Shown: one piece after another, positions 1 through 46,682 of the stretch
Numbering within the stretch: the stretch's first letter is position 1
Layout of the letters: every line of letters starts with the position of its first letter
From: a virus
Length of the DNA stretch: 46,682 bases
Strand: one strand, 5' to 3'
Virus record (IMG/VR): IMGVR_UViG_3300012988_000021
Location: 1-46,682 of that record
Program-made: the position numbers and the translations under genes
Notes under the pieces: model-generated
Database searches by the model: none
Told to the model about the DNA's origin: nothing
The model's input: only the letters and a program-made list of their open reading frames with translations

Positions 1-9
1 CTCGTCGTC

Positions 10-378
10 CTACGTCTCGTACTCATCGTCAGGCGATGTCGATGTGTCAACGTCGATCTCGTCCTGTTCGTCGTCATCCTGTTCGTCGTCATCCGTAGGC
101 TGTCGGTCATACCTGTGTATGAACTCCCACGCGGATTTCGGAAGCCAGCCATTGCGGTCGGTTCCTGCATCCAACACAAGGATGTGGCCGATGGACTTCT
201 TGAACTGGGTTTTCAAGACCTTAGATAGGTCCGTGGCTGACAGCTCCGACGCCACTAGCAGGGTGTTTTCAAAGCAAACATAGCTGTCTAAAACGGACGT
301 TCTCAGGCTCGTGTCGAGTACTTGGGATAGTACCTTGGCTGGTGGGCCTTTGAAGATGACAACGTACGCGTAAATCAT
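10..378 (-). CDS. Small SinR/Cas2-like ferredoxin-fold protein
   Basis: 122 residues. The first ~95 residues read as alternating strands and helices (YAYVVIF, then PPAKVLSQVL, then SYVCFENTLLVASEL, then HILVLDA), which resembles SinR/VapD/Cas2-like ferredoxin-fold proteins. The block ENTLLVASELSATDL is close to what I remember of the SinR family. The last ~25 residues are a highly acidic tail (DDDEQDDDEQDE), coded by a short GTC/ATC-type repeat near the window edge. It starts inside the stop of the upstream three-TM gene (ATGA overlap), so the two are one transcription and translation unit. Some Cas2-fold relatives are RNases, but no catalytic residues can be assigned here. An accessory or defence role is inference from the pairing. 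Confidence 0.75.
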   Translation of the reverse strand: MIYAYVVIFKGPPAKVLSQVLDTSLRTSVLDSYVCFENTLLVASELSATDLSKVLKTQFKKSIGHILVLDAGTDRNGWLPKSAWEFIHRYDRQPTDDDEQDDDEQDEIDVDTSTSPDDEYET

Positions 379-1109
379 GCGTGGGACTCCCTAGAGGCTT
401 GCTTAGGGGGACCTTTGGGCTTTTTCTTTGTGGCCGGTTTAGCTTTGTTCCTAGAAATCTTCGCGTTTGGATCCGGACCGTCGCTAGAGGTACGCTTGCG
501 CAATCGGTGCAACATGCCCTCAACGAAAAATCGGGTGATTAGCCAACCACTGAAGAACCCTGCAATTCCGTAGTAGATGACGAGCGCTATTGCGACACCT
601 CGGCTGTGCAGCTCGTCTGCGTAGGTGGAGCCGATCCGTGTCAGAACCTCCCCCAAGTTGTGGGCCTGAGTTAAACCAGCGCCAACCAATGCTTTGGTGA
701 GCCAGTCCGAGATCTGAACCAGGTTGGTATTCTCAAGGTTGGTACCCTCGCCTTTCGTTGAGGGTCCACGCGGCATTCCGAACAGGAGACCCAAGAGAGC
801 GCCACAGCAGAAGCTGGCGCATCCCAATAGGGTGCCAGACGACAACACGCTCAGCCAGGACGCGCAGGTGCTGGCTGACCACCCGATCAAGCCGAGGTAC
901 CCCACGCCGTTGAGCAACCCGACGATCCAACGGGCGATACGACGATCGTCGCCCTCAGCGTCTGGGTACTCCGGCTTTGGGTCGACGCCCAATTTGCGCA
1001 ACGCGGCGTCGCCGTCGAATATGTCGACCTTGTCAGCGTCGGCGAGGATGTCCTCTCTGGTTGCCTGCTCAGCCTCCCGCTGCTCCACGGGGCAGAGCTT
1101 AGTCGGCAT
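375..1109 (-). CDS. Three-TM protein with TNL-QISDWLTK motif
   Basis: 244 residues. The N-terminal ~55 residues are soluble and acidic. Hydrophobic segments lie at about 64-84, 88-112 and 185-212, followed by a Lys-rich cytosolic tail (KPATKKKPKGPPK). Between the second and third segments is LLFGMPRG, then NTNLVQISDWLTK with LVGAGLTQ. I recognise this combination from membrane proteins that sit beside predicted prokaryotic immune or signalling modules (pYEATS and TIR/caspase-like neighbourhoods), but I cannot confirm the family without a search. It is the first gene of a two-gene leftward operon with the SinR/Cas2-like protein. A membrane-associated sensor or effector in superinfection exclusion or host defence is a plausible inference. 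Confidence 0.75.
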   Translation of the reverse strand: MPTKLCPVEQREAEQATREDILADADKVDIFDGDAALRKLGVDPKPEYPDAEGDDRRIARWIVGLLNGVGYLGLIGWSASTCASWLSVLSSGTLLGCASFCCGALLGLLFGMPRGPSTKGEGTNLENTNLVQISDWLTKALVGAGLTQAHNLGEVLTRIGSTYADELHSRGVAIALVIYYGIAGFFSGWLITRFFVEGMLHRLRKRTSSDGPDPNAKISRNKAKPATKKKPKGPPKQASRESHA

Positions 1110-1387
1110 TGGCGGCGCGATGTTGACGATGCTGGGGTTTCAGGGCGCGGGCCGAATTGTGACGTGTCAAGGCTCGTCCGTCGATTTTATAACCTGCTAT
1201 TTCTACTGGCATTTATGACATTTATAGGTGTCGGCCAACGGTTCAGGCTGAAAATCGTGCGCAGAGAAGACCCGAGATGGCTTCGAAGCGCCCACCCGGC
1301 AAGAAAAACAAAAAAACTTCGTTATGCCGCGGAGCTCCCGGCGCCGCGCATTTTTCGAACGAAAAGGGGCACCGGCATCACGCCGGC

Positions 1388-1822
1388 ATGTCGAAGAACA
1401 AATCGTCGGGCCGGCGCGGGTCATCCAAGCGCGGGCGTGCTAGCGGCCGAAATCCCGCGATTTCTGCCCTGTCACCGGCCGATTCAGCGCGGGGCGAACC
1501 AATCCCTTACCTAGAGGGCATGCGGAAAAAGAACGTCCCGCCCGGCTGCGGGTCAACCGGCTCGGACGCGCACAAGCTGTCCAATCACATGGCCAAGCTA
1601 ACGAAGCCCAAGCAGTCGATCACTCCAAGCGGCGGAGAACCACCGGGCCTGCCCGAGAGGCTCATACAGCTATGGCGGAAGCTGCTCGCGTGTATCGTCG
1701 AGGATGTGGTGAAGCCAATCCTTAGCTTGCCCGGCGTTGAAGGCCCGGGCGGTACGAAGGTCAGCCTGGGTGTGTTCGTGGTGATCGGCGTGTGCTTGCT
1801 GATCTGGCGGTTGAAGGCGTGA
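1388..1822 (+). CDS. Basic protein with C-terminal membrane anchor
   Basis: 144 residues from ATG 1388; an upstream ATG at 1277 would add 37 low-complexity residues. The N-terminal half is very basic and Ser/Gly-rich (SKNKSSGRRGSSKRGRASGR). After a Pro/Gly linker an amphipathic stretch (LIQLWRKLLACIVEDVVKPIL) leads into one TM segment (VSLGVFVVIGVCLLIWRL) that ends two residues before the stop. It looks tail-anchored, with the basic part in the cytosol. It shares this architecture with four smaller proteins at 2176, 45288, 45783 and 46034. Function unknown. The next gene on this strand is the micro-ORF at 2176, and the tRNA-like gene lies between them on the other strand. Confidence 0.55.
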   Translation: MSKNKSSGRRGSSKRGRASGRNPAISALSPADSARGEPIPYLEGMRKKNVPPGCGSTGSDAHKLSNHMAKLTKPKQSITPSGGEPPGLPERLIQLWRKLLACIVEDVVKPILSLPGVEGPGGTKVSLGVFVVIGVCLLIWRLKA

Positions 1823-1880
1823 GTGATCCTAGACCCCGGCCCCGAGTTGCCCCGGGACCGGGTTACCTTTCGGCCGTTTG

Positions 1881-1965
1881 CGGAGAGGGAGGGATTCGAA
1901 CCCCCGGTAGGATTGCTCCTACGCCTGCGTATCAAGCAGGTGCTTTAGGCCACTCAGCCACCTCC
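1881..1965 (-). tRNA. Class II tRNA-Ser-like gene, GAU anticodon, damaged acceptor
   Basis: The D arm (GCT/AGC), anticodon arm (CCTGC-TTGATAC-GCAGG), long variable arm (GTAGGA-GCAA-TCCTAC) and T arm (GGGGG-TTCGAAT-CCCTC) are all intact and have the tRNA-Ser shape. Two things are wrong. The loop TTGATAC puts GAT at positions 34-36, an isoleucine anticodon on a serine scaffold. The 5' acceptor strand reads GGAGG where GGAGAGG would pair with CCTCTCC, so two bases appear to be missing and the stem cannot close in register. No CCA is encoded. It may be a decayed phage-borne tRNA-Ser, a mistranslating tRNA, or a tRNA-derived RNA. Alternative 5' end: 1967. Confidence 0.7.
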
Positions 1966-2066
1966 GAATCGGGCTTGTGCGGACAGAGCCAGATTCGGAG
2001 ACGGACGAGAACCTGACGGTACCCGTTGCGTGGGGCGGGTCAAGAGGGCGGGACATGGCGTAACTT

Positions 2067-2094
2067 TTGACGCCGAGTGACCCGGTTTTGTAAG
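2067..2094 (+). promoter_or_regulatory. Possible sigma-70-type promoter
   Basis: TTGACG at 2067-2072 is followed after 15-16 bp by TTGTAA/TGTAAG at 2088-2094. It lies ~85 bp before the micro-ORF at 2176 and points towards it. This is only a pattern match and is weakly supported. Confidence 0.25.
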
Positions 2095-2175
2095 AGTGAG
2101 CAGTTCCGTGACTCGCCCCGGTCGGGCGGGTTACACGACGAACATCGGGTGACTGTGACTCTGGAAAGCTGATTG

Positions 2176-2262
2176 ATGCATGATCCAGCCCTTGTGACGG
2201 CCTACGCTGCCGTACTCACTGGCATCGCCGCGATCATCACGGCGCTCAAGACGAAGAAGTGA
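2176..2262 (+). CDS. 28-residue single-TM microprotein
   Basis: Reads MHDPALVTAYAAVLTGIAAI and ends ITALKTKK. It is a single hydrophobic helix with a short acidic N-terminus and a basic C-terminus. A GGAAAG ribosome-binding site lies 8 bp upstream, and a possible promoter further up. Its size and shape resemble small phage membrane peptides or type I toxins, but neither role can be shown. It stands alone; the next gene (2304-3128) converges on it. Confidence 0.5.
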   Translation: MHDPALVTAYAAVLTGIAAIITALKTKK

Positions 2263-2303
2263 CCGTCCGGGCCGTGGTGGTGCAGATCATCATCACGGCC
2301 GGC

Positions 2304-3128
2304 TCACTGCGGCGGTGGCCAGGCTGACTCGTGGATCTCGTCGACCTTCGCGCTCAGCTCGTCGGCGAGAGCGAACAGATCGGGACCAAGGGTCTTTCGA
2401 AGGTACTTGACCGTGTTCGTGTACTTCTTGATCACCTTGGCAGGCATACCTGGTGTTTTGGCAAGTCGTGCCGCTTCGTCGACGATGAACCTAAATGCCT
2501 TCAGCTCGTCTTTCAGGTAGCCGCTGCCTTCTTCTCGGCCATAGAAGACGTCCCGGATGTGATACTCAACTCGAGCCTTATTCATGTCGTCAAATTCGGT
2601 TAGGGGATTGATCCAGAACGAATCATCGCGCAAGAGAACGCCTTGACCCCACTGGGTTAGATACTTTCCGGCGGCGGGTGCCGGAGTCTTTCGCCGCCAG
2701 GTATCGGATAATACCGTAAAGCCCAGGAAGGGTTTCTTCTCTTGCGCTGTGTAAGTATCAACGAGCGCTTGACCTAAAAACACTAGATGTCGACCGGACT
2801 TCTTGGTCAGGAAGTCTCCAAAGGCCATTGAACCTCGCACCGGTATGCCTTGGGACAGAAGTCGAATGCATATCCGTGATCCGATAAATACGAGATCGTC
2901 GTACCACTCCGAGTACGTGCCATCCCTGCGTGTATGAATTAGAATGGTGTCAGAAAAATGGATGGTGTCGAAGTCGACACTCTCACTCGAAGCCCACCTG
3001 TCGCACTCCTTGAGTATGTCCTCGACAATCGTGCAGACCTGCGCTGCTGACTGCTCACGGAGCATCTGCTTGAAGCCAAGAATGTCGAGCAGCAGGACGA
3101 ATCGGCCAGGGGTGGGCATAAGCGTCAA
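2304..3128 (-). CDS. Class III nucleotidyl-cyclase-like protein
   Basis: 274 residues. The N-terminus FVLLLDILGFKQM fits the first metal-binding Asp motif of class III nucleotidyl cyclases. DTIHFSDTILIHT (around 54-66) fits the strand-turn-strand with the second Asp. The C-terminal third is helical and has no recognisable regulator domain. Proteins of this LDILGF type are often annotated as hypothetical, though they share the cyclase fold. In anti-phage Pycsar systems a class III cyclase makes cUMP or cCMP for a neighbouring effector, but no typical effector is visible here; the divergent neighbour at 3218 is unrecognised. It may be a catalytically altered relative. Fold call moderate, activity uncertain. 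Confidence 0.65.
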   Translation of the reverse strand: MTLMPTPGRFVLLLDILGFKQMLREQSAAQVCTIVEDILKECDRWASSESVDFDTIHFSDTILIHTRRDGTYSEWYDDLVFIGSRICIRLLSQGIPVRGSMAFGDFLTKKSGRHLVFLGQALVDTYTAQEKKPFLGFTVLSDTWRRKTPAPAAGKYLTQWGQGVLLRDDSFWINPLTEFDDMNKARVEYHIRDVFYGREEGSGYLKDELKAFRFIVDEAARLAKTPGMPAKVIKKYTNTVKYLRKTLGPDLFALADELSAKVDEIHESAWPPPQ

Positions 3129-3217
3129 AATTTACGCCAAGTCGGGATTCGGGCGTAGCGGAACGAACAAATGACCATAGCCGACACCGGCCGGGGGCGT
3201 GGTGTGGTTGGGGGTCT

Positions 3218-3796
3218 ATGGCCATACCACTTGTACCAAGCGACTTCCGACCGCCATCAACTGGATCGGTTGCCTTGACGATGAACATCGAAACGCACGA
3301 ACTTAAGTATTTGCTTCAGGGCGGTGGCTTCTATGCGAGTGATCAGAACGCTCTTGAGGGCGAGGACGCTAAAGCAAATGTCAGCGCGGTCTACGCCGCT
3401 TTGAAATTGGCAGAGCCTGAATTTTTCGCATCGTTGGCAGTTCGAATTGACCTAGGGGCCAATGAACGTGATGCCCTAAGCAAGTACGGAGGCGTTACGC
3501 TGGAACTTGCAACGCAATTGCTGTTCGGCGACGACTTGGTTGTGTTCAACGGGGACGTGAAGGACATCGGGTTCAAGATCAACGATCTGGGCGATCCTGG
3601 ATGGGTGTTCCGAGTGGAGGTGGCATCGCTTCCCGAACTTGCGGAACGGCTACAACAGTTATCTCGATCGCGCACGAAGCCCAGACTAGTGGGCAACTAC
3701 TTCGAGGCGAGACTCCACCGAAAGCTGACGGTGCGGGATATCATCAAGGTCCACAGCAAGTACGAGCACCCCGACCTGACGGCGTTATGCGGCTGA
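3218..3796 (+). CDS. Hypothetical protein divergent from cyclase-like gene
   Basis: 192 residues from 3218. A second candidate start (MNIETHEL, ATG at 3281) would remove 21 residues. It is mixed alpha/beta and soluble, with no signal peptide or TM segment. I do not recognise a family. Features include GGGFYASDQNALEGEDAKAN near the start, and a C-terminal basic segment (RTKPRLVGNYFEARLHRKLTVRD) that could be a small nucleic-acid-binding or dimer region. It shares an ~90-bp divergent intergenic region with the cyclase-like gene, so joint regulation is possible. It is followed by 545 bp of non-coding repeats. Confidence 0.6.
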   Translation: MAIPLVPSDFRPPSTGSVALTMNIETHELKYLLQGGGFYASDQNALEGEDAKANVSAVYAALKLAEPEFFASLAVRIDLGANERDALSKYGGVTLELATQLLFGDDLVVFNGDVKDIGFKINDLGDPGWVFRVEVASLPELAERLQQLSRSRTKPRLVGNYFEARLHRKLTVRDIIKVHSKYEHPDLTALCG

Positions 3797-4341
3797 CGCG
3801 CTTGGTGGCAGTAGGGCAGCCCAAGTCAGAGGCACCGGCGGACGGCTCCGCCGTGGCGCCAGGATGCCCTATACGGGCTCTTTGCCATCAGCACCGGGGG
3901 ATGAGTCGTTCCTCATTCCAAACAAGCCTGGTGACAGCCTAGCGGTTTCCTAACAGGTCACCGATTGGGGGACTCGCTTCGCTCGTATGGCTGACAAGCC
4001 CTCCCTGCTTGTGATGTTCGCTTCGCTCACTCTAGCTGACAAATTCCTCTGTTGCTCTTGGCCAAGTCCTTTTGACCAATCTTCCCTAGAGAATCTTGGT
4101 CAAGTCCTTTTGACCATCAATCATTCCACTCTTGGCTTGATCTCTTGATCATCCATCTTTTGATCAAGCTACCTTGCCCTCGATCCATCAGATCCTCGAC
4201 CATTTCTGAGCAATCATCTGACCATACACCACCTAGAATCTAACAGATTCCCATTTTCGATTCCTGATCATTCCGAACGGGGTGGAGGGGCGGAGCCCCC
4301 CTGGGTCATATAGATAATCATGTAGTCTAGGTGGTGTATGG
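3797..4341. other. 545-bp non-coding, repeat-rich region
   Basis: No convincing ORF. From ~3960 the sequence becomes a dense patchwork of short repeats. TCGCTTCGCTC followed by GCTGACAA occurs twice (about 3973 and 4019). CTTGGYCAAGTCCTTTTGACC occurs twice (4057 and 4095). TTGAYCA-type motifs recur every 10-25 bp between 4057 and 4230. It ends in a 17-bp inverted repeat. Iteron-bearing replication origin, regulator-binding array and structured RNA are all possible; none can be chosen from the sequence alone. Confidence 0.6.
4057..4118. repeat. Pair of ~21-bp direct repeats, iteron-like
   Basis: CTTGGCCAAGTCCTTTTGAC at 4057-4076 is repeated as CTTGGTCAAGTCCTTTTGAC at 4095-4114, with one difference and 38 bp start to start. 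Each copy contains its own palindrome (CTTGGCCAAG). More TTGATCA/TGACCA motifs follow to 4230. Confidence 0.7.
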
Positions 4342-4342
4342 T
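4221..4342. repeat. 17-bp perfect inverted repeat bounding an 88-bp core
   Basis: ACCATACACCACCTAGA at 4221-4237 is exactly complementary to TCTAGGTGGTGTATGGT at 4326-4342. The 88-bp core contains a smaller hairpin (GGGGC-GGA-GCCCC). The right arm touches the stop codon of the 4342-4911 gene, so the structure may act as a 3' end for that leftward transcript. It could also be a miniature inverted-repeat element; no target duplication is obvious. Confidence 0.7.
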
Positions 4343-4911
4343 TACGAATCTTGCTCGTCCAAGTCGTCGTCGACGGAGTCACCTCGGTCGTGTTCACGTT
4401 CGGCTTCTTGTGCTTCGTCATGCCCGCTGCCCGTGGCGGGGAACATGTCGGCAATCTGCTCGTCCACGAAATCTTCGCCACCGATGTATGCACCGTTGTC
4501 GGCTTCGGGCATGCGGCTGATGGTGGTGAACCCCAGCGTTCCAGTGCCACGGAACTCCTCAACGGTCGCCTCCAGCTCTTCAAGCAGTGCTTCGACCTGC
4601 GGCGAGCGGGAGTAGTGCCAAGCAAGCCTGGGGTCGTCAGTGTGCACCAACAGCCCCGTGTGCAGGTCAGGACGGCGGCCAATTTCCTGGTGGCGGCTGA
4701 TCAGCAGCTCGAACAGTGCGCCCGCTCCGGCGTCGTTTCTGGCTCGCAGGTGGCCAAGCTCGATCAGCAGGTACTTGGCGTCGCTCACCTGGGCGGGCAC
4801 GCAGCCGTGCTTCATCACGAATCCGACCAACTGAGCGTCGGTGATCACCACCGTGCCTGGCGGGCGCTTGAGGCTGCCGAACGGGCCGCCACGGAAGATT
4901 TGCGGCTTCAT
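4342..4911 (-). CDS. Hypothetical soluble protein with acidic tail
   Basis: 189 residues; no family recognised. The N-terminus has RGGPFGSLKRPPGTVVITDAQL, followed by a helical, charged middle (ISRHQEIGRR; VEALLEELEATVEEFRGTG). The last ~30 residues are strongly acidic (HDRGDSVDDDLDEQDS). It overlaps the upstream 4908-5462 gene by 4 bp (ATGA), so both are expressed together, upstream gene first. Base composition is like its neighbours. The repeat-rich region and the 17-bp inverted repeat follow its stop. Confidence 0.65.
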   Translation of the reverse strand: MKPQIFRGGPFGSLKRPPGTVVITDAQLVGFVMKHGCVPAQVSDAKYLLIELGHLRARNDAGAGALFELLISRHQEIGRRPDLHTGLLVHTDDPRLAWHYSRSPQVEALLEELEATVEEFRGTGTLGFTTISRMPEADNGAYIGGEDFVDEQIADMFPATGSGHDEAQEAEREHDRGDSVDDDLDEQDS

Positions 4912-5462
4912 TGTGCCACCGCCTTGGAAGCCTTCTTGGCCGCCCTGGCCGCCCTGCGCTTGGCGTTGTACTTGGCTTCAGCACGCTTCCTGGCGTCGGA
5001 ACGGGAGTACTTCTTTTCCCACTCGACGAGCCAGAGCTGGCGTTTCACCGACCTTGCCTTGACGGCTCGATTGTCGAGCAGAGCGTACCTACGCCAGTGT
5101 GCATCCGCCGGCGCCTTGGATGACCGGCGCTCGATGTAGCGGGGCGTGCCGCCCAAGTACACGAGCGGCCAGACCCACGTGAGCTGCAAGACCCGCAGGC
5201 GATCGTTGTGCTCGCTTTGAGGCAGCCGGCTTGGGAACGCTTCGATGGCTTTCCGGAACTCTTGGTCGCCGTACTGGTAGGCGGCCTCGCAGGCCTCCGC
5301 CGGGTGGGTCATGATCACGTCCATGGCGGCGGTCGAGCGGGCGAGGGTGCTGCGCTTGCCCTTGATGGCCCGCCGGACCGCCGCGAAGATGGGCTCGTGC
5401 TCGTTCGAGTAGCTGGCGACGAGGTCGTCCATGTCGTCGCCCTGTTCGAGGGGCTTACTCAT
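4908..5462 (-). CDS. Hypothetical protein with basic Ala-rich C-terminus
   Basis: 184 residues from ATG 5462 (MSKPLEQGDDMDDL); the frame is open to 5486. The first ~120 residues are mixed, and the last ~35 are Lys/Arg/Ala-rich (NAKRRAARAAKKASKAVAQ), typical of nucleic-acid-binding tails. The middle has a Trp/Tyr-rich block (LTWVWPLVYLGGTPRYIERR). Family unknown. It is first in a two-gene leftward unit with 4342-4911. A 17-bp palindrome (5483-5499) and a tRNA-like hairpin set (5503-5551) lie directly upstream and may carry its control region. Confidence 0.6.
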   Translation of the reverse strand: MSKPLEQGDDMDDLVASYSNEHEPIFAAVRRAIKGKRSTLARSTAAMDVIMTHPAEACEAAYQYGDQEFRKAIEAFPSRLPQSEHNDRLRVLQLTWVWPLVYLGGTPRYIERRSSKAPADAHWRRYALLDNRAVKARSVKRQLWLVEWEKKYSRSDARKRAEAKYNAKRRAARAAKKASKAVAQ

Positions 5463-5482
5463 TCTGGTACTCACTTTTGGTC

Positions 5483-5499
5483 GCACTCACCGTGAGTGC
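5483..5499. promoter_or_regulatory. Palindrome GCACTCA-CCG-TGAGTGC
   Basis: A perfect 7-bp inverted repeat around CCG, just upstream of the 4908-5462 start. Its GCACT half-site is the same as in the palindromes ahead of late genes at 25, 34 and 38 kb, so a common DNA-binding protein is conceivable. Confidence 0.45.
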
Positions 5500-5502
5500 T
5501 TA

Positions 5503-5551
5503 GGGGTGACGACGGGATCGAACCGTCCGTGCCGCATCCAGCGGGCCACCC
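5503..5551 (-). ncRNA. Minimal tRNA-like fold (acceptor + T arm + one short hairpin)
   Basis: Between two genes. Read on the minus strand, GGGTGGC pairs with GTCACCC (7 bp, one G-U). GACGG-TTCGATC-CCGTC forms a tRNA T arm directly stacked on it. In place of the D and anticodon arms there is only CCGC-TGGAT-GCGG. The 12-bp acceptor/T stack is what tRNA-processing enzymes recognise. No CCA and no normal anticodon loop. It may be a shrunken tRNA remnant or a tRNA mimic that marks an mRNA processing site. Confidence 0.4.
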
Positions 5552-5558
5552 TGTCGAC

Positions 5559-5942
5559 CTACGATTCGATGATGAATTTCGCCCAGTCGATGTCTTCTTT
5601 GCACCCAGCGTGGATGGTTTCGAGTTCGTTGCCGACCGCTACCGTCGTGGTCTCATCGTCTTTCGCGATTTCATCGGCGCAGACGCGGCAAACCACGATC
5701 TCAGGCACGATGTCGAAATAAAGAACCCTGTCTCCAGCCTCGTGATAGTGAGTCCCGTCTTCCTGCTCGTGTGCCTCCAGCGCGAGGATGGTGGCGGCAC
5801 GGTCCTCCTCACTGCGGAGCTTTTGCTGCCATTCAGCAGCTTTGGTTCGGATTTGGCTTTGAATTTCGTTGCTCTCGAATTCACAACTGTCGACCGTGAT
5901 CACGGTGTATTGACGATTAGCGTATAAAATCAGATCAGGCAT
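5559..5942 (-). CDS. Small protein with C-terminal zinc-binding motif
   Basis: 127 residues with an AAAGGAAAT-type ribosome-binding site. The N-terminal strand-rich part (ILYANRQYTVITVDSCEFES) is followed by a Glu/Gln-rich helix (IQSQIRTKAAEWQQKLRSEE). The C-terminal part has CRVCADEI ... IHAGC, a C-x2-C ... H-x2-C arrangement that fits one zinc site. No enzymatic motif. It is the last gene of the leftward group led by the ribbon-helix-helix gene. Likely a zinc-stabilised adaptor or regulator; function unknown. Confidence 0.7.
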   Translation of the reverse strand: MPDLILYANRQYTVITVDSCEFESNEIQSQIRTKAAEWQQKLRSEEDRAATILALEAHEQEDGTHYHEAGDRVLYFDIVPEIVVCRVCADEIAKDDETTTVAVGNELETIHAGCKEDIDWAKFIIES

Positions 5943-5969
5943 TGTCTTGATTTCCTTTTCTTAGGGTTG

Positions 5970-6230
5970 TCAGTGGCTGATTCTTAGGGTGAAGACACTG
6001 CGGCCCACCCCATTATTGTTGAAGCCGTTGGCGATGGTCGCCGCCAGCTGGTTGATCTCTACGGACGGATCGACCTTGGTCATGATCGACTCCATGGTTT
6101 CGGCGATTCGATCCTGGGGGACGAGGACGGACCTGCTGGCTTGCTTGCCTCGCTCGTCCCCCAAGATGAACGTGATCTTGGTCCAGCCGTGTCGCTGTTT
6201 TTCGACACGGAAATTGATGGAGGTGGTCAC
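5970..6230 (-). CDS. Small hypothetical protein coupled to RHH gene
   Basis: 86 residues, GTG start whose first bases lie in the stop of the upstream RHH gene (GTGA overlap), so it is probably translated by reinitiation. The sequence alternates strands and one helix (ISFRV-like strand, WTKITFILGDERG, then DRIAETMESIMTKV, ending GVGRSVFTLRISH). No family recognised. The tight coupling to a ribbon-helix-helix protein resembles a toxin-antitoxin or regulator-partner pair, but I see no toxin motif. Confidence 0.65.
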   Translation of the reverse strand: MTTSINFRVEKQRHGWTKITFILGDERGKQASRSVLVPQDRIAETMESIMTKVDPSVEINQLAATIANGFNNNGVGRSVFTLRISH

Positions 6231-6388
6231 TTGGCACCCTTGGGTTTGATGGTCTGGCGCAGTCGATCCCGAATGATTTCCCCAACGGAATCAAATGGGC
6301 GCTGGGCTTTTTCGGCGTCCAAGCTGTCCCAAATGTCTGGGGTCAGCGATACGGTGATTGGTCTGCTATCGGTCTTGGGTTTGGCCAT
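6227..6388 (-). CDS. Ribbon-helix-helix (CopG-like) DNA-binding protein
   Basis: 53 residues from the ATG with a strong AAAGGAAAA ribosome-binding site; a longer open frame upstream is not needed. PITVSLTPDIWDSLDAEKA is a typical RHH strand and first helix, and FDSVGEIIRDRLRQTI the second helix. Such proteins bind palindromic operators as dimers. A perfect 13-bp palindrome (ATAAGTGACTTAT) lies 33 bp upstream, and a near copy sits upstream of the radical SAM gene, so it may repress both its own operon and that gene. Confidence 0.8.
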   Translation of the reverse strand: MAKPKTDSRPITVSLTPDIWDSLDAEKAQRPFDSVGEIIRDRLRQTIKPKGAK

Positions 6389-6420
6389 GGTGGCTTTTCC
6401 TTTCTTGCTTATGCCTGCTG

Positions 6421-6433
6421 ATAAGTGACTTAT
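6421..6433. promoter_or_regulatory. Operator-like palindrome ATAAGTGACTTAT
   Basis: Perfect palindrome around a central G, 33 bp upstream of the RHH start. The flanking sequence (GGTGTAAC...AATAAG on the minus strand) is shared with 7908-7920. An accompanying hairpin ACCGCC-GGATCA-GGCGGT lies at 6445-6462. Confidence 0.6.
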
Positions 6434-6474
6434 TGGGTTGTTACACCGCCGGATCAGGCGGTTTCGGCGCAGTC

Positions 6475-6510
6475 TGGGAAAAATCGACATGCCCTTGTCG
6501 ATTTTTCCCA
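6475..6510 (-). terminator. 15-bp perfect hairpin downstream of radical SAM gene
   Basis: TGGGAAAAATCGACA (6475-6489) and TGTCGATTTTTCCCA (6496-6510) pair perfectly around a 6-base loop, 12 bp after the radical SAM stop. The U-rich run is inside the stem and not after it, so it is not a textbook rho-independent terminator. It could instead protect the transcript 3' end or bind a regulator. Confidence 0.5.
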
Positions 6511-6521
6511 AGGCCTCAGGA

Positions 6522-7886
6522 TCATCGCTGAGCAGCGCAGGCCTGTTCGGCGATGTCCTCTCCCTCACGCCGGCAGATACGATCCAGCTCGTCGAGCAGC
6601 TCACTGGGCAGCCCGTGCATCGTGTCCATCGCCATCGTGCGCAGCGCTTGGCATGCAATCAGCATTGCGGTGCTGAGCTCGATGTCGTCCTGCGATTGTT
6701 CCAGGCCGGCATTCGTCGCAGCTGACATGATCGTGTTCACCAAGAGCTGCTGGGCGAGCTCGCTTTTCGAGCCCTTCTTGGGCTTGGTGACCTTTGCGTT
6801 GATCTTGCGGGCCTTCGACGCTTGGCTCTCTGGACTGCGCAGGTTTGCCTGAAGTTCGGCAAACGCCAGATTCTTGGAGTTTCCGGCCTTGTCGACCGCT
6901 TGAAGAAGAACGCCCTCCAAGCCGCCGAACTCAGGCACATGCTGCGGACGAATGTCCAACTCGTACAGCATGTACTTGAGCTTCACGAGCCAACCGTCGG
7001 CGTCGGCGCTCGCCCTGAGCATCGTGTACAACTTGGTCGCGTAGCTCGACCACAAGTTTTTGTCCTTGTTTTCACCGAAGCAACGCTCGAACCATTCGTA
7101 CTCGTTCGATCCAACGGGATGGCCATCACGGACGGCACGCCAATTGGCTCGGTCGTTGTACGGCTCTGCCCAGACGTACTCGCACAGCTCCGGCCGAATC
7201 GCTTCGATCAACGCGTCCAGTTCGCCGCTCTCGATCATCTGCGGAAAAACCGGGCACAGCATTCCGAACGTGGGGATCCCCTCGTCCTGCAGCTTCCGGA
7301 GCGCATTCAATCGAGCCCGTGGATTTGAGGTGCCGATCTCGACAGCGCTCGACCAAGCGTTGTCCAAGCTGCCGATTGAGAGCGAGACCACCACTCGGTC
7401 TCCCAAGGACTTGAGGATTTTGAGCCACTTCGGCGATGCGACGGTCACGGACTTGGTCAAGATCCGGATTCGGAACGAGGTGCGCTCGATCAAAAGCTTG
7501 ATGACGGCTTCGAGATCATTGGGATCAACTACCGGGGCAAAGGCGTCCGTCATTTGGCTCAGTGCCAGGACCTTGCCCTTGCCGAACGATTTCGGTTTGT
7601 CGGCCAGTTCCGCTGCCAGTCGAGGGGCTACCGGGTCTGACCAGACGTAGGCCAGCTCCGGGTTGTCTTTTGGAGTTAACCTTTCTCCTGTCTGTTCAAT
7701 TACAAGCCTGGTGATTTCGGGGCTGCGTGTAACAAGATAACGACTGGTATTGGATGAGCAGTACCGGCAACCGAACCCACACAGGGCGGTCATCTCAATG
7801 TGAAATTCGGCCAGGTCTTTCTTAGCCCAGTTGCTGGGCTGGATAACGTTCTTGGTATTGGGAACTACTACGAGCTTGTTTTTCAT
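6522..7886 (-). CDS. Radical SAM enzyme, SPL-like
   Basis: 454 residues. C36-x3-C40-x2-C43 (ALCGFGCRYCSS) binds the radical SAM 4Fe-4S cluster. Downstream, VLALSQMTDAF, RIRILTKSV and VVVSLSIGSLD follow the strand order of spore-photoproduct-lyase/Rv2578c-like radical SAM proteins. After ~330 comes a separate helical C-terminal part (KARKINAKVTKPKKGSKSEL and on) not usual for that family. The substrate is unknown; DNA lesion repair or nucleic-acid modification is family-based inference. It has its own promoter region with an operator copy (7908-7920) and ends at the 6475-6510 hairpin, so it is a single-gene unit. It is an uncommon cargo for a phage of this size. Confidence 0.85.
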   Translation of the reverse strand: MKNKLVVVPNTKNVIQPSNWAKKDLAEFHIEMTALCGFGCRYCSSNTSRYLVTRSPEITRLVIEQTGERLTPKDNPELAYVWSDPVAPRLAAELADKPKSFGKGKVLALSQMTDAFAPVVDPNDLEAVIKLLIERTSFRIRILTKSVTVASPKWLKILKSLGDRVVVSLSIGSLDNAWSSAVEIGTSNPRARLNALRKLQDEGIPTFGMLCPVFPQMIESGELDALIEAIRPELCEYVWAEPYNDRANWRAVRDGHPVGSNEYEWFERCFGENKDKNLWSSYATKLYTMLRASADADGWLVKLKYMLYELDIRPQHVPEFGGLEGVLLQAVDKAGNSKNLAFAELQANLRSPESQASKARKINAKVTKPKKGSKSELAQQLLVNTIMSAATNAGLEQSQDDIELSTAMLIACQALRTMAMDTMHGLPSELLDELDRICRREGEDIAEQACAAQR

Positions 7887-8336
7887 GTTTCCTGCTTATT
7901 GGTTCTGATAAGTGAGTTATCGGGTTATTGGTTAGCTACACCGCTGAATCTGGTCGCCCGGGGCCAAACCGGGATTTATTTTCAAGGCCATGTCGATTTC
8001 TGGTCGGATCTCTGGGCACACCTCCGCTGTCTGGCCGCATGCCGGCCTCTTGGACGTAGGTCTCCCGATGCGGGCCAGTGACTCGCGGACTACTCGGGAG
8101 GTGGGGTGCCCTGGCTTCGCCCCCTCCTTACGAGTGAGGGGCGGCTTGCACGGGGCTATGGTCTAGGGCGATGTCGCCGGTTTCGTGCTGGAGTGGTTTT
8201 TGTTCATACCTGATAGAACGGAGACCGACTTTATGGATTAAGATCAAACGACGTCGGGCTCACTTTCGGTCCTGTGGCCGACTGCGGGCGGCCAAGCGCC
8301 TTGACGGGCGCTGGCCCGAGGTTCAGATGTTCAGGT
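7887..8336. other. 450-bp divergent intergenic region
   Basis: No supported gene. It holds the control regions of the leftward radical SAM gene and the rightward zinc-ribbon genes. Contents include the palindrome at 7908-7920, GC-rich inverted segments around 8096-8140, and a 10-bp inverted pair (TCATACCTGA at 8204-8213 and TCAGGTATGA at 8331-8340). The second arm covers the start codon of the next gene. Confidence 0.5.
7908..7920. promoter_or_regulatory. Second operator-like palindrome ATAAGTGAGTTAT
   Basis: Near copy of 6421-6433, 22 bp upstream of the radical SAM start. The surroundings match too: AATAAGCA near the start codon, and GGTGTAGCTAACC further up on the minus strand. Confidence 0.6.
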
Positions 8337-8579
8337 ATGAGTGAACCCGTGGTTTGCGAAGAGTGCGGTCATCCCCAAGACCTCGGGGAGCACAACATCG
8401 TGCTTCGGCCTCCTCAGATCCAAGCGTGCACCATTTGCGGTGAAGGTTTGTACACGGTCTGCGTGAAGCCGGCGCCGTACACTGATCCGGACACGCTAGC
8501 GATTGCGCCGTTCGAGGCGGCCTACCGGTGTCGGCAAGGGCACATGACCTTCGGCCCTGGCCCCACGATCCAAGTCTGA
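8337..8579 (+). CDS. Zinc-ribbon microprotein
   Basis: 80 residues from ATG 8337; the frame is open to 8274 but the extension is unlike a protein. It has three Cys clusters: VCEECGHPQDL, ACTICGEGL and YRCRQGHMTF. The first two make a standard four-Cys ribbon. The rest is short strands with no catalytic motif. It is the first of three rightward genes (8337, 8616, 8848). It is likely a structural zinc protein binding nucleic acid or a partner; no specific function can be assigned. Confidence 0.65.
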   Translation: MSEPVVCEECGHPQDLGEHNIVLRPPQIQACTICGEGLYTVCVKPAPYTDPDTLAIAPFEAAYRCRQGHMTFGPGPTIQV

Positions 8580-8615
8580 TCGTTAGCGCTCCACTCCGGG
8601 GTAAGTACGGGCTCT

Positions 8616-8828
8616 ATGACCGACGTCCCGTTCTTCTCCCTCGCCGACGAGCAGCTCGAACACGTGCGTTGCGAGTGCGGGGAACTGCCGCTCTCGACGG
8701 TCTACCCCGTGCAGGGCGGCACATGGGAAGTGTACTGCGCGTCTTGCGGCGCATGCATCGCGCTCGACGCCGTCTTTACCGTGATGCACGACATCAACAG
8801 TTGGTCTGTCGACGAGCGGCCCCTTTGA
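8616..8828 (+). CDS. Second small zinc-ribbon protein
   Basis: 70 residues. RCECGELPL and YCASCGACIALD give a C-x-C ... C-x2-C-x2-C zinc ribbon in a short all-beta context. It follows the other zinc-ribbon gene after 36 bp and precedes the DUF2971 gene by 19 bp, so the three are probably one operon. It may be a distant paralogue of the 8337 gene, since both keep a short ribbon with an acidic N-terminus. Confidence 0.65.
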   Translation: MTDVPFFSLADEQLEHVRCECGELPLSTVYPVQGGTWEVYCASCGACIALDAVFTVMHDINSWSVDERPL

Positions 8829-8847
8829 CGACTAACCTGATGGCGAG

Positions 8848-9783
8848 ATGTCCGTAGGCACAAGAGAGGCACTTGCTCGCGTCCGGGCCCGCCTCACCAC
8901 AGAGGCGTTCCATGAGGTCCGAACATCACCGCCGCCCAGATTGTATCACTACACCCGGCTGTCGACTTTGCAGCACATCCTGGAGGGCAGAAAAGTTTGG
9001 GCCACCGAAGGGCACTTCTTGAATGACACGACGGAGCTGCGGCACGCAGCTTCGCTGATTTTAGATTTTGTCTCGGCCCGCCTGACGTCGGAAGTCATCG
9101 ACAAACACAAGACCGAGAACGTGCTCACTTTCATTGAGCACCTATTTCGGAAGGACGCCGAAGACCATGATCGGTTGATCTTCGTAAGTTCGTTTTCCGA
9201 GCATTCAGATTCGTTGAGTCAGTGGCGAGCGTACGCGGATGATGGCGCTGGCGTTGCCCTTGGCCTCGATCTGAATTATCTGCTCGCCAAGGACTATGAG
9301 GATCTGGCGCCATTCTTGACTAGGCCAGCCGTGCTCAAGTGCGAGTACGAACATGCTAAGCAATGCCGTATCCTTGAATCGATTGTAAGAGGGTTGACTG
9401 AGAAAGCGCTTGAACTGTCATCGGCGAAGGGCGGTGCCCATTGGTCGGCCGTTGCAATGGAGCTTGCATACCAAATTCTGTTGGTCGCTAACGACTTCGG
9501 TCCGCTTCTCAAAAACCCAGGGTTTGCCGAAGAAGCGGAGTGGCGAATCTTGGTTCGGGATGAGGGCATTAGCATTTCGGAAGCGGTAAAATTTCGTGAC
9601 ACCAAGTTCGGTCCGGCGCCTTACATAGAAGTCCCGCTCACCGCAGGCCAACTTTTACCGCTCACGCACGTAGTGTTTGGACCACGGGTCGAGCACGCAG
9701 CCAAGCGATCGGTGCGGCTCATGCTTAGCCGTTACGGCTTGGACCCCGAGCTGACGAACGCAACGGCAACCTACCGAAGCTAG
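8848..9783 (+). CDS. DUF2971-type protein
   Basis: 311 residues. RLYHYTRLSTLQHILEGRKV near the N-terminus, WATEGHFLNDTTELRHA, FVSSFSEHSDSLSQWRAYAD and GVALGLDL are the successive signatures of the DUF2971 family; AEEAEWRILVRDE fits its C-terminal part. The biochemical function of the family is not established. Its members are frequent in accessory and defence-associated islands. The His-Tyr-Thr/Phe-Leu-Asn-Asp pattern suggests an enzyme site. It lies last in an operon with two zinc-ribbon proteins and converges on the 9792-10469 gene, with only 8 bp between the stops. A second, more divergent protein of similar style is at 16351-17055. Confidence 0.8.
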   Translation: MSVGTREALARVRARLTTEAFHEVRTSPPPRLYHYTRLSTLQHILEGRKVWATEGHFLNDTTELRHAASLILDFVSARLTSEVIDKHKTENVLTFIEHLFRKDAEDHDRLIFVSSFSEHSDSLSQWRAYADDGAGVALGLDLNYLLAKDYEDLAPFLTRPAVLKCEYEHAKQCRILESIVRGLTEKALELSSAKGGAHWSAVAMELAYQILLVANDFGPLLKNPGFAEEAEWRILVRDEGISISEAVKFRDTKFGPAPYIEVPLTAGQLLPLTHVVFGPRVEHAAKRSVRLMLSRYGLDPELTNATATYRS

Positions 9784-9791
9784 CTGAAGTT

Positions 9792-10469
9792 CTATGGGAT
9801 TGCGCTTTTTGCCGGCGGCGCGATTGGTATCGATGACGGCAACTGTGGCACCGACGAAGGCGCCGGCTGCACGGGGATCGCGGTTGCTGGCGGCGCAGGT
9901 TGGATTGTGACGGCCGTTGGCTTAGTTGGGGGCTTCGCAGCAAACATGTTCACCTGAGCGAAGCGGGCTAGGAACCCAAAGCCCATCAACAGGAGAACCA
10001 CGGAGCTGACGTTCATCACCGTCACTAAGCGGAGCAGGGTCTTCGAATCCTTCTTCTCCAATGCACGTTCGAGAAGCCAGTGACCCAAGGGCATCGAGAG
10101 GATCATCATCCCAAGGCTTCCCAAGAGCCCGCCCCACCCCCACCACAGCGTGCTCAACGATGACGGTAACGGCGTGGGGGTCACATCGTGCAGAAATGTG
10201 ATCGAAAGAGCGAGCGCCCCGCTGCTCACCGTCACGATCGTTCGCTCGAAGCTCTCTAGGGACTTGCCGTATAGCTCGACGAGTCCCTTGCGCTCCGGGT
10301 CGACGTCCATTGCTGCGGTCGTCGCTACGGGTTGGTTTTGGGCAGTGACGGCTGGGGCGACTGCGGCAACTGTGGCGATGGAGGCGGTTTGAACCCCGCC
10401 CCCGGATCCGGCTTTGGGGGGTCGTTGACCGGCGGGCGATTGCTGTTGACGTCTTCGTTTGGCACTCAA
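9792..10469 (-). CDS. Membrane protein with proline-rich ends
   Basis: 225 residues, TTG start 1 bp after the stop of the microprotein upstream. The N-terminus is basic and Gln/Pro-rich (SAKRRRQQQSPAGQRPPK). Hydrophobic segments lie at about 75-95, 108-135 and 150-172 (LVTVMNVSSVVLLLMGFGFL). The C-terminal ~55 residues are almost only Pro/Ala/Ser/Val (QPAPPATAIPVQPAPSSVPQ). It ends a four-gene leftward unit whose other three members are proline-rich microproteins, so they may act together at the membrane. Superinfection exclusion or a lysis-timing role would fit but is unproven. Confidence 0.65.
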   Translation of the reverse strand: MSAKRRRQQQSPAGQRPPKAGSGGGVQTASIATVAAVAPAVTAQNQPVATTAAMDVDPERKGLVELYGKSLESFERTIVTVSSGALALSITFLHDVTPTPLPSSLSTLWWGWGGLLGSLGMMILSMPLGHWLLERALEKKDSKTLLRLVTVMNVSSVVLLLMGFGFLARFAQVNMFAAKPPTKPTAVTIQPAPPATAIPVQPAPSSVPQLPSSIPIAPPAKSAIP

Positions 10470-10470
10470 G

Positions 10471-10581
10471 CTACTTCTTTATTGGTGGAGGACTCGGAGG
10501 AGGTGGCGGTGGTTTAAAGCCCTTCTCGACTTCGACATACTTTGGCTGAGGCGGCGGTTGCGGCGCTGGCTTGTCTGTCAC
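10471..10581 (-). CDS. Proline-rich microprotein C
   Basis: 36 residues, GTG start overlapping the previous stop by one base (TAGTG), strong evidence of coupled translation. Reads VTDKPAPQPPPQPKYVEVEK and then GFKPPPPPPSPPPIKK. The block KYVEVEKGFKPPPPPP aligns with KFVYIADPAKK..GGFKPPP of microprotein A and KLVHEVDPKK..LGFKPPPPPP of microprotein B, so the three are paralogues. A conserved hydrophobic strand followed by GFKP3+ may be a docking peptide. Confidence 0.6.
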   Translation of the reverse strand: MTDKPAPQPPPQPKYVEVEKGFKPPPPPPSPPPIKK

Positions 10582-10721
10582 TACTTGGACCCTTTCGGCT
10601 TCGTATTGACCTTCGGAGGAGGTGGGGGCGGAGGTTTGAACCCGAGCTCTTTCACCTTCTTTGGGTCAACCTCGTGAACCAACTTCACGAGTCGCGGCGG
10701 TGCTTTCTTTGCGGTTGCCAT
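10581..10721 (-). CDS. Proline-rich microprotein B
   Basis: 46 residues, ATG 2 bp after the stop of microprotein A. Reads MATAKKAPPRLVKLVHEVDP, then KKVKELGFKPPPPPPPKVNT, then KPKGSK. It is a paralogue of A and C: basic start, short hydrophobic strand, Asp-Pro-Lys-Lys, then GFKP7. The basic C-terminus contrasts with the acidic strand. Its longer open frame upstream to 10931 is not supported. Confidence 0.6.
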   Translation of the reverse strand: MATAKKAPPRLVKLVHEVDPKKVKELGFKPPPPPPPKVNTKPKGSK

Positions 10722-10723
10722 GG

Positions 10724-10858
10724 CTACTTTCCCCTCGGCTTCACGTCCTTGGGCGGTGGTGATGGCGGGGGTTTGAAGCCACCGTTCGGCTTTTTCGCGG
10801 GGTCGGCGATGTAGACAAATTTTGTTGGTTTCGGGACGCTGTTCTTCGTCGACGCCAT
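10724..10858 (-). CDS. Proline-rich microprotein A
   Basis: 44 residues; first gene of the leftward unit A-B-C-membrane protein. Reads MASTKNSVPKPTKFVYIADP, then AKKPNGGFKPPPSPPPKDVK, then PRGK. It shares the strand-DP-KK-GFKPPP core with B and C. Too short for most gene callers. The operator-like inverted repeat at 10935-10980 lies ~80 bp upstream. Confidence 0.6.
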   Translation of the reverse strand: MASTKNSVPKPTKFVYIADPAKKPNGGFKPPPSPPPKDVKPRGK

Positions 10859-10934
10859 GGCGAACTCCAGACGAAACGGTACGCCTCCATCCCCTGTACG
10901 GACAAGCAGTATGTGACGGCAAAGCTGTCACGGC

Positions 10935-10980
10935 ATCGATTCGAACCCCAAGCTCGGACCCGCTGGGGGTTCGACTCGAT
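10935..10980. repeat. 15-bp inverted repeat upstream of microprotein operon
   Basis: ATCGATTCGAACCCC (10935-10949) pairs with GGGGTTCGACTCGAT (10966-10980), one mismatch, 16-base loop. TTCGAA/GGTTCGA makes it look like a T arm, but no tRNA can be built. It may be an operator of the microprotein operon or an accessory site for integration. Confidence 0.5.
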
Positions 10981-11129
10981 TTTCAAATTTGCCGTGTTTT
11001 TCGAGGTGGTCCCCCAAACAGTTGGGGGACCACTCGGGGGACCACTTTTCGTAACGTTGGGGATCGTCAGGTAACGCTAAGTGGCTGAAATCACGCGGCC
11101 AGTAACGCCTGGAAACGCTGGTTTTGCGT

Positions 11130-11175
11130 CTTGCCAAGGTTGACGTCGAGGGTTCGAATCCCTTCTCCCGCTCCG
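11130..11175 (+). other. attP core: 3' part of tRNA-Gly(GCC)
   Basis: From CTTGCCAAGG onwards the sequence is the anticodon loop, variable loop, T arm (GAGGG-TTCGAAT-CCCTT) and acceptor end (CTCCCGC-T-CC) of a tRNA-Gly with anticodon GCC. Left of 11130 there is no matching anticodon stem (GCGTC instead of CAACC), so it is not a complete tRNA. This is the expected identity block through which a phage restores its target tRNA on integration, with crossover in the anticodon loop. The host attB should be the tRNA-Gly(GCC) gene. Confidence 0.85.
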
Positions 11176-11192
11176 AAAAACTTAACGAAACC

Positions 11193-11222
11193 AACGGGTT
11201 AGAGAAGTCTCTCTAGCCCGTT
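11193..11222 (+). terminator. 13-bp hairpin with T run next to attP core
   Basis: AACGGGTTAGAGA pairs with TCTCTAGCCCGTT (one G-U) around AGTC, followed by TTTT on the plus strand. It lies 17 bp after the tRNA-like core, so after integration it would end the transcript of the restored tRNA-Gly. It overlaps the last codons of the integrase on the other strand. Confidence 0.75.
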
Positions 11223-12505
11223 TTCGCATTTGGGGGACCACTTGGAGTGGTTGGGGAACCACTCGGGGGACCACCAGCTGCATTGCGCGGTCCGCCAGTG
11301 CCGAACAGCTGGACGACCTTGGCGATGGACTCCCGCTGCTCCTCCGGCGCCACGCTGCTGTACAACTCTTCCATCTCCTCCGTGCCGTGCCCGCTGATGC
11401 TGGTCTTCACCAGGCGGTCGACCTTCGCGAACCGGGCCAGGTCGTTGTAGGTCCTTCTGAGGCCCCTCTGGGTGAATGCTGGGAAGCCAAGCTCCTCAGC
11501 GATCTCCTGGAACGGCTTGTTCAGAATGGTCGGCGCCCGGAAGCCGCCGGTCACGCTTGGAAACAACAGATCGGAATCCTGTTGCTCCGGTGTGTGGAGC
11601 TGTTGCTCGACGTGCCAGGTCAGCACATCGAGCACGGCCTTCGGCACCGTGACCGAATACCGGGTCCGTTGCTTGGTCATTTGCATGACCTCGTTGCCGC
11701 GGGTCTGGGAACGCCGGATCAAAATCTTGCCGGTGTCCCACTTGATGTCGGCCTCCGGACCACGCCGCCGAAGCGGACGCAGGGTGGAGGGCCGAAGCCC
11801 CGTCGCAAACCCGATGAACGCCATGGCGTAGTGCTGCGGATAGATCTCCCGCAACCTCGCCAAGAACGCCGGCACCTGTTCGGGGTGCAGGGCATTGGGC
11901 TCCTCCTCGGAATACGTAACCCAATCGTCGGTGTTGAAATCGGCAACATCCTCGGTCGCTAGGTGCGGCAGCGTGAACTTCCGCTTGGCCGCTTTGCAGA
12001 TGACCCTCAAGATCGATAGCCACCCGTTTGCGGTCGTTGGTGAATAGTCGCCGGCCTTGATCAAACCGGCGATACCCAACTTCCATTGCTCGACGTGGCT
12101 GACGTGCAGCTTGTCGACGAAGATGTCACCCAGCCCGGGCACGTACTTCTCGCTCTTCTCACCGGTCGTGCCGCCGATCAAATGTTCGAGGGTGTTGACC
12201 CAACGAGCACGACCAACGGTGCTCTTGATGTCACCGACGGCGACCTTGTCCTCAAGAAGCTGAACGGCGAAGTCGGAGAAGCGCAGCTTGGCTGGCGTCG
12301 GTAAGGCAACGCCGGACTTGATGCGTTCGATCTCCCCCTGAAGCCATTGGAGCGCTTGCAGCGGGTCGGTCGTGTCGATCGTCTTCTTGATCTCGACGAG
12401 CGTGTCCGTGCTCGGGTCTTTGACCCGGGCTCGAACTAGATGACCTCCTGTGCTTGTTGCGAACACGTTGGGGTACTTGGTCTTGGTTAGCAGTGCTCTT
12501 GTCAT
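11213..12505 (-). CDS. int: Tyrosine-type site-specific integrase
   Basis: 430 residues. An N-terminal arm-binding part (1-70) is followed by a core-binding domain (~75-200) and a catalytic domain (~205-400). Visible catalytic residues: R238 (TGLRPSTL), K278 (MTKQRTRY), R350 (RGLRRTY), H373 (ISGHGTEE) and nucleophile Y382 (ELYSSV). The usual box II His (H-x-x-R) is replaced by R347, a tolerated but uncommon change. The last ~28 residues are Gly/Pro/Ser-rich and are coded by the right-hand arm-type sites. A GAGG site lies 8 bp before the ATG. It acts on attP at its 3' side to integrate the phage into the host tRNA-Gly(GCC). Confidence 0.92.
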   Translation of the reverse strand: MTRALLTKTKYPNVFATSTGGHLVRARVKDPSTDTLVEIKKTIDTTDPLQALQWLQGEIERIKSGVALPTPAKLRFSDFAVQLLEDKVAVGDIKSTVGRARWVNTLEHLIGGTTGEKSEKYVPGLGDIFVDKLHVSHVEQWKLGIAGLIKAGDYSPTTANGWLSILRVICKAAKRKFTLPHLATEDVADFNTDDWVTYSEEEPNALHPEQVPAFLARLREIYPQHYAMAFIGFATGLRPSTLRPLRRRGPEADIKWDTGKILIRRSQTRGNEVMQMTKQRTRYSVTVPKAVLDVLTWHVEQQLHTPEQQDSDLLFPSVTGGFRAPTILNKPFQEIAEELGFPAFTQRGLRRTYNDLARFAKVDRLVKTSISGHGTEEMEELYSSVAPEEQRESIAKVVQLFGTGGPRNAAGGPPSGSPTTPSGPPNAKTG

Positions 12506-12746
12506 GTGAAACCTCGGGTTGAGGCGTCACCTGACGATCCGCCTCGATCGATACCGAGGACTGGCCCCGGAGGAAAGCGTCCAAGTCCGCCACCGCGTAC
12601 ATGTCCGTGCCCCTGCCGCCACGCCGGCCCACCGGGATTAGCCGGCGTTCGTGCTTCAGCTTGCGGATTGCCCCGGCGGTTTTGAAGCCGCAGTACGCCG
12701 CCGCTTGGGCGGTGGTGAGCAGGCCAGACGTAACGAGCGGTAACAT
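12252..12746 (-). CDS. HTH protein (excisionase/AlpA-like) overlapping int
   Basis: 164 residues. LVTSGLLTTAQAAAYCGFKT followed by IRKLKHERRLIPVGRRGGRG and YAVADLDAFLRG is a MerR/AlpA-type helix-turn-helix with its wing, as found in excisionases and directional factors. That domain ends near residue 70. The rest (Ser/Arg/His-rich, unlike a folded domain) runs out of frame through the first 254 bp of int. Either the gene truly overlaps int by that length, or a frameshift near 12505 links the HTH to the integrase. Functionally it probably bends attP or represses int. Confidence 0.7.
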   Translation of the reverse strand: MLPLVTSGLLTTAQAAAYCGFKTAGAIRKLKHERRLIPVGRRGGRGTDMYAVADLDAFLRGQSSVSIEADRQVTPQPEVSHDKSTANQDQVPQRVRNKHRRSSSSSPGQRPEHGHARRDQEDDRHDRPAASAPMASGGDRTHQVRRCLTDASQAALLRLRRSAS

Positions 12747-12803
12747 CTCGGCCTATACACCGACCGCACGAACGACCCGCTTGTGCGGTGTCTTGCACCA
12801 AAC

Positions 12804-13187
12804 TCACGTGGTCGCTCCACCTTGCTTGGGCACCTTGGGCAGGCTGAACTTCCTTGGGGTCGAGCCGTCCTTCACCAATTGCCCACCCGAAGCCAAAGAG
12901 TGCACCGTCGCTTCGACTGACTTCTCGGGTGCAGACACCAAGGACTGGATCTCCTTGATCGTGAGCCCAGGCTGCTGCTCCACGACACTTAGGATCGATT
13001 CTTTGAGGCCACCCGGCTTCGGGGCTGCTGGATTCTTAGGGTTGCGTTTCTGAGTCTTAGGCGGGGCGGGGGTGCCCAACGCCTCGTCGATCACCGCCAC
13101 TCGGGCGAGCAGGGTTTCTCGTTCTTGGGTCAATGCTTGGCGGACCTGAGTCAGTTGGCTGATCAGATCCAGTTCGGGGTTCTTCAT
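12804..13187 (-). CDS. Coiled-coil plus winged-helix DNA-binding protein
   Basis: 127 residues from MKNPELDL; the frame is open 8 codons further. N-terminal coiled coil (LISQLTQVRQALTQERETLL), Lys/Pro/Ala linker (PAPPKTQKRNPKNPAAPKPG), then a C-terminal winged helix (GLTIKEIQSLVSAPEKSVEA, then VHSLASGGQLVKDGSTPRKF). The plan is the same as the protein at 13892-14257. Such coiled-coil/linker/winged-helix proteins are common, in my recollection, in myxobacterial genomes. It stands divergent to the 13405 gene and could regulate the lysis-lysogeny region, but its target is unknown. Confidence 0.7.
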   Translation of the reverse strand: MKNPELDLISQLTQVRQALTQERETLLARVAVIDEALGTPAPPKTQKRNPKNPAAPKPGGLKESILSVVEQQPGLTIKEIQSLVSAPEKSVEATVHSLASGGQLVKDGSTPRKFSLPKVPKQGGATT

Positions 13188-13404
13188 GTCTTGAGCCCCT
13201 ACCGAGCCCAATTGGGAAATGAAATTAAATTCGCTGAGCGACCACCGAGATTAGGCAATCATGATTTAAATTCCAGCGACACCGAGAAAGATAGGGGTTC
13301 GTCATTCGACGACCCCCGACCAGTGCTCATTTATCTTGTCTCCAGCTATCGATTCTCGGTAGTGGGATCCTGACCCCATTCTAGGGGTGGGAAGGGATAG
13401 GAGA

Positions 13405-13656
13405 ATGAAGCTCAACGGATATACCGTCCAGAGTGGCGGTTTGATTCTGGGGTGGCGTCGTACGGCCAGCAAGGCGTTCGATCTCGCTGACACGTACGTC
13501 AATCAGGACGTGCAGGTGTTGTTCGGTCAGCACACGCTGGAGGAGATCGAGGCTATCGAACGCTGCGAGCAGAGCCGACTACGAAGCCCGATCGCCCTCC
13601 AGATCGAAAGCGGAACCTGGATGGTCGGGGCGGTCACGAGCGGGCAAGCCAAGTGA
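13405..13656 (+). CDS. Small hypothetical protein
   Basis: 83 residues from MKLNGYTVQSG, preceded by a GGGATAGGAG ribosome-binding site; an ATG at 13387 gives 6 extra residues. Strand-rich start (LNGYTVQSGGLILGWRRT), a central helix with EEIEAIERCEQSRL, and a final strand (ALQIESGTWMVGAV). No family recognised. It overlaps the next ORF by GTGA, so the two are translated together. Confidence 0.6.
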   Translation: MKLNGYTVQSGGLILGWRRTASKAFDLADTYVNQDVQVLFGQHTLEEIEAIERCEQSRLRSPIALQIESGTWMVGAVTSGQAK

Positions 13657-13808
13657 AGAACCTGTACCTGCTCGACCCCGAGGACGTCTACGACATGGTC
13701 GCAAGCGGCGAGCTCACGTACCAAGAGTTCTTGGTGTGGGTCGATTTCAGGGAGGCCAGTGTCTTTGGCCTAGCCCTTGGCGAGCCAGATCGGAGCCAGC
13801 TCAATTGA
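13653..13808 (+). CDS. 51-residue protein coupled to the upstream gene
   Basis: GTG start in the stop of the previous gene. Reads VKNLYLLDPEDVYDMVASGE and continues LTYQEFLVWVDFREASVFGL. Acidic and helical, with no TM segment. It resembles small partner or antitoxin-like proteins only in size. The coupling and conserved codon usage support that it is real. Confidence 0.55.
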   Translation: MKNLYLLDPEDVYDMVASGELTYQEFLVWVDFREASVFGLALGEPDRSQLN

Positions 13809-13891
13809 CCCCTAGGTTAGAAAGGGTCCGATCGTCCGAGCATTCTGACGCCCGTTTGAAGCGAGCCCAGCGGCTGACTAGGCTCGCCCTT

Positions 13892-14257
13892 ATGAGCGAC
13901 GCCGTTACTGCCCTGGTCGAAAAGTTCGTAACCGATCTCCGCAAGGTCTTGCGCGAGGAAATGGTCCAAACCCTTCTTGGTGCCGAGGCTCCCGCCTCCG
14001 CCTCCCCTAGGATCGCCAAAGCGTCGACCCCTAAGATCGTTCGAGCGCCGGGCAAACGCACCCCCGAGATGATTTCTGAGCAAGCCAAAGCAATCTTGGG
14101 GTTCCTCAAGCGGAACCCAAGCTCATCAGCTCAGCAGATCGCTGAAGGGATCGGCGTCGAACTCAAAGAGTTGGGCTTGCCGATCCAGAAACTCAAAGAC
14201 GACAAGGCGCTCAAGGTGGTGGGCGTTCGCCGGGGTACTAAGTATTCGGCGAAGTAA
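13892..14257 (+). CDS. Coiled-coil plus winged-helix DNA-binding protein
   Basis: 121 residues from MSDAVTALVEK. N-terminal helix (ALVEKFVTDLRKVLREEMVQ), then an Ala/Pro/Lys linker, then KRTPEMISEQAKAILGFLKR with NPSSSAQQIAEGIGVE and a wing ending GTKYSAK. The RTPE start and the final GTKY pattern match a family I associate with Myxococcota chromosomes and phages. It is probably a nucleoid- or operator-binding regulator. Its stop abuts the convergent lipoprotein stop with no gap. Confidence 0.7.
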   Translation: MSDAVTALVEKFVTDLRKVLREEMVQTLLGAEAPASASPRIAKASTPKIVRAPGKRTPEMISEQAKAILGFLKRNPSSSAQQIAEGIGVELKELGLPIQKLKDDKALKVVGVRRGTKYSAK

Positions 14258-14995
14258 TCACGGCATCTTGATGATCACCACGTGCCCTGGGTGGAACCCA
14301 CCAGAATACCAGGGCGTCGTGCCTTCATTTCCGAACACCAAGTATTCGATCGAAAGGCTAAGGTTCCGCACCTCTCCGCCACAGGGGATGTCCTTGCCCA
14401 TGATCTCACCGGTCACTGGATGCTTGACCGTGAAAATTGGATCGCCGTATTTCCAGACGCCCGGCACGGTGTACTGGCATTCGATCCGCATGGTCCCCAA
14501 GTAGTTGCCACCACCGTAGCCATAAATCAGGCCGTCGGTGCCAGGGACGACGGGCATCGTACCACCGGATCCACCCACCGATCCGCCTTGCCCAGCGCTA
14601 CCACCGACGCCACCAGCGCCACCCACACTTGGAGAGCCTCCGTGACTTGACGCTGAGCCACCGCTTGAATGCCCACCAGCGCTTGTGATGGTGCCGCCAG
14701 CGCCGGCCAGCGTTCCACCTGCCTCAACGTCACCACCTGTGCCACCGCTGCCACTGGCCAAGCCACCGCTTCCGCCCGATCCTCCGACGTCCAACGGTTC
14801 GTCAGAGCTACCGGCTTCGCCACCAGCTCCAGCTTGGTCGTCATCGATCCAGCTGGGTTCGCCAGCTGATTCGATTTGACGAAGATTGGTTGATGTGCCC
14901 GTGGCTCCTGCCGCTCCAGCTAAACGATGCTGATGAGGAGCGTCGATGCATCCTACGAGCAGAACGGTAGCCAACATCCAAGTGGAACGGGTCAT
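14258..14995 (-). CDS. Gly/Ser/Ala-rich lipoprotein
   Basis: 245 residues from MTRSTWMLATVLLVGC: a short signal peptide with lipobox LLVG-C, so the protein is lipid-anchored in the envelope. Residues ~40-155 are a low-complexity Gly/Ser/Ala linker (GGSGGSGGLASGSGG-like). The C-terminal ~90 residues form a compact strand-rich domain with two to three Cys (RIECQYTVPGVW, DIPCGGEV). Such Gly-rich linkers are typical of myxobacterial lipoproteins. As a single-gene unit behind its own operator-like repeats, it looks like a lysogenic-conversion (moron) gene, perhaps shielding the surface from superinfection. An upstream ATG at 15052 is less likely. Confidence 0.75.
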   Translation of the reverse strand: MTRSTWMLATVLLVGCIDAPHQHRLAGAAGATGTSTNLRQIESAGEPSWIDDDQAGAGGEAGSSDEPLDVGGSGGSGGLASGSGGTGGDVEAGGTLAGAGGTITSAGGHSSGGSASSHGGSPSVGGAGGVGGSAGQGGSVGGSGGTMPVVPGTDGLIYGYGGGNYLGTMRIECQYTVPGVWKYGDPIFTVKHPVTGEIMGKDIPCGGEVRNLSLSIEYLVFGNEGTTPWYSGGFHPGHVVIIKMP

Positions 14996-15050
14996 AGTCT
15001 TGATCAATACGCTCGATTTCCCGAGAGATTGCTGGAAATCGTAGAGGGTC

Positions 15051-15090
15051 ACGACGCGTCACATATGGCCACGACGCGTCATATGTGGTC
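15051..15090. promoter_or_regulatory. 20-bp tandem repeat with palindromic halves
   Basis: ACGACGCGTCACATATGGCC (15051-15070) is repeated as ACGACGCGTCATATGTGGTC (15071-15090). CACATATG and CATATGTG also form an inverted pair (15060-15067, 15080-15087). It lies 56-95 bp upstream of the lipoprotein start and is probably its operator/promoter region. Confidence 0.6.
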
Positions 15091-15110
15091 ACCTAAATGG
15101 ATCATCGTCT

Positions 15111-15128
15111 AATCTGGTTAACCAGATT
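15111..15128. promoter_or_regulatory. 18-bp perfect palindrome AATCTGGTTAACCAGATT
   Basis: Perfect dyad centred on GTTAAC. It touches the stop codon of the 15128-15481 gene and precedes the lipoprotein control repeats. It is either a repressor operator or a weak transcript-ending hairpin. Confidence 0.6.
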
Positions 15129-15481
15129 CAACGAAAGTCGATCCCAAGCCGAAGCGCGGCGACCCGAAATCGTGCCAATCCGTCGATTTGCTCGACATTA
15201 TGTCGGGTCATGCCCAGCAGCTCGGCAATCTCGGCGTCGTACATCCCACCCGCATCCGCCGCCTGGATCGAACAGCCACCGTAGGGCAGCCGTCGCAACC
15301 GCTCGACCAGCTCATCCTCGCTGAACTGCTCAGGGTCCTTTCCCAACGAGGGATGCCACATGATCGAACCGTTAAGCCGGATTCGATAAACGGCCAGGTG
15401 ATGCCGGCAGCTGACGTACGGGCAAGCATCTGTTGACAGATCCGGGCAATCGGCTCGTGTGATGGGTAGGTGTCGTGGCAC
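15128..15481 (-). CDS. Stand-alone sigma region-4-like HTH protein
   Basis: 117 residues. CPDLSTDACPYVSCRHHL gives a Cys/His cluster that can bind zinc. The C-terminal DAEIAELLGMTRHNVEQIDG with LARFRVAALRLG is a region-4-type helix-turn-helix (as in -35 recognition). No region 2 is present. Proteins of this shape (Cys-rich start, then a sigma-4-like HTH) are common in myxobacterial phages and genomes. It is 12 bp downstream of another region-4-type protein. It may replace the missing region 4 of the sigma-like protein at 41744-42340. Confidence 0.7.
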   Translation of the reverse strand: MPRHLPITRADCPDLSTDACPYVSCRHHLAVYRIRLNGSIMWHPSLGKDPEQFSEDELVERLRRLPYGGCSIQAADAGGMYDAEIAELLGMTRHNVEQIDGLARFRVAALRLGIDFR

Positions 15482-15493
15482 ACCTACTGTTGG

Positions 15494-16120
15494 TCACAAA
15501 TCGATTACGCCCAAACCAGGGGGCTTGCGACGCTTGCGCCAAAAACTGGTGTCGCATTCGATCAGTATGTTGGGGGTCCGCTTGATGCCATCGAGGAAGG
15601 TCCAGCATCGTCGAACCTTCGGGTCGTCGATCTGAGCGAGCCGCTCCAACGCTGTGAAGAAACGATGCCGCACATTCCCTTGGCTCGTCCCCAGCAGCTC
15701 AGCCGTACGACTCTGGCTGCTGGTTTTGAACATCCCGACCAACACCTCGATCGTGTGTGGTTTGAGCAGCGGCGCTAACGTGGTGCGGATCTCTTGCTCG
15801 CTCAGATCCGGCATCGAATCGAGAAAGCGAACACGGCGACAAGCCCGCTGGAAACGGTATGAGATGGCCGCTTGCGTCATGTTGAGGATGCGGGCGATCT
15901 CCAGCTCAGTCTTGCCTGCCAGCCGAAGCTCAACCACGTCTGCCTCGATCGGCGGTAGACGATGCAACCATCGGGTTAGGTCAGCCAAGCTGTAGGCAGG
16001 TTCGACCGTTGCCTGAGGCTCGACCACGCCATCCAACGCATCCACGATTTGATCGGTCGGATCCCGCCCGGCTTTGGCCTCAATGCTGAGTGTCAACGGA
16101 ACGAAGAAATGATCACTCAT
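15494..16120 (-). CDS. Double region-4-like HTH regulator
   Basis: 208 residues from ATG 16120 (MSDHFFVPLTLS), in an ATGA overlap with the Cys-rich secreted protein upstream. The first HTH, LPPIEADVVELRLAGKTELE plus IARILNMTQAAISYRFQRAC, is sigma region-4-like. The second, MFKTSSQSRTAELLGTSQGN with VRHRFFTALERLA, repeats the same plan. A basic tail follows. No region 2, so it cannot act as a complete sigma factor alone. Likely a transcription activator or a sigma-4 partner of the phage. Confidence 0.7.
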   Translation of the reverse strand: MSDHFFVPLTLSIEAKAGRDPTDQIVDALDGVVEPQATVEPAYSLADLTRWLHRLPPIEADVVELRLAGKTELEIARILNMTQAAISYRFQRACRRVRFLDSMPDLSEQEIRTTLAPLLKPHTIEVLVGMFKTSSQSRTAELLGTSQGNVRHRFFTALERLAQIDDPKVRRCWTFLDGIKRTPNILIECDTSFWRKRRKPPGLGVIDL

Positions 16121-16314
16121 TCGGCGACACACCGCCAGCCGCAGCTGAACATGCTGGCCGACTCGCACAGGCAGATCGGGTGCTGGTTCAGATGGCAGAT
16201 CGGCTTCAGCGATCGGCAGTAACGGTCGTGGTCGTCACCCGCTGCCCGGGACCCGGCGAAGCCGACAGCCTGCAAGGCGAGGGAAGCTAGGACGATGGCG
16301 ATCAGGTGGCGCAT
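16117..16314 (-). CDS. Small secreted Cys-rich protein
   Basis: 65 residues. MRHLIAIVLASLALQAVGFA is a Sec signal peptide with cleavage probable after GSRAA or AVGFA. The mature ~40 residues hold six Cys (RYCRSLKPICHLNQ, CLCESASMFSCGWRC), suggesting disulphides in the periplasm or outside. It overlaps the following regulator by 4 bp. Function unknown; a small exported inhibitor or envelope factor fits. Confidence 0.65.
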   Translation of the reverse strand: MRHLIAIVLASLALQAVGFAGSRAAGDDHDRYCRSLKPICHLNQHPICLCESASMFSCGWRCVAE

Positions 16315-16350
16315 TCAACCAGCTTAGCGCCGTCGTGGGGCACATGCCAT

Positions 16351-17055
16351 TCAGGGCACGGTGGATGGCAAAAGATTATAATCAATGCTGAGATTGTTGT
16401 TTAGCTCTGCCGAGACGCAAAGCTCTGCAATGTCTTCGAGGCTGCCAACGCGCAACATAAAGGGTTTTCCGACCGGAGGGGGAGGCGATAGCACGAGCCG
16501 GAGTTCGCTCTGGTAGGCATAAGGTTTGTACTTACAGAACGGTGCGAATTCGCCCGTGTGAACCCCGTCCTCGACGTACCTAACCATATCTCCGGTGAAC
16601 GCTTGAAACGTGCCGTCTCGCTTGGAGGCCAAATGGACTCGTTTGAAGAATTCGCGCCAGTCACGAATCAAAACAGCGTGGGTGCCAAATTTGAGGCAGC
16701 GTGGGTCGATGTAAATCGATCGCGGTGTAACTGCATATGAGCAAAATACGTTGAGCTGTTCAGCGGCGGAAAAGCGAATCTCTAGTCGCTCTGGTATCAT
16801 GCCGTTCTTCGGATCCAAGAGGTCATACGTGATTCCGTCCGCGGTTGTCATCGTGAGCTTGTCGATTAAGGGGCCGTGGTAAATCTCCGAGAGAGCTTCG
16901 TTGGGGTCACCACGGAGCTCTCCACCGTCATCTAGGTCTCGAAAGTACTTGAGAGTCTCGAAATACATCGCCCCTTCCTTGAGCAACGATTTCATATGTT
17001 CTTCAGTTCCGAACTTTAGCAGGACAAGAAGGGGGTTGTGCGGATCTTGGTACAT
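16351..17055 (-). CDS. DUF2971-like hypothetical protein
   Basis: 234 residues. LLVLLKFGTEEHMKSLLKEG, AMYFETLKYFRDLDDGGELR and KPYAYQSELRLVLSPPPPVG follow the general plan of DUF2971-type proteins (entry strand-helix, F-x-D...E, late E-x-R), but the match is weaker than for 8848-9783. It is soluble, with no TM segment. It sits alone between the secreted protein and the late-block membrane proteins, so it looks like accessory cargo at the block end. Role unknown. Confidence 0.6.
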   Translation of the reverse strand: MYQDPHNPLLVLLKFGTEEHMKSLLKEGAMYFETLKYFRDLDDGGELRGDPNEALSEIYHGPLIDKLTMTTADGITYDLLDPKNGMIPERLEIRFSAAEQLNVFCSYAVTPRSIYIDPRCLKFGTHAVLIRDWREFFKRVHLASKRDGTFQAFTGDMVRYVEDGVHTGEFAPFCKYKPYAYQSELRLVLSPPPPVGKPFMLRVGSLEDIAELCVSAELNNNLSIDYNLLPSTVP

Positions 17056-17085
17056 CGGAGCGATTGTACCCGAACTCGAACCCTG

Positions 17086-17562
17086 TCACTTCACGCCATC
17101 GATGATCGCGTTGAACTCCGGCGTCGGTGCCGGCTCATGCTTGGCCGCCCGCTGGTTTGCCTCGTAGGCCCGCACCTGCTCAGCCGTGGGCGGTTTGGTG
17201 TCGGGGATCTTTGAGTCACGGGTCAGGTAGGCGGCAGCCGCCGCACCCAACGCTCCGACGATCGCACCACCGAAGCCCAGCAGTGCGGTCATGCGCTTGA
17301 GGCTGAAGTCCTTGCGAGCTTCGACCAGTTTGCGGTCGACCTTGTCGAGTTCAGTCGCTTCGATCTGTTGCTCAAGCAGTGTGTTGGTTTTGCCCAACGT
17401 CTCGTTCAAGTTCTTGATCTGGCGGTAGTGCTCCCGGCTGGTGATCACCCCAAGCTCGATCTGCCGGGCATGACGAACCAAGATCTGATGGTGCTCCTCA
17501 GGCGTGTCGTTTTCAGGATACAGGCTGGTCAAGCCCGGATCCGTCTCGCCTGATTGGCTCAT
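17086..17562 (-). CDS. Coiled-coil membrane protein (lysis candidate)
   Basis: 158 residues. A long coiled coil (ITSREHYRQIKNLNETLGKT, then EQQIEATELDKVDRKLVEAR) precedes one TM segment (MTALLGFGGAIVGALGAAAAAYL), then a ~40-residue Pro/Ala/Glu tail. Small coiled-coil/TM proteins at the 3' end of tail operons are often holins, antiholins or spanins. It overlaps the upstream gene by 4 bp. No lipobox or endolysin motif is present, so the lysis role is position-based. Confidence 0.6.
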   Translation of the reverse strand: MSQSGETDPGLTSLYPENDTPEEHHQILVRHARQIELGVITSREHYRQIKNLNETLGKTNTLLEQQIEATELDKVDRKLVEARKDFSLKRMTALLGFGGAIVGALGAAAAAYLTRDSKIPDTKPPTAEQVRAYEANQRAAKHEPAPTPEFNAIIDGVK

Positions 17563-17873
17563 TTGCTGGCCCCATTCCCCACGTGGTGACGCTCCACCAG
17601 CTTGATACGGGCGGCGTGTGTCTCCTGCTCGTCGGAGAGTTCGTTGACCTTTGCTTCGATCCTCAGCACCGCATCGGCCAGCGTGACTAGCATCCGCATC
17701 GAGGCCTCGTGATGCTGCTTGGCTTCTTGGCGGATCATCGCAACGATCCCCTCAGGCGAGCAGACGGCATCGGACAACGACGCTACCCTATCGATCATAT
17801 ACAACGTCGGATCGCCGCCGTATTGGCTTGCAAAGTCAGGCGGAGCTGGATCGGTGGGTCGCTCGTCAGACAC
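17559..17873 (-). CDS. Small helical late-operon protein
   Basis: 104 residues from GTG 17873, which overlaps the previous stop by 8 bp; a longer frame to 18023 is only a shadow. Pro-rich start (ERPTDPAPPDF), then mostly helix with a coiled-coil-like end (DAVLRIEAKVNELSDEQETH). No TM segment. It is coupled on both sides, so it belongs to the last genes of the late transcript. Function unknown; it may partner the coiled-coil membrane protein downstream. Confidence 0.6.
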   Translation of the reverse strand: MSDERPTDPAPPDFASQYGGDPTLYMIDRVASLSDAVCSPEGIVAMIRQEAKQHHEASMRMLVTLADAVLRIEAKVNELSDEQETHAARIKLVERHHVGNGASK

Positions 17874-18267
17874 GCTGCACCGCCCAAACCTGCACATCCT
17901 TGAGATCGATTGATTCGACCGCCCCGTTCGTGGTGACGAACCCATCGAGGCCGTACGCAACCAAGAAATGATCGCCGATCCGTACAACGTAGCCAGCAGC
18001 GAATGCGGGTCGAAGCTGTTCAATCGAATCGATCGAATAGACGTCGTTCTTCACTTCAGCCGTGTCGGTCACAGGAGCCTGGCCACGGCGAGTGAAACAG
18101 GCGGCCAACGCAGCCGCCATCCGATGCTCGTACGTATCGCCCAAGTCGGGCGTGTACGGCCGCAAATCGATCGCCTCTGGGAAGTGACCGTCGATTTGAA
18201 GCACCGGGTACGACGCTGCCTCAGGCTTGGTTGGTGCCGTGGACGTGCGGGTCCTGGGCTTGCTCAT
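17866..18267 (-). CDS. Hypothetical late-operon protein
   Basis: 133 residues. Basic start (SKPRTRTSTAPTKPEAA), then QIDGHFPEAIDLRPYTPDLG, a helix with ACFTRRGQAP, and a strand-rich end (VVRIGDHFLVAYGLDGFVTT). No catalytic motif. It overlaps both neighbours, upstream by 4 and downstream by 8 bp. Probably a virion-associated or lysis-region protein of unknown function. Confidence 0.65.
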   Translation of the reverse strand: MSKPRTRTSTAPTKPEAASYPVLQIDGHFPEAIDLRPYTPDLGDTYEHRMAAALAACFTRRGQAPVTDTAEVKNDVYSIDSIEQLRPAFAAGYVVRIGDHFLVAYGLDGFVTTNGAVESIDLKDVQVWAVQRV

Positions 18268-18443
18268 TTGGGGTTCCCCTTCAGAAGCTTTGGCCCATCG
18301 GCACTGATCGCCTCCAACCGTTGACCCAAGCTAACCAGTGCCGGTTTGGCGTACGTCGTGCCGATCCACTCGATCAAGGTTCCCGCGAGGCCCAGTCCGG
18401 GCCACGCAACCACGATTGCCGTAACGATCTGTCCACTAGTCAT
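18264..18443 (-). CDS. 59-residue single-TM protein, holin-like
   Basis: Starts at ATG 18443 in an ATGA overlap, with a GGTGGG ribosome-binding site. MTSGQIVTAIVVAWPGLGLA continues GTLIEWIGTTYAKPALVSLG: one TM helix near the N-terminus and a basic amphipathic C-terminus. Length, topology and position after the fibre genes fit a small holin. No endolysin is recognisable next to it. Confidence 0.55.
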   Translation of the reverse strand: MTSGQIVTAIVVAWPGLGLAGTLIEWIGTTYAKPALVSLGQRLEAISADGPKLLKGNPK

Positions 18444-18754
18444 AGCTGTCCCACCCTCAATCCAAGAGTCTGTACGTACACGTCCCCAAGATGCGTCGTC
18501 GCTGTGCAGCGGAGCCAATACAGCCCTGGCAACCCACCCTCAGGACGGAAAAACACCGCCCCTGATCCGTCGATGAAGCCACCCCTAACTTGGACCAAGC
18601 TGAGATCGGATCCGGTGATCACGGTCGTGCTGGTCGCATCAACGGTTTCGATCACACCCGTGGTGATCTCGTCGGCGTCGTTCAGAGCGAACCGGAACGC
18701 ATACGTCTTGGCATCGTCCGGATCATGGGGTTGGGGGAAACAAGGGAACGTCAT
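18440..18754 (-). CDS. Small beta-rich phage protein
   Basis: 104 residues, strand-rich (YAFRFALNDADEITTGVIET, SLVQVRGGFIDGSG, LYWLRCTATTHLGDVYVQTL), resembling small Ig-like or head-tail accessory domains of phages. It starts 4 bp inside the fibre gene stop. Probably a virion surface or fibre-associated protein. Confidence 0.6.
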   Translation of the reverse strand: MTFPCFPQPHDPDDAKTYAFRFALNDADEITTGVIETVDATSTTVITGSDLSLVQVRGGFIDGSGAVFFRPEGGLPGLYWLRCTATTHLGDVYVQTLGLRVGQL

Positions 18755-20610
18755 GCTGCTTCCCCAAGAGATCCAATAAAACGTTTAATGGGTCCGAGTC
18801 TGGTCGAATCTCTGAAATCCCGGACGGGTCCGCGTCGTGGCGGAGCCACAGGCGGATTGCCGGGTTTGATGAGCTCGATCGAGATCGAATCCACGGCCAA
18901 GACCGCATCCACGAAGCCACGGACGTAGGCGGTTTCAGTCGTCAGAACATCGACCGTCGAGGCCGAATCCGAGGCCGTCACGTTGATCACGGCAGGGGCG
19001 ATCAAATCGATGGTGAGATCATCCAGCATCGAAACCGTGTCGTTCGCCACCCTAAGGATCGAGCGTTCTAGGGCTAGGCTGTCCAGCAGCGAGATCGAAT
19101 CCGATGCCAGTCGGCCGAACTCCACCCCTAGAATGATCTGATCATTGGACACCAAGGAATCGGCTGCCGCTCGAACTTGGTCGCTGGCGGTACCCAGGTT
19201 GTCGCTAGTCGTGATCGAATCGTTCAGCTGCACATCAAGCGTTGATGGGCTCGTCAGTTGGATCTGGGTGTCGTCCAGCAGGGTGATCGAATCAGAGGGT
19301 TGGCGAGCGAATTCGACGGAGCGAACCCCTAGATCGGTCGTGGTGATCGAATCGGACCCAAAGCGGCCAAACTCGACCCCAAGGATCGTCTGATCGGAAC
19401 TCGTGATCGAATCTGAGGGTAGGCGACCAAATTGACCCTCAAGAGCGAGCGAATCCGAAGCCGTGATCGAATCGCTGACCTGGACATCCAGGATGCCGGG
19501 CGTCACCACCTGGGCGGTGATCGAATCCGTCACGGTCATCGAATCATTGGGCGAACGGAGATACTGCGCTTCCGTTGCCACTGCGTCGGAGCCGGTGATC
19601 GAATCTGACGCAGATCGCCCGAACTCCGACGCCAGGTTGGTGGAGTCGGTCGAGCTGACGGAGTCGGTGGGTGCTCGACCGTATTCGAGGTTCCTGACGA
19701 ACGAGTCCGACACCGCTGCTGTGTCGGCAGGCAGTCGGCCGAACTCCACCGACCTGGCGGTCGAGTCGCTTGTGCTGATCGTGTCGGTGGCGAAGTAGCG
19801 ATCCCACTGAGCATCGTCCGTGATGGCGATCGTATCGGTGCTGAGCGTGACGCTCGTCAGATGATTGATCGCAATCGTCACCCCATCGGTGATGGCGATC
19901 GTGTCCGTCCCAGCATCAGCGTTATAGGTGGTCCCGCCACCACTCTCCACTGGTTCCGAGGCATCGGTTGCGGGTGAACCTCCGATCGTCCAGTTCCCGG
20001 CCGTGCCGCCGTTTACGTTGACGTTGGTGGCTGAGTCGAGGTCCAACCAATGCAAGTTGGTGCCCGACGGAGCGATACTCTGGCGAGCGTTCTGGCTGGC
20101 CGTGAGGGCGTTGGCATCGGTGATGGTGGCGGCCTGGCACCAGAAGCCTTTGACGTTTCCGTCGACGCACTCTTCGCCGAATTGGTCATTACCGATGTAG
20201 AGCGAGCCGCCCGCGGCAGTGATCGCCACACCGCAATCCAGAGTGACCGACGTCCACGTCGTGACGTTCTCGGCCCGATACCGAAGCGTGTAGGCAGTGC
20301 CGGTGCCCGAGTACTGCAAGACGAACGCACGCCAAGCCGTGTTGGAACTGCTGGCGATCACATGCGGGTCAAAGTTCGAGCCGCCATTCGCGAAGGTAAA
20401 GGTCCAAAGATCGGTACTGCCGCCCGCAACCGCGAGCTGAAAGCCCTGGGAGGATCCGCCGGTGGTGCCGAAAGCGATGATCGCGGTGTCACCGCTTGGG
20501 TTGTAGCCACCGCTTCGGATCTGCGCCCACCAACCCATGTGGAACGCAGCCGTGAGCGTCGGCAGCGTCCCGCTCGACAAAGAATCGAGGGTGAATCGTA
20601 CCGAGCTCAC
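18751..20610 (-). CDS. Repetitive tail-fibre-type protein with LamG-like head
   Basis: 619 residues. Residues 1-215 form a concanavalin/LamG-like beta-sandwich (ends NLHWLDLDSATNVNVNGGTA). From ~235 to 590 come 17 tandem repeats, mostly 20 residues long, with the pattern D-S/T-I-x-x-x-D (for example DSITSSDQTILGVEFGRFGS). Longer 24-residue units occur at repeats 7, 11 and 15. The repeats give the protein an elongated, Ser/Thr/Asp-rich shaft. A short basic C-terminus follows. It sits in the fibre block and is probably an adhesive or host-recognition structure, or a surface-binding protein. Confidence 0.75.
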   Translation of the reverse strand: MSSVRFTLDSLSSGTLPTLTAAFHMGWWAQIRSGGYNPSGDTAIIAFGTTGGSSQGFQLAVAGGSTDLWTFTFANGGSNFDPHVIASSSNTAWRAFVLQYSGTGTAYTLRYRAENVTTWTSVTLDCGVAITAAGGSLYIGNDQFGEECVDGNVKGFWCQAATITDANALTASQNARQSIAPSGTNLHWLDLDSATNVNVNGGTAGNWTIGGSPATDASEPVESGGGTTYNADAGTDTIAITDGVTIAINHLTSVTLSTDTIAITDDAQWDRYFATDTISTSDSTARSVEFGRLPADTAAVSDSFVRNLEYGRAPTDSVSSTDSTNLASEFGRSASDSITGSDAVATEAQYLRSPNDSMTVTDSITAQVVTPGILDVQVSDSITASDSLALEGQFGRLPSDSITSSDQTILGVEFGRFGSDSITTTDLGVRSVEFARQPSDSITLLDDTQIQLTSPSTLDVQLNDSITTSDNLGTASDQVRAAADSLVSNDQIILGVEFGRLASDSISLLDSLALERSILRVANDTVSMLDDLTIDLIAPAVINVTASDSASTVDVLTTETAYVRGFVDAVLAVDSISIELIKPGNPPVAPPRRGPVRDFRDSTRLGPIKRFIGSLGEAA

Positions 20611-21371
20611 GGCAACCCCACCGCGTAGAAGGACGTGACACAGAACTTCTGTCTGTCAGAGTCCGTCGTGTTGTCTTGGTTATAAAATCCAAATCCTGGC
20701 TGACCGATCAGATACAGAGAGCTGTCGGTATGGCTGCCGAAGGTGGTTTCCGACCCACCACGCTTCATCGAGACCGTGACGGTACCGGTCTGATCGGTAT
20801 CATTCAGAACGAGCTGGGCGCAGAAGATGTCGCCGTCATTCGGGACGCCCCAAGAGCCGCCGGCTGAACTCAGGTCCGCCCCAACATTGTCGAGGAACCG
20901 GTAGATGCCGACGAAAATGCCGAACTGACCTACGGCGAAGTTAACCTCGCACACGTTGGTATGCGTCGGCCCATAGAAGGGCGTCGGTGAACGCAACGCC
21001 CCCACAGAAGCACCAAGCAAGCACTCGACTTCAAGATCGCCGCCCCACGACGCTCCCTTGTGAATGGTGATCTCTACCCGTTGGTTGCGGCTCGAAAACA
21101 CGCTTGGTGAAAGCCAGGCGTGGCTGTCGTTGTATTTGCCGGGGGTCCCATCGGCCTGCTGGTATTCGAGTCCCGATTGGGTGCCGAACGCCAACCCGCC
21201 CGACGTCTTTACAACGGTCGACAACGAGTCGGCTCCGGTGATCCACGCACCGCTTTCGGAGATCGGATTCTCGGTCCCGTTGAAGGTCGTCGAATAGCTG
21301 ACCGGCGGAGCGACGTACGGGTAGTAGTCAGTAGACGATCGATGGCTTAGGTCCAGATTGATCAGGCCCAT
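20607..21371 (-). CDS. LamG-like tail-fibre-region protein
   Basis: 254 residues from MGLINLDLSHRSS; the frame is open to 21419. Strand-rich throughout, with a jelly-roll look: YSTTFNGTENPISESGAWIT near the start, NQRVEITIHKGASWGGDLEV, GTVTVSMKRGGSETTFGSHT and FGFYNQDNTTDSDRQKF. This is the pattern of phage-encoded concanavalin-like carbohydrate-binding domains. It overlaps the repeat fibre gene by 4 bp. Likely host-surface recognition. Confidence 0.7.
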   Translation of the reverse strand: MGLINLDLSHRSSTDYYPYVAPPVSYSTTFNGTENPISESGAWITGADSLSTVVKTSGGLAFGTQSGLEYQQADGTPGKYNDSHAWLSPSVFSSRNQRVEITIHKGASWGGDLEVECLLGASVGALRSPTPFYGPTHTNVCEVNFAVGQFGIFVGIYRFLDNVGADLSSAGGSWGVPNDGDIFCAQLVLNDTDQTGTVTVSMKRGGSETTFGSHTDSSLYLIGQPGFGFYNQDNTTDSDRQKFCVTSFYAVGLP

Positions 21372-21489
21372 CTGGACCCCCGTCGGACGCACCAATGCCC
21401 ATGCTGCCCAGCAGCCCAAAGGACAAACGGAAGCCGCCCCAAACCACCCATCAAACCCCCAGCCGATAACTTCTAGAGTCGTATCAGAA

Positions 21490-21975
21490 TTATGTAATAC
21501 GGGCCTTATAGGTAATTTTCAGCTTGTCCGCGGTAGTCTTGGTCACGGCGGTAAACGTCGAGCGAGACATTGCCGAACCACCAGGGCTGGTGGGGCTGTT
21601 CATCAACACAACTTCTTTGATGTTGGTTGCCGATTTGGTGCCAGCGCCGGACTGGTAGCTGACGACCCACTGCATCGTGCGGGTGCCGCTCAACAGCGTG
21701 GGAGTGCCACCGACACGGAGCGTACCGGTGACGGGGCTGATCAGATTCGTCTGGCCAGATGCGGCTGCGCCGCTGCTGGTGCCGATGCGGAAGTAATTGA
21801 ACACGTGGGTGTTGAGACCTGTGCTCATACGCCAGATCTGTTTCTTGCCTGAGTTCACGATCAGGTTTGGAACAACCCGGCGCTCCATCACTTCGGGCCC
21901 GTTCTTGCCGTCCCTGATGACTTCGATCGTGTAAACGCCTTGGGCGCTCAATTCGTCTGTTAGCTTCTCGGTCAT
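21490..21975 (-). CDS. Tail-fibre-region protein
   Basis: 161 residues; N-terminal strand (QGVYTIEVIRDGKNGPEVME), then RRVVPNLIVNSGKKQIWRMS and NYFRIGTSSGAAASGQTNLI, a pattern I know from phage tail-fibre or receptor-associated proteins (VxNLIVNxGK...). Gly/Ser/Thr-rich C-terminal half. It lies between two larger fibre genes with short gaps. Structural role in fibre or baseplate rim. Confidence 0.65.
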   Translation of the reverse strand: MTEKLTDELSAQGVYTIEVIRDGKNGPEVMERRVVPNLIVNSGKKQIWRMSTGLNTHVFNYFRIGTSSGAAASGQTNLISPVTGTLRVGGTPTLLSGTRTMQWVVSYQSGAGTKSATNIKEVVLMNSPTSPGGSAMSRSTFTAVTKTTADKLKITYKARIT

Positions 21976-22006
21976 TTGCTTTTCCTAGTTAGGGGTCGAT
22001 AAATGA

Positions 22007-24481
22007 TTAAGCGGGTGCGATCGTGGTGACGGTGCCGGACGAGCCGCGGAACTTCAGAGCTCCGGACTCGACGTACAGAAACCCACCACCCGAAGGATTG
22101 CCGGTCGGAGCCGATGAGCAGTTGGCAATGTAGATGCCTCGCTGCATGCCCTGCCACGACGTGTTCACCAAGTGGATGGTGACGTTGCCGTTGGCAGCGC
22201 TCCCGTCGCCGCCGCCCAAGAAAAGATCGCCACCTGTGCCGGTGCCGGTGTTGGCCGACCCACCACGCAGCAGCAAGGGGCCACCCTTGTAAGTACCAGA
22301 CCCCGTTCCATCGCAAGCGTTGATGGTCAGCTGAGCTAGGTTGCCCGTATTGGCGGATGAGCCGTTGCTAATCGTCGTAGAACCGCCACCGTTGTTGAAA
22401 AAGTTCCCGGCCGTGTCGGTGCGGAAGCTTGTGGCGTGGATCAGCACCTGAGTTGTGCCGTCACCAATCTGAGGAGCTTGGACGTAGCCCGTCGTAACAA
22501 CGTTTTGAGCGCCGAAATCGGGGGCGATCTTAGTGCCGGCGATTGCTGCACTCGATGAGACGTTGGTGTCGGCGATCGGGTTGAGTCCAACCGTCAACGT
22601 GGTCCCGACCAATGAGGCCGTGACGGGGGCTGCCCCGTTGGCCGTCAGCACACCGGTCGACCCAGTGGCGCCGGTCGCACCTGTTGGTCCTGTTGGGCCC
22701 GTAGCTCCAGTAGCGCCTGTCGGTCCCGTTGGTCCCGTCAAGCCTGTGGCACCCGTAGCTCCAGTAGCACCTGTCGCTCCAGTCGGGCCAGTTGGTCCCG
22801 CAACGGATGCGAACGCAACCGCCCCCGGATCGCTCAGCAGAGCGAAGGTGCAATCGGCATTCGGGTAGCTTCGGGGGACGTCACTGTATTGGACGTTATG
22901 CCCCGTCATCGTGATCTGCTGGGTGGCCAGAATGCCTAGATACGAAACCGAATCAGCGATGGCGAGAGCTCCACTTGTAAGAGCGAATCCGATGGCGTAG
23001 CTAGTTCCGAAGCCGAATTGCTGCCCAGCAACGTCCACCGAAGAGGCGGAACCGATCACGATGGCTGCGTCGGACGTTCCATTGACCCACTCCGTAGCGG
23101 CCAGGTAGACCTGACCCGCAAGGTTGGTTTGAGCGATTCCACCGGCTCGGAGCGTTCCCCCGTTGAAGCAGACACCGCCGGCGATCTGCACAGCAGTCAC
23201 AGCCGTGATTTGCGTCTCAACGACACAGCCGAAAAGTACCGGCTGGATGGGTGCGAAGATGGTGAAATTGCCGCCACCGACTGCACCAATGAGACGGCAA
23301 TTGCGCAGCTGGACGTTGCCTGAGATCCGGCACTGATCGCCGATCGTGTTTCCGACCGTGCATTGCGACAAATAGAACGAAGCTGAGCCGCCGATCGAGT
23401 TCACCATTTCGGCGCCTCTAGGCAAGATGGCGTCGAAGATGCGGACCGGCCCGCCCAACGGATTGCCCGATGTGCGGATCTGAACTCGGTTGATCGTCAC
23501 TTGGAGGGTGTCGATGACGACGGACGTTCCGTTCGCAACGTTGACGACGGTGACCGCACTTCCAACGCCCCCATCGAGGTTCCAAGTCTTGACCCAAGCG
23601 TTGGTGCTGCTGGTCAAACCCGTGCAGTACGTGATGGCCCCGACGTTGGCCCCGCTGCTGCTGCGGATCCGAGCCTTGTCGGTGAAGGTTCCTGATGCGG
23701 TCTGGATTGATCCACGGGTTGGGGTCGTGGAACCAACCGTATTGGTCACGCCCGAGAGGGTGATGCTCGAACCGCTTGTGTAATCGCACAGAATGTCGAA
23801 CGTGTAGGCGCTCGCCACGGGGGTGCTGATGCTGAGCTCTAGAGCGGCGTACGTGCCCGCCGCAACGTGCACGGCAGTTGATTGCTGTGGCCTGTACCAG
23901 GCTCCGCCAGGGTTCAGACGAGCCCGCAGCTCGTCCAGGCTGGCCAGAGCCGTCAGTGAAGTCTTGCCGTCATTGCTATCACTGCCCGTGCTGGCGTTGA
24001 CGTACCAGTTCGCTTGAGTGGTCAAGGCTGGGTTGGCGCCGATGGCTCGCCAAGTAGTCAGATCGGGAGCTAGGGCGTAGTAAACCTGCGTCTGTTGGCT
24101 GTAGACCTGCATCCCCTCGTGGCGTTGCTCTACGGGGATCGCATCACGGGCCGTATTGTTGGCCACCACAACGAAGTTCGAGTCGGTGCCTCCACCACCT
24201 CCGCCATCTGCTTGACCAACAGCGATCACACGAGTGCCGGTCGGCACGGGGGTACCGGCACTGACGCATCCGGCTCCGCCAACGTTTATGAGTCGAACTC
24301 GATTGACGTCGATAATGCGCTCGATCGTGTAGAAGCCGCCGCCCGCAACAAAGATCGAAATCCCCGTTGGCATCCAGTTCGATGACTCGACCGAAACTTG
24401 CACCGATTGGCCGACCGCCGGTTGCACATAGGCACCGGTGGTGGCCGTGAATGCGGTCAGCTGTTGATCGAGGAAGCTCAC
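22007..24481 (-). CDS. Large tail fibre: beta-helix plus collagen-like repeats
   Basis: 824 residues from GTG 24481, overlapping the previous stop (GTGA). The N-terminal ~165 residues are a baseplate-attachment-like region with a Gly7 linker. [20 protein letters not shown] opens a right-handed beta-helix domain (~165-560), typical of polysaccharide-binding or depolymerising tailspikes. A collagen-like stretch of Gly-Pro-Thr/Gly-Ala-Thr triplets (~565-615) follows, then a C-terminal domain ending [14 protein letters not shown], common as a trimer tip. No catalytic residues can be named. It is the main candidate for the receptor-binding protein. Confidence 0.85.
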
Positions 24482-25092
24482 GGGCGCCACTCGAAGTTGA
24501 TGACGTTCCAAGCGCCGCCGTCGTATGCGATCGTGCACGATCGGATCAGGCCGGTGTTGCTTTGGAGCGTCGCTAGTGTGTTGCCGCCGGCATCCTTGAC
24601 GGTGATCGCGGAACCGCCGTTGGGGTTGACGAGGTGCATGACCCAGCAGCGGTCAGCGGAGCCGCTCGGAGGTGTGCCGACTTGCCAGATCACTCCGCTT
24701 GTGACCGGCGCACCGAAACCAGCCGGATGGACATGCTCCGCGTAATACGGGACGGCTTTGGTCCCAGTCGAAGAACAGTCGATGAACGCCACACGATGCC
24801 TGCCAACCAGCGCACCAGCAGGATGGAGATCGCCACCATCAGCGGTCGAATCGAACGTGGTGCCATTCAGACCAATCGTCTTGGTAGTCGGCGTGGCGAT
24901 CGAAACGTTCCCCGTAGGCGTGATCGATGCACCCGTCGCTGACAGGTCGTACATCGGCTTCAGTGCTCGGGTGCGATTTGCGACCGCCTGGAACGCCGGC
25001 ACCAATGATGCAGCCGTCTCGTCATCGATCCCATCTTGAGGAACGCTGACCTGACTGTCGAAAGTTGCGGACTCTGTTAGTGCGATAGCCAT
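24478..25092 (-). CDS. Fibre-associated protein
   Basis: 204 residues. Helical start ([40 protein letters not shown]) followed by a strand-rich Gly/Thr region ending [20 protein letters not shown]. Such proteins link baseplate and fibre in contractile phages. Three copies of the octamer ATCGCACT/AGTGCGAT surround its start codon. The stop overlaps the large fibre start. Confidence 0.7.
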
Positions 25093-25112
25093 CGCACTAC
25101 TGGAGTGCGATC
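25091..25112. promoter_or_regulatory. Late-gene palindrome, copy 5 (fibre-associated gene)
   Basis: ATCGCACT (25091-25098) ACTGG AGTGCGAT (25104-25111), with a further AGTGCGAT at 25079-25086 inside the first codons. The GATCGCACTCC core on the minus strand is shared with 27061, 34340, 37971 and 40119. Confidence 0.6.
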
Positions 25113-25118
25113 AACGCA

Positions 25119-25862
25119 TCAGATGCCGATCGGGATCCGCACTACGCGGCCACCCGCTCCCCACTTGCCGTTGCCTGTATTCCACTTTCTGGGTGGGTAG
25201 CCCCAGATGCGGCGGCCTGGGCTCAGCATGACGATCACGCCCCGACAATGTGCGGCGTTCCATTCGGTTGGGACGAGCACCAAGTCACGAACCTGTGCGG
25301 GCGTGAGACTCCCTGGGGCGATGCCCCAAAGGTTCAGATTGCCGCCCCATTTGGCTCCGCTCACTCCCCAAAGTCCCAACGGATTGATGGCCGTGGGCCA
25401 GTGATAGATCAGCGTCCAGTGGGCCCATTGAGCTGGATTTGGGTTGTCCCAATATTGAAGGTCGTCTCGGGTAACGGTCCCATCGGTGGCGAGGCTGTAG
25501 CGTCGACCGGTCGGGTAGATCAGTTCGATCGGAAACGGAGCTTGTGCGAAATAGGCATGCAGCTGAGCCAGCATGGCGTACGGATTTCCCCGCGTCCGAT
25601 GATCATCGAGCCAGCGTCGTAGTCGTGGGGCGTACACCTCATCAGGTTCGACTGAGCCACGGCGGATCTTTCGATCGCTCCCAAGCAACGCCAACGCATC
25701 GGGCCGTGCTGGGTCTGGAAAGCGGACCTTGGCCGCCTCTGTGGTGGCATCACCGACGCCATCAAGCTGCTTCCCCAAGGCAAAAGCAATCTTTCCGCCC
25801 AACCCACTACGGAGCCACCAGGGGAGGATTTGCAGCAACGTGTCGACGAATTTGATTAACAT
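25119..25862 (-). CDS. Baseplate tail protein I-like
   Basis: 247 residues. Placed directly after baseplate J, where P2/Mu-type phages code tail protein I. LLQILPWWLRSGLGGKIAFA at the start, then ARPDALALLGSDRKIRRGSV and YAPRLRRWLDDHRTRGNPYA, fit the helical tail-I fold; Trp-rich C-terminal half (AQWAHWTLIYHWPTAINPLG, KWGGNLNLWGIAPG). It connects baseplate and fibre. It shares one base with the J gene stop. Confidence 0.75.
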   Translation of the reverse strand: MLIKFVDTLLQILPWWLRSGLGGKIAFALGKQLDGVGDATTEAAKVRFPDPARPDALALLGSDRKIRRGSVEPDEVYAPRLRRWLDDHRTRGNPYAMLAQLHAYFAQAPFPIELIYPTGRRYSLATDGTVTRDDLQYWDNPNPAQWAHWTLIYHWPTAINPLGLWGVSGAKWGGNLNLWGIAPGSLTPAQVRDLVLVPTEWNAAHCRGVIVMLSPGRRIWGYPPRKWNTGNGKWGAGGRVVRIPIGI

Positions 25863-27052
25863 CAGAGCCCCGGTGGTTTGAGTTGGACGACCTGGCCGCT
25901 CACGTTGCCAATCACCGAAGCATCGTCGGGGTCTAGCAAGAAGTCGCCGGATGGCGTGGTGACCTGCACCCGCATCGTTGGCAGCGGTACTCCGTTAGGA
26001 GCCGTGCCACCAACGGCCGCTTCGATGGCGGAGAAGTAGATGCGGCCCGTATCGGTGCCGATGGCGTTGCCGCCGATAGGCTGGATCGACAGGAAACTGG
26101 CCAGGTTCACCGCAATGGCGTCTTCGATCTGACCGTCGGTCAGTCCGGTCGTGTTGTAGACCCAGATGGTGTACGTGACGTCAACGTGGCGGGTGTTGGC
26201 CGAAGATGTATTCAGTGTGACGGCCAACGGTGCAGCCTTGCGCTGCATCTCGTCATCGGCGATCCCAAGCGGGCTCGAAAGATCGCCCACTGTGCCGGGA
26301 ACTCCACCATCGGCCTTGCCCAGCGTGACATTGACGTTGCCGAACCCGTCATTGGTGACCTTGATGCGAGTGATGCCAAGTGCGGCACCATTTTGATCAA
26401 CGGCTGAGCGAGCAACGTAGGCGTACGCATCTGATGGGCCGTTCGGGCTCAGGCTTCCAAGCTTGTCGAGGCAACGCTGACGAACCGAAGGGTCGGACTC
26501 TGCGTCCAAACCGATTGCAGCGGTCGGGTTGGTGACGCTGAGTTGGTTCAGACCGGCGGTCTGAAAGGCATCAATTTCTCCGACAAGTGCGGTGCCCGCC
26601 GCACCTGCCGTGTAGGCCTGCACCAGCACGTTTTCGACCGTCGCTAGACTGCCGATCGTGACCGGCTCGACGTTGAAATACGTCTGCCGTCGGACCGTGT
26701 TGATTAGCTGCAGGTCACCCGGGTCGAACGGGTAGACGCCGCCCCCAGAGTTCGTGATGGTGACGACGGTCGTGGCGAACGTGGCCTGCAGTGGTTCGAC
26801 GTTGTAGACGTTCCTCGCCGTTTGCCCCAACCAATCGCCGGTTGAGGTCGACAGGAACGCCGAACTAGCTAGCAACGCTGTGAGCTGGCTGAGGCTCGCC
26901 ACAACGATCGCAACCGCTGCGATCAACGTGCGGACAACCGCCCCTGGCTTCCACGCCGTCGTACTGACGCCAGTGGCAGCGAGGACGGCGTAGATCGATC
27001 GCTTTACATCGTCGACTGTGAGCGGTTTGGTGAGGTCAGCGAGGGAGAGCAC
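25862..27052 (-). CDS. Baseplate J-like protein
   Basis: 396 residues, GTG start. SIYAVLAATGVSTTAWKPGA and LTALLASSAFLSTSTGDWLG (first ~75 residues) and the middle AIGLDAESDPSVRQRCLDKL with ARSAVDQNG match the baseplate J/gp47 family, which makes the outer baseplate wedge of contractile tails. The C-terminal part has the typical strand pattern (VDVTYTIWVYNTTGLTDGQI). It follows the gp25-like wedge gene, the usual order. The late-gene palindrome overlaps its leader. Confidence 0.85.
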   Translation of the reverse strand: MLSLADLTKPLTVDDVKRSIYAVLAATGVSTTAWKPGAVVRTLIAAVAIVVASLSQLTALLASSAFLSTSTGDWLGQTARNVYNVEPLQATFATTVVTITNSGGGVYPFDPGDLQLINTVRRQTYFNVEPVTIGSLATVENVLVQAYTAGAAGTALVGEIDAFQTAGLNQLSVTNPTAAIGLDAESDPSVRQRCLDKLGSLSPNGPSDAYAYVARSAVDQNGAALGITRIKVTNDGFGNVNVTLGKADGGVPGTVGDLSSPLGIADDEMQRKAAPLAVTLNTSSANTRHVDVTYTIWVYNTTGLTDGQIEDAIAVNLASFLSIQPIGGNAIGTDTGRIYFSAIEAAVGGTAPNGVPLPTMRVQVTTPSGDFLLDPDDASVIGNVSGQVVQLKPPGL

Positions 27053-27060
27053 CCCCCACT

Positions 27061-27071
27061 GGAGTGCGATC
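27061..27071. promoter_or_regulatory. Late-gene motif, copy 4 (baseplate J)
   Basis: GGAGTGCGATC on the plus strand; on the coding strand GATCGCACTCCAGTGGGGG directly precedes the GTG start, the same arrangement as before the portal gene. Confidence 0.6.
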
Positions 27072-27555
27072 AGGTCAGAGCAGCATTGATGGCCGTCAGC
27101 AGCGCTTCACCATCAACCACGACCATAATCAGGCTAAACGGCGTGAGGCTGGCACTCACCGGAGTAACCAAGATGGTGATTTCGTAGCTGGCGGGCAGCG
27201 TCAAAACGATCGTCGTCTTCACGTCGGCGACACGATCATCACGCTTCAGTTCGCTGGTGATTTGACCGGACCAGCTTTGGATCTGCTGCGGAGTTTGGGG
27301 CTGATTCAAAGCTGCCCGGATGTCGATCCCGTAGCTTGGATCGTCGATCAAGCTCAAACGGGCCGTAGTGATCCGGTGGAAGCAGTCTTGAGCGAGACTT
27401 TCGATCGTGTCCGGATTGGTCTCCGCCAAGTAGGGGTCGAGTTCGGTCCTGCACACCAGATCGATGCCGTACCCGAGCGGTGGCACAGGCGTTGATGCCT
27501 GCCTGGTCAGCTTGGCGATCTCTGCTTCGATTCCTGTTCGGACGACGTCGGTCAT
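27070..27555 (-). CDS. Baseplate wedge protein, gp25/W-like
   Basis: 161 residues. IEAEIAKLTRQASTPVPPLG, YGIDLVCRTELDPYL, then CFHRITTARLSLIDDPSYGI and IRAALNQPQTPQQIQSWSGQ follow the GPW/gp25 pattern, including the Gly-x-Asp turn typical of the wedge lysozyme-like fold. It precedes baseplate J. It forms the inner baseplate ring together with J and the hub. Confidence 0.75.
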   Translation of the reverse strand: MTDVVRTGIEAEIAKLTRQASTPVPPLGYGIDLVCRTELDPYLAETNPDTIESLAQDCFHRITTARLSLIDDPSYGIDIRAALNQPQTPQQIQSWSGQITSELKRDDRVADVKTTIVLTLPASYEITILVTPVSASLTPFSLIMVVVDGEALLTAINAALT

Positions 27556-28052
27556 GGTGTGGTCCTAAAGATTTGGCTAATGGCTACCCACACGGCGGGG
27601 ACCTCGGTGGCGAACACGAGAGCGTTGACGTGCTGCAGTGGGCCGCCACCTCCTGGTACTCCGGTCGACAGAGCGGCGGTGAGGGTGGCCCCGAATCCGC
27701 CAGCGGTACCGTCGTACGCCCATGCGTGCACGGACACGGCGAGCAAGTTCATCAGATCGAAGATCAACAGCAATTGGGCCTGTAGCGTCGCCGTCAACGC
27801 CACCACGAGGTTGATTTGCACGGTGAGCGTCGGAGCTTGGAGGCCGAGAGCCAAGCCAGCTTGAAGGTTCGCCAGGATGTTGGCGCTCAGGGTGACCAAA
27901 TGGGACATATCGAGGCCAACCGTTGCCGAGAACCCAAGCAGTGCGGTGATCCGAGCCTGCAAGTCGGCTTGAGCGGCCATAAGAGGCGCCACGATCCCCG
28001 GCATGAAGTCGAGCAACGACAGTTCGCCAAGCGATGTCAACGTATCGCTCAT
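27552..28052 (-). CDS. Hydrophobic helical baseplate-region protein
   Basis: 166 residues, rich in Ala/Leu (MPGIVAPLMAAQADLQARIT, ILANLQAGLALGLQAPTLTV, LLLIFDLMNLLAVSVHAWAY). It is more an amphipathic helical bundle than clear TM helices. It is coupled on both sides to the spike and wedge genes (4-bp overlaps). No family recognised. Probably a baseplate assembly factor or hub component. Confidence 0.65.
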   Translation of the reverse strand: MSDTLTSLGELSLLDFMPGIVAPLMAAQADLQARITALLGFSATVGLDMSHLVTLSANILANLQAGLALGLQAPTLTVQINLVVALTATLQAQLLLIFDLMNLLAVSVHAWAYDGTAGGFGATLTAALSTGVPGGGGPLQHVNALVFATEVPAVWVAISQIFRTTP

Positions 28053-29236
28053 GTGGCCGCCTTCACCTTCGTCGAGCCAACCGTGATGCTTCCAACGGTT
28101 TGCCCTGTCGCGCAGATCATCACGCCGGTAGCGGGAACCCCGCCCACCGTGCCGTTGAATACGAACGGCGGAAGCGGGAACGTCACAGTGTCGCCCTGGC
28201 GAGCCACCGGTTGTCCGTTCTCGCCTCCGAGTTCCAACACTTCAGGGACCGAAGCGTCATTTCCACGGCCTTCAAAGCCAGTGATGATCGGATCGTCACG
28301 CATACCGTCCACAAACTCGACGTACACGACCGCGCCCTTGCTCAGTGTGGCGTGAGCACCTGCAACACCAGGCGCCATCTGCACTCGCAGCATGTCGGGC
28401 GGGACCGTCAGGGAGGTGGTTCGCTTGACCCATTGCAGGTCCACAGCGGTGCCGCTTTGCTGAACCACCCGATAGCGGAATTTCCCAGTCAGACGCTGAT
28501 CTGTGAGCCTTCCAACGATTGCTCGCATCGTTTGCGTCAGAAACGATTCGCCTTTGACGCCGCACCACACTCGAACTCGCAAGCTCGTGGGTGCAACGCC
28601 TATCTCCATCTGACGAACCGTGACCGGTGTCTGAAGACGATCGGCGTCAACCAGAGCTGAGCCAATGGTGACGGCATCGACCGCATCGACAGAAAGGACC
28701 GCAACGTTCGAACGAGGATCGTAGCTCAGCAGAGTGTAGGATCCGGGAGCCGGCACATTGGGGCGAGTCCCAACGTGGGTGACTCCTGAGTAGTCAACCC
28801 ACCAGGCAGCACCACGGGCAGCGTCTTCGATCACTCGTGATGCGGACCCTTTTTCACGATCGTAGTGAGCACCAAGCGTCGTTTGGCCGCCAGCGAACGA
28901 GCCGATCGTCTCACCGCAAGCACGAGCCGCATCACCCGCCACCGTTGAGGCTTTGACCCCTGCATCGTTGGCGTAACCTCGCTCCGTGATGGAGCGTTGC
29001 CAGCCGTTGGCACCGGCTACGATTCGGGCGCTTCTTTTATCCCCGAAAACACCGCTCTGATTAGGGTCAATGGTTCCGACGAAGCTGACCGATCCGATCA
29101 CCAGCGTGATCTTTCCGTCGGGCACATCGGGTGCAGCATCGAGCCACGAGACGTCAGCGAACCACGGCCCCTGTTGGGGGATGTGGATCGTGGCTCGCTC
29201 GATCGGCTTGCCGCCGGCAGTAGCAAAGATGCTCAT
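28049..29236 (-). CDS. Baseplate hub/spike protein (gpD-gpV-like)
   Basis: 395 residues. The N-terminal half resembles a phage late-control-D/gp27-type hub (KITLVIGSVSFVGTIDPNQS, ARACGETIGSFAGGQTTLGA). From ~245 to 330 is an OB-fold-like part (YRVVQQSGTAVDLQWVKRTT, AHATLSKGAVVYVEFVDGMR, DDPIITGFEGRG), as in baseplate V spike proteins. The end (PVARQGDTVTFPLPPFVFNG, GQTVGSITVGSTKVKAA) has the look of a PAAR/spike-tip motif. A hub-plus-spike fusion is likely. It pierces the outer membrane on contraction. Confidence 0.75.
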   Translation of the reverse strand: MSIFATAGGKPIERATIHIPQQGPWFADVSWLDAAPDVPDGKITLVIGSVSFVGTIDPNQSGVFGDKRSARIVAGANGWQRSITERGYANDAGVKASTVAGDAARACGETIGSFAGGQTTLGAHYDREKGSASRVIEDAARGAAWWVDYSGVTHVGTRPNVPAPGSYTLLSYDPRSNVAVLSVDAVDAVTIGSALVDADRLQTPVTVRQMEIGVAPTSLRVRVWCGVKGESFLTQTMRAIVGRLTDQRLTGKFRYRVVQQSGTAVDLQWVKRTTSLTVPPDMLRVQMAPGVAGAHATLSKGAVVYVEFVDGMRDDPIITGFEGRGNDASVPEVLELGGENGQPVARQGDTVTFPLPPFVFNGTVGGVPATGVMICATGQTVGSITVGSTKVKAAT

Positions 29237-29751
29237 TTGGCGAGCTCCTGGAACTGCTTGGTCAAGGCTTCGATTTGTTGGTCGTACGGGTCAGTCGATT
29301 TGTTGACCGCTGCCGCTTCTGGTTTCGCCAAGGCGAACTTTGGCTCACGAGTTTCGAGGAACTTGATCGTGATGATGTAGGCTCCCGTGTCGCCGTCTTC
29401 TTCAGGCTGGCTTACTTCCTCCACACCCACAGAGCTGATGTCCAAGAAGTCCAACCACGGATGCCAGATCGACATCGATTTGGGGCGACTGCCGAAAGGC
29501 GGACGTTGGACGAGCGGCTTAAATGAGTCCCAATCTTGCCAATCCTTGGCTTCAATGAGGCGAATCTTGGCCGAAAACTTGCTGATTTCACGGCCTCGAA
29601 AGACTGTGATGCCACCCGACAGGCCATAGCCAGCTCGGATGTCCCATGCTCGCTTGTCGGCCGCACCTTCAATGGTGGCGATGCCCGGCGAGCGCTGGCC
29701 GGCGAGCAAGAAGTAGTCGACTGGCGTCAGGTATGGATCGAAGCCGGCCAT
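29233..29751 (-). CDS. Tail/baseplate hub assembly protein
   Basis: 172 residues. FDPYLTPVDYFLLAGQRSPG, YGLSGGITVFRGREISKFSA and WDSFKPLVQRPPFGSRPKSM; then strand SSVGVEEVSQPEE and IITIKFLETREPKF. It resembles phage proteins that connect the tape measure to the hub in contractile-tail loci. It shares the TGATG junction with the tape measure and overlaps the hub gene by 4 bp. Confidence 0.65.
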   Translation of the reverse strand: MAGFDPYLTPVDYFLLAGQRSPGIATIEGAADKRAWDIRAGYGLSGGITVFRGREISKFSAKIRLIEAKDWQDWDSFKPLVQRPPFGSRPKSMSIWHPWLDFLDISSVGVEEVSQPEEDGDTGAYIITIKFLETREPKFALAKPEAAAVNKSTDPYDQQIEALTKQFQELAK

Positions 29752-31757
29752 CAGGGCACCTCCGCTCCGAGTTCGGTCGCACTGCCGGCGAACAGTTTGA
29801 ACACCGCAACCTTGACCGCTTCGCCGAACGACTCTGGGTTGTCGGTTGCCGAATGGACGTGCAGCTCACCAATCTGCACGGATGGCATCGCCCGTGCCGG
29901 CGGTGGCGGTGCAGGTCGTGAGCCGAAGATCGACGCACCAACACTGGCTTGGTCCCCCACACCGTCACGGCGGCGATCACCTTGCCGACGAGTCGGCAAC
30001 GAGACCAAGCTACGCTCCGCGGAGCGCGGTCCGGGTCGTGGTGTCGAGATCGAGATCAGGCTACGGCCAGCATTTCGGGCTCCTGGCTGCCGTGTGGGCA
30101 TCACCACCAGGCTCTGGACGGCCCGATGGACCTCAGGTTGTCCTTGCCGGATACCGCCCGCCACACCTCTAGGGACCTCGATGGCGGAACGCATCGCCAC
30201 CCTGGAGGGTGACGCGATACCTAGCTTGGCCCGGAACGCCTTCATGGCGCTGGTGCCCAAGTTCTCGATGGCGGTGATGACCCAATTGGCACCGGACTTG
30301 ATGCCGTCGACCAAGCCTTTGACGATGTTTGTTCCCGCCTCAGTTGCTGCAATAGCGAGGCTACCCAAGGCTTTGACACCCCTGTAGATCCCGTACGCAA
30401 GCAGGCCAACGACAGCGAAGGGCAACAGCATGGCAACCGCCAAGCCTGCGAGCGCCACACCAGTGATGACGACTGCTGAGGCAAGGCTGTAGAGAGCGAT
30501 CTCGCCAGCCGCCACAGCGAGCCGCATCAGGTCCAGGTTCTTGAACAGCTTGGTGTCGCCGAACGTTTCTCTGAACCAGTTCCGAAGCTTCAAGATCACG
30601 ATCCCGACTTGAAGCGCGGCGATGATCATTCCCTGGAAAAACCGCTTCACAAGCAATGAGGCGGGTCCGCTCACTTGATCGATCAACGGCCCGAACAGAC
30701 CCTCGATCAGCGCCTTCAAAGCTTTGCCTGAAGCGGACGATTGCGAAAACAGATCGGTGATCTGCTTCACGCCACTCAACAGCTTGTCGATCTTGAGCCC
30801 GCTGAACAGCATGGCGAAGCTCTCGTGCAGCTTCTTGGATTGCACATCGAGCGAGAGCATTTGAGCGGCTGCAATGCCGCCCAGGCGAGCTTTGACGTCG
30901 TCTGACAGCGCCTTGATCGACTTACCAGCCAAGCCAGCGCCCAAAGCCATGCCTTTGAACGCAGCTGCTGCGGTCTCACCCTGGGTGGCTGAGGTGATCG
31001 CCACACCTTCCAGTGCTGCTTGGAGGTTGCCTCCACGCAGACCAGTTCGGTACAGCTCATCGGCGTACTTGCTTACTTCGTCCCGACCAAGAGCAACGCT
31101 GGATGAGACGCTGTCGATGGTGCTCTGGAGAAAGCTGGCCTTGTCGGCCGCCGGTTGGAAGCCACCAGCTAGGCGGAGGTAACCATAACGGAGCTTGGTC
31201 AGAGCGTCCAAATGCAAGAGCTCGCTACGTCTCGCATCGGCAACACCGACTCCGAATTTCAAGAGCGCGGCCGTCCCGACGACAGCAGCGGCTGCAACGG
31301 CAACGATGGCCGCCGCAACAGCAACCAAGCCGGCAGCGAGAGCACCGCCAGCCAACGCACCTTCGAGGCCACCTAGGCTAGACGTCAGTTTGCCAAGTGG
31401 TCCAGGTGCCGCTTGCACCAGCTCACCCAAGTTCTTGAGACCGGCACCAGCGTCTTTTCCGCCCTTGCCGATGTCTTTGAACGTGCCGCCCATCTGCACA
31501 TACTGCTGAGTGGTGCTGGCGATCGTGGCCTTCTGGGCAGCGATGCGATCCTTCAGATCACGAGCCACCTGGATGTTGACCGCACTGCCGCCTTGCAGGT
31601 TCCGCAGTGCCTTTTGCATCTCTCGCAAGGCAACGGTGTCGCCTTGGATCTGGGTCTGGAGGTCAGCGAGTGCACGTGAGGAATCGCCAGCAACCGAACT
31701 AGCGTTGCTGTCCATTTCCAGGCTAAATCGTGCTACTGCTTCACTCCCGCTGGCCAT
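29751..31757 (-). CDS. Tape measure protein
   Basis: 668 residues, the longest protein of the tail block. Coiled-coil start (ADLQTQIQGDTVALREMQKA, VARDLKDRIAAQKATIASTT), hydrophobic Gly/Ala segments at ~130-160 (GALAGGALAAGLVAVAAAIV) and ~415-450, and a basic Pro-rich region near the C-terminus (MPTRQPGARNAGRSLISIST). It sets tail length and is ejected ahead of the DNA. It starts in the TAATG junction at the end of the frameshifted chaperone. For a contractile tail 668 residues predicts a short to medium length. Confidence 0.88.
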   Translation of the reverse strand: MASGSEAVARFSLEMDSNASSVAGDSSRALADLQTQIQGDTVALREMQKALRNLQGGSAVNIQVARDLKDRIAAQKATIASTTQQYVQMGGTFKDIGKGGKDAGAGLKNLGELVQAAPGPLGKLTSSLGGLEGALAGGALAAGLVAVAAAIVAVAAAAVVGTAALLKFGVGVADARRSELLHLDALTKLRYGYLRLAGGFQPAADKASFLQSTIDSVSSSVALGRDEVSKYADELYRTGLRGGNLQAALEGVAITSATQGETAAAAFKGMALGAGLAGKSIKALSDDVKARLGGIAAAQMLSLDVQSKKLHESFAMLFSGLKIDKLLSGVKQITDLFSQSSASGKALKALIEGLFGPLIDQVSGPASLLVKRFFQGMIIAALQVGIVILKLRNWFRETFGDTKLFKNLDLMRLAVAAGEIALYSLASAVVITGVALAGLAVAMLLPFAVVGLLAYGIYRGVKALGSLAIAATEAGTNIVKGLVDGIKSGANWVITAIENLGTSAMKAFRAKLGIASPSRVAMRSAIEVPRGVAGGIRQGQPEVHRAVQSLVVMPTRQPGARNAGRSLISISTPRPGPRSAERSLVSLPTRRQGDRRRDGVGDQASVGASIFGSRPAPPPPARAMPSVQIGELHVHSATDNPESFGEAVKVAVFKLFAGSATELGAEVP

Positions 31758-32370
31758 TACTTTGGTTCCTTTGGCGCAGTCAGCAGCTTGCGGATTTTCG
31801 GGAGTTCAAAGAGCAACTCCAGGACCACGAGAGCCAATGTCGTGCGCTTGACCGTCTCTTCGTCATCCTCCGGCTCAGGCCAGAGGCTCAGGAGGAGGTG
31901 AGCCGCTACGCCGAGGTCAGCTTTCGCTTCTCGACGTAGCTCCTTTATTTTCCCGACAACGCATCCTTACGAATGCCCGCCAGGTGTGCGATTGCGTTGG
32001 AACAGACCGTCAGTACGCCCGGCTGTTCCTTCAGGATCTCTTCGAACGCTTCGATCGACGGATACCTGACGCATGGGATCACCAGTTGCTTCAGATCATC
32101 GATCTTGAACTCAGTCTTTTCAGCGAACCGGTTGTATGCTGCTGGTGCGGAGCGGAGCAGGATCACAGCGCCGTAGTCGGTGTCGATCCTAGCCAGCTGC
32201 TTCGGCTTGTACTGCTCCAGCAGTGCCGACATCGCTTGCTCTTCTTTGAGAGCACGCTCCTCAGCAGCGAGTTCGGCAGCCAATTCATCGGCCTCGTTGA
32301 CGGGCTTGGCCTGCAGGGCGGCTCGAGCCGCTTTTGCGGCTGCCAAACGTTTCTTCAAGTCATCACTCAC
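31757..32370 (-). CDS. Frameshifted tail assembly chaperone (G-GT type)
   Basis: The product of a -1 frameshift at GGGAAAA (31954-31948, minus strand). After GGA-AAA the ribosome moves back one base and continues ATA AAG GAG CTA. The new frame stays open for 63 codons (IKELRREAKADLGVAAHLLL, then SLWPEPEDDEETVKRTTLAL, then VVLELLFELPKIRKLLTAPK), and its stop TAA shares a base with the tape-measure ATG. This is the classical arrangement of lambda G/GT and its counterparts in myophages, where the longer protein binds the tape measure and the shorter recruits tube subunits. Total about 204 residues. I could follow every codon and found no stop. Confidence 0.88.
31945..32370 (-). CDS. Tail assembly chaperone, short form
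   Basis: 141 residues. N-terminal Ala/Lys helix (DDLKKRLAAAKAARAALQAK), an acidic helix (ADELAAELAAEERALKEEQA), then YKPKQLARIDTDYGAVILLR and YNRFAEKTEFKIDDLKQLVI. It ends DALSGK at the slippery site. It lies between tube and tape measure, where the tail chaperone is expected. It overlaps the tube gene stop by 4 bp. Confidence 0.82.
   Translation of the reverse strand: MSDDLKKRLAAAKAARAALQAKPVNEADELAAELAAEERALKEEQAMSALLEQYKPKQLARIDTDYGAVILLRSAPAAYNRFAEKTEFKIDDLKQLVIPCVRYPSIEAFEEILKEQPGVLTVCSNAIAHLAGIRKDALSGK
31948..31954 (-). promoter_or_regulatory. Slippery heptamer GGGAAAA, -1 frameshift site
   Basis: Reads G GGA AAA TAA in the chaperone frame, a canonical X-XXY-YYZ site one codon before the stop. 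An AGGAG sequence follows 3 bases after the heptamer (AATAAAGGAGC); it cannot act as an upstream stimulator but may help pausing. The downstream frame is open for 63 codons. Confidence 0.85.
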
Positions 32371-32846
32371 GGAGCACCTCCCGATCCATCAAACTGAGTC
32401 ATGCCGTTTCGGCGGATCGCCATGGCGTCGATCTCGATCTCCTCTTGCAGCGGATCGGGGTTCTCTTCTTCAGAGCTCGAAGTGCCGACGTAAACGCATC
32501 GTTCGATGTCGACGTACATCTCGGGTTCGAAGTCTTCGATGTATTGCGTGTTGATGTGGAACTCGTAGTCGCCGTAGCTGTTGCCGTCGGGCGACAAGCT
32601 GGCGAGCTTGGTCCGAAGAGCGTGCATGGTCGACTTGGGCCCCTTCAATTTGACGGGCTCGACTGTGTACTTGCCACGGGTACGCGCACGTGGAGCGTGG
32701 TGCTTACCCATGCCGTATTGCTTGGTTCGCTCTCGCTTGTCGGAGTAGCTCAGGCTCGTGAAGCCAGTAAAGATTTCGTCGTCTACCCGAAGGGTGATTG
32801 AACCCCACGAGACGATGTTGCCGTTAATGCGGATTTGGTCTGCCAT
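32367..32846 (-). CDS. Tail tube protein
   Basis: 159 residues: IRINGNIVSWGSITLRVDDE, FTGFTSLSYSDKRERTKQYG, RGKYTVEPVKLKGPKSTMHA, then SYGDYEFHINTQYIEDFEPE. This is the strand layout of phage tail tube proteins, and it follows the sheath gene as in other contractile-tail phages. It stacks as hexameric rings inside the sheath. Confidence 0.82.
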   Translation of the reverse strand: MADQIRINGNIVSWGSITLRVDDEIFTGFTSLSYSDKRERTKQYGMGKHHAPRARTRGKYTVEPVKLKGPKSTMHALRTKLASLSPDGNSYGDYEFHINTQYIEDFEPEMYVDIERCVYVGTSSSEEENPDPLQEEIEIDAMAIRRNGMTQFDGSGGAP

Positions 32847-32861
32847 TTAGCCCCCCGGCCT

Positions 32862-34313
32862 TCACGCTGCTTGGACTGCCGGGTTGTAAAATCCGGTGTC
32901 GATGAGGATGAGTTTTGGATAGAACAGCGGAACGATGCCCTCGCTGACCTGTAGTTTGTCGCCCTGGAGCAGGTTGGTGTTCCGGTCGATCTTGACGAAC
33001 TTGACCTGGCCATACGCACCCGCGCTCGCCATCGGCTTGGCCATGATCGCGTTACGGATGGCTGCGTTGCAGGCAGCTTCGATCGCCACTGCTTCGCTTT
33101 CGAGGATCGTGCCCTTATTAGCGTCGACCTTGATCGGCTTCGACAAGCGGCGTTGAAAGAAGAGGCGAGTCGTCCTCTTCAGCAAGTTCATCACCCTGCG
33201 GTGTTGGAACCACTGGAAGTCAGAACCGCTCGGGCTGAACAGGCGTGGGTTGCAGGTGTAGACACCTTGCTCACCGTCCCAGGTGCGGAGCACCGTGAAA
33301 CGTGAGTCGGAGAGTCCAGGATTTACGAACTCGTCGTGCTCATCAACGCCACCATTGGCGTCACGGATGACGACACCAGGCAGATTGCCGACGTCGATCG
33401 CCGAGATATCGATTTCGTGTGAGACAGTGGCCGCCAATGGGGCGATAGCGAAGCTGACGGGGCGCTTGTAGAGTCGACCGCTAACAGCTGAGCTGATCTT
33501 GGCCGAGCCAGCACACAGCATGCCGACCGTGCTGGAAAGCGAGCCGAAGATGCCGTCGAGAGCGGTCTTGTAAGCGGATTCGGATTCGCCGATCGTCGGG
33601 ATCCGTGTGTGACCGATCCAAGCTTTTTCCGGCATTCCCGCGAAGCTGGTGCCGATAGCTGCGAAGCTGGTGGCGTCGATTGGTCCGATGATCGAGACGA
33701 CATCGAACGGCGTGGTGCTGACCTTCAGAGCGGCTAGAGCGGCGGTGAGATCACCAGACGCCCAATTGGGTGCCGTGGTTCGATAGCTGGCGGTGTCGCC
33801 GGCTACCAGGGTGCCGGTGCCAAGTGCAAAGCCGATGCCGCCGCTACCAGGGATGACGATCGAAGTCGCAACGCCCAACGCCGTTACTGCCGACCAAGAG
33901 CGTCCGCCATCGAGCGAGGTCTGGTATGTGATGCCCGTGGTGCCGACGGTTCCGCCGGTCACAATCTTGAGCACCACTTCGTAATCGTCGTTCGCCGTGG
34001 TGTCCGCACCGGCCGTCACCACGCTGGTTCCGGTGATGCCAGTCACAACGATCGCAGTCTCAGTGGCCGCCACCGAAGCGGTCGCTCTCGTGAGCAGGAC
34101 CGGTTGATCATAGGCGGTGATGAAATAGCAGGCAGCCTCGACTAGCGGGCCACCGCCGAAATTTGAAATCACATCCTGCGTGCGCGAAAACGCTGCAGGA
34201 GTGGCGATCGGGCCGGAGTCAGAGACGCCGACGATTGCAAAATACGATGCTCCACTTGGCAGTACGCCAAGGGCTCCATCCAACTCCGTGATGACTACGC
34301 TCGGTACGGGCAT
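32862..34313 (-). CDS. Contractile tail sheath protein
   Basis: 483 residues. GALGVLPSGASYFAIVGVSD at the N-terminus, TAFDVVSIIGPID-like middle (TTPFDVVSIIGPIDATSFAA), FTVLRTWDGEQGVYTCNPRL and FQWFQHRRVMNLLKRTTRLF near the C-terminus match the sheath family, including the C-terminal strand used in the handshake between subunits. Domain insertion at ~95-190 is Gly/Thr-rich. Its presence defines the virion as a myovirus type. A hairpin (34315-34335) covers its ribosome-binding site. Confidence 0.9.
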   Translation of the reverse strand: MPVPSVVITELDGALGVLPSGASYFAIVGVSDSGPIATPAAFSRTQDVISNFGGGPLVEAACYFITAYDQPVLLTRATASVAATETAIVVTGITGTSVVTAGADTTANDDYEVVLKIVTGGTVGTTGITYQTSLDGGRSWSAVTALGVATSIVIPGSGGIGFALGTGTLVAGDTASYRTTAPNWASGDLTAALAALKVSTTPFDVVSIIGPIDATSFAAIGTSFAGMPEKAWIGHTRIPTIGESESAYKTALDGIFGSLSSTVGMLCAGSAKISSAVSGRLYKRPVSFAIAPLAATVSHEIDISAIDVGNLPGVVIRDANGGVDEHDEFVNPGLSDSRFTVLRTWDGEQGVYTCNPRLFSPSGSDFQWFQHRRVMNLLKRTTRLFFQRRLSKPIKVDANKGTILESEAVAIEAACNAAIRNAIMAKPMASAGAYGQVKFVKIDRNTNLLQGDKLQVSEGIVPLFYPKLILIDTGFYNPAVQAA

Positions 34314-34314
34314 G

Positions 34315-34335
34315 CTGATGACTCCGGGTCATCAG
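34315..34335 (-). promoter_or_regulatory. Hairpin at sheath ribosome-binding site
   Basis: CTGATGAC-CCGGA-GTCATCAG on the coding strand, directly before the ATG. The GGAG Shine-Dalgarno lies in the loop and right arm, so folding may limit sheath translation until coupled translation or a protein opens it. Confidence 0.6.
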
Positions 34336-34349
34336 CACTAGAGTGCGAT
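34335..34349. promoter_or_regulatory. Late-gene palindrome, copy 3 (sheath)
   Basis: GCACTAGAGTGC is a perfect 12-bp dyad followed by GAT. It lies 22-36 bp upstream of the sheath start, just before the hairpin. Confidence 0.6.
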
Positions 34350-34363
34350 AGTGCTTGTCGGCC

Positions 34364-34933
34364 TTAAGGGTCCGGGACGATCTCTACCGGTGGATCTGAT
34401 TCAGTCGAGCCATCGCCACCAACGATGAAGCCTGTCGCTTCGCCAGCTGTGTTGACTGGTGCGAAAGTGAACGGCTCGTCGAGCACAGGCGCTTGGATGG
34501 TTGCGACCACTATGACGGCTGCACCCATGCGTCCTTCTTTGCGCTTGATGTCCCAGGTCTGCGATTTGATCGTGAACGTTCCGACCGCTGCCTTGTAGAC
34601 GGCTCGACGCCAGGCGTCGTAGTTCAAGCGGACTTGATTGTACTGAGCTCGATCGTCTTCCTTCGCTTGCGGGTTCGCCCCGACTATCGTGCAAGTGAAC
34701 GTCTCAAGCAGCGTCCCAAGCGGACGAGCGGGCAGTGAGCCCGGATAGCGCGGGCCAGCATCGTCACCTAACGACCCCGACGGATCCCCAGGGGTCCAGA
34801 TGATCCGATTGATGTTGCCGCCCTGTCTTGGGGGTTCTTTCCAGCCAAAGATGTTGTCGATCAGCGTCTTCTCGTCGGCGAATCGTTGGACGACGGAATC
34901 AAATAGGTGTTCGAGGGCGAAGACGACGGCCAT
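34364..34933 (-). CDS. Tail terminator/neck-region protein
   Basis: 189 residues from ATG 34933 (TGATG overlap). The start is FALEHLFDSVVQRFADEKTL, then WKEPPRQGGNINRIIWTPGD, and QYNQVRLNYDAWRRAVYKAA. The position between the virion-morphogenesis protein and the sheath is that of the tail terminator or neck protein closing the tube at the head side. The last ~25 residues are acidic and disordered (GGDGSTESDPPVEIVPDP). Confidence 0.65.
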   Translation of the reverse strand: MAVVFALEHLFDSVVQRFADEKTLIDNIFGWKEPPRQGGNINRIIWTPGDPSGSLGDDAGPRYPGSLPARPLGTLLETFTCTIVGANPQAKEDDRAQYNQVRLNYDAWRRAVYKAAVGTFTIKSQTWDIKRKEGRMGAAVIVVATIQAPVLDEPFTFAPVNTAGEATGFIVGGDGSTESDPPVEIVPDP

Positions 34934-35343
34934 CACTTGCCCTTGGTCATGTGTTGGTTGAATCGCTTGACCGCCACCTGCTTGACCGCTTCGGTCATGG
35001 GCTGCGGTAGCCGTGAGCTCGGCAGGATCTGCCGACGAACGTTACCCTTAGCGGCACCCAGGTGATGCAAGGCCACGTGGCCCTCAAGCTTGGCTTGCAC
35101 GACGCTGGAGATGGCCCGCACGGTCAGTGCCGCACCCGCATTGGTGAGCGGCTTCTTGCCCTCTTTCGTGAGCTGCCAAGGCTTGTCCTCTGGGTCGACA
35201 CCGGCAGAGATGTTCTGCCGAATCTTCGCATCGAGCGCTGGAGCCACGTCCTTCGCTACTTCGGATGGGAGATCGCCCAGTTGGTTGATCCGATCGATCC
35301 ACCCTTGGAGTTCGGCGAACGCTTGCCCGTTATCCCGAGCCAT
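34933..35343 (-). CDS. Mu gpG-like virion morphogenesis protein
   Basis: 136 residues from MARDNGQAFAELQG; the frame is open to 35427 but overlaps the adaptor. WIDRINQLGDLPSEVAKDVA, then DPEDKPWQLTKEGKKPLTNA, VVQAKLEGHVALHHLGAAKG and RQILPSSRLPQPM follow the Mu gpG/virion-morphogenesis (tail completion) pattern. It helps join head and tail. It starts 13 bp inside the adaptor gene. Confidence 0.75.
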   Translation of the reverse strand: MARDNGQAFAELQGWIDRINQLGDLPSEVAKDVAPALDAKIRQNISAGVDPEDKPWQLTKEGKKPLTNAGAALTVRAISSVVQAKLEGHVALHHLGAAKGNVRRQILPSSRLPQPMTEAVKQVAVKRFNQHMTKGK

Positions 35344-35815
35344 TGCGGTCCTCCTGACGGCCAATCTGCTCCTGTTGATCCATCCAGACGTACGGCGAGG
35401 TTTCGGTGTAGGCGAGGGGAGCGCCACGGCTAATGCCCTGACCTCCGGGAGCGTCCTGTCTGAGCGGTAGCTCGTACAGCCCGTCCTTGGCGTTGGCCGC
35501 TTCCGCTATCTCGTCGGTCGCTGCTTTCGAATCGTCTTGAACAGCGGTGATCTGAGCGTCGGTGCTGTCGACGCCTCGCTTCAAATAAATCCGGGACGTG
35601 ACCAATCGGGCGAGCCAGCCCTGGACCACGATGGGAGGCGAATCCGAATCGAACGGGGTGGCGTATCGCTTGGCCAGTCGGCTATCGATGTAGCCGCTCC
35701 AAAACGCAAGCTGGCCGTCAACCCACCCAGGCTGCTGAGTCTCGATGTACTCGACGTACTCAGCTGGGCAGATCGCCAACGCTGTGAATGTTTCGACTGT
35801 TAGATATGCGGCCAC
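35330..35815 (-). CDS. DUF1320-like head-tail adaptor
   Basis: 161 residues, GTG start. YLTVETFTALAICPAEYVEY, then GQLAFWSGYIDSRLAKRYAT and WLARLVTSRIYLKRGVDSTD match the Mu gp36/DUF1320 adaptor type that docks under the portal. The C-terminal ~45 residues are charged and flexible. It is separated from the capsid gene by a terminator (35824-35856), so it may depend on read-through or an own promoter. Confidence 0.75.
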   Translation of the reverse strand: MAAYLTVETFTALAICPAEYVEYIETQQPGWVDGQLAFWSGYIDSRLAKRYATPFDSDSPPIVVQGWLARLVTSRIYLKRGVDSTDAQITAVQDDSKAATDEIAEAANAKDGLYELPLRQDAPGGQGISRGAPLAYTETSPYVWMDQQEQIGRQEDRNGSG

Positions 35816-35823
35816 GGTCCCCC

Positions 35824-35856
35824 CAAAGAAAGAAGGGCACCCATGGGCGCCCTTCA
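35824..35856 (-). terminator. Intrinsic terminator after the capsid gene
   Basis: On the minus strand AAGGGCGCCC-AT-GGGTGCCCTT (one G-U) is followed by TCTTTCTTT. It lies 22 bp after the capsid stop and would limit expression of the genes behind it relative to capsid. Confidence 0.8.
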
Positions 35857-35877
35857 GTCAGCTCAAACCCCTGAGGG

Positions 35878-36915
35878 TTAGGAAGCGTCGACCCTGTACA
35901 GGTAGTACGGCAGGCCGGGAGCGGTGATGTTCTCGCCTCTCGTGATCCACTGCAGACCATTGTCGACCTGCAACTGAGCGTCGGTGACGCCCGAGTTGTA
36001 CTGAATGGAGAACGGCCTACGGACGCCGTACACCAGAGCGCCAAGCTGGCTTGCGCCTGCTTGTTCGGCTACCAGGTAGTAGGTCGTGTCCGAGCCGCCA
36101 AAGGCTGCGCTCAGCTCAGGAGCCTCGACGACTTCGAGTCCCCACCTTGCGACCAAGGCTGAAATGTCGAACGAACCACCACCGGAGCTCGCAGCGCCGG
36201 CAAGGAACTTCGCATCGGTCAAGATCGTGGCACGAGTGACGAGCTTGCTCGGCACCACCAGCTTTGTGACCCGAAGATTGCGAGGCGTGATGCCATCCGC
36301 CATCGGCACCAAAGCGATCTGAGCGATCGCCTTGCTGAGATTGGTCAACGCCACATCGGGAGTGACCGACTCGTCGATCGGCAGCGCACCCGGATTCGGC
36401 CCAGAGGCGGTGCTCTTGAACCAGTTTGCGTAAACGCCAGCGCTGGAGTCAAAAATGTGAACGGGATGATTGACTGCGAAGTAATTGCCGCCGTCAAAAC
36501 AGGTGGTGGTCGCACCGTTCTTGAGCAGGATGGCCAGCTGCTGCTGAGGCCAATACGCAAAGCGATGGCCCTGCTGACGTGCCCATTCGGTTGCCAGGGC
36601 AACGCCGTTTCCGTCGTAATCCTCGAACTGGTTTCGGTTGATCCGATAGCCTTTGGTGGCCGACTGGTAGAAGATCTCCTGGCTGGCCGTTGCAAGTTCT
36701 TCGAACTCCACGTTCGAACCGAAACGATCCCCCGTGTAGTCAATCCCGGATGCTTCAAGGAACCAAGTGAATCGCTCTCGCTTACTGCGAAGAGGGATTT
36801 CCTTGCCGACCTTTTGCCACCAGTTTTTCGCGAGAATCTCGTTGTAAGTATTCTCGACGATGATCTGCATGTTCGATTCGAGATCGAACGTAAAAGATGG
36901 AGTGAGTAGTGCCAT
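35878..36915 (-). CDS. Major capsid protein, Mu gpT-like
   Basis: 345 residues. The N-terminus LLTPSFTFDLESNMQIIVEN plus RFTWFLEASGIDYTGDRFGS and VEFEELATASQEIFYQSATK, RINRNQFEDYDGNGVALATE and a C-terminal PFSIQYNSGVTDAQL are typical of the gpT branch of HK97-fold capsid proteins. Spacing to the decoration and protease genes is the normal Mu-type order. A strong terminator follows, in keeping with high-level expression. Confidence 0.85.
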   Translation of the reverse strand: MALLTPSFTFDLESNMQIIVENTYNEILAKNWWQKVGKEIPLRSKRERFTWFLEASGIDYTGDRFGSNVEFEELATASQEIFYQSATKGYRINRNQFEDYDGNGVALATEWARQQGHRFAYWPQQQLAILLKNGATTTCFDGGNYFAVNHPVHIFDSSAGVYANWFKSTASGPNPGALPIDESVTPDVALTNLSKAIAQIALVPMADGITPRNLRVTKLVVPSKLVTRATILTDAKFLAGAASSGGGSFDISALVARWGLEVVEAPELSAAFGGSDTTYYLVAEQAGASQLGALVYGVRRPFSIQYNSGVTDAQLQVDNGLQWITRGENITAPGLPYYLYRVDAS

Positions 36916-36959
36916 GTTCCGCCCCTAAAATTCCCGCCCTAAAAAGCTCAGCGTTCAGA

Positions 36960-37382
36960 TCAGGTTGGGTTTGCCAACTCGACCAAGACGCCCTTAGTGG
37001 CGTCCACTTTCCAGACGCGACCAGCAATTGATCGAGCGTTGGAGTTAGATGTTTTGGCTACCGTCTGATCGTCAACGATGTAGCAATTGGAGCCGACCTC
37101 GGTTTGAGTGATCTGGTCGGTTGATGCCGAGTTGGCGAACCACATCGCATTCAACTCGCGGAAGAACTCGACGTTTGCGGTTCCGCCGCTCGCCACGAGT
37201 TGATCCTCACGGTAGCGACCGATCGGAATCAGCGTGGTTGAAGCGGTCCACTTCTTCACCAAGCCGGTGCTGGTATCGATCGCAGCCGCGCCGTTTTGAT
37301 AAACCTGCTCAGCAGTGCTGAGCAACGCCATGCCGGTCGATTTGACGACCTTGGTCATGCGCATCTTTGCAAGTGCGGTCAT
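36960..37382 (-). CDS. Head decoration protein (DUF2190-like)
   Basis: 140 residues. AAAIDTSTGLVKKWTASTTL, IPIGRYREDQLVASGGTANV, NAMWFANSASTDQITQTEVG and YIVDDQTVAKTSNSNARSIA describe the small beta-barrel of phage capsid decoration or DUF2190-type proteins. It is coded between protease/scaffold and capsid and overlaps the former by 4 bp. It probably stabilises the expanded head. Confidence 0.75.
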   Translation of the reverse strand: MTALAKMRMTKVVKSTGMALLSTAEQVYQNGAAAIDTSTGLVKKWTASTTLIPIGRYREDQLVASGGTANVEFFRELNAMWFANSASTDQITQTEVGSNCYIVDDQTVAKTSNSNARSIAGRVWKVDATKGVLVELANPT

Positions 37383-37945
37383 TTGCTACCCCCGAAAATC
37401 TGCAAGTTGCCTTGGTAGGAGACCCCTTGAGTCTTCTTGACCAGGCCCATCTGTTCGTTCAACTCAGTGTTGGCCGACAGCACCGGAGCACCCCCACCGT
37501 TCGCACCAACCGTGGGGCGAGTAGCGGGAACCGTTACGTGCGGATTGACGAAGCCAGCCGTGACCGGAATCGCATCGATCACCGCTTTGAGTGCACTCGT
37601 TGGAGTGGCCTTTAGGCTCTCGATCAGTTCGGGCTTGATGTCTGGACGAGCCGCAAACAGCGAGGTCCGCTTTGCAGCATCGGCTTCAGCTTCAAGAGTT
37701 GCCAGTTTGGCTTGCTGAGCAGCAACTTGCTTTGCCAGCGGGGCGACTGCCTGAGCCAGCGCGGCCGAAGCCTTGCTGTCGTCGTCGTCCTTCTTGGCCG
37801 GCTTGTCTTCGTCTTCTTGCTCCGCATCGTAGGCGGCCAAAGCTCGCTTGGCCTTGGAGGCCTTGTCTTCGTCGTCGCTTTCGGAAGCGGTGACGAGAGC
37901 TGCTCGCACTGCGTCTTCCTTCGGCTTGTCTTTGTCTTCGTCCAT
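37379..37945 (-). CDS. Nested scaffold protein (internal start)
   Basis: 188 residues in the protease frame from ATG 37945, with a GGAGA ribosome-binding site 9 bp upstream. The sequence begins [21 protein letters not shown] charged Lys/Asp part is followed by a coiled coil ([20 protein letters not shown]) and the end ILSANTELN-type tail. This is the same design as lambda gpNu3 inside gpC and Mu Z inside I. The late-gene palindrome lies 21-34 bp before this start although it is inside coding sequence. Confidence 0.7.
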   Translation of the reverse strand: MDEDKDKPKEDAVRAALVTASESDDEDKASKAKRALAAYDAEQEDEDKPAKKDDDDSKASAALAQAVAPLAKQVAAQQAKLATLEAEADAAKRTSLFAARPDIKPELIESLKATPTSALKAVIDAIPVTAGFVNPHVTVPATRPTVGANGGGAPVLSANTELNEQMGLVKKTQGVSYQGNLQIFGGSK

Positions 37946-38734
37946 TCGAATGGTCTCCGTCGTCTGCACTGGAGTGCGAGATGCGGAGAGCCGGTCCTTG
38001 AGGGCCGAAAAAGATTCGACAGAGTTGGCCAACCCAACACCAATGGCGTTGACGCCCACGAACACGGCAGCCTGATAGGCCGCCACCGTCTCAGGCGTTA
38101 GCCCACGTCGCTCAGCCACCAAGTTAAAGAAGACGGCAGCCGTTTGGTCGACGGTCGCTTGCATGGCCGCCAGAACTCCGTCGGTGGTGCCAGCGTGTGG
38201 ATTGCCATCCGCCTTACGGGCGCCGCTCGTGATGACTGAGTACTGGAGCCCCATCGCCCCATCGAGGCGGGTGGAATCGTAGATTTGGGCGATGACCCCG
38301 ATGGAACCCACGACGGCCGTGTCTGCGATGACGATCTCGTCGGCAGCGCACGCAATCGCGTAGGCAGCCGAACAGCAGGCAGCGTCAGAGAATGCGATCA
38401 GTCGCTTGCCAGCGGCGTTGGCGATCTGGCGGATCTCTCGACTGGCGTCGAAGTTGCCGAAAACGTCGCCACCAGGCGAGTTGATCTTGAGCACCACCGT
38501 GGTGACGCCGGGTGCCATGCAAGCTGTCCGCACCTCGTCAACGATCGATCTGTAGTTCTGGAAGTGTGCATCGGCCCCGTGAACCAACGGCCCGCTGATC
38601 TCGACGCATGCAACGGACGGCGAGAGCATGCAAAGCTCGTCAGCCTTGGCTGCTTGCGGATATTCCAGGCCAAATGCCTGCTGTTGGATCGCAACGATCC
38701 CCCTTGGGGCGTATGCCCTTAGCTCTGCTGTCAT
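37379..38734 (-). CDS. Prohead protease (S49) fused to scaffold
   Basis: 451 residues. [19 protein letters not shown], then S122 ([18 protein letters not shown]) and K174 ([11 protein letters not shown]) give the Ser/Lys pair of S49 (SppA-like) phage proteases; the domain ends ~255. From ~263 follows an acidic/Lys linker and a coiled-coil scaffold. The protease removes the scaffold during head maturation. It overlaps the portal gene by 4 bp. Confidence 0.88.
37966..37979. promoter_or_regulatory. Late-gene palindrome, copy 2 (nested scaffold)
   Basis: GCACTGGAGTGC dyad plus GA, inside the protease codons (ASRTPVQ) and before the internal scaffold start. The same core occurs before portal, sheath, baseplate J and the fibre-associated gene. 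Confidence 0.55.
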
Positions 38735-40110
38735 ATCGATGTCCCCCCGGACACTGGTTTGTCTTCGGCTGGTGGAGCGTCGGGCTTTGGCCCCGGCCCC
38801 AATAGTTCTTCGTCCCCCGGGTCTGGAGTGCCTTCAGCAACGGGAATCCCGAAACGAGCGATCAACTCGTCTACGTCGAGGCGCTTCTTGCTCTTGGCCA
38901 ACACGGCTCGGAGCTTGTCGATCGCATCACCGACCTCGTTTAGGGATTTGGCTTCTTTTTCCCGGTCCGCTGCTGGGTCGGTGTCCCACTCGATGCGCGG
39001 GCTCTCGGCCAACGCATCGGGGCCGAACTCGCTGAAGACGTAGGGCGGCAGGATCTGCGTGTTGATCGTGTGGCTCAAACTGTCAGCGGTCAGTTTGATC
39101 AGATCGCTTCGGATCGTTTGGTGAATGGCCGCGTTTGCGAAGCCGGTCCCGCCGTCGACCGTTACGGTCTGACCGGCGAGCGTGATCATGATCTCGTTGT
39201 CGGAGGTGGCGACTTCAGTGCCAAACACTTCCCAACCACGGCCATTTGATTCAACGAGGTCGACCTCCCATCCGGGGGGCAACTCGAATACTGAATTGAC
39301 GCCCCACGAGATTAGGTTGGCGAGGAAGCCCTTGCGCTGATCCTCGGTCGCACCCTGTACGGTTTTGGCGACCCGAGCAGGATTGGCCAATTTCGCTGAA
39401 TAATTGGCTCGATTGCTGAGGGCGTGTTCTTTGTGGATGTAGGCTCGACCAAGCGCCGGCCAGAGACCGGCATGCCAAGGGGACAAGCGTGCACGGCAAT
39501 GCAGCACCCAGCGGCCATCACCTGGTGTGATTGGTAGCGAGCCGGCGATTGATTGATAGAACCAGGTGTTCTTGGTCCAATCGTACCAAAGGAACTCAGG
39601 GTCGAGACGCTGAAGGACCGGATACGAGCGACCAACAACCGGTACCAGTTCGGCCACACCGACACCTAGGATCATCTCGTCTGCCGCCAGCTGAGCAAGT
39701 TCGGTCGGCGGACAGAGCTCGTCGAATACGGAGCGGGTTGCCGTCTGTGCTGTGAGTGTCTCGATGATCTCTTGGTTGCCTCGCCACCTTTTGGGCAAGC
39801 TAACCAAGCCAGCGGTGCGGGTTTGCGTCAGACCGTTGATCAGACCGTCACGCCGCATCGCCCGATGGAGCTGCCCGGCGGTCCGCATGCGGCCGGCGTC
39901 ACACTCGTGGACGACACGCTCTAGGTCTGAGAGGTACCAACGAGTCTGAGTCGAGACGAGCGGCTGGATCTGCCCGCCCATTTGCTCACGAACCCGCTCG
40001 ACCATCTTGCTGTCCAGTTCGGGCAGCGATGCCTGGGATCGAGCTTGATACGCACTAATGCCCAGAAACGCTTTAGCGGCGTCAGTAAACCGGCTCGTGA
40101 TAGATGCCAC
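38731..40110 (-). CDS. Portal protein, DUF935-like
   Basis: 459 residues, GTG start. [20 protein letters not shown] at the start, then [60 protein letters not shown] and a C-terminal [16 protein letters not shown]-type region match the Mu-like DUF935 portal family. It forms the dodecameric DNA gate at one head vertex. The end has a Pro/Asp-rich flexible tail. It follows TerL after 24 bp that hold the late-gene motif. Confidence 0.85.
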
Positions 40111-40118
40111 CCCCTAAT

Positions 40119-40129
40119 GGAGTGCGATC
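40119..40129. promoter_or_regulatory. Late-gene motif, copy 1 (portal)
   Basis: GATCGCACTCCATTAGGGG on the coding strand stands directly before the portal GTG, nearly identical in order and spacing to the baseplate J leader. Left palindrome half is degenerate here. Confidence 0.6.
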
Positions 40130-40134
40130 CTTAG

Positions 40135-41751
40135 TTATCGTCGGAATGCGTCCATGCCGGCATACGGGTCAAACACTGGTGGGGCATATGGATCATAAGC
40201 CCGCTCAGGGACGTTGATCTCCACATACGGTGAGCCACCCGCATCGTCCTCTTGTCGGAGAGCGAGCGGTTCCCAAAGAGACATCACGAACGCATCGCCC
40301 ACGTCAGGCGACCTTCCCAACAGCTTGCGCAGGTCCTTCTTACTGGTGACCTTTAGCTTGTTGCCGGCCGAATAAAATTCGGGCGCATGAAGGTCGTCCT
40401 CCAATTTGGGATGCATCGGGATCATGCCGCCGTCCCTCAGCCACTGGCGAGCGATAGACCACATTTCATCGCGGATACGGTCGAACGTCTCTCGCTGCCG
40501 GATCGCCTTATCGCTGGTTCGGAGGCGCACCAGCCTGAACTTGTTGGTGGCGTCCACGTACTCTCTGGCAGCCGCGTAAACCCTTGCGCCAGTCTCGCCC
40601 TCGCTTTCAAGAACCACTGCGGGCTCGGGACCGACTCTGCGGTACTTGGCGATCAACGATTCGATTTGGTCGATGTGCTGCTGCGGGGACAAGCCCGATC
40701 GGGCCACAAGTTCCAACACTCGATTCCCGATGCGAGCGCAGAATCCAGACTCGTCGCCCCCAAGGCCGTCGCCAGCGGGGTCGACCCCTATATAGAGGCG
40801 CCCTTTTGGCAGCGGCTGTTCCTTGGTCGCTTCCCAGGCCTTGTTGGATTCGCCAATCAAGGTGAGCGGGATGATCTTGGCTGCCTCAGCAACGGCGAAC
40901 TTGCCAGCCACACGGATCAAGTATTGCGGACTGTCCTCACCCCATTCCCGTTTGCGTTGGTCGATCCACCCGGGCATTGCCAACCCTTTGATTGGCTTGT
41001 CCCCTAGTTGCTGCCATTCACCGGTACAGTTGGGGCTCTCCCATGAAGCAATATGAATGTTATGGTAGCCGGCGTCCTTAATGGCAGTTTTCGATTTTTT
41101 GTTGAACGCCCAGTAGAACTCTCCGTCAGCACGAGTTGGGTTGCTGATCAGAAACGTCGATGCACTGCCGCCAGCCCTGTTCCCTTCGATCGCTTCAAAT
41201 ATTTCGTCTTTGACGCCAGAGGCTTCGTCGACCAGGTAGAGGATGTGAGACCCTGAGGTTCCGGCGATGGCTTCGGGCTCACTCGCCGTGTAGCCCCTGA
41301 TCTCCGAATACGTTTCTGGATTGGTCAGGCCGGAACGAGCAAGGACGTTGATCTCTTTGGCGCCTGGGATCGGAACTTTCGACTTGCGACAAAAGCGTTT
41401 GATCTCACGCCAGATCACACGATTCACCTGCCCGTCGGTGACAGCGGTGATCACCACACGGGCGTCGGGGAAACTGCAATAGAACCAGAGAGCGAGAACG
41501 GCGAGGCTGGTCGACTTGCCCAACTTGTGCCCGCTTACGACGGCTACCTTGTTGTGATGGATGATGCTTTCAACGATCTCTCGCTGTCGGCTCCAAAGAT
41601 TGATCCCCAAGATGTCCCGGGCGAACCCGACCGGATCATTGGGGTATGCCCGAACCAGATCAGCATCCGTGGTGGGAGGTGCGATCCGGTCGGCCTCCGC
41701 CAACATGTGACGAGCCAACCGACTAGCGATCGTGTCGGAGTGGTTAGGCAC
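40135..41751 (-). CDS. Terminase large subunit
   Basis: 538 residues. Walker A GHKLGKST (~74-81), Walker B with catalytic Glu in HILYLVDEA (~170), coupling motif (FLISNPTRADGEF), then the RNase H-like nuclease with Asp in YIGVDPAGDGLGGDESGFC (~325) and AVVLESEGETG (~380). It cuts and pumps DNA into the prohead with TerS and portal. It overlaps the sigma-like gene by 8 bp. Confidence 0.92.
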   Translation of the reverse strand: MPNHSDTIASRLARHMLAEADRIAPPTTDADLVRAYPNDPVGFARDILGINLWSRQREIVESIIHHNKVAVVSGHKLGKSTSLAVLALWFYCSFPDARVVITAVTDGQVNRVIWREIKRFCRKSKVPIPGAKEINVLARSGLTNPETYSEIRGYTASEPEAIAGTSGSHILYLVDEASGVKDEIFEAIEGNRAGGSASTFLISNPTRADGEFYWAFNKKSKTAIKDAGYHNIHIASWESPNCTGEWQQLGDKPIKGLAMPGWIDQRKREWGEDSPQYLIRVAGKFAVAEAAKIIPLTLIGESNKAWEATKEQPLPKGRLYIGVDPAGDGLGGDESGFCARIGNRVLELVARSGLSPQQHIDQIESLIAKYRRVGPEPAVVLESEGETGARVYAAAREYVDATNKFRLVRLRTSDKAIRQRETFDRIRDEMWSIARQWLRDGGMIPMHPKLEDDLHAPEFYSAGNKLKVTSKKDLRKLLGRSPDVGDAFVMSLWEPLALRQEDDAGGSPYVEINVPERAYDPYAPPVFDPYAGMDAFRR

Positions 41752-42340
41752 GCTCGATCCTCCGGATCAGGCGCTCCTGCTCGTCGGGGGTCAGCCGTTC
41801 GTACGAGCGCTTCGCATCGAGCAGATCCTCGATGTCGTACGCTTCAGGTTCGGGGTCGTACCGAGCGAACTCTCGCTCATCACCATCGACGTCGGTGATG
41901 GCCTCGACCAGCACGACCGGATCTGGGCGTAGTGCCCGTTCAATTGCCGCTGGCGTGGGTGGCCTGGTACCTGCTGCCCACGACTCCAGGATCTCGCCAA
42001 TCGAGGGGTCACGACCCAACACGTGTGCAAGCTGCTGTGCGTGCCGGCGGATCGTGATACGCTCGTAATACTGGCGATGCGGTAGCAGCCGCTTGCCTGA
42101 GGCGAGCGAGTAGCGTGCAAGCTCACTGATGATGCAAGTTCGGGCGTAGCTGCTGAACCGCCCCGTAATCTGGTTTGCCTCGTACGAATCGACGGCGAGC
42201 AGCAAGCCGACCACACCGGCCTGAAATAGATCTTGGTCGTGTGCAGCGGATGGGCCGTACTTGGCGACCACGAGGGTGTGGACGAGACCCAAATTGTTGA
42301 GCACTCGTCGGTCCCGACTGATTCGCCGGCCCCGCTTCAA
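41744..42340 (-). CDS. Sigma-70 region 2/3-like protein without region 4
   Basis: 198 residues. NNLGLVHTLVVAKYG and DLFQAGVVGLLLAVDSYEAN followed by FSSYARTCIISELARYSLAS are sigma region 2 (core binding, -10 melting). RHAQQLAHVLGRDPSIGEIL fits region 3. The C-terminus stops in a short charged helix (SYERLTPDEQERLIRRIERA), where a full region 4 should follow. Its place between TerS and TerL is unusual. It may drive late genes with one of the separate region-4-like proteins (15128, 15494). Confidence 0.75.
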   Translation of the reverse strand: MKRGRRISRDRRVLNNLGLVHTLVVAKYGPSAAHDQDLFQAGVVGLLLAVDSYEANQITGRFSSYARTCIISELARYSLASGKRLLPHRQYYERITIRRHAQQLAHVLGRDPSIGEILESWAAGTRPPTPAAIERALRPDPVVLVEAITDVDGDEREFARYDPEPEAYDIEDLLDAKRSYERLTPDEQERLIRRIERA

Positions 42341-42882
42341 TCGCCCCTCGAATCGTCCAATGCCTTGGAGACCGCTCGCAGGGCATCAGGCCAAGGGCGA
42401 AGGGCAGCGAGAATCTTGGCTTCGATGATTCGCCAGTTCGGCGAATCTAGGATCTGACGGTTACTGACACTCAGACCAACCCCGGTCAGCTTGCCCAGCA
42501 CCGCCAGCGTCTTGGCTGCGTTGGCCAGCAAGCTGGCTCGCTTGGATGCGTCGGTGGCGAGCGTCGGTAGCTCGTCCCGAAAGTCTTGGAGTTCGGCGAG
42601 CCAAAGATCGGCTTCGTTGATGACCGCCGCTGCTGTGGCCTTGGTTCGTTTCTTGGTCCGCTTCTTGGTTCGTTTTGGGGGTGGGGGGGTGCCGACCACC
42701 TGATCCCAAGCTTTGGGATCGGGGCCCCCAGCAGCGTGGATCTTGGCCCGCAGATCCGCCGAAGGGCGGACCAGCCCCGAACGCCATCGAGAGACCGATG
42801 CCGTGGTGGCGCCCAATAGGGCGGACCACTCAACACCGGATCTGGGATCCTTACTGAACTCTACGGAACCTTGCGATTTCAC
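42337..42882 (-). CDS. Terminase small subunit-like
   Basis: 181 residues. N-terminal HTH (VEWSALLGATTASVSRWRSG, LVRPSADLRAKIHAAGG), a Pro/Lys/Arg linker (PPPPKRTKKRTKKRTK), then helical oligomerisation part (DLWLAELQDFRDELPTLATD, ANAAKTLAVLGKLTGVGLSV). Size, domains and the position before TerL fit TerS. It selects the packaging site, often near its own gene. Confidence 0.7.
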   Translation of the reverse strand: MKSQGSVEFSKDPRSGVEWSALLGATTASVSRWRSGLVRPSADLRAKIHAAGGPDPKAWDQVVGTPPPPKRTKKRTKKRTKATAAAVINEADLWLAELQDFRDELPTLATDASKRASLLANAAKTLAVLGKLTGVGLSVSNRQILDSPNWRIIEAKILAALRPWPDALRAVSKALDDSRGD

Positions 42883-43016
42883 TCACAAGGGAAGAGTCAA
42901 TAAGTGTCCTATTGATGTAATCGTGTAATTCGGCCCCAGCTTCGAGGCGTAAAGGCGGGACCCTGGGGCCTTAAACGTCCCAAATACTGTTCTAGGGGTC
43001 CAACCCCTAGGTTGGC
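42883..43016. other. Short intergenic region with two hairpins
   Basis: CTAGGGGT-CCA-ACCCCTAG at 42992-43010 and GGCCCCAG/CTGGGGCC at 42932-42939 and 42963-42970. They lie between the XRE regulator stop and TerS, where a cos/pac site or a promoter for the packaging genes would be expected. No clear T run. Confidence 0.5.
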
Positions 43017-43730
43017 TCAATCAGCGAACGGATTGGCCAACGCCTTGTTCTTCAGCTCGATCAGCAGGCTGATGGTCTTCTCGATTGGCTCGCCTTGGGG
43101 GACGATGTAGTCGAGCCTCTCTTCGTTCCAAAGGTTTTGGCAAATATGATATCGGCCGTCGTCTCGTACGCCGATTATTGGCGACTCGCTTAGCTCGTCT
43201 GAGAGAGCCTCCCGTACCGCTGCATCGAGGGCAACCAATGGGTCAGGCTTTCGTTTCTTGGTTTGGTTCTTTGGGGTCGGTTCGATCCTAGGCTTGGTCG
43301 GCTCGATCCTTGGGGTCGCTGGCTTCTTGGTGGTGGGCCGCTCGATCCTAGGGGTCGGCTCGTAACTAACCAAGATTGGTTCCCCGAATGCGGTCGCAAA
43401 TTGTCGCAGGACATCGGCACCAACGGCACGTGCCTCTTTGGTCTCCAGGTTGCACACGGCCGACCCACAGACGCCGATGAGCTTGCCCAGCTCAGCTTGG
43501 CTCCAACCCTTTGCTCTACGCATCGCTCGTATGTGCTGCCGAATCTGGGTCGACGGCACCGGCACTCGCTGGTCGAGTGCTTGGCCAAGTTCCTTCTGGG
43601 TGGCCAGCAACGACTCTTGGAGCGATGCTGCGATCAGCTTGGCCTTGTGCAGATCCTTGGTTCGCTGCCAGGCGATCCAGATGGCTGATGCCAAGGCGAG
43701 CGCAAGGGTGATGACGCAACCGATCATCAT
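43017..43730 (-). CDS. Membrane-anchored XRE-type regulator
   Basis: 237 residues. MMIGCVITLALALASAIWIA is a TM segment, followed by a coiled-coil stretch (HKAKLIAASLQESLLATQKE) and an XRE helix-turn-helix (IRAMRRAKGWSQAELGKLIG, CGSAVCNLETKEARAVGADV). A Pro/Arg/Lys repeat (PRIERPTTKK, PRIEPTKPRIEPTPK) links to a C-terminal domain of ~75 residues. HTH regulators tied to the membrane are rare in phages. It may read envelope state or keep phage DNA at the membrane. It overlaps the upstream gene by 4 bp. Confidence 0.75.
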   Translation of the reverse strand: MMIGCVITLALALASAIWIAWQRTKDLHKAKLIAASLQESLLATQKELGQALDQRVPVPSTQIRQHIRAMRRAKGWSQAELGKLIGVCGSAVCNLETKEARAVGADVLRQFATAFGEPILVSYEPTPRIERPTTKKPATPRIEPTKPRIEPTPKNQTKKRKPDPLVALDAAVREALSDELSESPIIGVRDDGRYHICQNLWNEERLDYIVPQGEPIEKTISLLIELKNKALANPFAD

Positions 43731-44005
43731 CGTGCGTCCGCCTGGTCCGCAAGGACTGCTATGCCCTTGTTGGTCAGTTCAAAATCGCCACGGCACCCAC
43801 AGTCACATCCATCTACGAGGCCGGCTCGGATAAGCTGAGCCATCTTCGCCAGCTGCAAGGCGGATGGTGTGTCGGGCGGCATCGCATCCTGCACGGTCGG
43901 CATGTGATGGCTTGTTCCGTACGTGGTCCACGCTGTCTGCTTCGCGAGGAAATCCAGAATTGGCCTGGTTGGAATGTCCTTGCACTGAAGACGTCCGTTT
44001 TTCAA
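43727..44005 (-). CDS. Small protein with Cys cluster
   Basis: 92 residues. It has CDCGCRGDFELTNKGIAVLA at the C-terminal part, a likely metal site followed by a winged-helix-like turn, and PSALQLAKMAQLIRAGLVDG as a helix-turn-helix-like segment. A small DNA-binding regulator is possible. Coupled on both sides by ATGA overlaps. Confidence 0.6.
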   Translation of the reverse strand: MKNGRLQCKDIPTRPILDFLAKQTAWTTYGTSHHMPTVQDAMPPDTPSALQLAKMAQLIRAGLVDGCDCGCRGDFELTNKGIAVLADQADAR

Positions 44006-44253
44006 GCGCCCTCCTGGTCGGCATCTCGCTCTATGTCGTCACCGACCTGAGGCTCAGGACCACTCGACACCAGGATCCCCGCCAGCTCACCTTGAACAGG
44101 CAATCGGTTGGACCTTTCGACCCCGGCGACGGTCCAGACTTGCCCGTCAGCTGGGCGAATCAACCGGGTACCCATCGACGGACACGGGCAGTCCAGCAAA
44201 GCCGTGAAGACCAGGCCTCGGTCCTTGATTCGAAAGGTGTCGAGGACGAGCAT
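44002..44253 (-). CDS. Small beta-barrel-like protein
   Basis: 83 residues from MLVLDTFRIKDRG at the TGATG junction. VLDTFRIKDRGLVFTALLDC, then MGTRLIRPADGQVWTVAGVE look like a small translation-factor-type beta barrel. No catalytic motif. Function in the phage unknown. Confidence 0.6.
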   Translation of the reverse strand: MLVLDTFRIKDRGLVFTALLDCPCPSMGTRLIRPADGQVWTVAGVERSNRLPVQGELAGILVSSGPEPQVGDDIERDADQEGA

Positions 44254-44480
44254 CAGTTCATCCCGCCTTGGGCGAGCTCGTCGCACACACATTGAACCGA
44301 CTCCAAGATTAGCTGGGTTGGCTGCCCCAGCATGCTCGCTCGTGCGGTCGCTGCCGTGAGCAGGATCTGGCTGGCGATCAGCAGTGCGGCGTTCGCCTCG
44401 TGTTGGTCAGACTCAGCCTCAACCATGTCGAGCAAGGCGTTCGACATGCGTTCGACGAGCAGGAGGCGAGGGGAGCTCAT
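44253..44480 (-). CDS. Small helical protein
   Basis: 75 residues from MSSPRLLLVERMSNALLDMV; all-helical (SDQHEANAALLIASQILLTA, LILESVQCVCDELAQ). A longer frame to 44579 is a shadow. It resembles the C-terminal helices of the radical SAM protein in style (ALLIASQ versus AMLIACQ), perhaps by chance. Coupled to both neighbours. Confidence 0.6.
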   Translation of the reverse strand: MSSPRLLLVERMSNALLDMVEAESDQHEANAALLIASQILLTAATARASMLGQPTQLILESVQCVCDELAQGGMN

Positions 44481-44764
44481 GGTAGCAACGCCCCCGATGC
44501 GTCGTACAGATCGGCGATCGTGTAGTCGAGCAAAGGATCGATCACCCGTTTGTTTCCGAAGGTGTCTGATAGGACGCATTCAGACTGCAGGTCACCTGTC
44601 AGACAAAAGAGCTGCCGACGTGTTCGGTGCTTAAGTATCCATTGCTGGAGCGAGGTGGCTGCATACGAGTTCCAGGGGTCCGCCAGCTGGAGCCCTGCTC
44701 GCAAGTGTGGCTGCCCAAAAGCGGGGCTCTGCACCTCGCTGAGGGCGTCTGCTAGGTGGTTCAC
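44477..44764 (-). CDS. Small hypothetical protein
   Basis: 95 residues: HLADALSEVQSPAFGQPHLR, AATSLQQWILKHRTRRQLFC, LTGDLQSECVLSDTFGNKRV, IDPLLDYTIADLYDASGALL. Mixed fold, no motif recognised. Second gene of the leftward block; overlaps both neighbours by 4 bp. Confidence 0.6.
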   Translation of the reverse strand: MNHLADALSEVQSPAFGQPHLRAGLQLADPWNSYAATSLQQWILKHRTRRQLFCLTGDLQSECVLSDTFGNKRVIDPLLDYTIADLYDASGALLP

Positions 44765-44979
44765 TGGGCCGCCTCGTCGCCGAACAGTTGCTCAACCTGC
44801 TGATTGATCTGGTTAGCGACCTTGCTAAAAGCCCTTTCGAGAGTGACTAGGTACTTGGGTTGTTCGTTGGGGTAGGGGTAGCAGCCGTTCACCGTCGCGA
44901 CCAGTGCAGCCAGCTTTGTGGCGAGCGCCAGGTTGTCGTGGAGGTAATCTTCTGGGGTTTTTCTTGGGGGAGGAACCAT
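44761..44979 (-). CDS. First gene of the leftward block, small helical protein
   Basis: 72 residues: PPPRKTPEDYLHDNLALATK, LAALVATVNGCYPYPNEQPK, YLVTLERAFSKVANQINQQV. It probably forms a helical hairpin. The gene starts the long leftward series; the control region should be just upstream (44980-45287). Function unknown. Confidence 0.6.
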   Translation of the reverse strand: MVPPPRKTPEDYLHDNLALATKLAALVATVNGCYPYPNEQPKYLVTLERAFSKVANQINQQVEQLFGDEAAQ

Positions 44980-45287
44980 GCCCTAGACGGGCAATAAGAG
45001 AATCCTCGATCAGTCCTGCTGGTAGAAACGAGCGTCCCCGAGTAAATGCCTCAAACCCAGAGACGCTCCACTGGGGGGCGGCTATCGATGGGTTATTGTG
45101 GGGGCGTGAGTCGGTCGATTTGGCGTTGGGTGATGCCGAGCGTGGTTCGCTTCATCACCAGAGGCGGTGCATCAGCGGATTAGCGATTCCGGTGTGTCGA
45201 TTCTGAATTACCTACATTGGTTGCACGACATCATCCGATCATCTTTTACATTTCGATGACAATCAGCTGTTCGGCGTTTGGTACTGC
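44980..45287. other. Intergenic control region, right side
   Basis: About 300 bp without a supported gene, between the leftward block and the rightward small membrane genes. It is the natural place for the promoter(s) of both. An imperfect inverted pair GGTGATG...CATCACC lies near 45129-45161. I see no convincing -35/-10 pair. Confidence 0.45.
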
Positions 45288-45500
45288 GTGACTCACATGG
45301 CAATGCATATGTCAACATCAAAGCGCAGCGGTTCCAGCACCAAGCGGACGTCGGTGGGCGAATCTGAGGAACCCACTGAAATTACGGTCCAATTCGACCG
45401 TGGGCGAGTCGGTATTGCCGCCCGTGGCTTCGCGGCAAAGGCGATCGCCGTTGGTGCTGCCGTAGTGAGCGTCTTAGTAGCGCTCGCTCGACTGATCTGA
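45288..45500 (+). CDS. Small membrane-anchored protein
   Basis: Up to 70 residues; ATGs at 45297, 45303 and 45309 are also possible starts. Ser/Thr/Lys-rich start (STSKRSGSSTKRTSVGESEE), a strand pair (EITVQFDRGRVGIAARGF), then a C-terminal TM helix (AIAVGAAVVSVLVALARLI). The same soluble-start/C-terminal-anchor design occurs at 1388, 45783 and 46034. Confidence 0.5.
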   Translation: MTHMAMHMSTSKRSGSSTKRTSVGESEEPTEITVQFDRGRVGIAARGFAAKAIAVGAAVVSVLVALARLI

Positions 45501-45782
45501 TGCTCGCGAACTCCCGGCATCCTGCATTCCGTCCAGCCGGTAACCGAGCAGGCCGAACCTACTTCATCTAGTTGGGGGGAGGTGACTGGGGTGTGGGCCG
45601 GATTTGGGGTTTGGGTCAGAGCTTCTTATAGATCGTCAAGGAACCGGATCGGAGCATCGTCGGGCGGACAACGGCCGGAATCGAGCACTGGTGGCGGAAC
45701 GATTTGACGGAACGCGGCTTGGAGGGCTCGCTTGTAGAGGCCCCCAACTCAGATTTCTACCCGCACAAGAGGATCAAACGTC
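45501..45782. other. Gap without supported gene
   Basis: Roughly 280 bp; open frames here lack ribosome-binding sites and protein-like sequence. Nothing further recognised apart from the AGAGGAT site that belongs to the next gene. Confidence 0.4.
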
Positions 45783-45917
45783 ATGTTAGGCAGCGAAAGT
45801 TCACTGTCACTGCATTGGAAGGAACTCATGGTCGGAGCGAATGGGGCGCCCGCCTTGGTCCTGGCGGTCTGCGGTGGACTGGCGCTGGTGGTTTGGGCCA
45901 TCAGACGAAGGGCTTGA
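45783..45917 (+). CDS. 44-residue single-TM microprotein
   Basis: AGAGGAT ribosome-binding site 8-14 bp upstream. Reads MLGSESSLSLHWKELMVGAN, then GAPALVLAVCGGLALVVWAI and RRRA. One TM helix with a very basic C-terminal end. An overlapping longer frame (45704-45994) has no protein-like sequence. Holin-like or toxin-like in shape only. Confidence 0.55.
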   Translation: MLGSESSLSLHWKELMVGANGAPALVLAVCGGLALVVWAIRRRA

Positions 45918-46033
45918 GCGAGATCTCCGTGCAACCATTCGTAACTGCAAAGGAATATTTTGAACGGCGGAGCGGGGGACTTTTTAAGGACTGAAAGCGC
46001 AAATTTTTCTCGGAGCTGCCGTTAATTATCAGT

Positions 46034-46249
46034 GTGGACGAACAACCTACCAAGCGTACTGAACCCACTCCGGGGTTCCAGTGGAAACAGAAGCGATGGC
46101 TCGTGGCCGGTAGTGGCGTTGTCGTGGCTGTTGTGTCCGCTGTCTGCAACGGCAGCACGGAGGCGATCAGCATCCACGGCAGCGTCGGCGGGATCTTGGC
46201 GCTGGCGTTGGGCGCTGCGGCGGTCGTGGTGGTGATTCGGCGGGCGTGA
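46034..46249 (+). CDS. 71-residue membrane protein
   Basis: GTG start. Soluble charged start (MDEQPTKRTEPTPGFQWKQK) followed by two hydrophobic segments (WLVAGSGVVVAVVSAVC; SVGGILALALGAAAVVVVI) and RRA. A two-TM hairpin topology is possible, as in class II holins. It is the most holin-like of the rightward small genes, but no endolysin is next to it. Confidence 0.55.
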   Translation: MDEQPTKRTEPTPGFQWKQKRWLVAGSGVVVAVVSAVCNGSTEAISIHGSVGGILALALGAAAVVVVIRRA

Positions 46250-46322
46250 GCGTTCGGCGACCCGGACATTCTATGTCCCGCCAGCCGTTGCGACCGAATC
46301 GTCGGCGTGTTGTCGTCGGTGG

Positions 46323-46661
46323 ATGGACGATTTCGAGCTCTGTCTCGACACCATCGGTACTGTCGAGATCACGATTGCTGAACTCACCGGAGGGCCGTTC
46401 ATTCCACCACCTCCAACAGCGGAGCGGCTGACACAGGTGGCCAAGCAGACTAGGGAGCTCTACGACAAGATGCTTCCGGCGCTTGCCCGCCTAGAAGCGA
46501 ATCCCTCGACGATCCTGCCCGATCAACTACGGTTCTTCCAGGAAGGCCGTGTGCGGGTGCTGAAGATGATCGAGGACGTGGAAGCGAAGGCAAAGCGAGC
46601 CCACCCGAGTGCCCACGATGCGGACCCCCTGGAGGAGTTCGGGGAAGTCACCACGGGCTAG
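46323..46661 (+). CDS. Helical hypothetical protein
   Basis: 112 residues. CLDTIGTVEITIAELTGGPF, then PPPPTAERLTQVAKQTRELY and ARLEANPSTILPDQLRFFQE with a final long helix (RVRVLKMIEDVEAKAKRAHP). No TM, no known motif. If the genome is circular it converges with the 10-378 gene across the junction. Role unknown. Confidence 0.65.
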   Translation: MDDFELCLDTIGTVEITIAELTGGPFIPPPPTAERLTQVAKQTRELYDKMLPALARLEANPSTILPDQLRFFQEGRVRVLKMIEDVEAKAKRAHPSAHDADPLEEFGEVTTG

Positions 46662-46682
46662 AGGCGGGGCTTAGTTCTCGTC

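Follow-up and report, generated by a model that had tools for sequence, protein, structure and literature searches.

Evidence for a lambda G/GT-like programmed -1 frameshift in the probable tail assembly chaperone gene of a phage with a DUF2586 sheath

The gene that lies between the tail tube and tape-measure genes in virus record IMGVR_UViG_3300012988_000021 ends in a slippery heptamer, and downstream of it an overlapping reading frame in the -1 phase continues to the first base of the tape-measure gene. On the sequence evidence we regard it as almost certain that this arrangement is a true programmed -1 frameshift like that of lambda G/GT. This reading is based on the signals in the sequence and how well they are conserved, on the selection acting on the extension and on gene context, all of which were computed here. 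In lambda, the tape measure is bound by gpG and by gpGT, the -1 product, whose T part brings in the tube subunit; the ratio of the two products matters for assembly (PMC5009743). Frameshifting in tail chaperone genes is a widely conserved feature of long-tailed phages; its direction is -1, -2 or +1 depending on the phage (PMC5009743).

The window, by which we mean the whole stretch of DNA analysed, is the entire virus record of 46,682 bases (59% G+C). Its minus strand carries a head and tail module with terminase, portal, protease, major head protein, DUF2586 sheath and baseplate J genes. Since the window encodes an integrase gene in addition to this module, with its DUF2586 sheath and baseplate J protein, it is probably the genome of a temperate contractile-tailed phage. 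Other genes on the minus strand include those for a radical SAM protein of 454 aa (PF04055, 6522-7886), two sigma-factor-like proteins (15494-16168 and 41744-42340) and a probable tail fibre with a collagen-like Gly-x-y stretch (PF01391, 22007-24538). Two tRNA genes were predicted, tRNA-Ile (gat) at 1880-1967 (-) and tRNA-Leu (taa) at 42936-43016 (+), of which the former only reached the Rfam tRNA threshold. The coordinates given by the sequence-only reading were correct; it left out the strand, which is minus for all of the features listed here:

32862..34313 (-), tail sheath (DUF2586); PF10758, E 6.7e-23; phrog_907, tail sheath; used as the anchor for finding relatives
32367..32846 (-), probable tail tube protein, 159 aa, between the sheath and the chaperone and immediately upstream of the latter
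31945..32370 (-), tail assembly chaperone (very likely), zero-frame, G-like product of 141 aa; GTG start, stop TAA at 31947..31945; family alignments and weak fold matches
31948..31954 (-), slippery heptamer G_GGA_AAA, checked to be in exact X_XXY_YYZ register
31905..31940 (-), hairpin with an 11-bp outer stem and an inner AGC-GAAA-GCU, beginning 7 nt past the heptamer; probable stimulator
31757..31948 (-), T-like extension in the -1 frame, 63 codons after the slip; stop TAA at 31759..31757; homologues in 58 loci
29751..31757 (-), tape-measure protein, 668 aa; PHROG tape-measure families, best E 1.3e-12

Two overlapping ORFs thus occupy the space between the tube and tape-measure genes. The 3' end of the chaperone ORF reads TCG GGA AAA TAA. 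The heptamer had been placed one codon before the stop; it is indeed present in frame, and its position was misjudged, as the TAA directly abuts it with no gap. Ten late genes of the window, 4,015 codons in all, contain GGGAAAA in this register once, at codon 139 of 142 in the chaperone gene. The -1 frame opens just 22 nt before the short ORF ends. As had been claimed, it is open throughout its 63 codons and terminates at the tape-measure start, with its stop at 31759..31757. There the last A of the stop doubles as the A of the tape-measure ATG (31757..31755), forming a TAATG junction. The tape-measure gene has an SD-like sequence of its own, AAAGGA, upstream of this ATG. A random frame of 62 codons with the same composition would be open about 9% of the time, so openness by itself is weak evidence.

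Among profile libraries, Pfam had no model that matched the window chaperone, and no named tail assembly chaperone model was matched in either Pfam or PHROGs. PHROGs gave a match to phrog_5128 (function not known; E 1.1e-5) and a weak one to phrog_20303, a minor tail protein. The AF2 model of the protein has a pLDDT of 89.8. When it was compared with the PDB and with viral folds, no match had an E-value of 0.001 or below; the best in the PDB was a weak match to 3FGX (RBSTP2171; TM 0.73 by target, E 0.02), an entry also retrieved by profile search (E 0.003), and the next, also weak, was to 2OB9, the tail assembly chaperone of HK97 (TM 0.43, E 0.28). Matches among viral folds include several annotated tail assembly chaperones. 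Taking the weak fold matches together with the position of the gene and the frameshift arrangement, we consider it very likely that the product of 31945..32370 is a tail assembly chaperone. The upstream neighbour has weak PHROG matches, one of them to a tail protein, and is 90% identical to its counterpart in the nearest relative described below.

No close relative of the chaperone was found among named phages, and a profile scan of cultured-genome contigs with a two-sequence sheath alignment found no relatives. IMG/VR yielded one close relative, L002, in which the slip site is G_GGA_AAA TAG and the short product is 66% identical to that of the window. Its extension is likewise in the -1 frame, with 64 codons, 59% protein identity and the TAATG junction kept. 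In a more distant locus, L004, the site is A_AAA_AAA TAA, the short product is 41% identical, and a conserved -1 extension runs up to TAATG. The sequence-only reading had staked itself on relatives being free of stops in the -1 frame, and both of these loci retain the slip site and the TAATG, together with a -1 frame that is open over a nearly equal length.

A wider set was collected with the sheath as anchor: a six-member sheath alignment led to 80 loci, and named phages contributed Riverbug, MMP7, MMP17, Mx4 and Mushu. The chaperone and the extension were then located in most loci by profiles with no frame assumed, the zero-frame ORF being picked by profile, and the counts that follow rest on 64 distinct chaperone loci. 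A homologue of the extension was found by profile in 58 of the 64; 45 of these homologues lie in the -1 frame and 13 in the +1 frame, and none is in frame 0. The -1 arrangement is therefore that of 45 of the 58 loci with an extension, the other 13 having a +1 frame and a different slip-like site. In the annotations of MMP7, Mx4, Riverbug and MMP17 the two parts are given as separate CDSs or the second is left out; the extension is a separate hypothetical protein in MMP7 and Mx4 and is absent from the annotation of MMP17 (L008:7185-7334, L010:7239-7427, L009:7180-7331).

An in-register heptamer is found near the zero-frame stop in 39 of the 45 -1 loci. It is GGGAAAA in 28, AAAAAAA in nine and AAAAAAG in two; the remaining six have no strict heptamer and still have NNA AAA or AAA AAA, which in one of them (L079) is far upstream of the stop. 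Across the 64 loci, 43 of the 512 codon positions that make up the final eight codons of the chaperone genes hold an in-register heptamer, versus 7 of 10,058 elsewhere, an enrichment of about 120-fold. All 28 GGGAAAA loci have exactly GGA AAA, and elsewhere in the chaperone genes GGA accounts for 9% of Gly codons and AAA for 17% of Lys codons. As both are minority codons, the slip site is kept at the RNA level and not merely as Gly-Lys. The slip-site columns AAAAT are invariant in 26 aligned sequences.

The extension itself is under purifying selection. Comparison of the window with L002 gave dN 0.33 and dS 1.13 (dN/dS about 0.29), values that mark it as a protein sequence under selection. They fall in the range of those for the tape measure and the short ORF in the same comparison, though the extension is somewhat less constrained. 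The earlier interpretation is supported by the relatives, and gene order, conservation of the extension and the weakly matched chaperone fold agree with its identification of a tail assembly chaperone.

Sequences that might stimulate slippage were also sought. The 81-nt fold has a free energy of -40.8 kcal/mol (z -4.46), which none of 200 shuffled sequences equalled, and the hairpin alone accounts for -21.5 kcal/mol. Its spacing of 7 nt from the heptamer lies inside the range of 5-9 nt expected of a downstream structural stimulator. The exact stem of the window is not conserved in place among relatives, where it barely exceeds slid controls, and RNAalifold gave no consensus structure downstream of the slip site in these sequences. 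In many -1 relatives, alignment columns 13-20 can pair with columns 66-73 to give a longer-range stem, for which covariation is modest (69% of cells paired versus 62% in shuffled alignments; 1 of 500 shuffles reached this value). Judged by eye from the alignment, the window lacks this stem and has the local hairpin instead. A downstream structure thus probably stimulates slippage, with a form that differs between relatives. For an upstream SD-like stimulator, the mean anti-SD energy was slightly better than in synonymous shuffles, with p<=0.1 in only 5 of 39 loci, which does not clearly set the family apart from the shuffles.

Three other accounts of these data were weighed against the -1 frameshift. 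The extension could be a separate small protein that has a start codon of its own, or that is made by re-initiation once the short ORF has been read, with no frameshift at all. The MMP7 and Mx4 annotations present it as a hypothetical CDS, some loci have a GTG or TTG close to the stop of the short ORF, and two chaperone ORFs of Microbacterium phages seem to be separately expressed (PMC7302621). In the window, however, there is no ATG, GTG or TTG for the extension frame near the stop of the short ORF, and because that frame opens only 22 nt before this ORF ends, a separate start is unlikely; 37 of the 58 loci, the window included, have none of these codons in the extension frame from -60 to +12 nt around the stop. 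Separate expression would also leave unexplained why 39 of the 45 -1 loci have a heptamer of rare codons in exact register, and we think this account very improbable.

The two frames could alternatively be joined by transcriptional slippage, in which RNA polymerase stutters on an A run and yields mRNAs that connect them. The A7 runs in L004, L052 and L073 are long enough for this, but the run in the window has only four A residues (GGGAAAA), the same short run occurs in 28 of the 45 -1 loci, and polymerase slippage has no need of the conserved codon register of the heptamer; there is little chance that it is the explanation. The possibility that the slippery-looking site and the open frame are by-products of composition without function can appeal to the 9% of such frames that would be open at the composition of the window. 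Against the selection measured on the extension, its presence in nearly all of the chaperone loci and the concentration of heptamers at gene ends, we give this possibility almost no credence.

Under a programmed -1 frameshift, the slippage, its efficiency and the parts played by the hairpin and the two products can be pictured as follows. The majority of ribosomes would halt at the TAA after GGA AAA, releasing the G-like chaperone of 141 aa. A minority would be paused by the hairpin beginning 7 nt downstream, and the tRNAs on GGA and AAA could then slip back by one base to pair with GGG and AAA. These ribosomes would read 63 extra codons, so that their chaperone ends in a T-like domain. If the two products work as gpG and gpGT do in lambda, coating of the tape-measure protein would fall to the short part and recruitment of the tail tube subunit to the extension.

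The lambda slip site, GGGAAAG, differs from the GGGAAAA of the window at the last base only. As in the window, the lambda order is tube, G, T in the -1 frame and tape measure, with the heptamer near the end of G. In contrast to lambda, the window phage is contractile-tailed, its slip site abuts the stop and a local hairpin is present; no sequence similarity to lambda G/GT was found in the libraries searched. The related sequence G_GGA_AAG is shifty in E. coli (PMC5009743), and chaperone frameshifting has been noted in P2 and Mu, that of Mu being a -2 slip (PMC5009743) and thus unlike the -1 slip proposed here. The genes of these two myophages resemble those of the window in that a chaperone with a frameshifted C-terminal extension precedes the tape measure, and no sequence match was found between the window chaperone and either system. 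The frameshifted chaperone genes are known as E/E+E' in P2 and gp41/gp42 in Mu. Closer to the window is Mx4 p57/p58, with a DUF2586-type sheath 28% identical to that of the window, a homologous chaperone and a -1 extension; it differs in having A_AAA_AAA 6 nt before the stop and in being annotated as two hypothetical proteins. Riverbug (Thermus) and MMP7 and MMP17 (Meiothermus) share the homologous sheath, chaperone and extension and the same gene order, but they place the extension in the +1 frame and have TTT C, and no -1 heptamer, ahead of the stop. In MMP7 the codons there are GAT TTT CGG CCG CTC TAA.

The 13 +1 loci (L008:6866-7334, L007:6853-7318, L057, L058, L059, L060, L062, L065, L068, L070, L071, L074 and L077) belong to a clade of Thermus/Meiothermus type that includes the named phages Riverbug and MMP7. 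TTT C is found upstream of the stop in all 13, where TTT makes up 25% of the Phe codons in these genes; because the loci are related, these are not 13 independent events. The natural reading of these sequences is a +1 slip on UUU_C; -2 slippage would give the same frame. The sheath tree places the 13 loci in one group (support 88/43; recovered in 86% of bootstrap trees) that lies within -1 lineages, with weak support at the deepest fork. We lean toward the view that the polarity switched once, from a -1 heptamer to a +1 UUU_C, within one chaperone family and with the extension protein kept. No paper on frameshifting in Thermus tail assembly genes was found in a literature search that covered mostly papers outside subscription.

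Frameshifting in the tail chaperone has long been known in tailed phages, and the case in the window is an ordinary one for such phages. With it, a known recoding device gains a well-supported example and dozens of metagenomic relatives; in current profile libraries the chaperone family concerned mostly carries the label of unknown function. For annotators, the practical consequence is that the two ORFs should be joined in phages with a DUF2586 sheath. The split between -1 and +1 across the family is the part that may interest recoding specialists: if the proposed switch is true, the window, on the -1 side, and its relatives would constitute a natural series for a frameshift changing direction.
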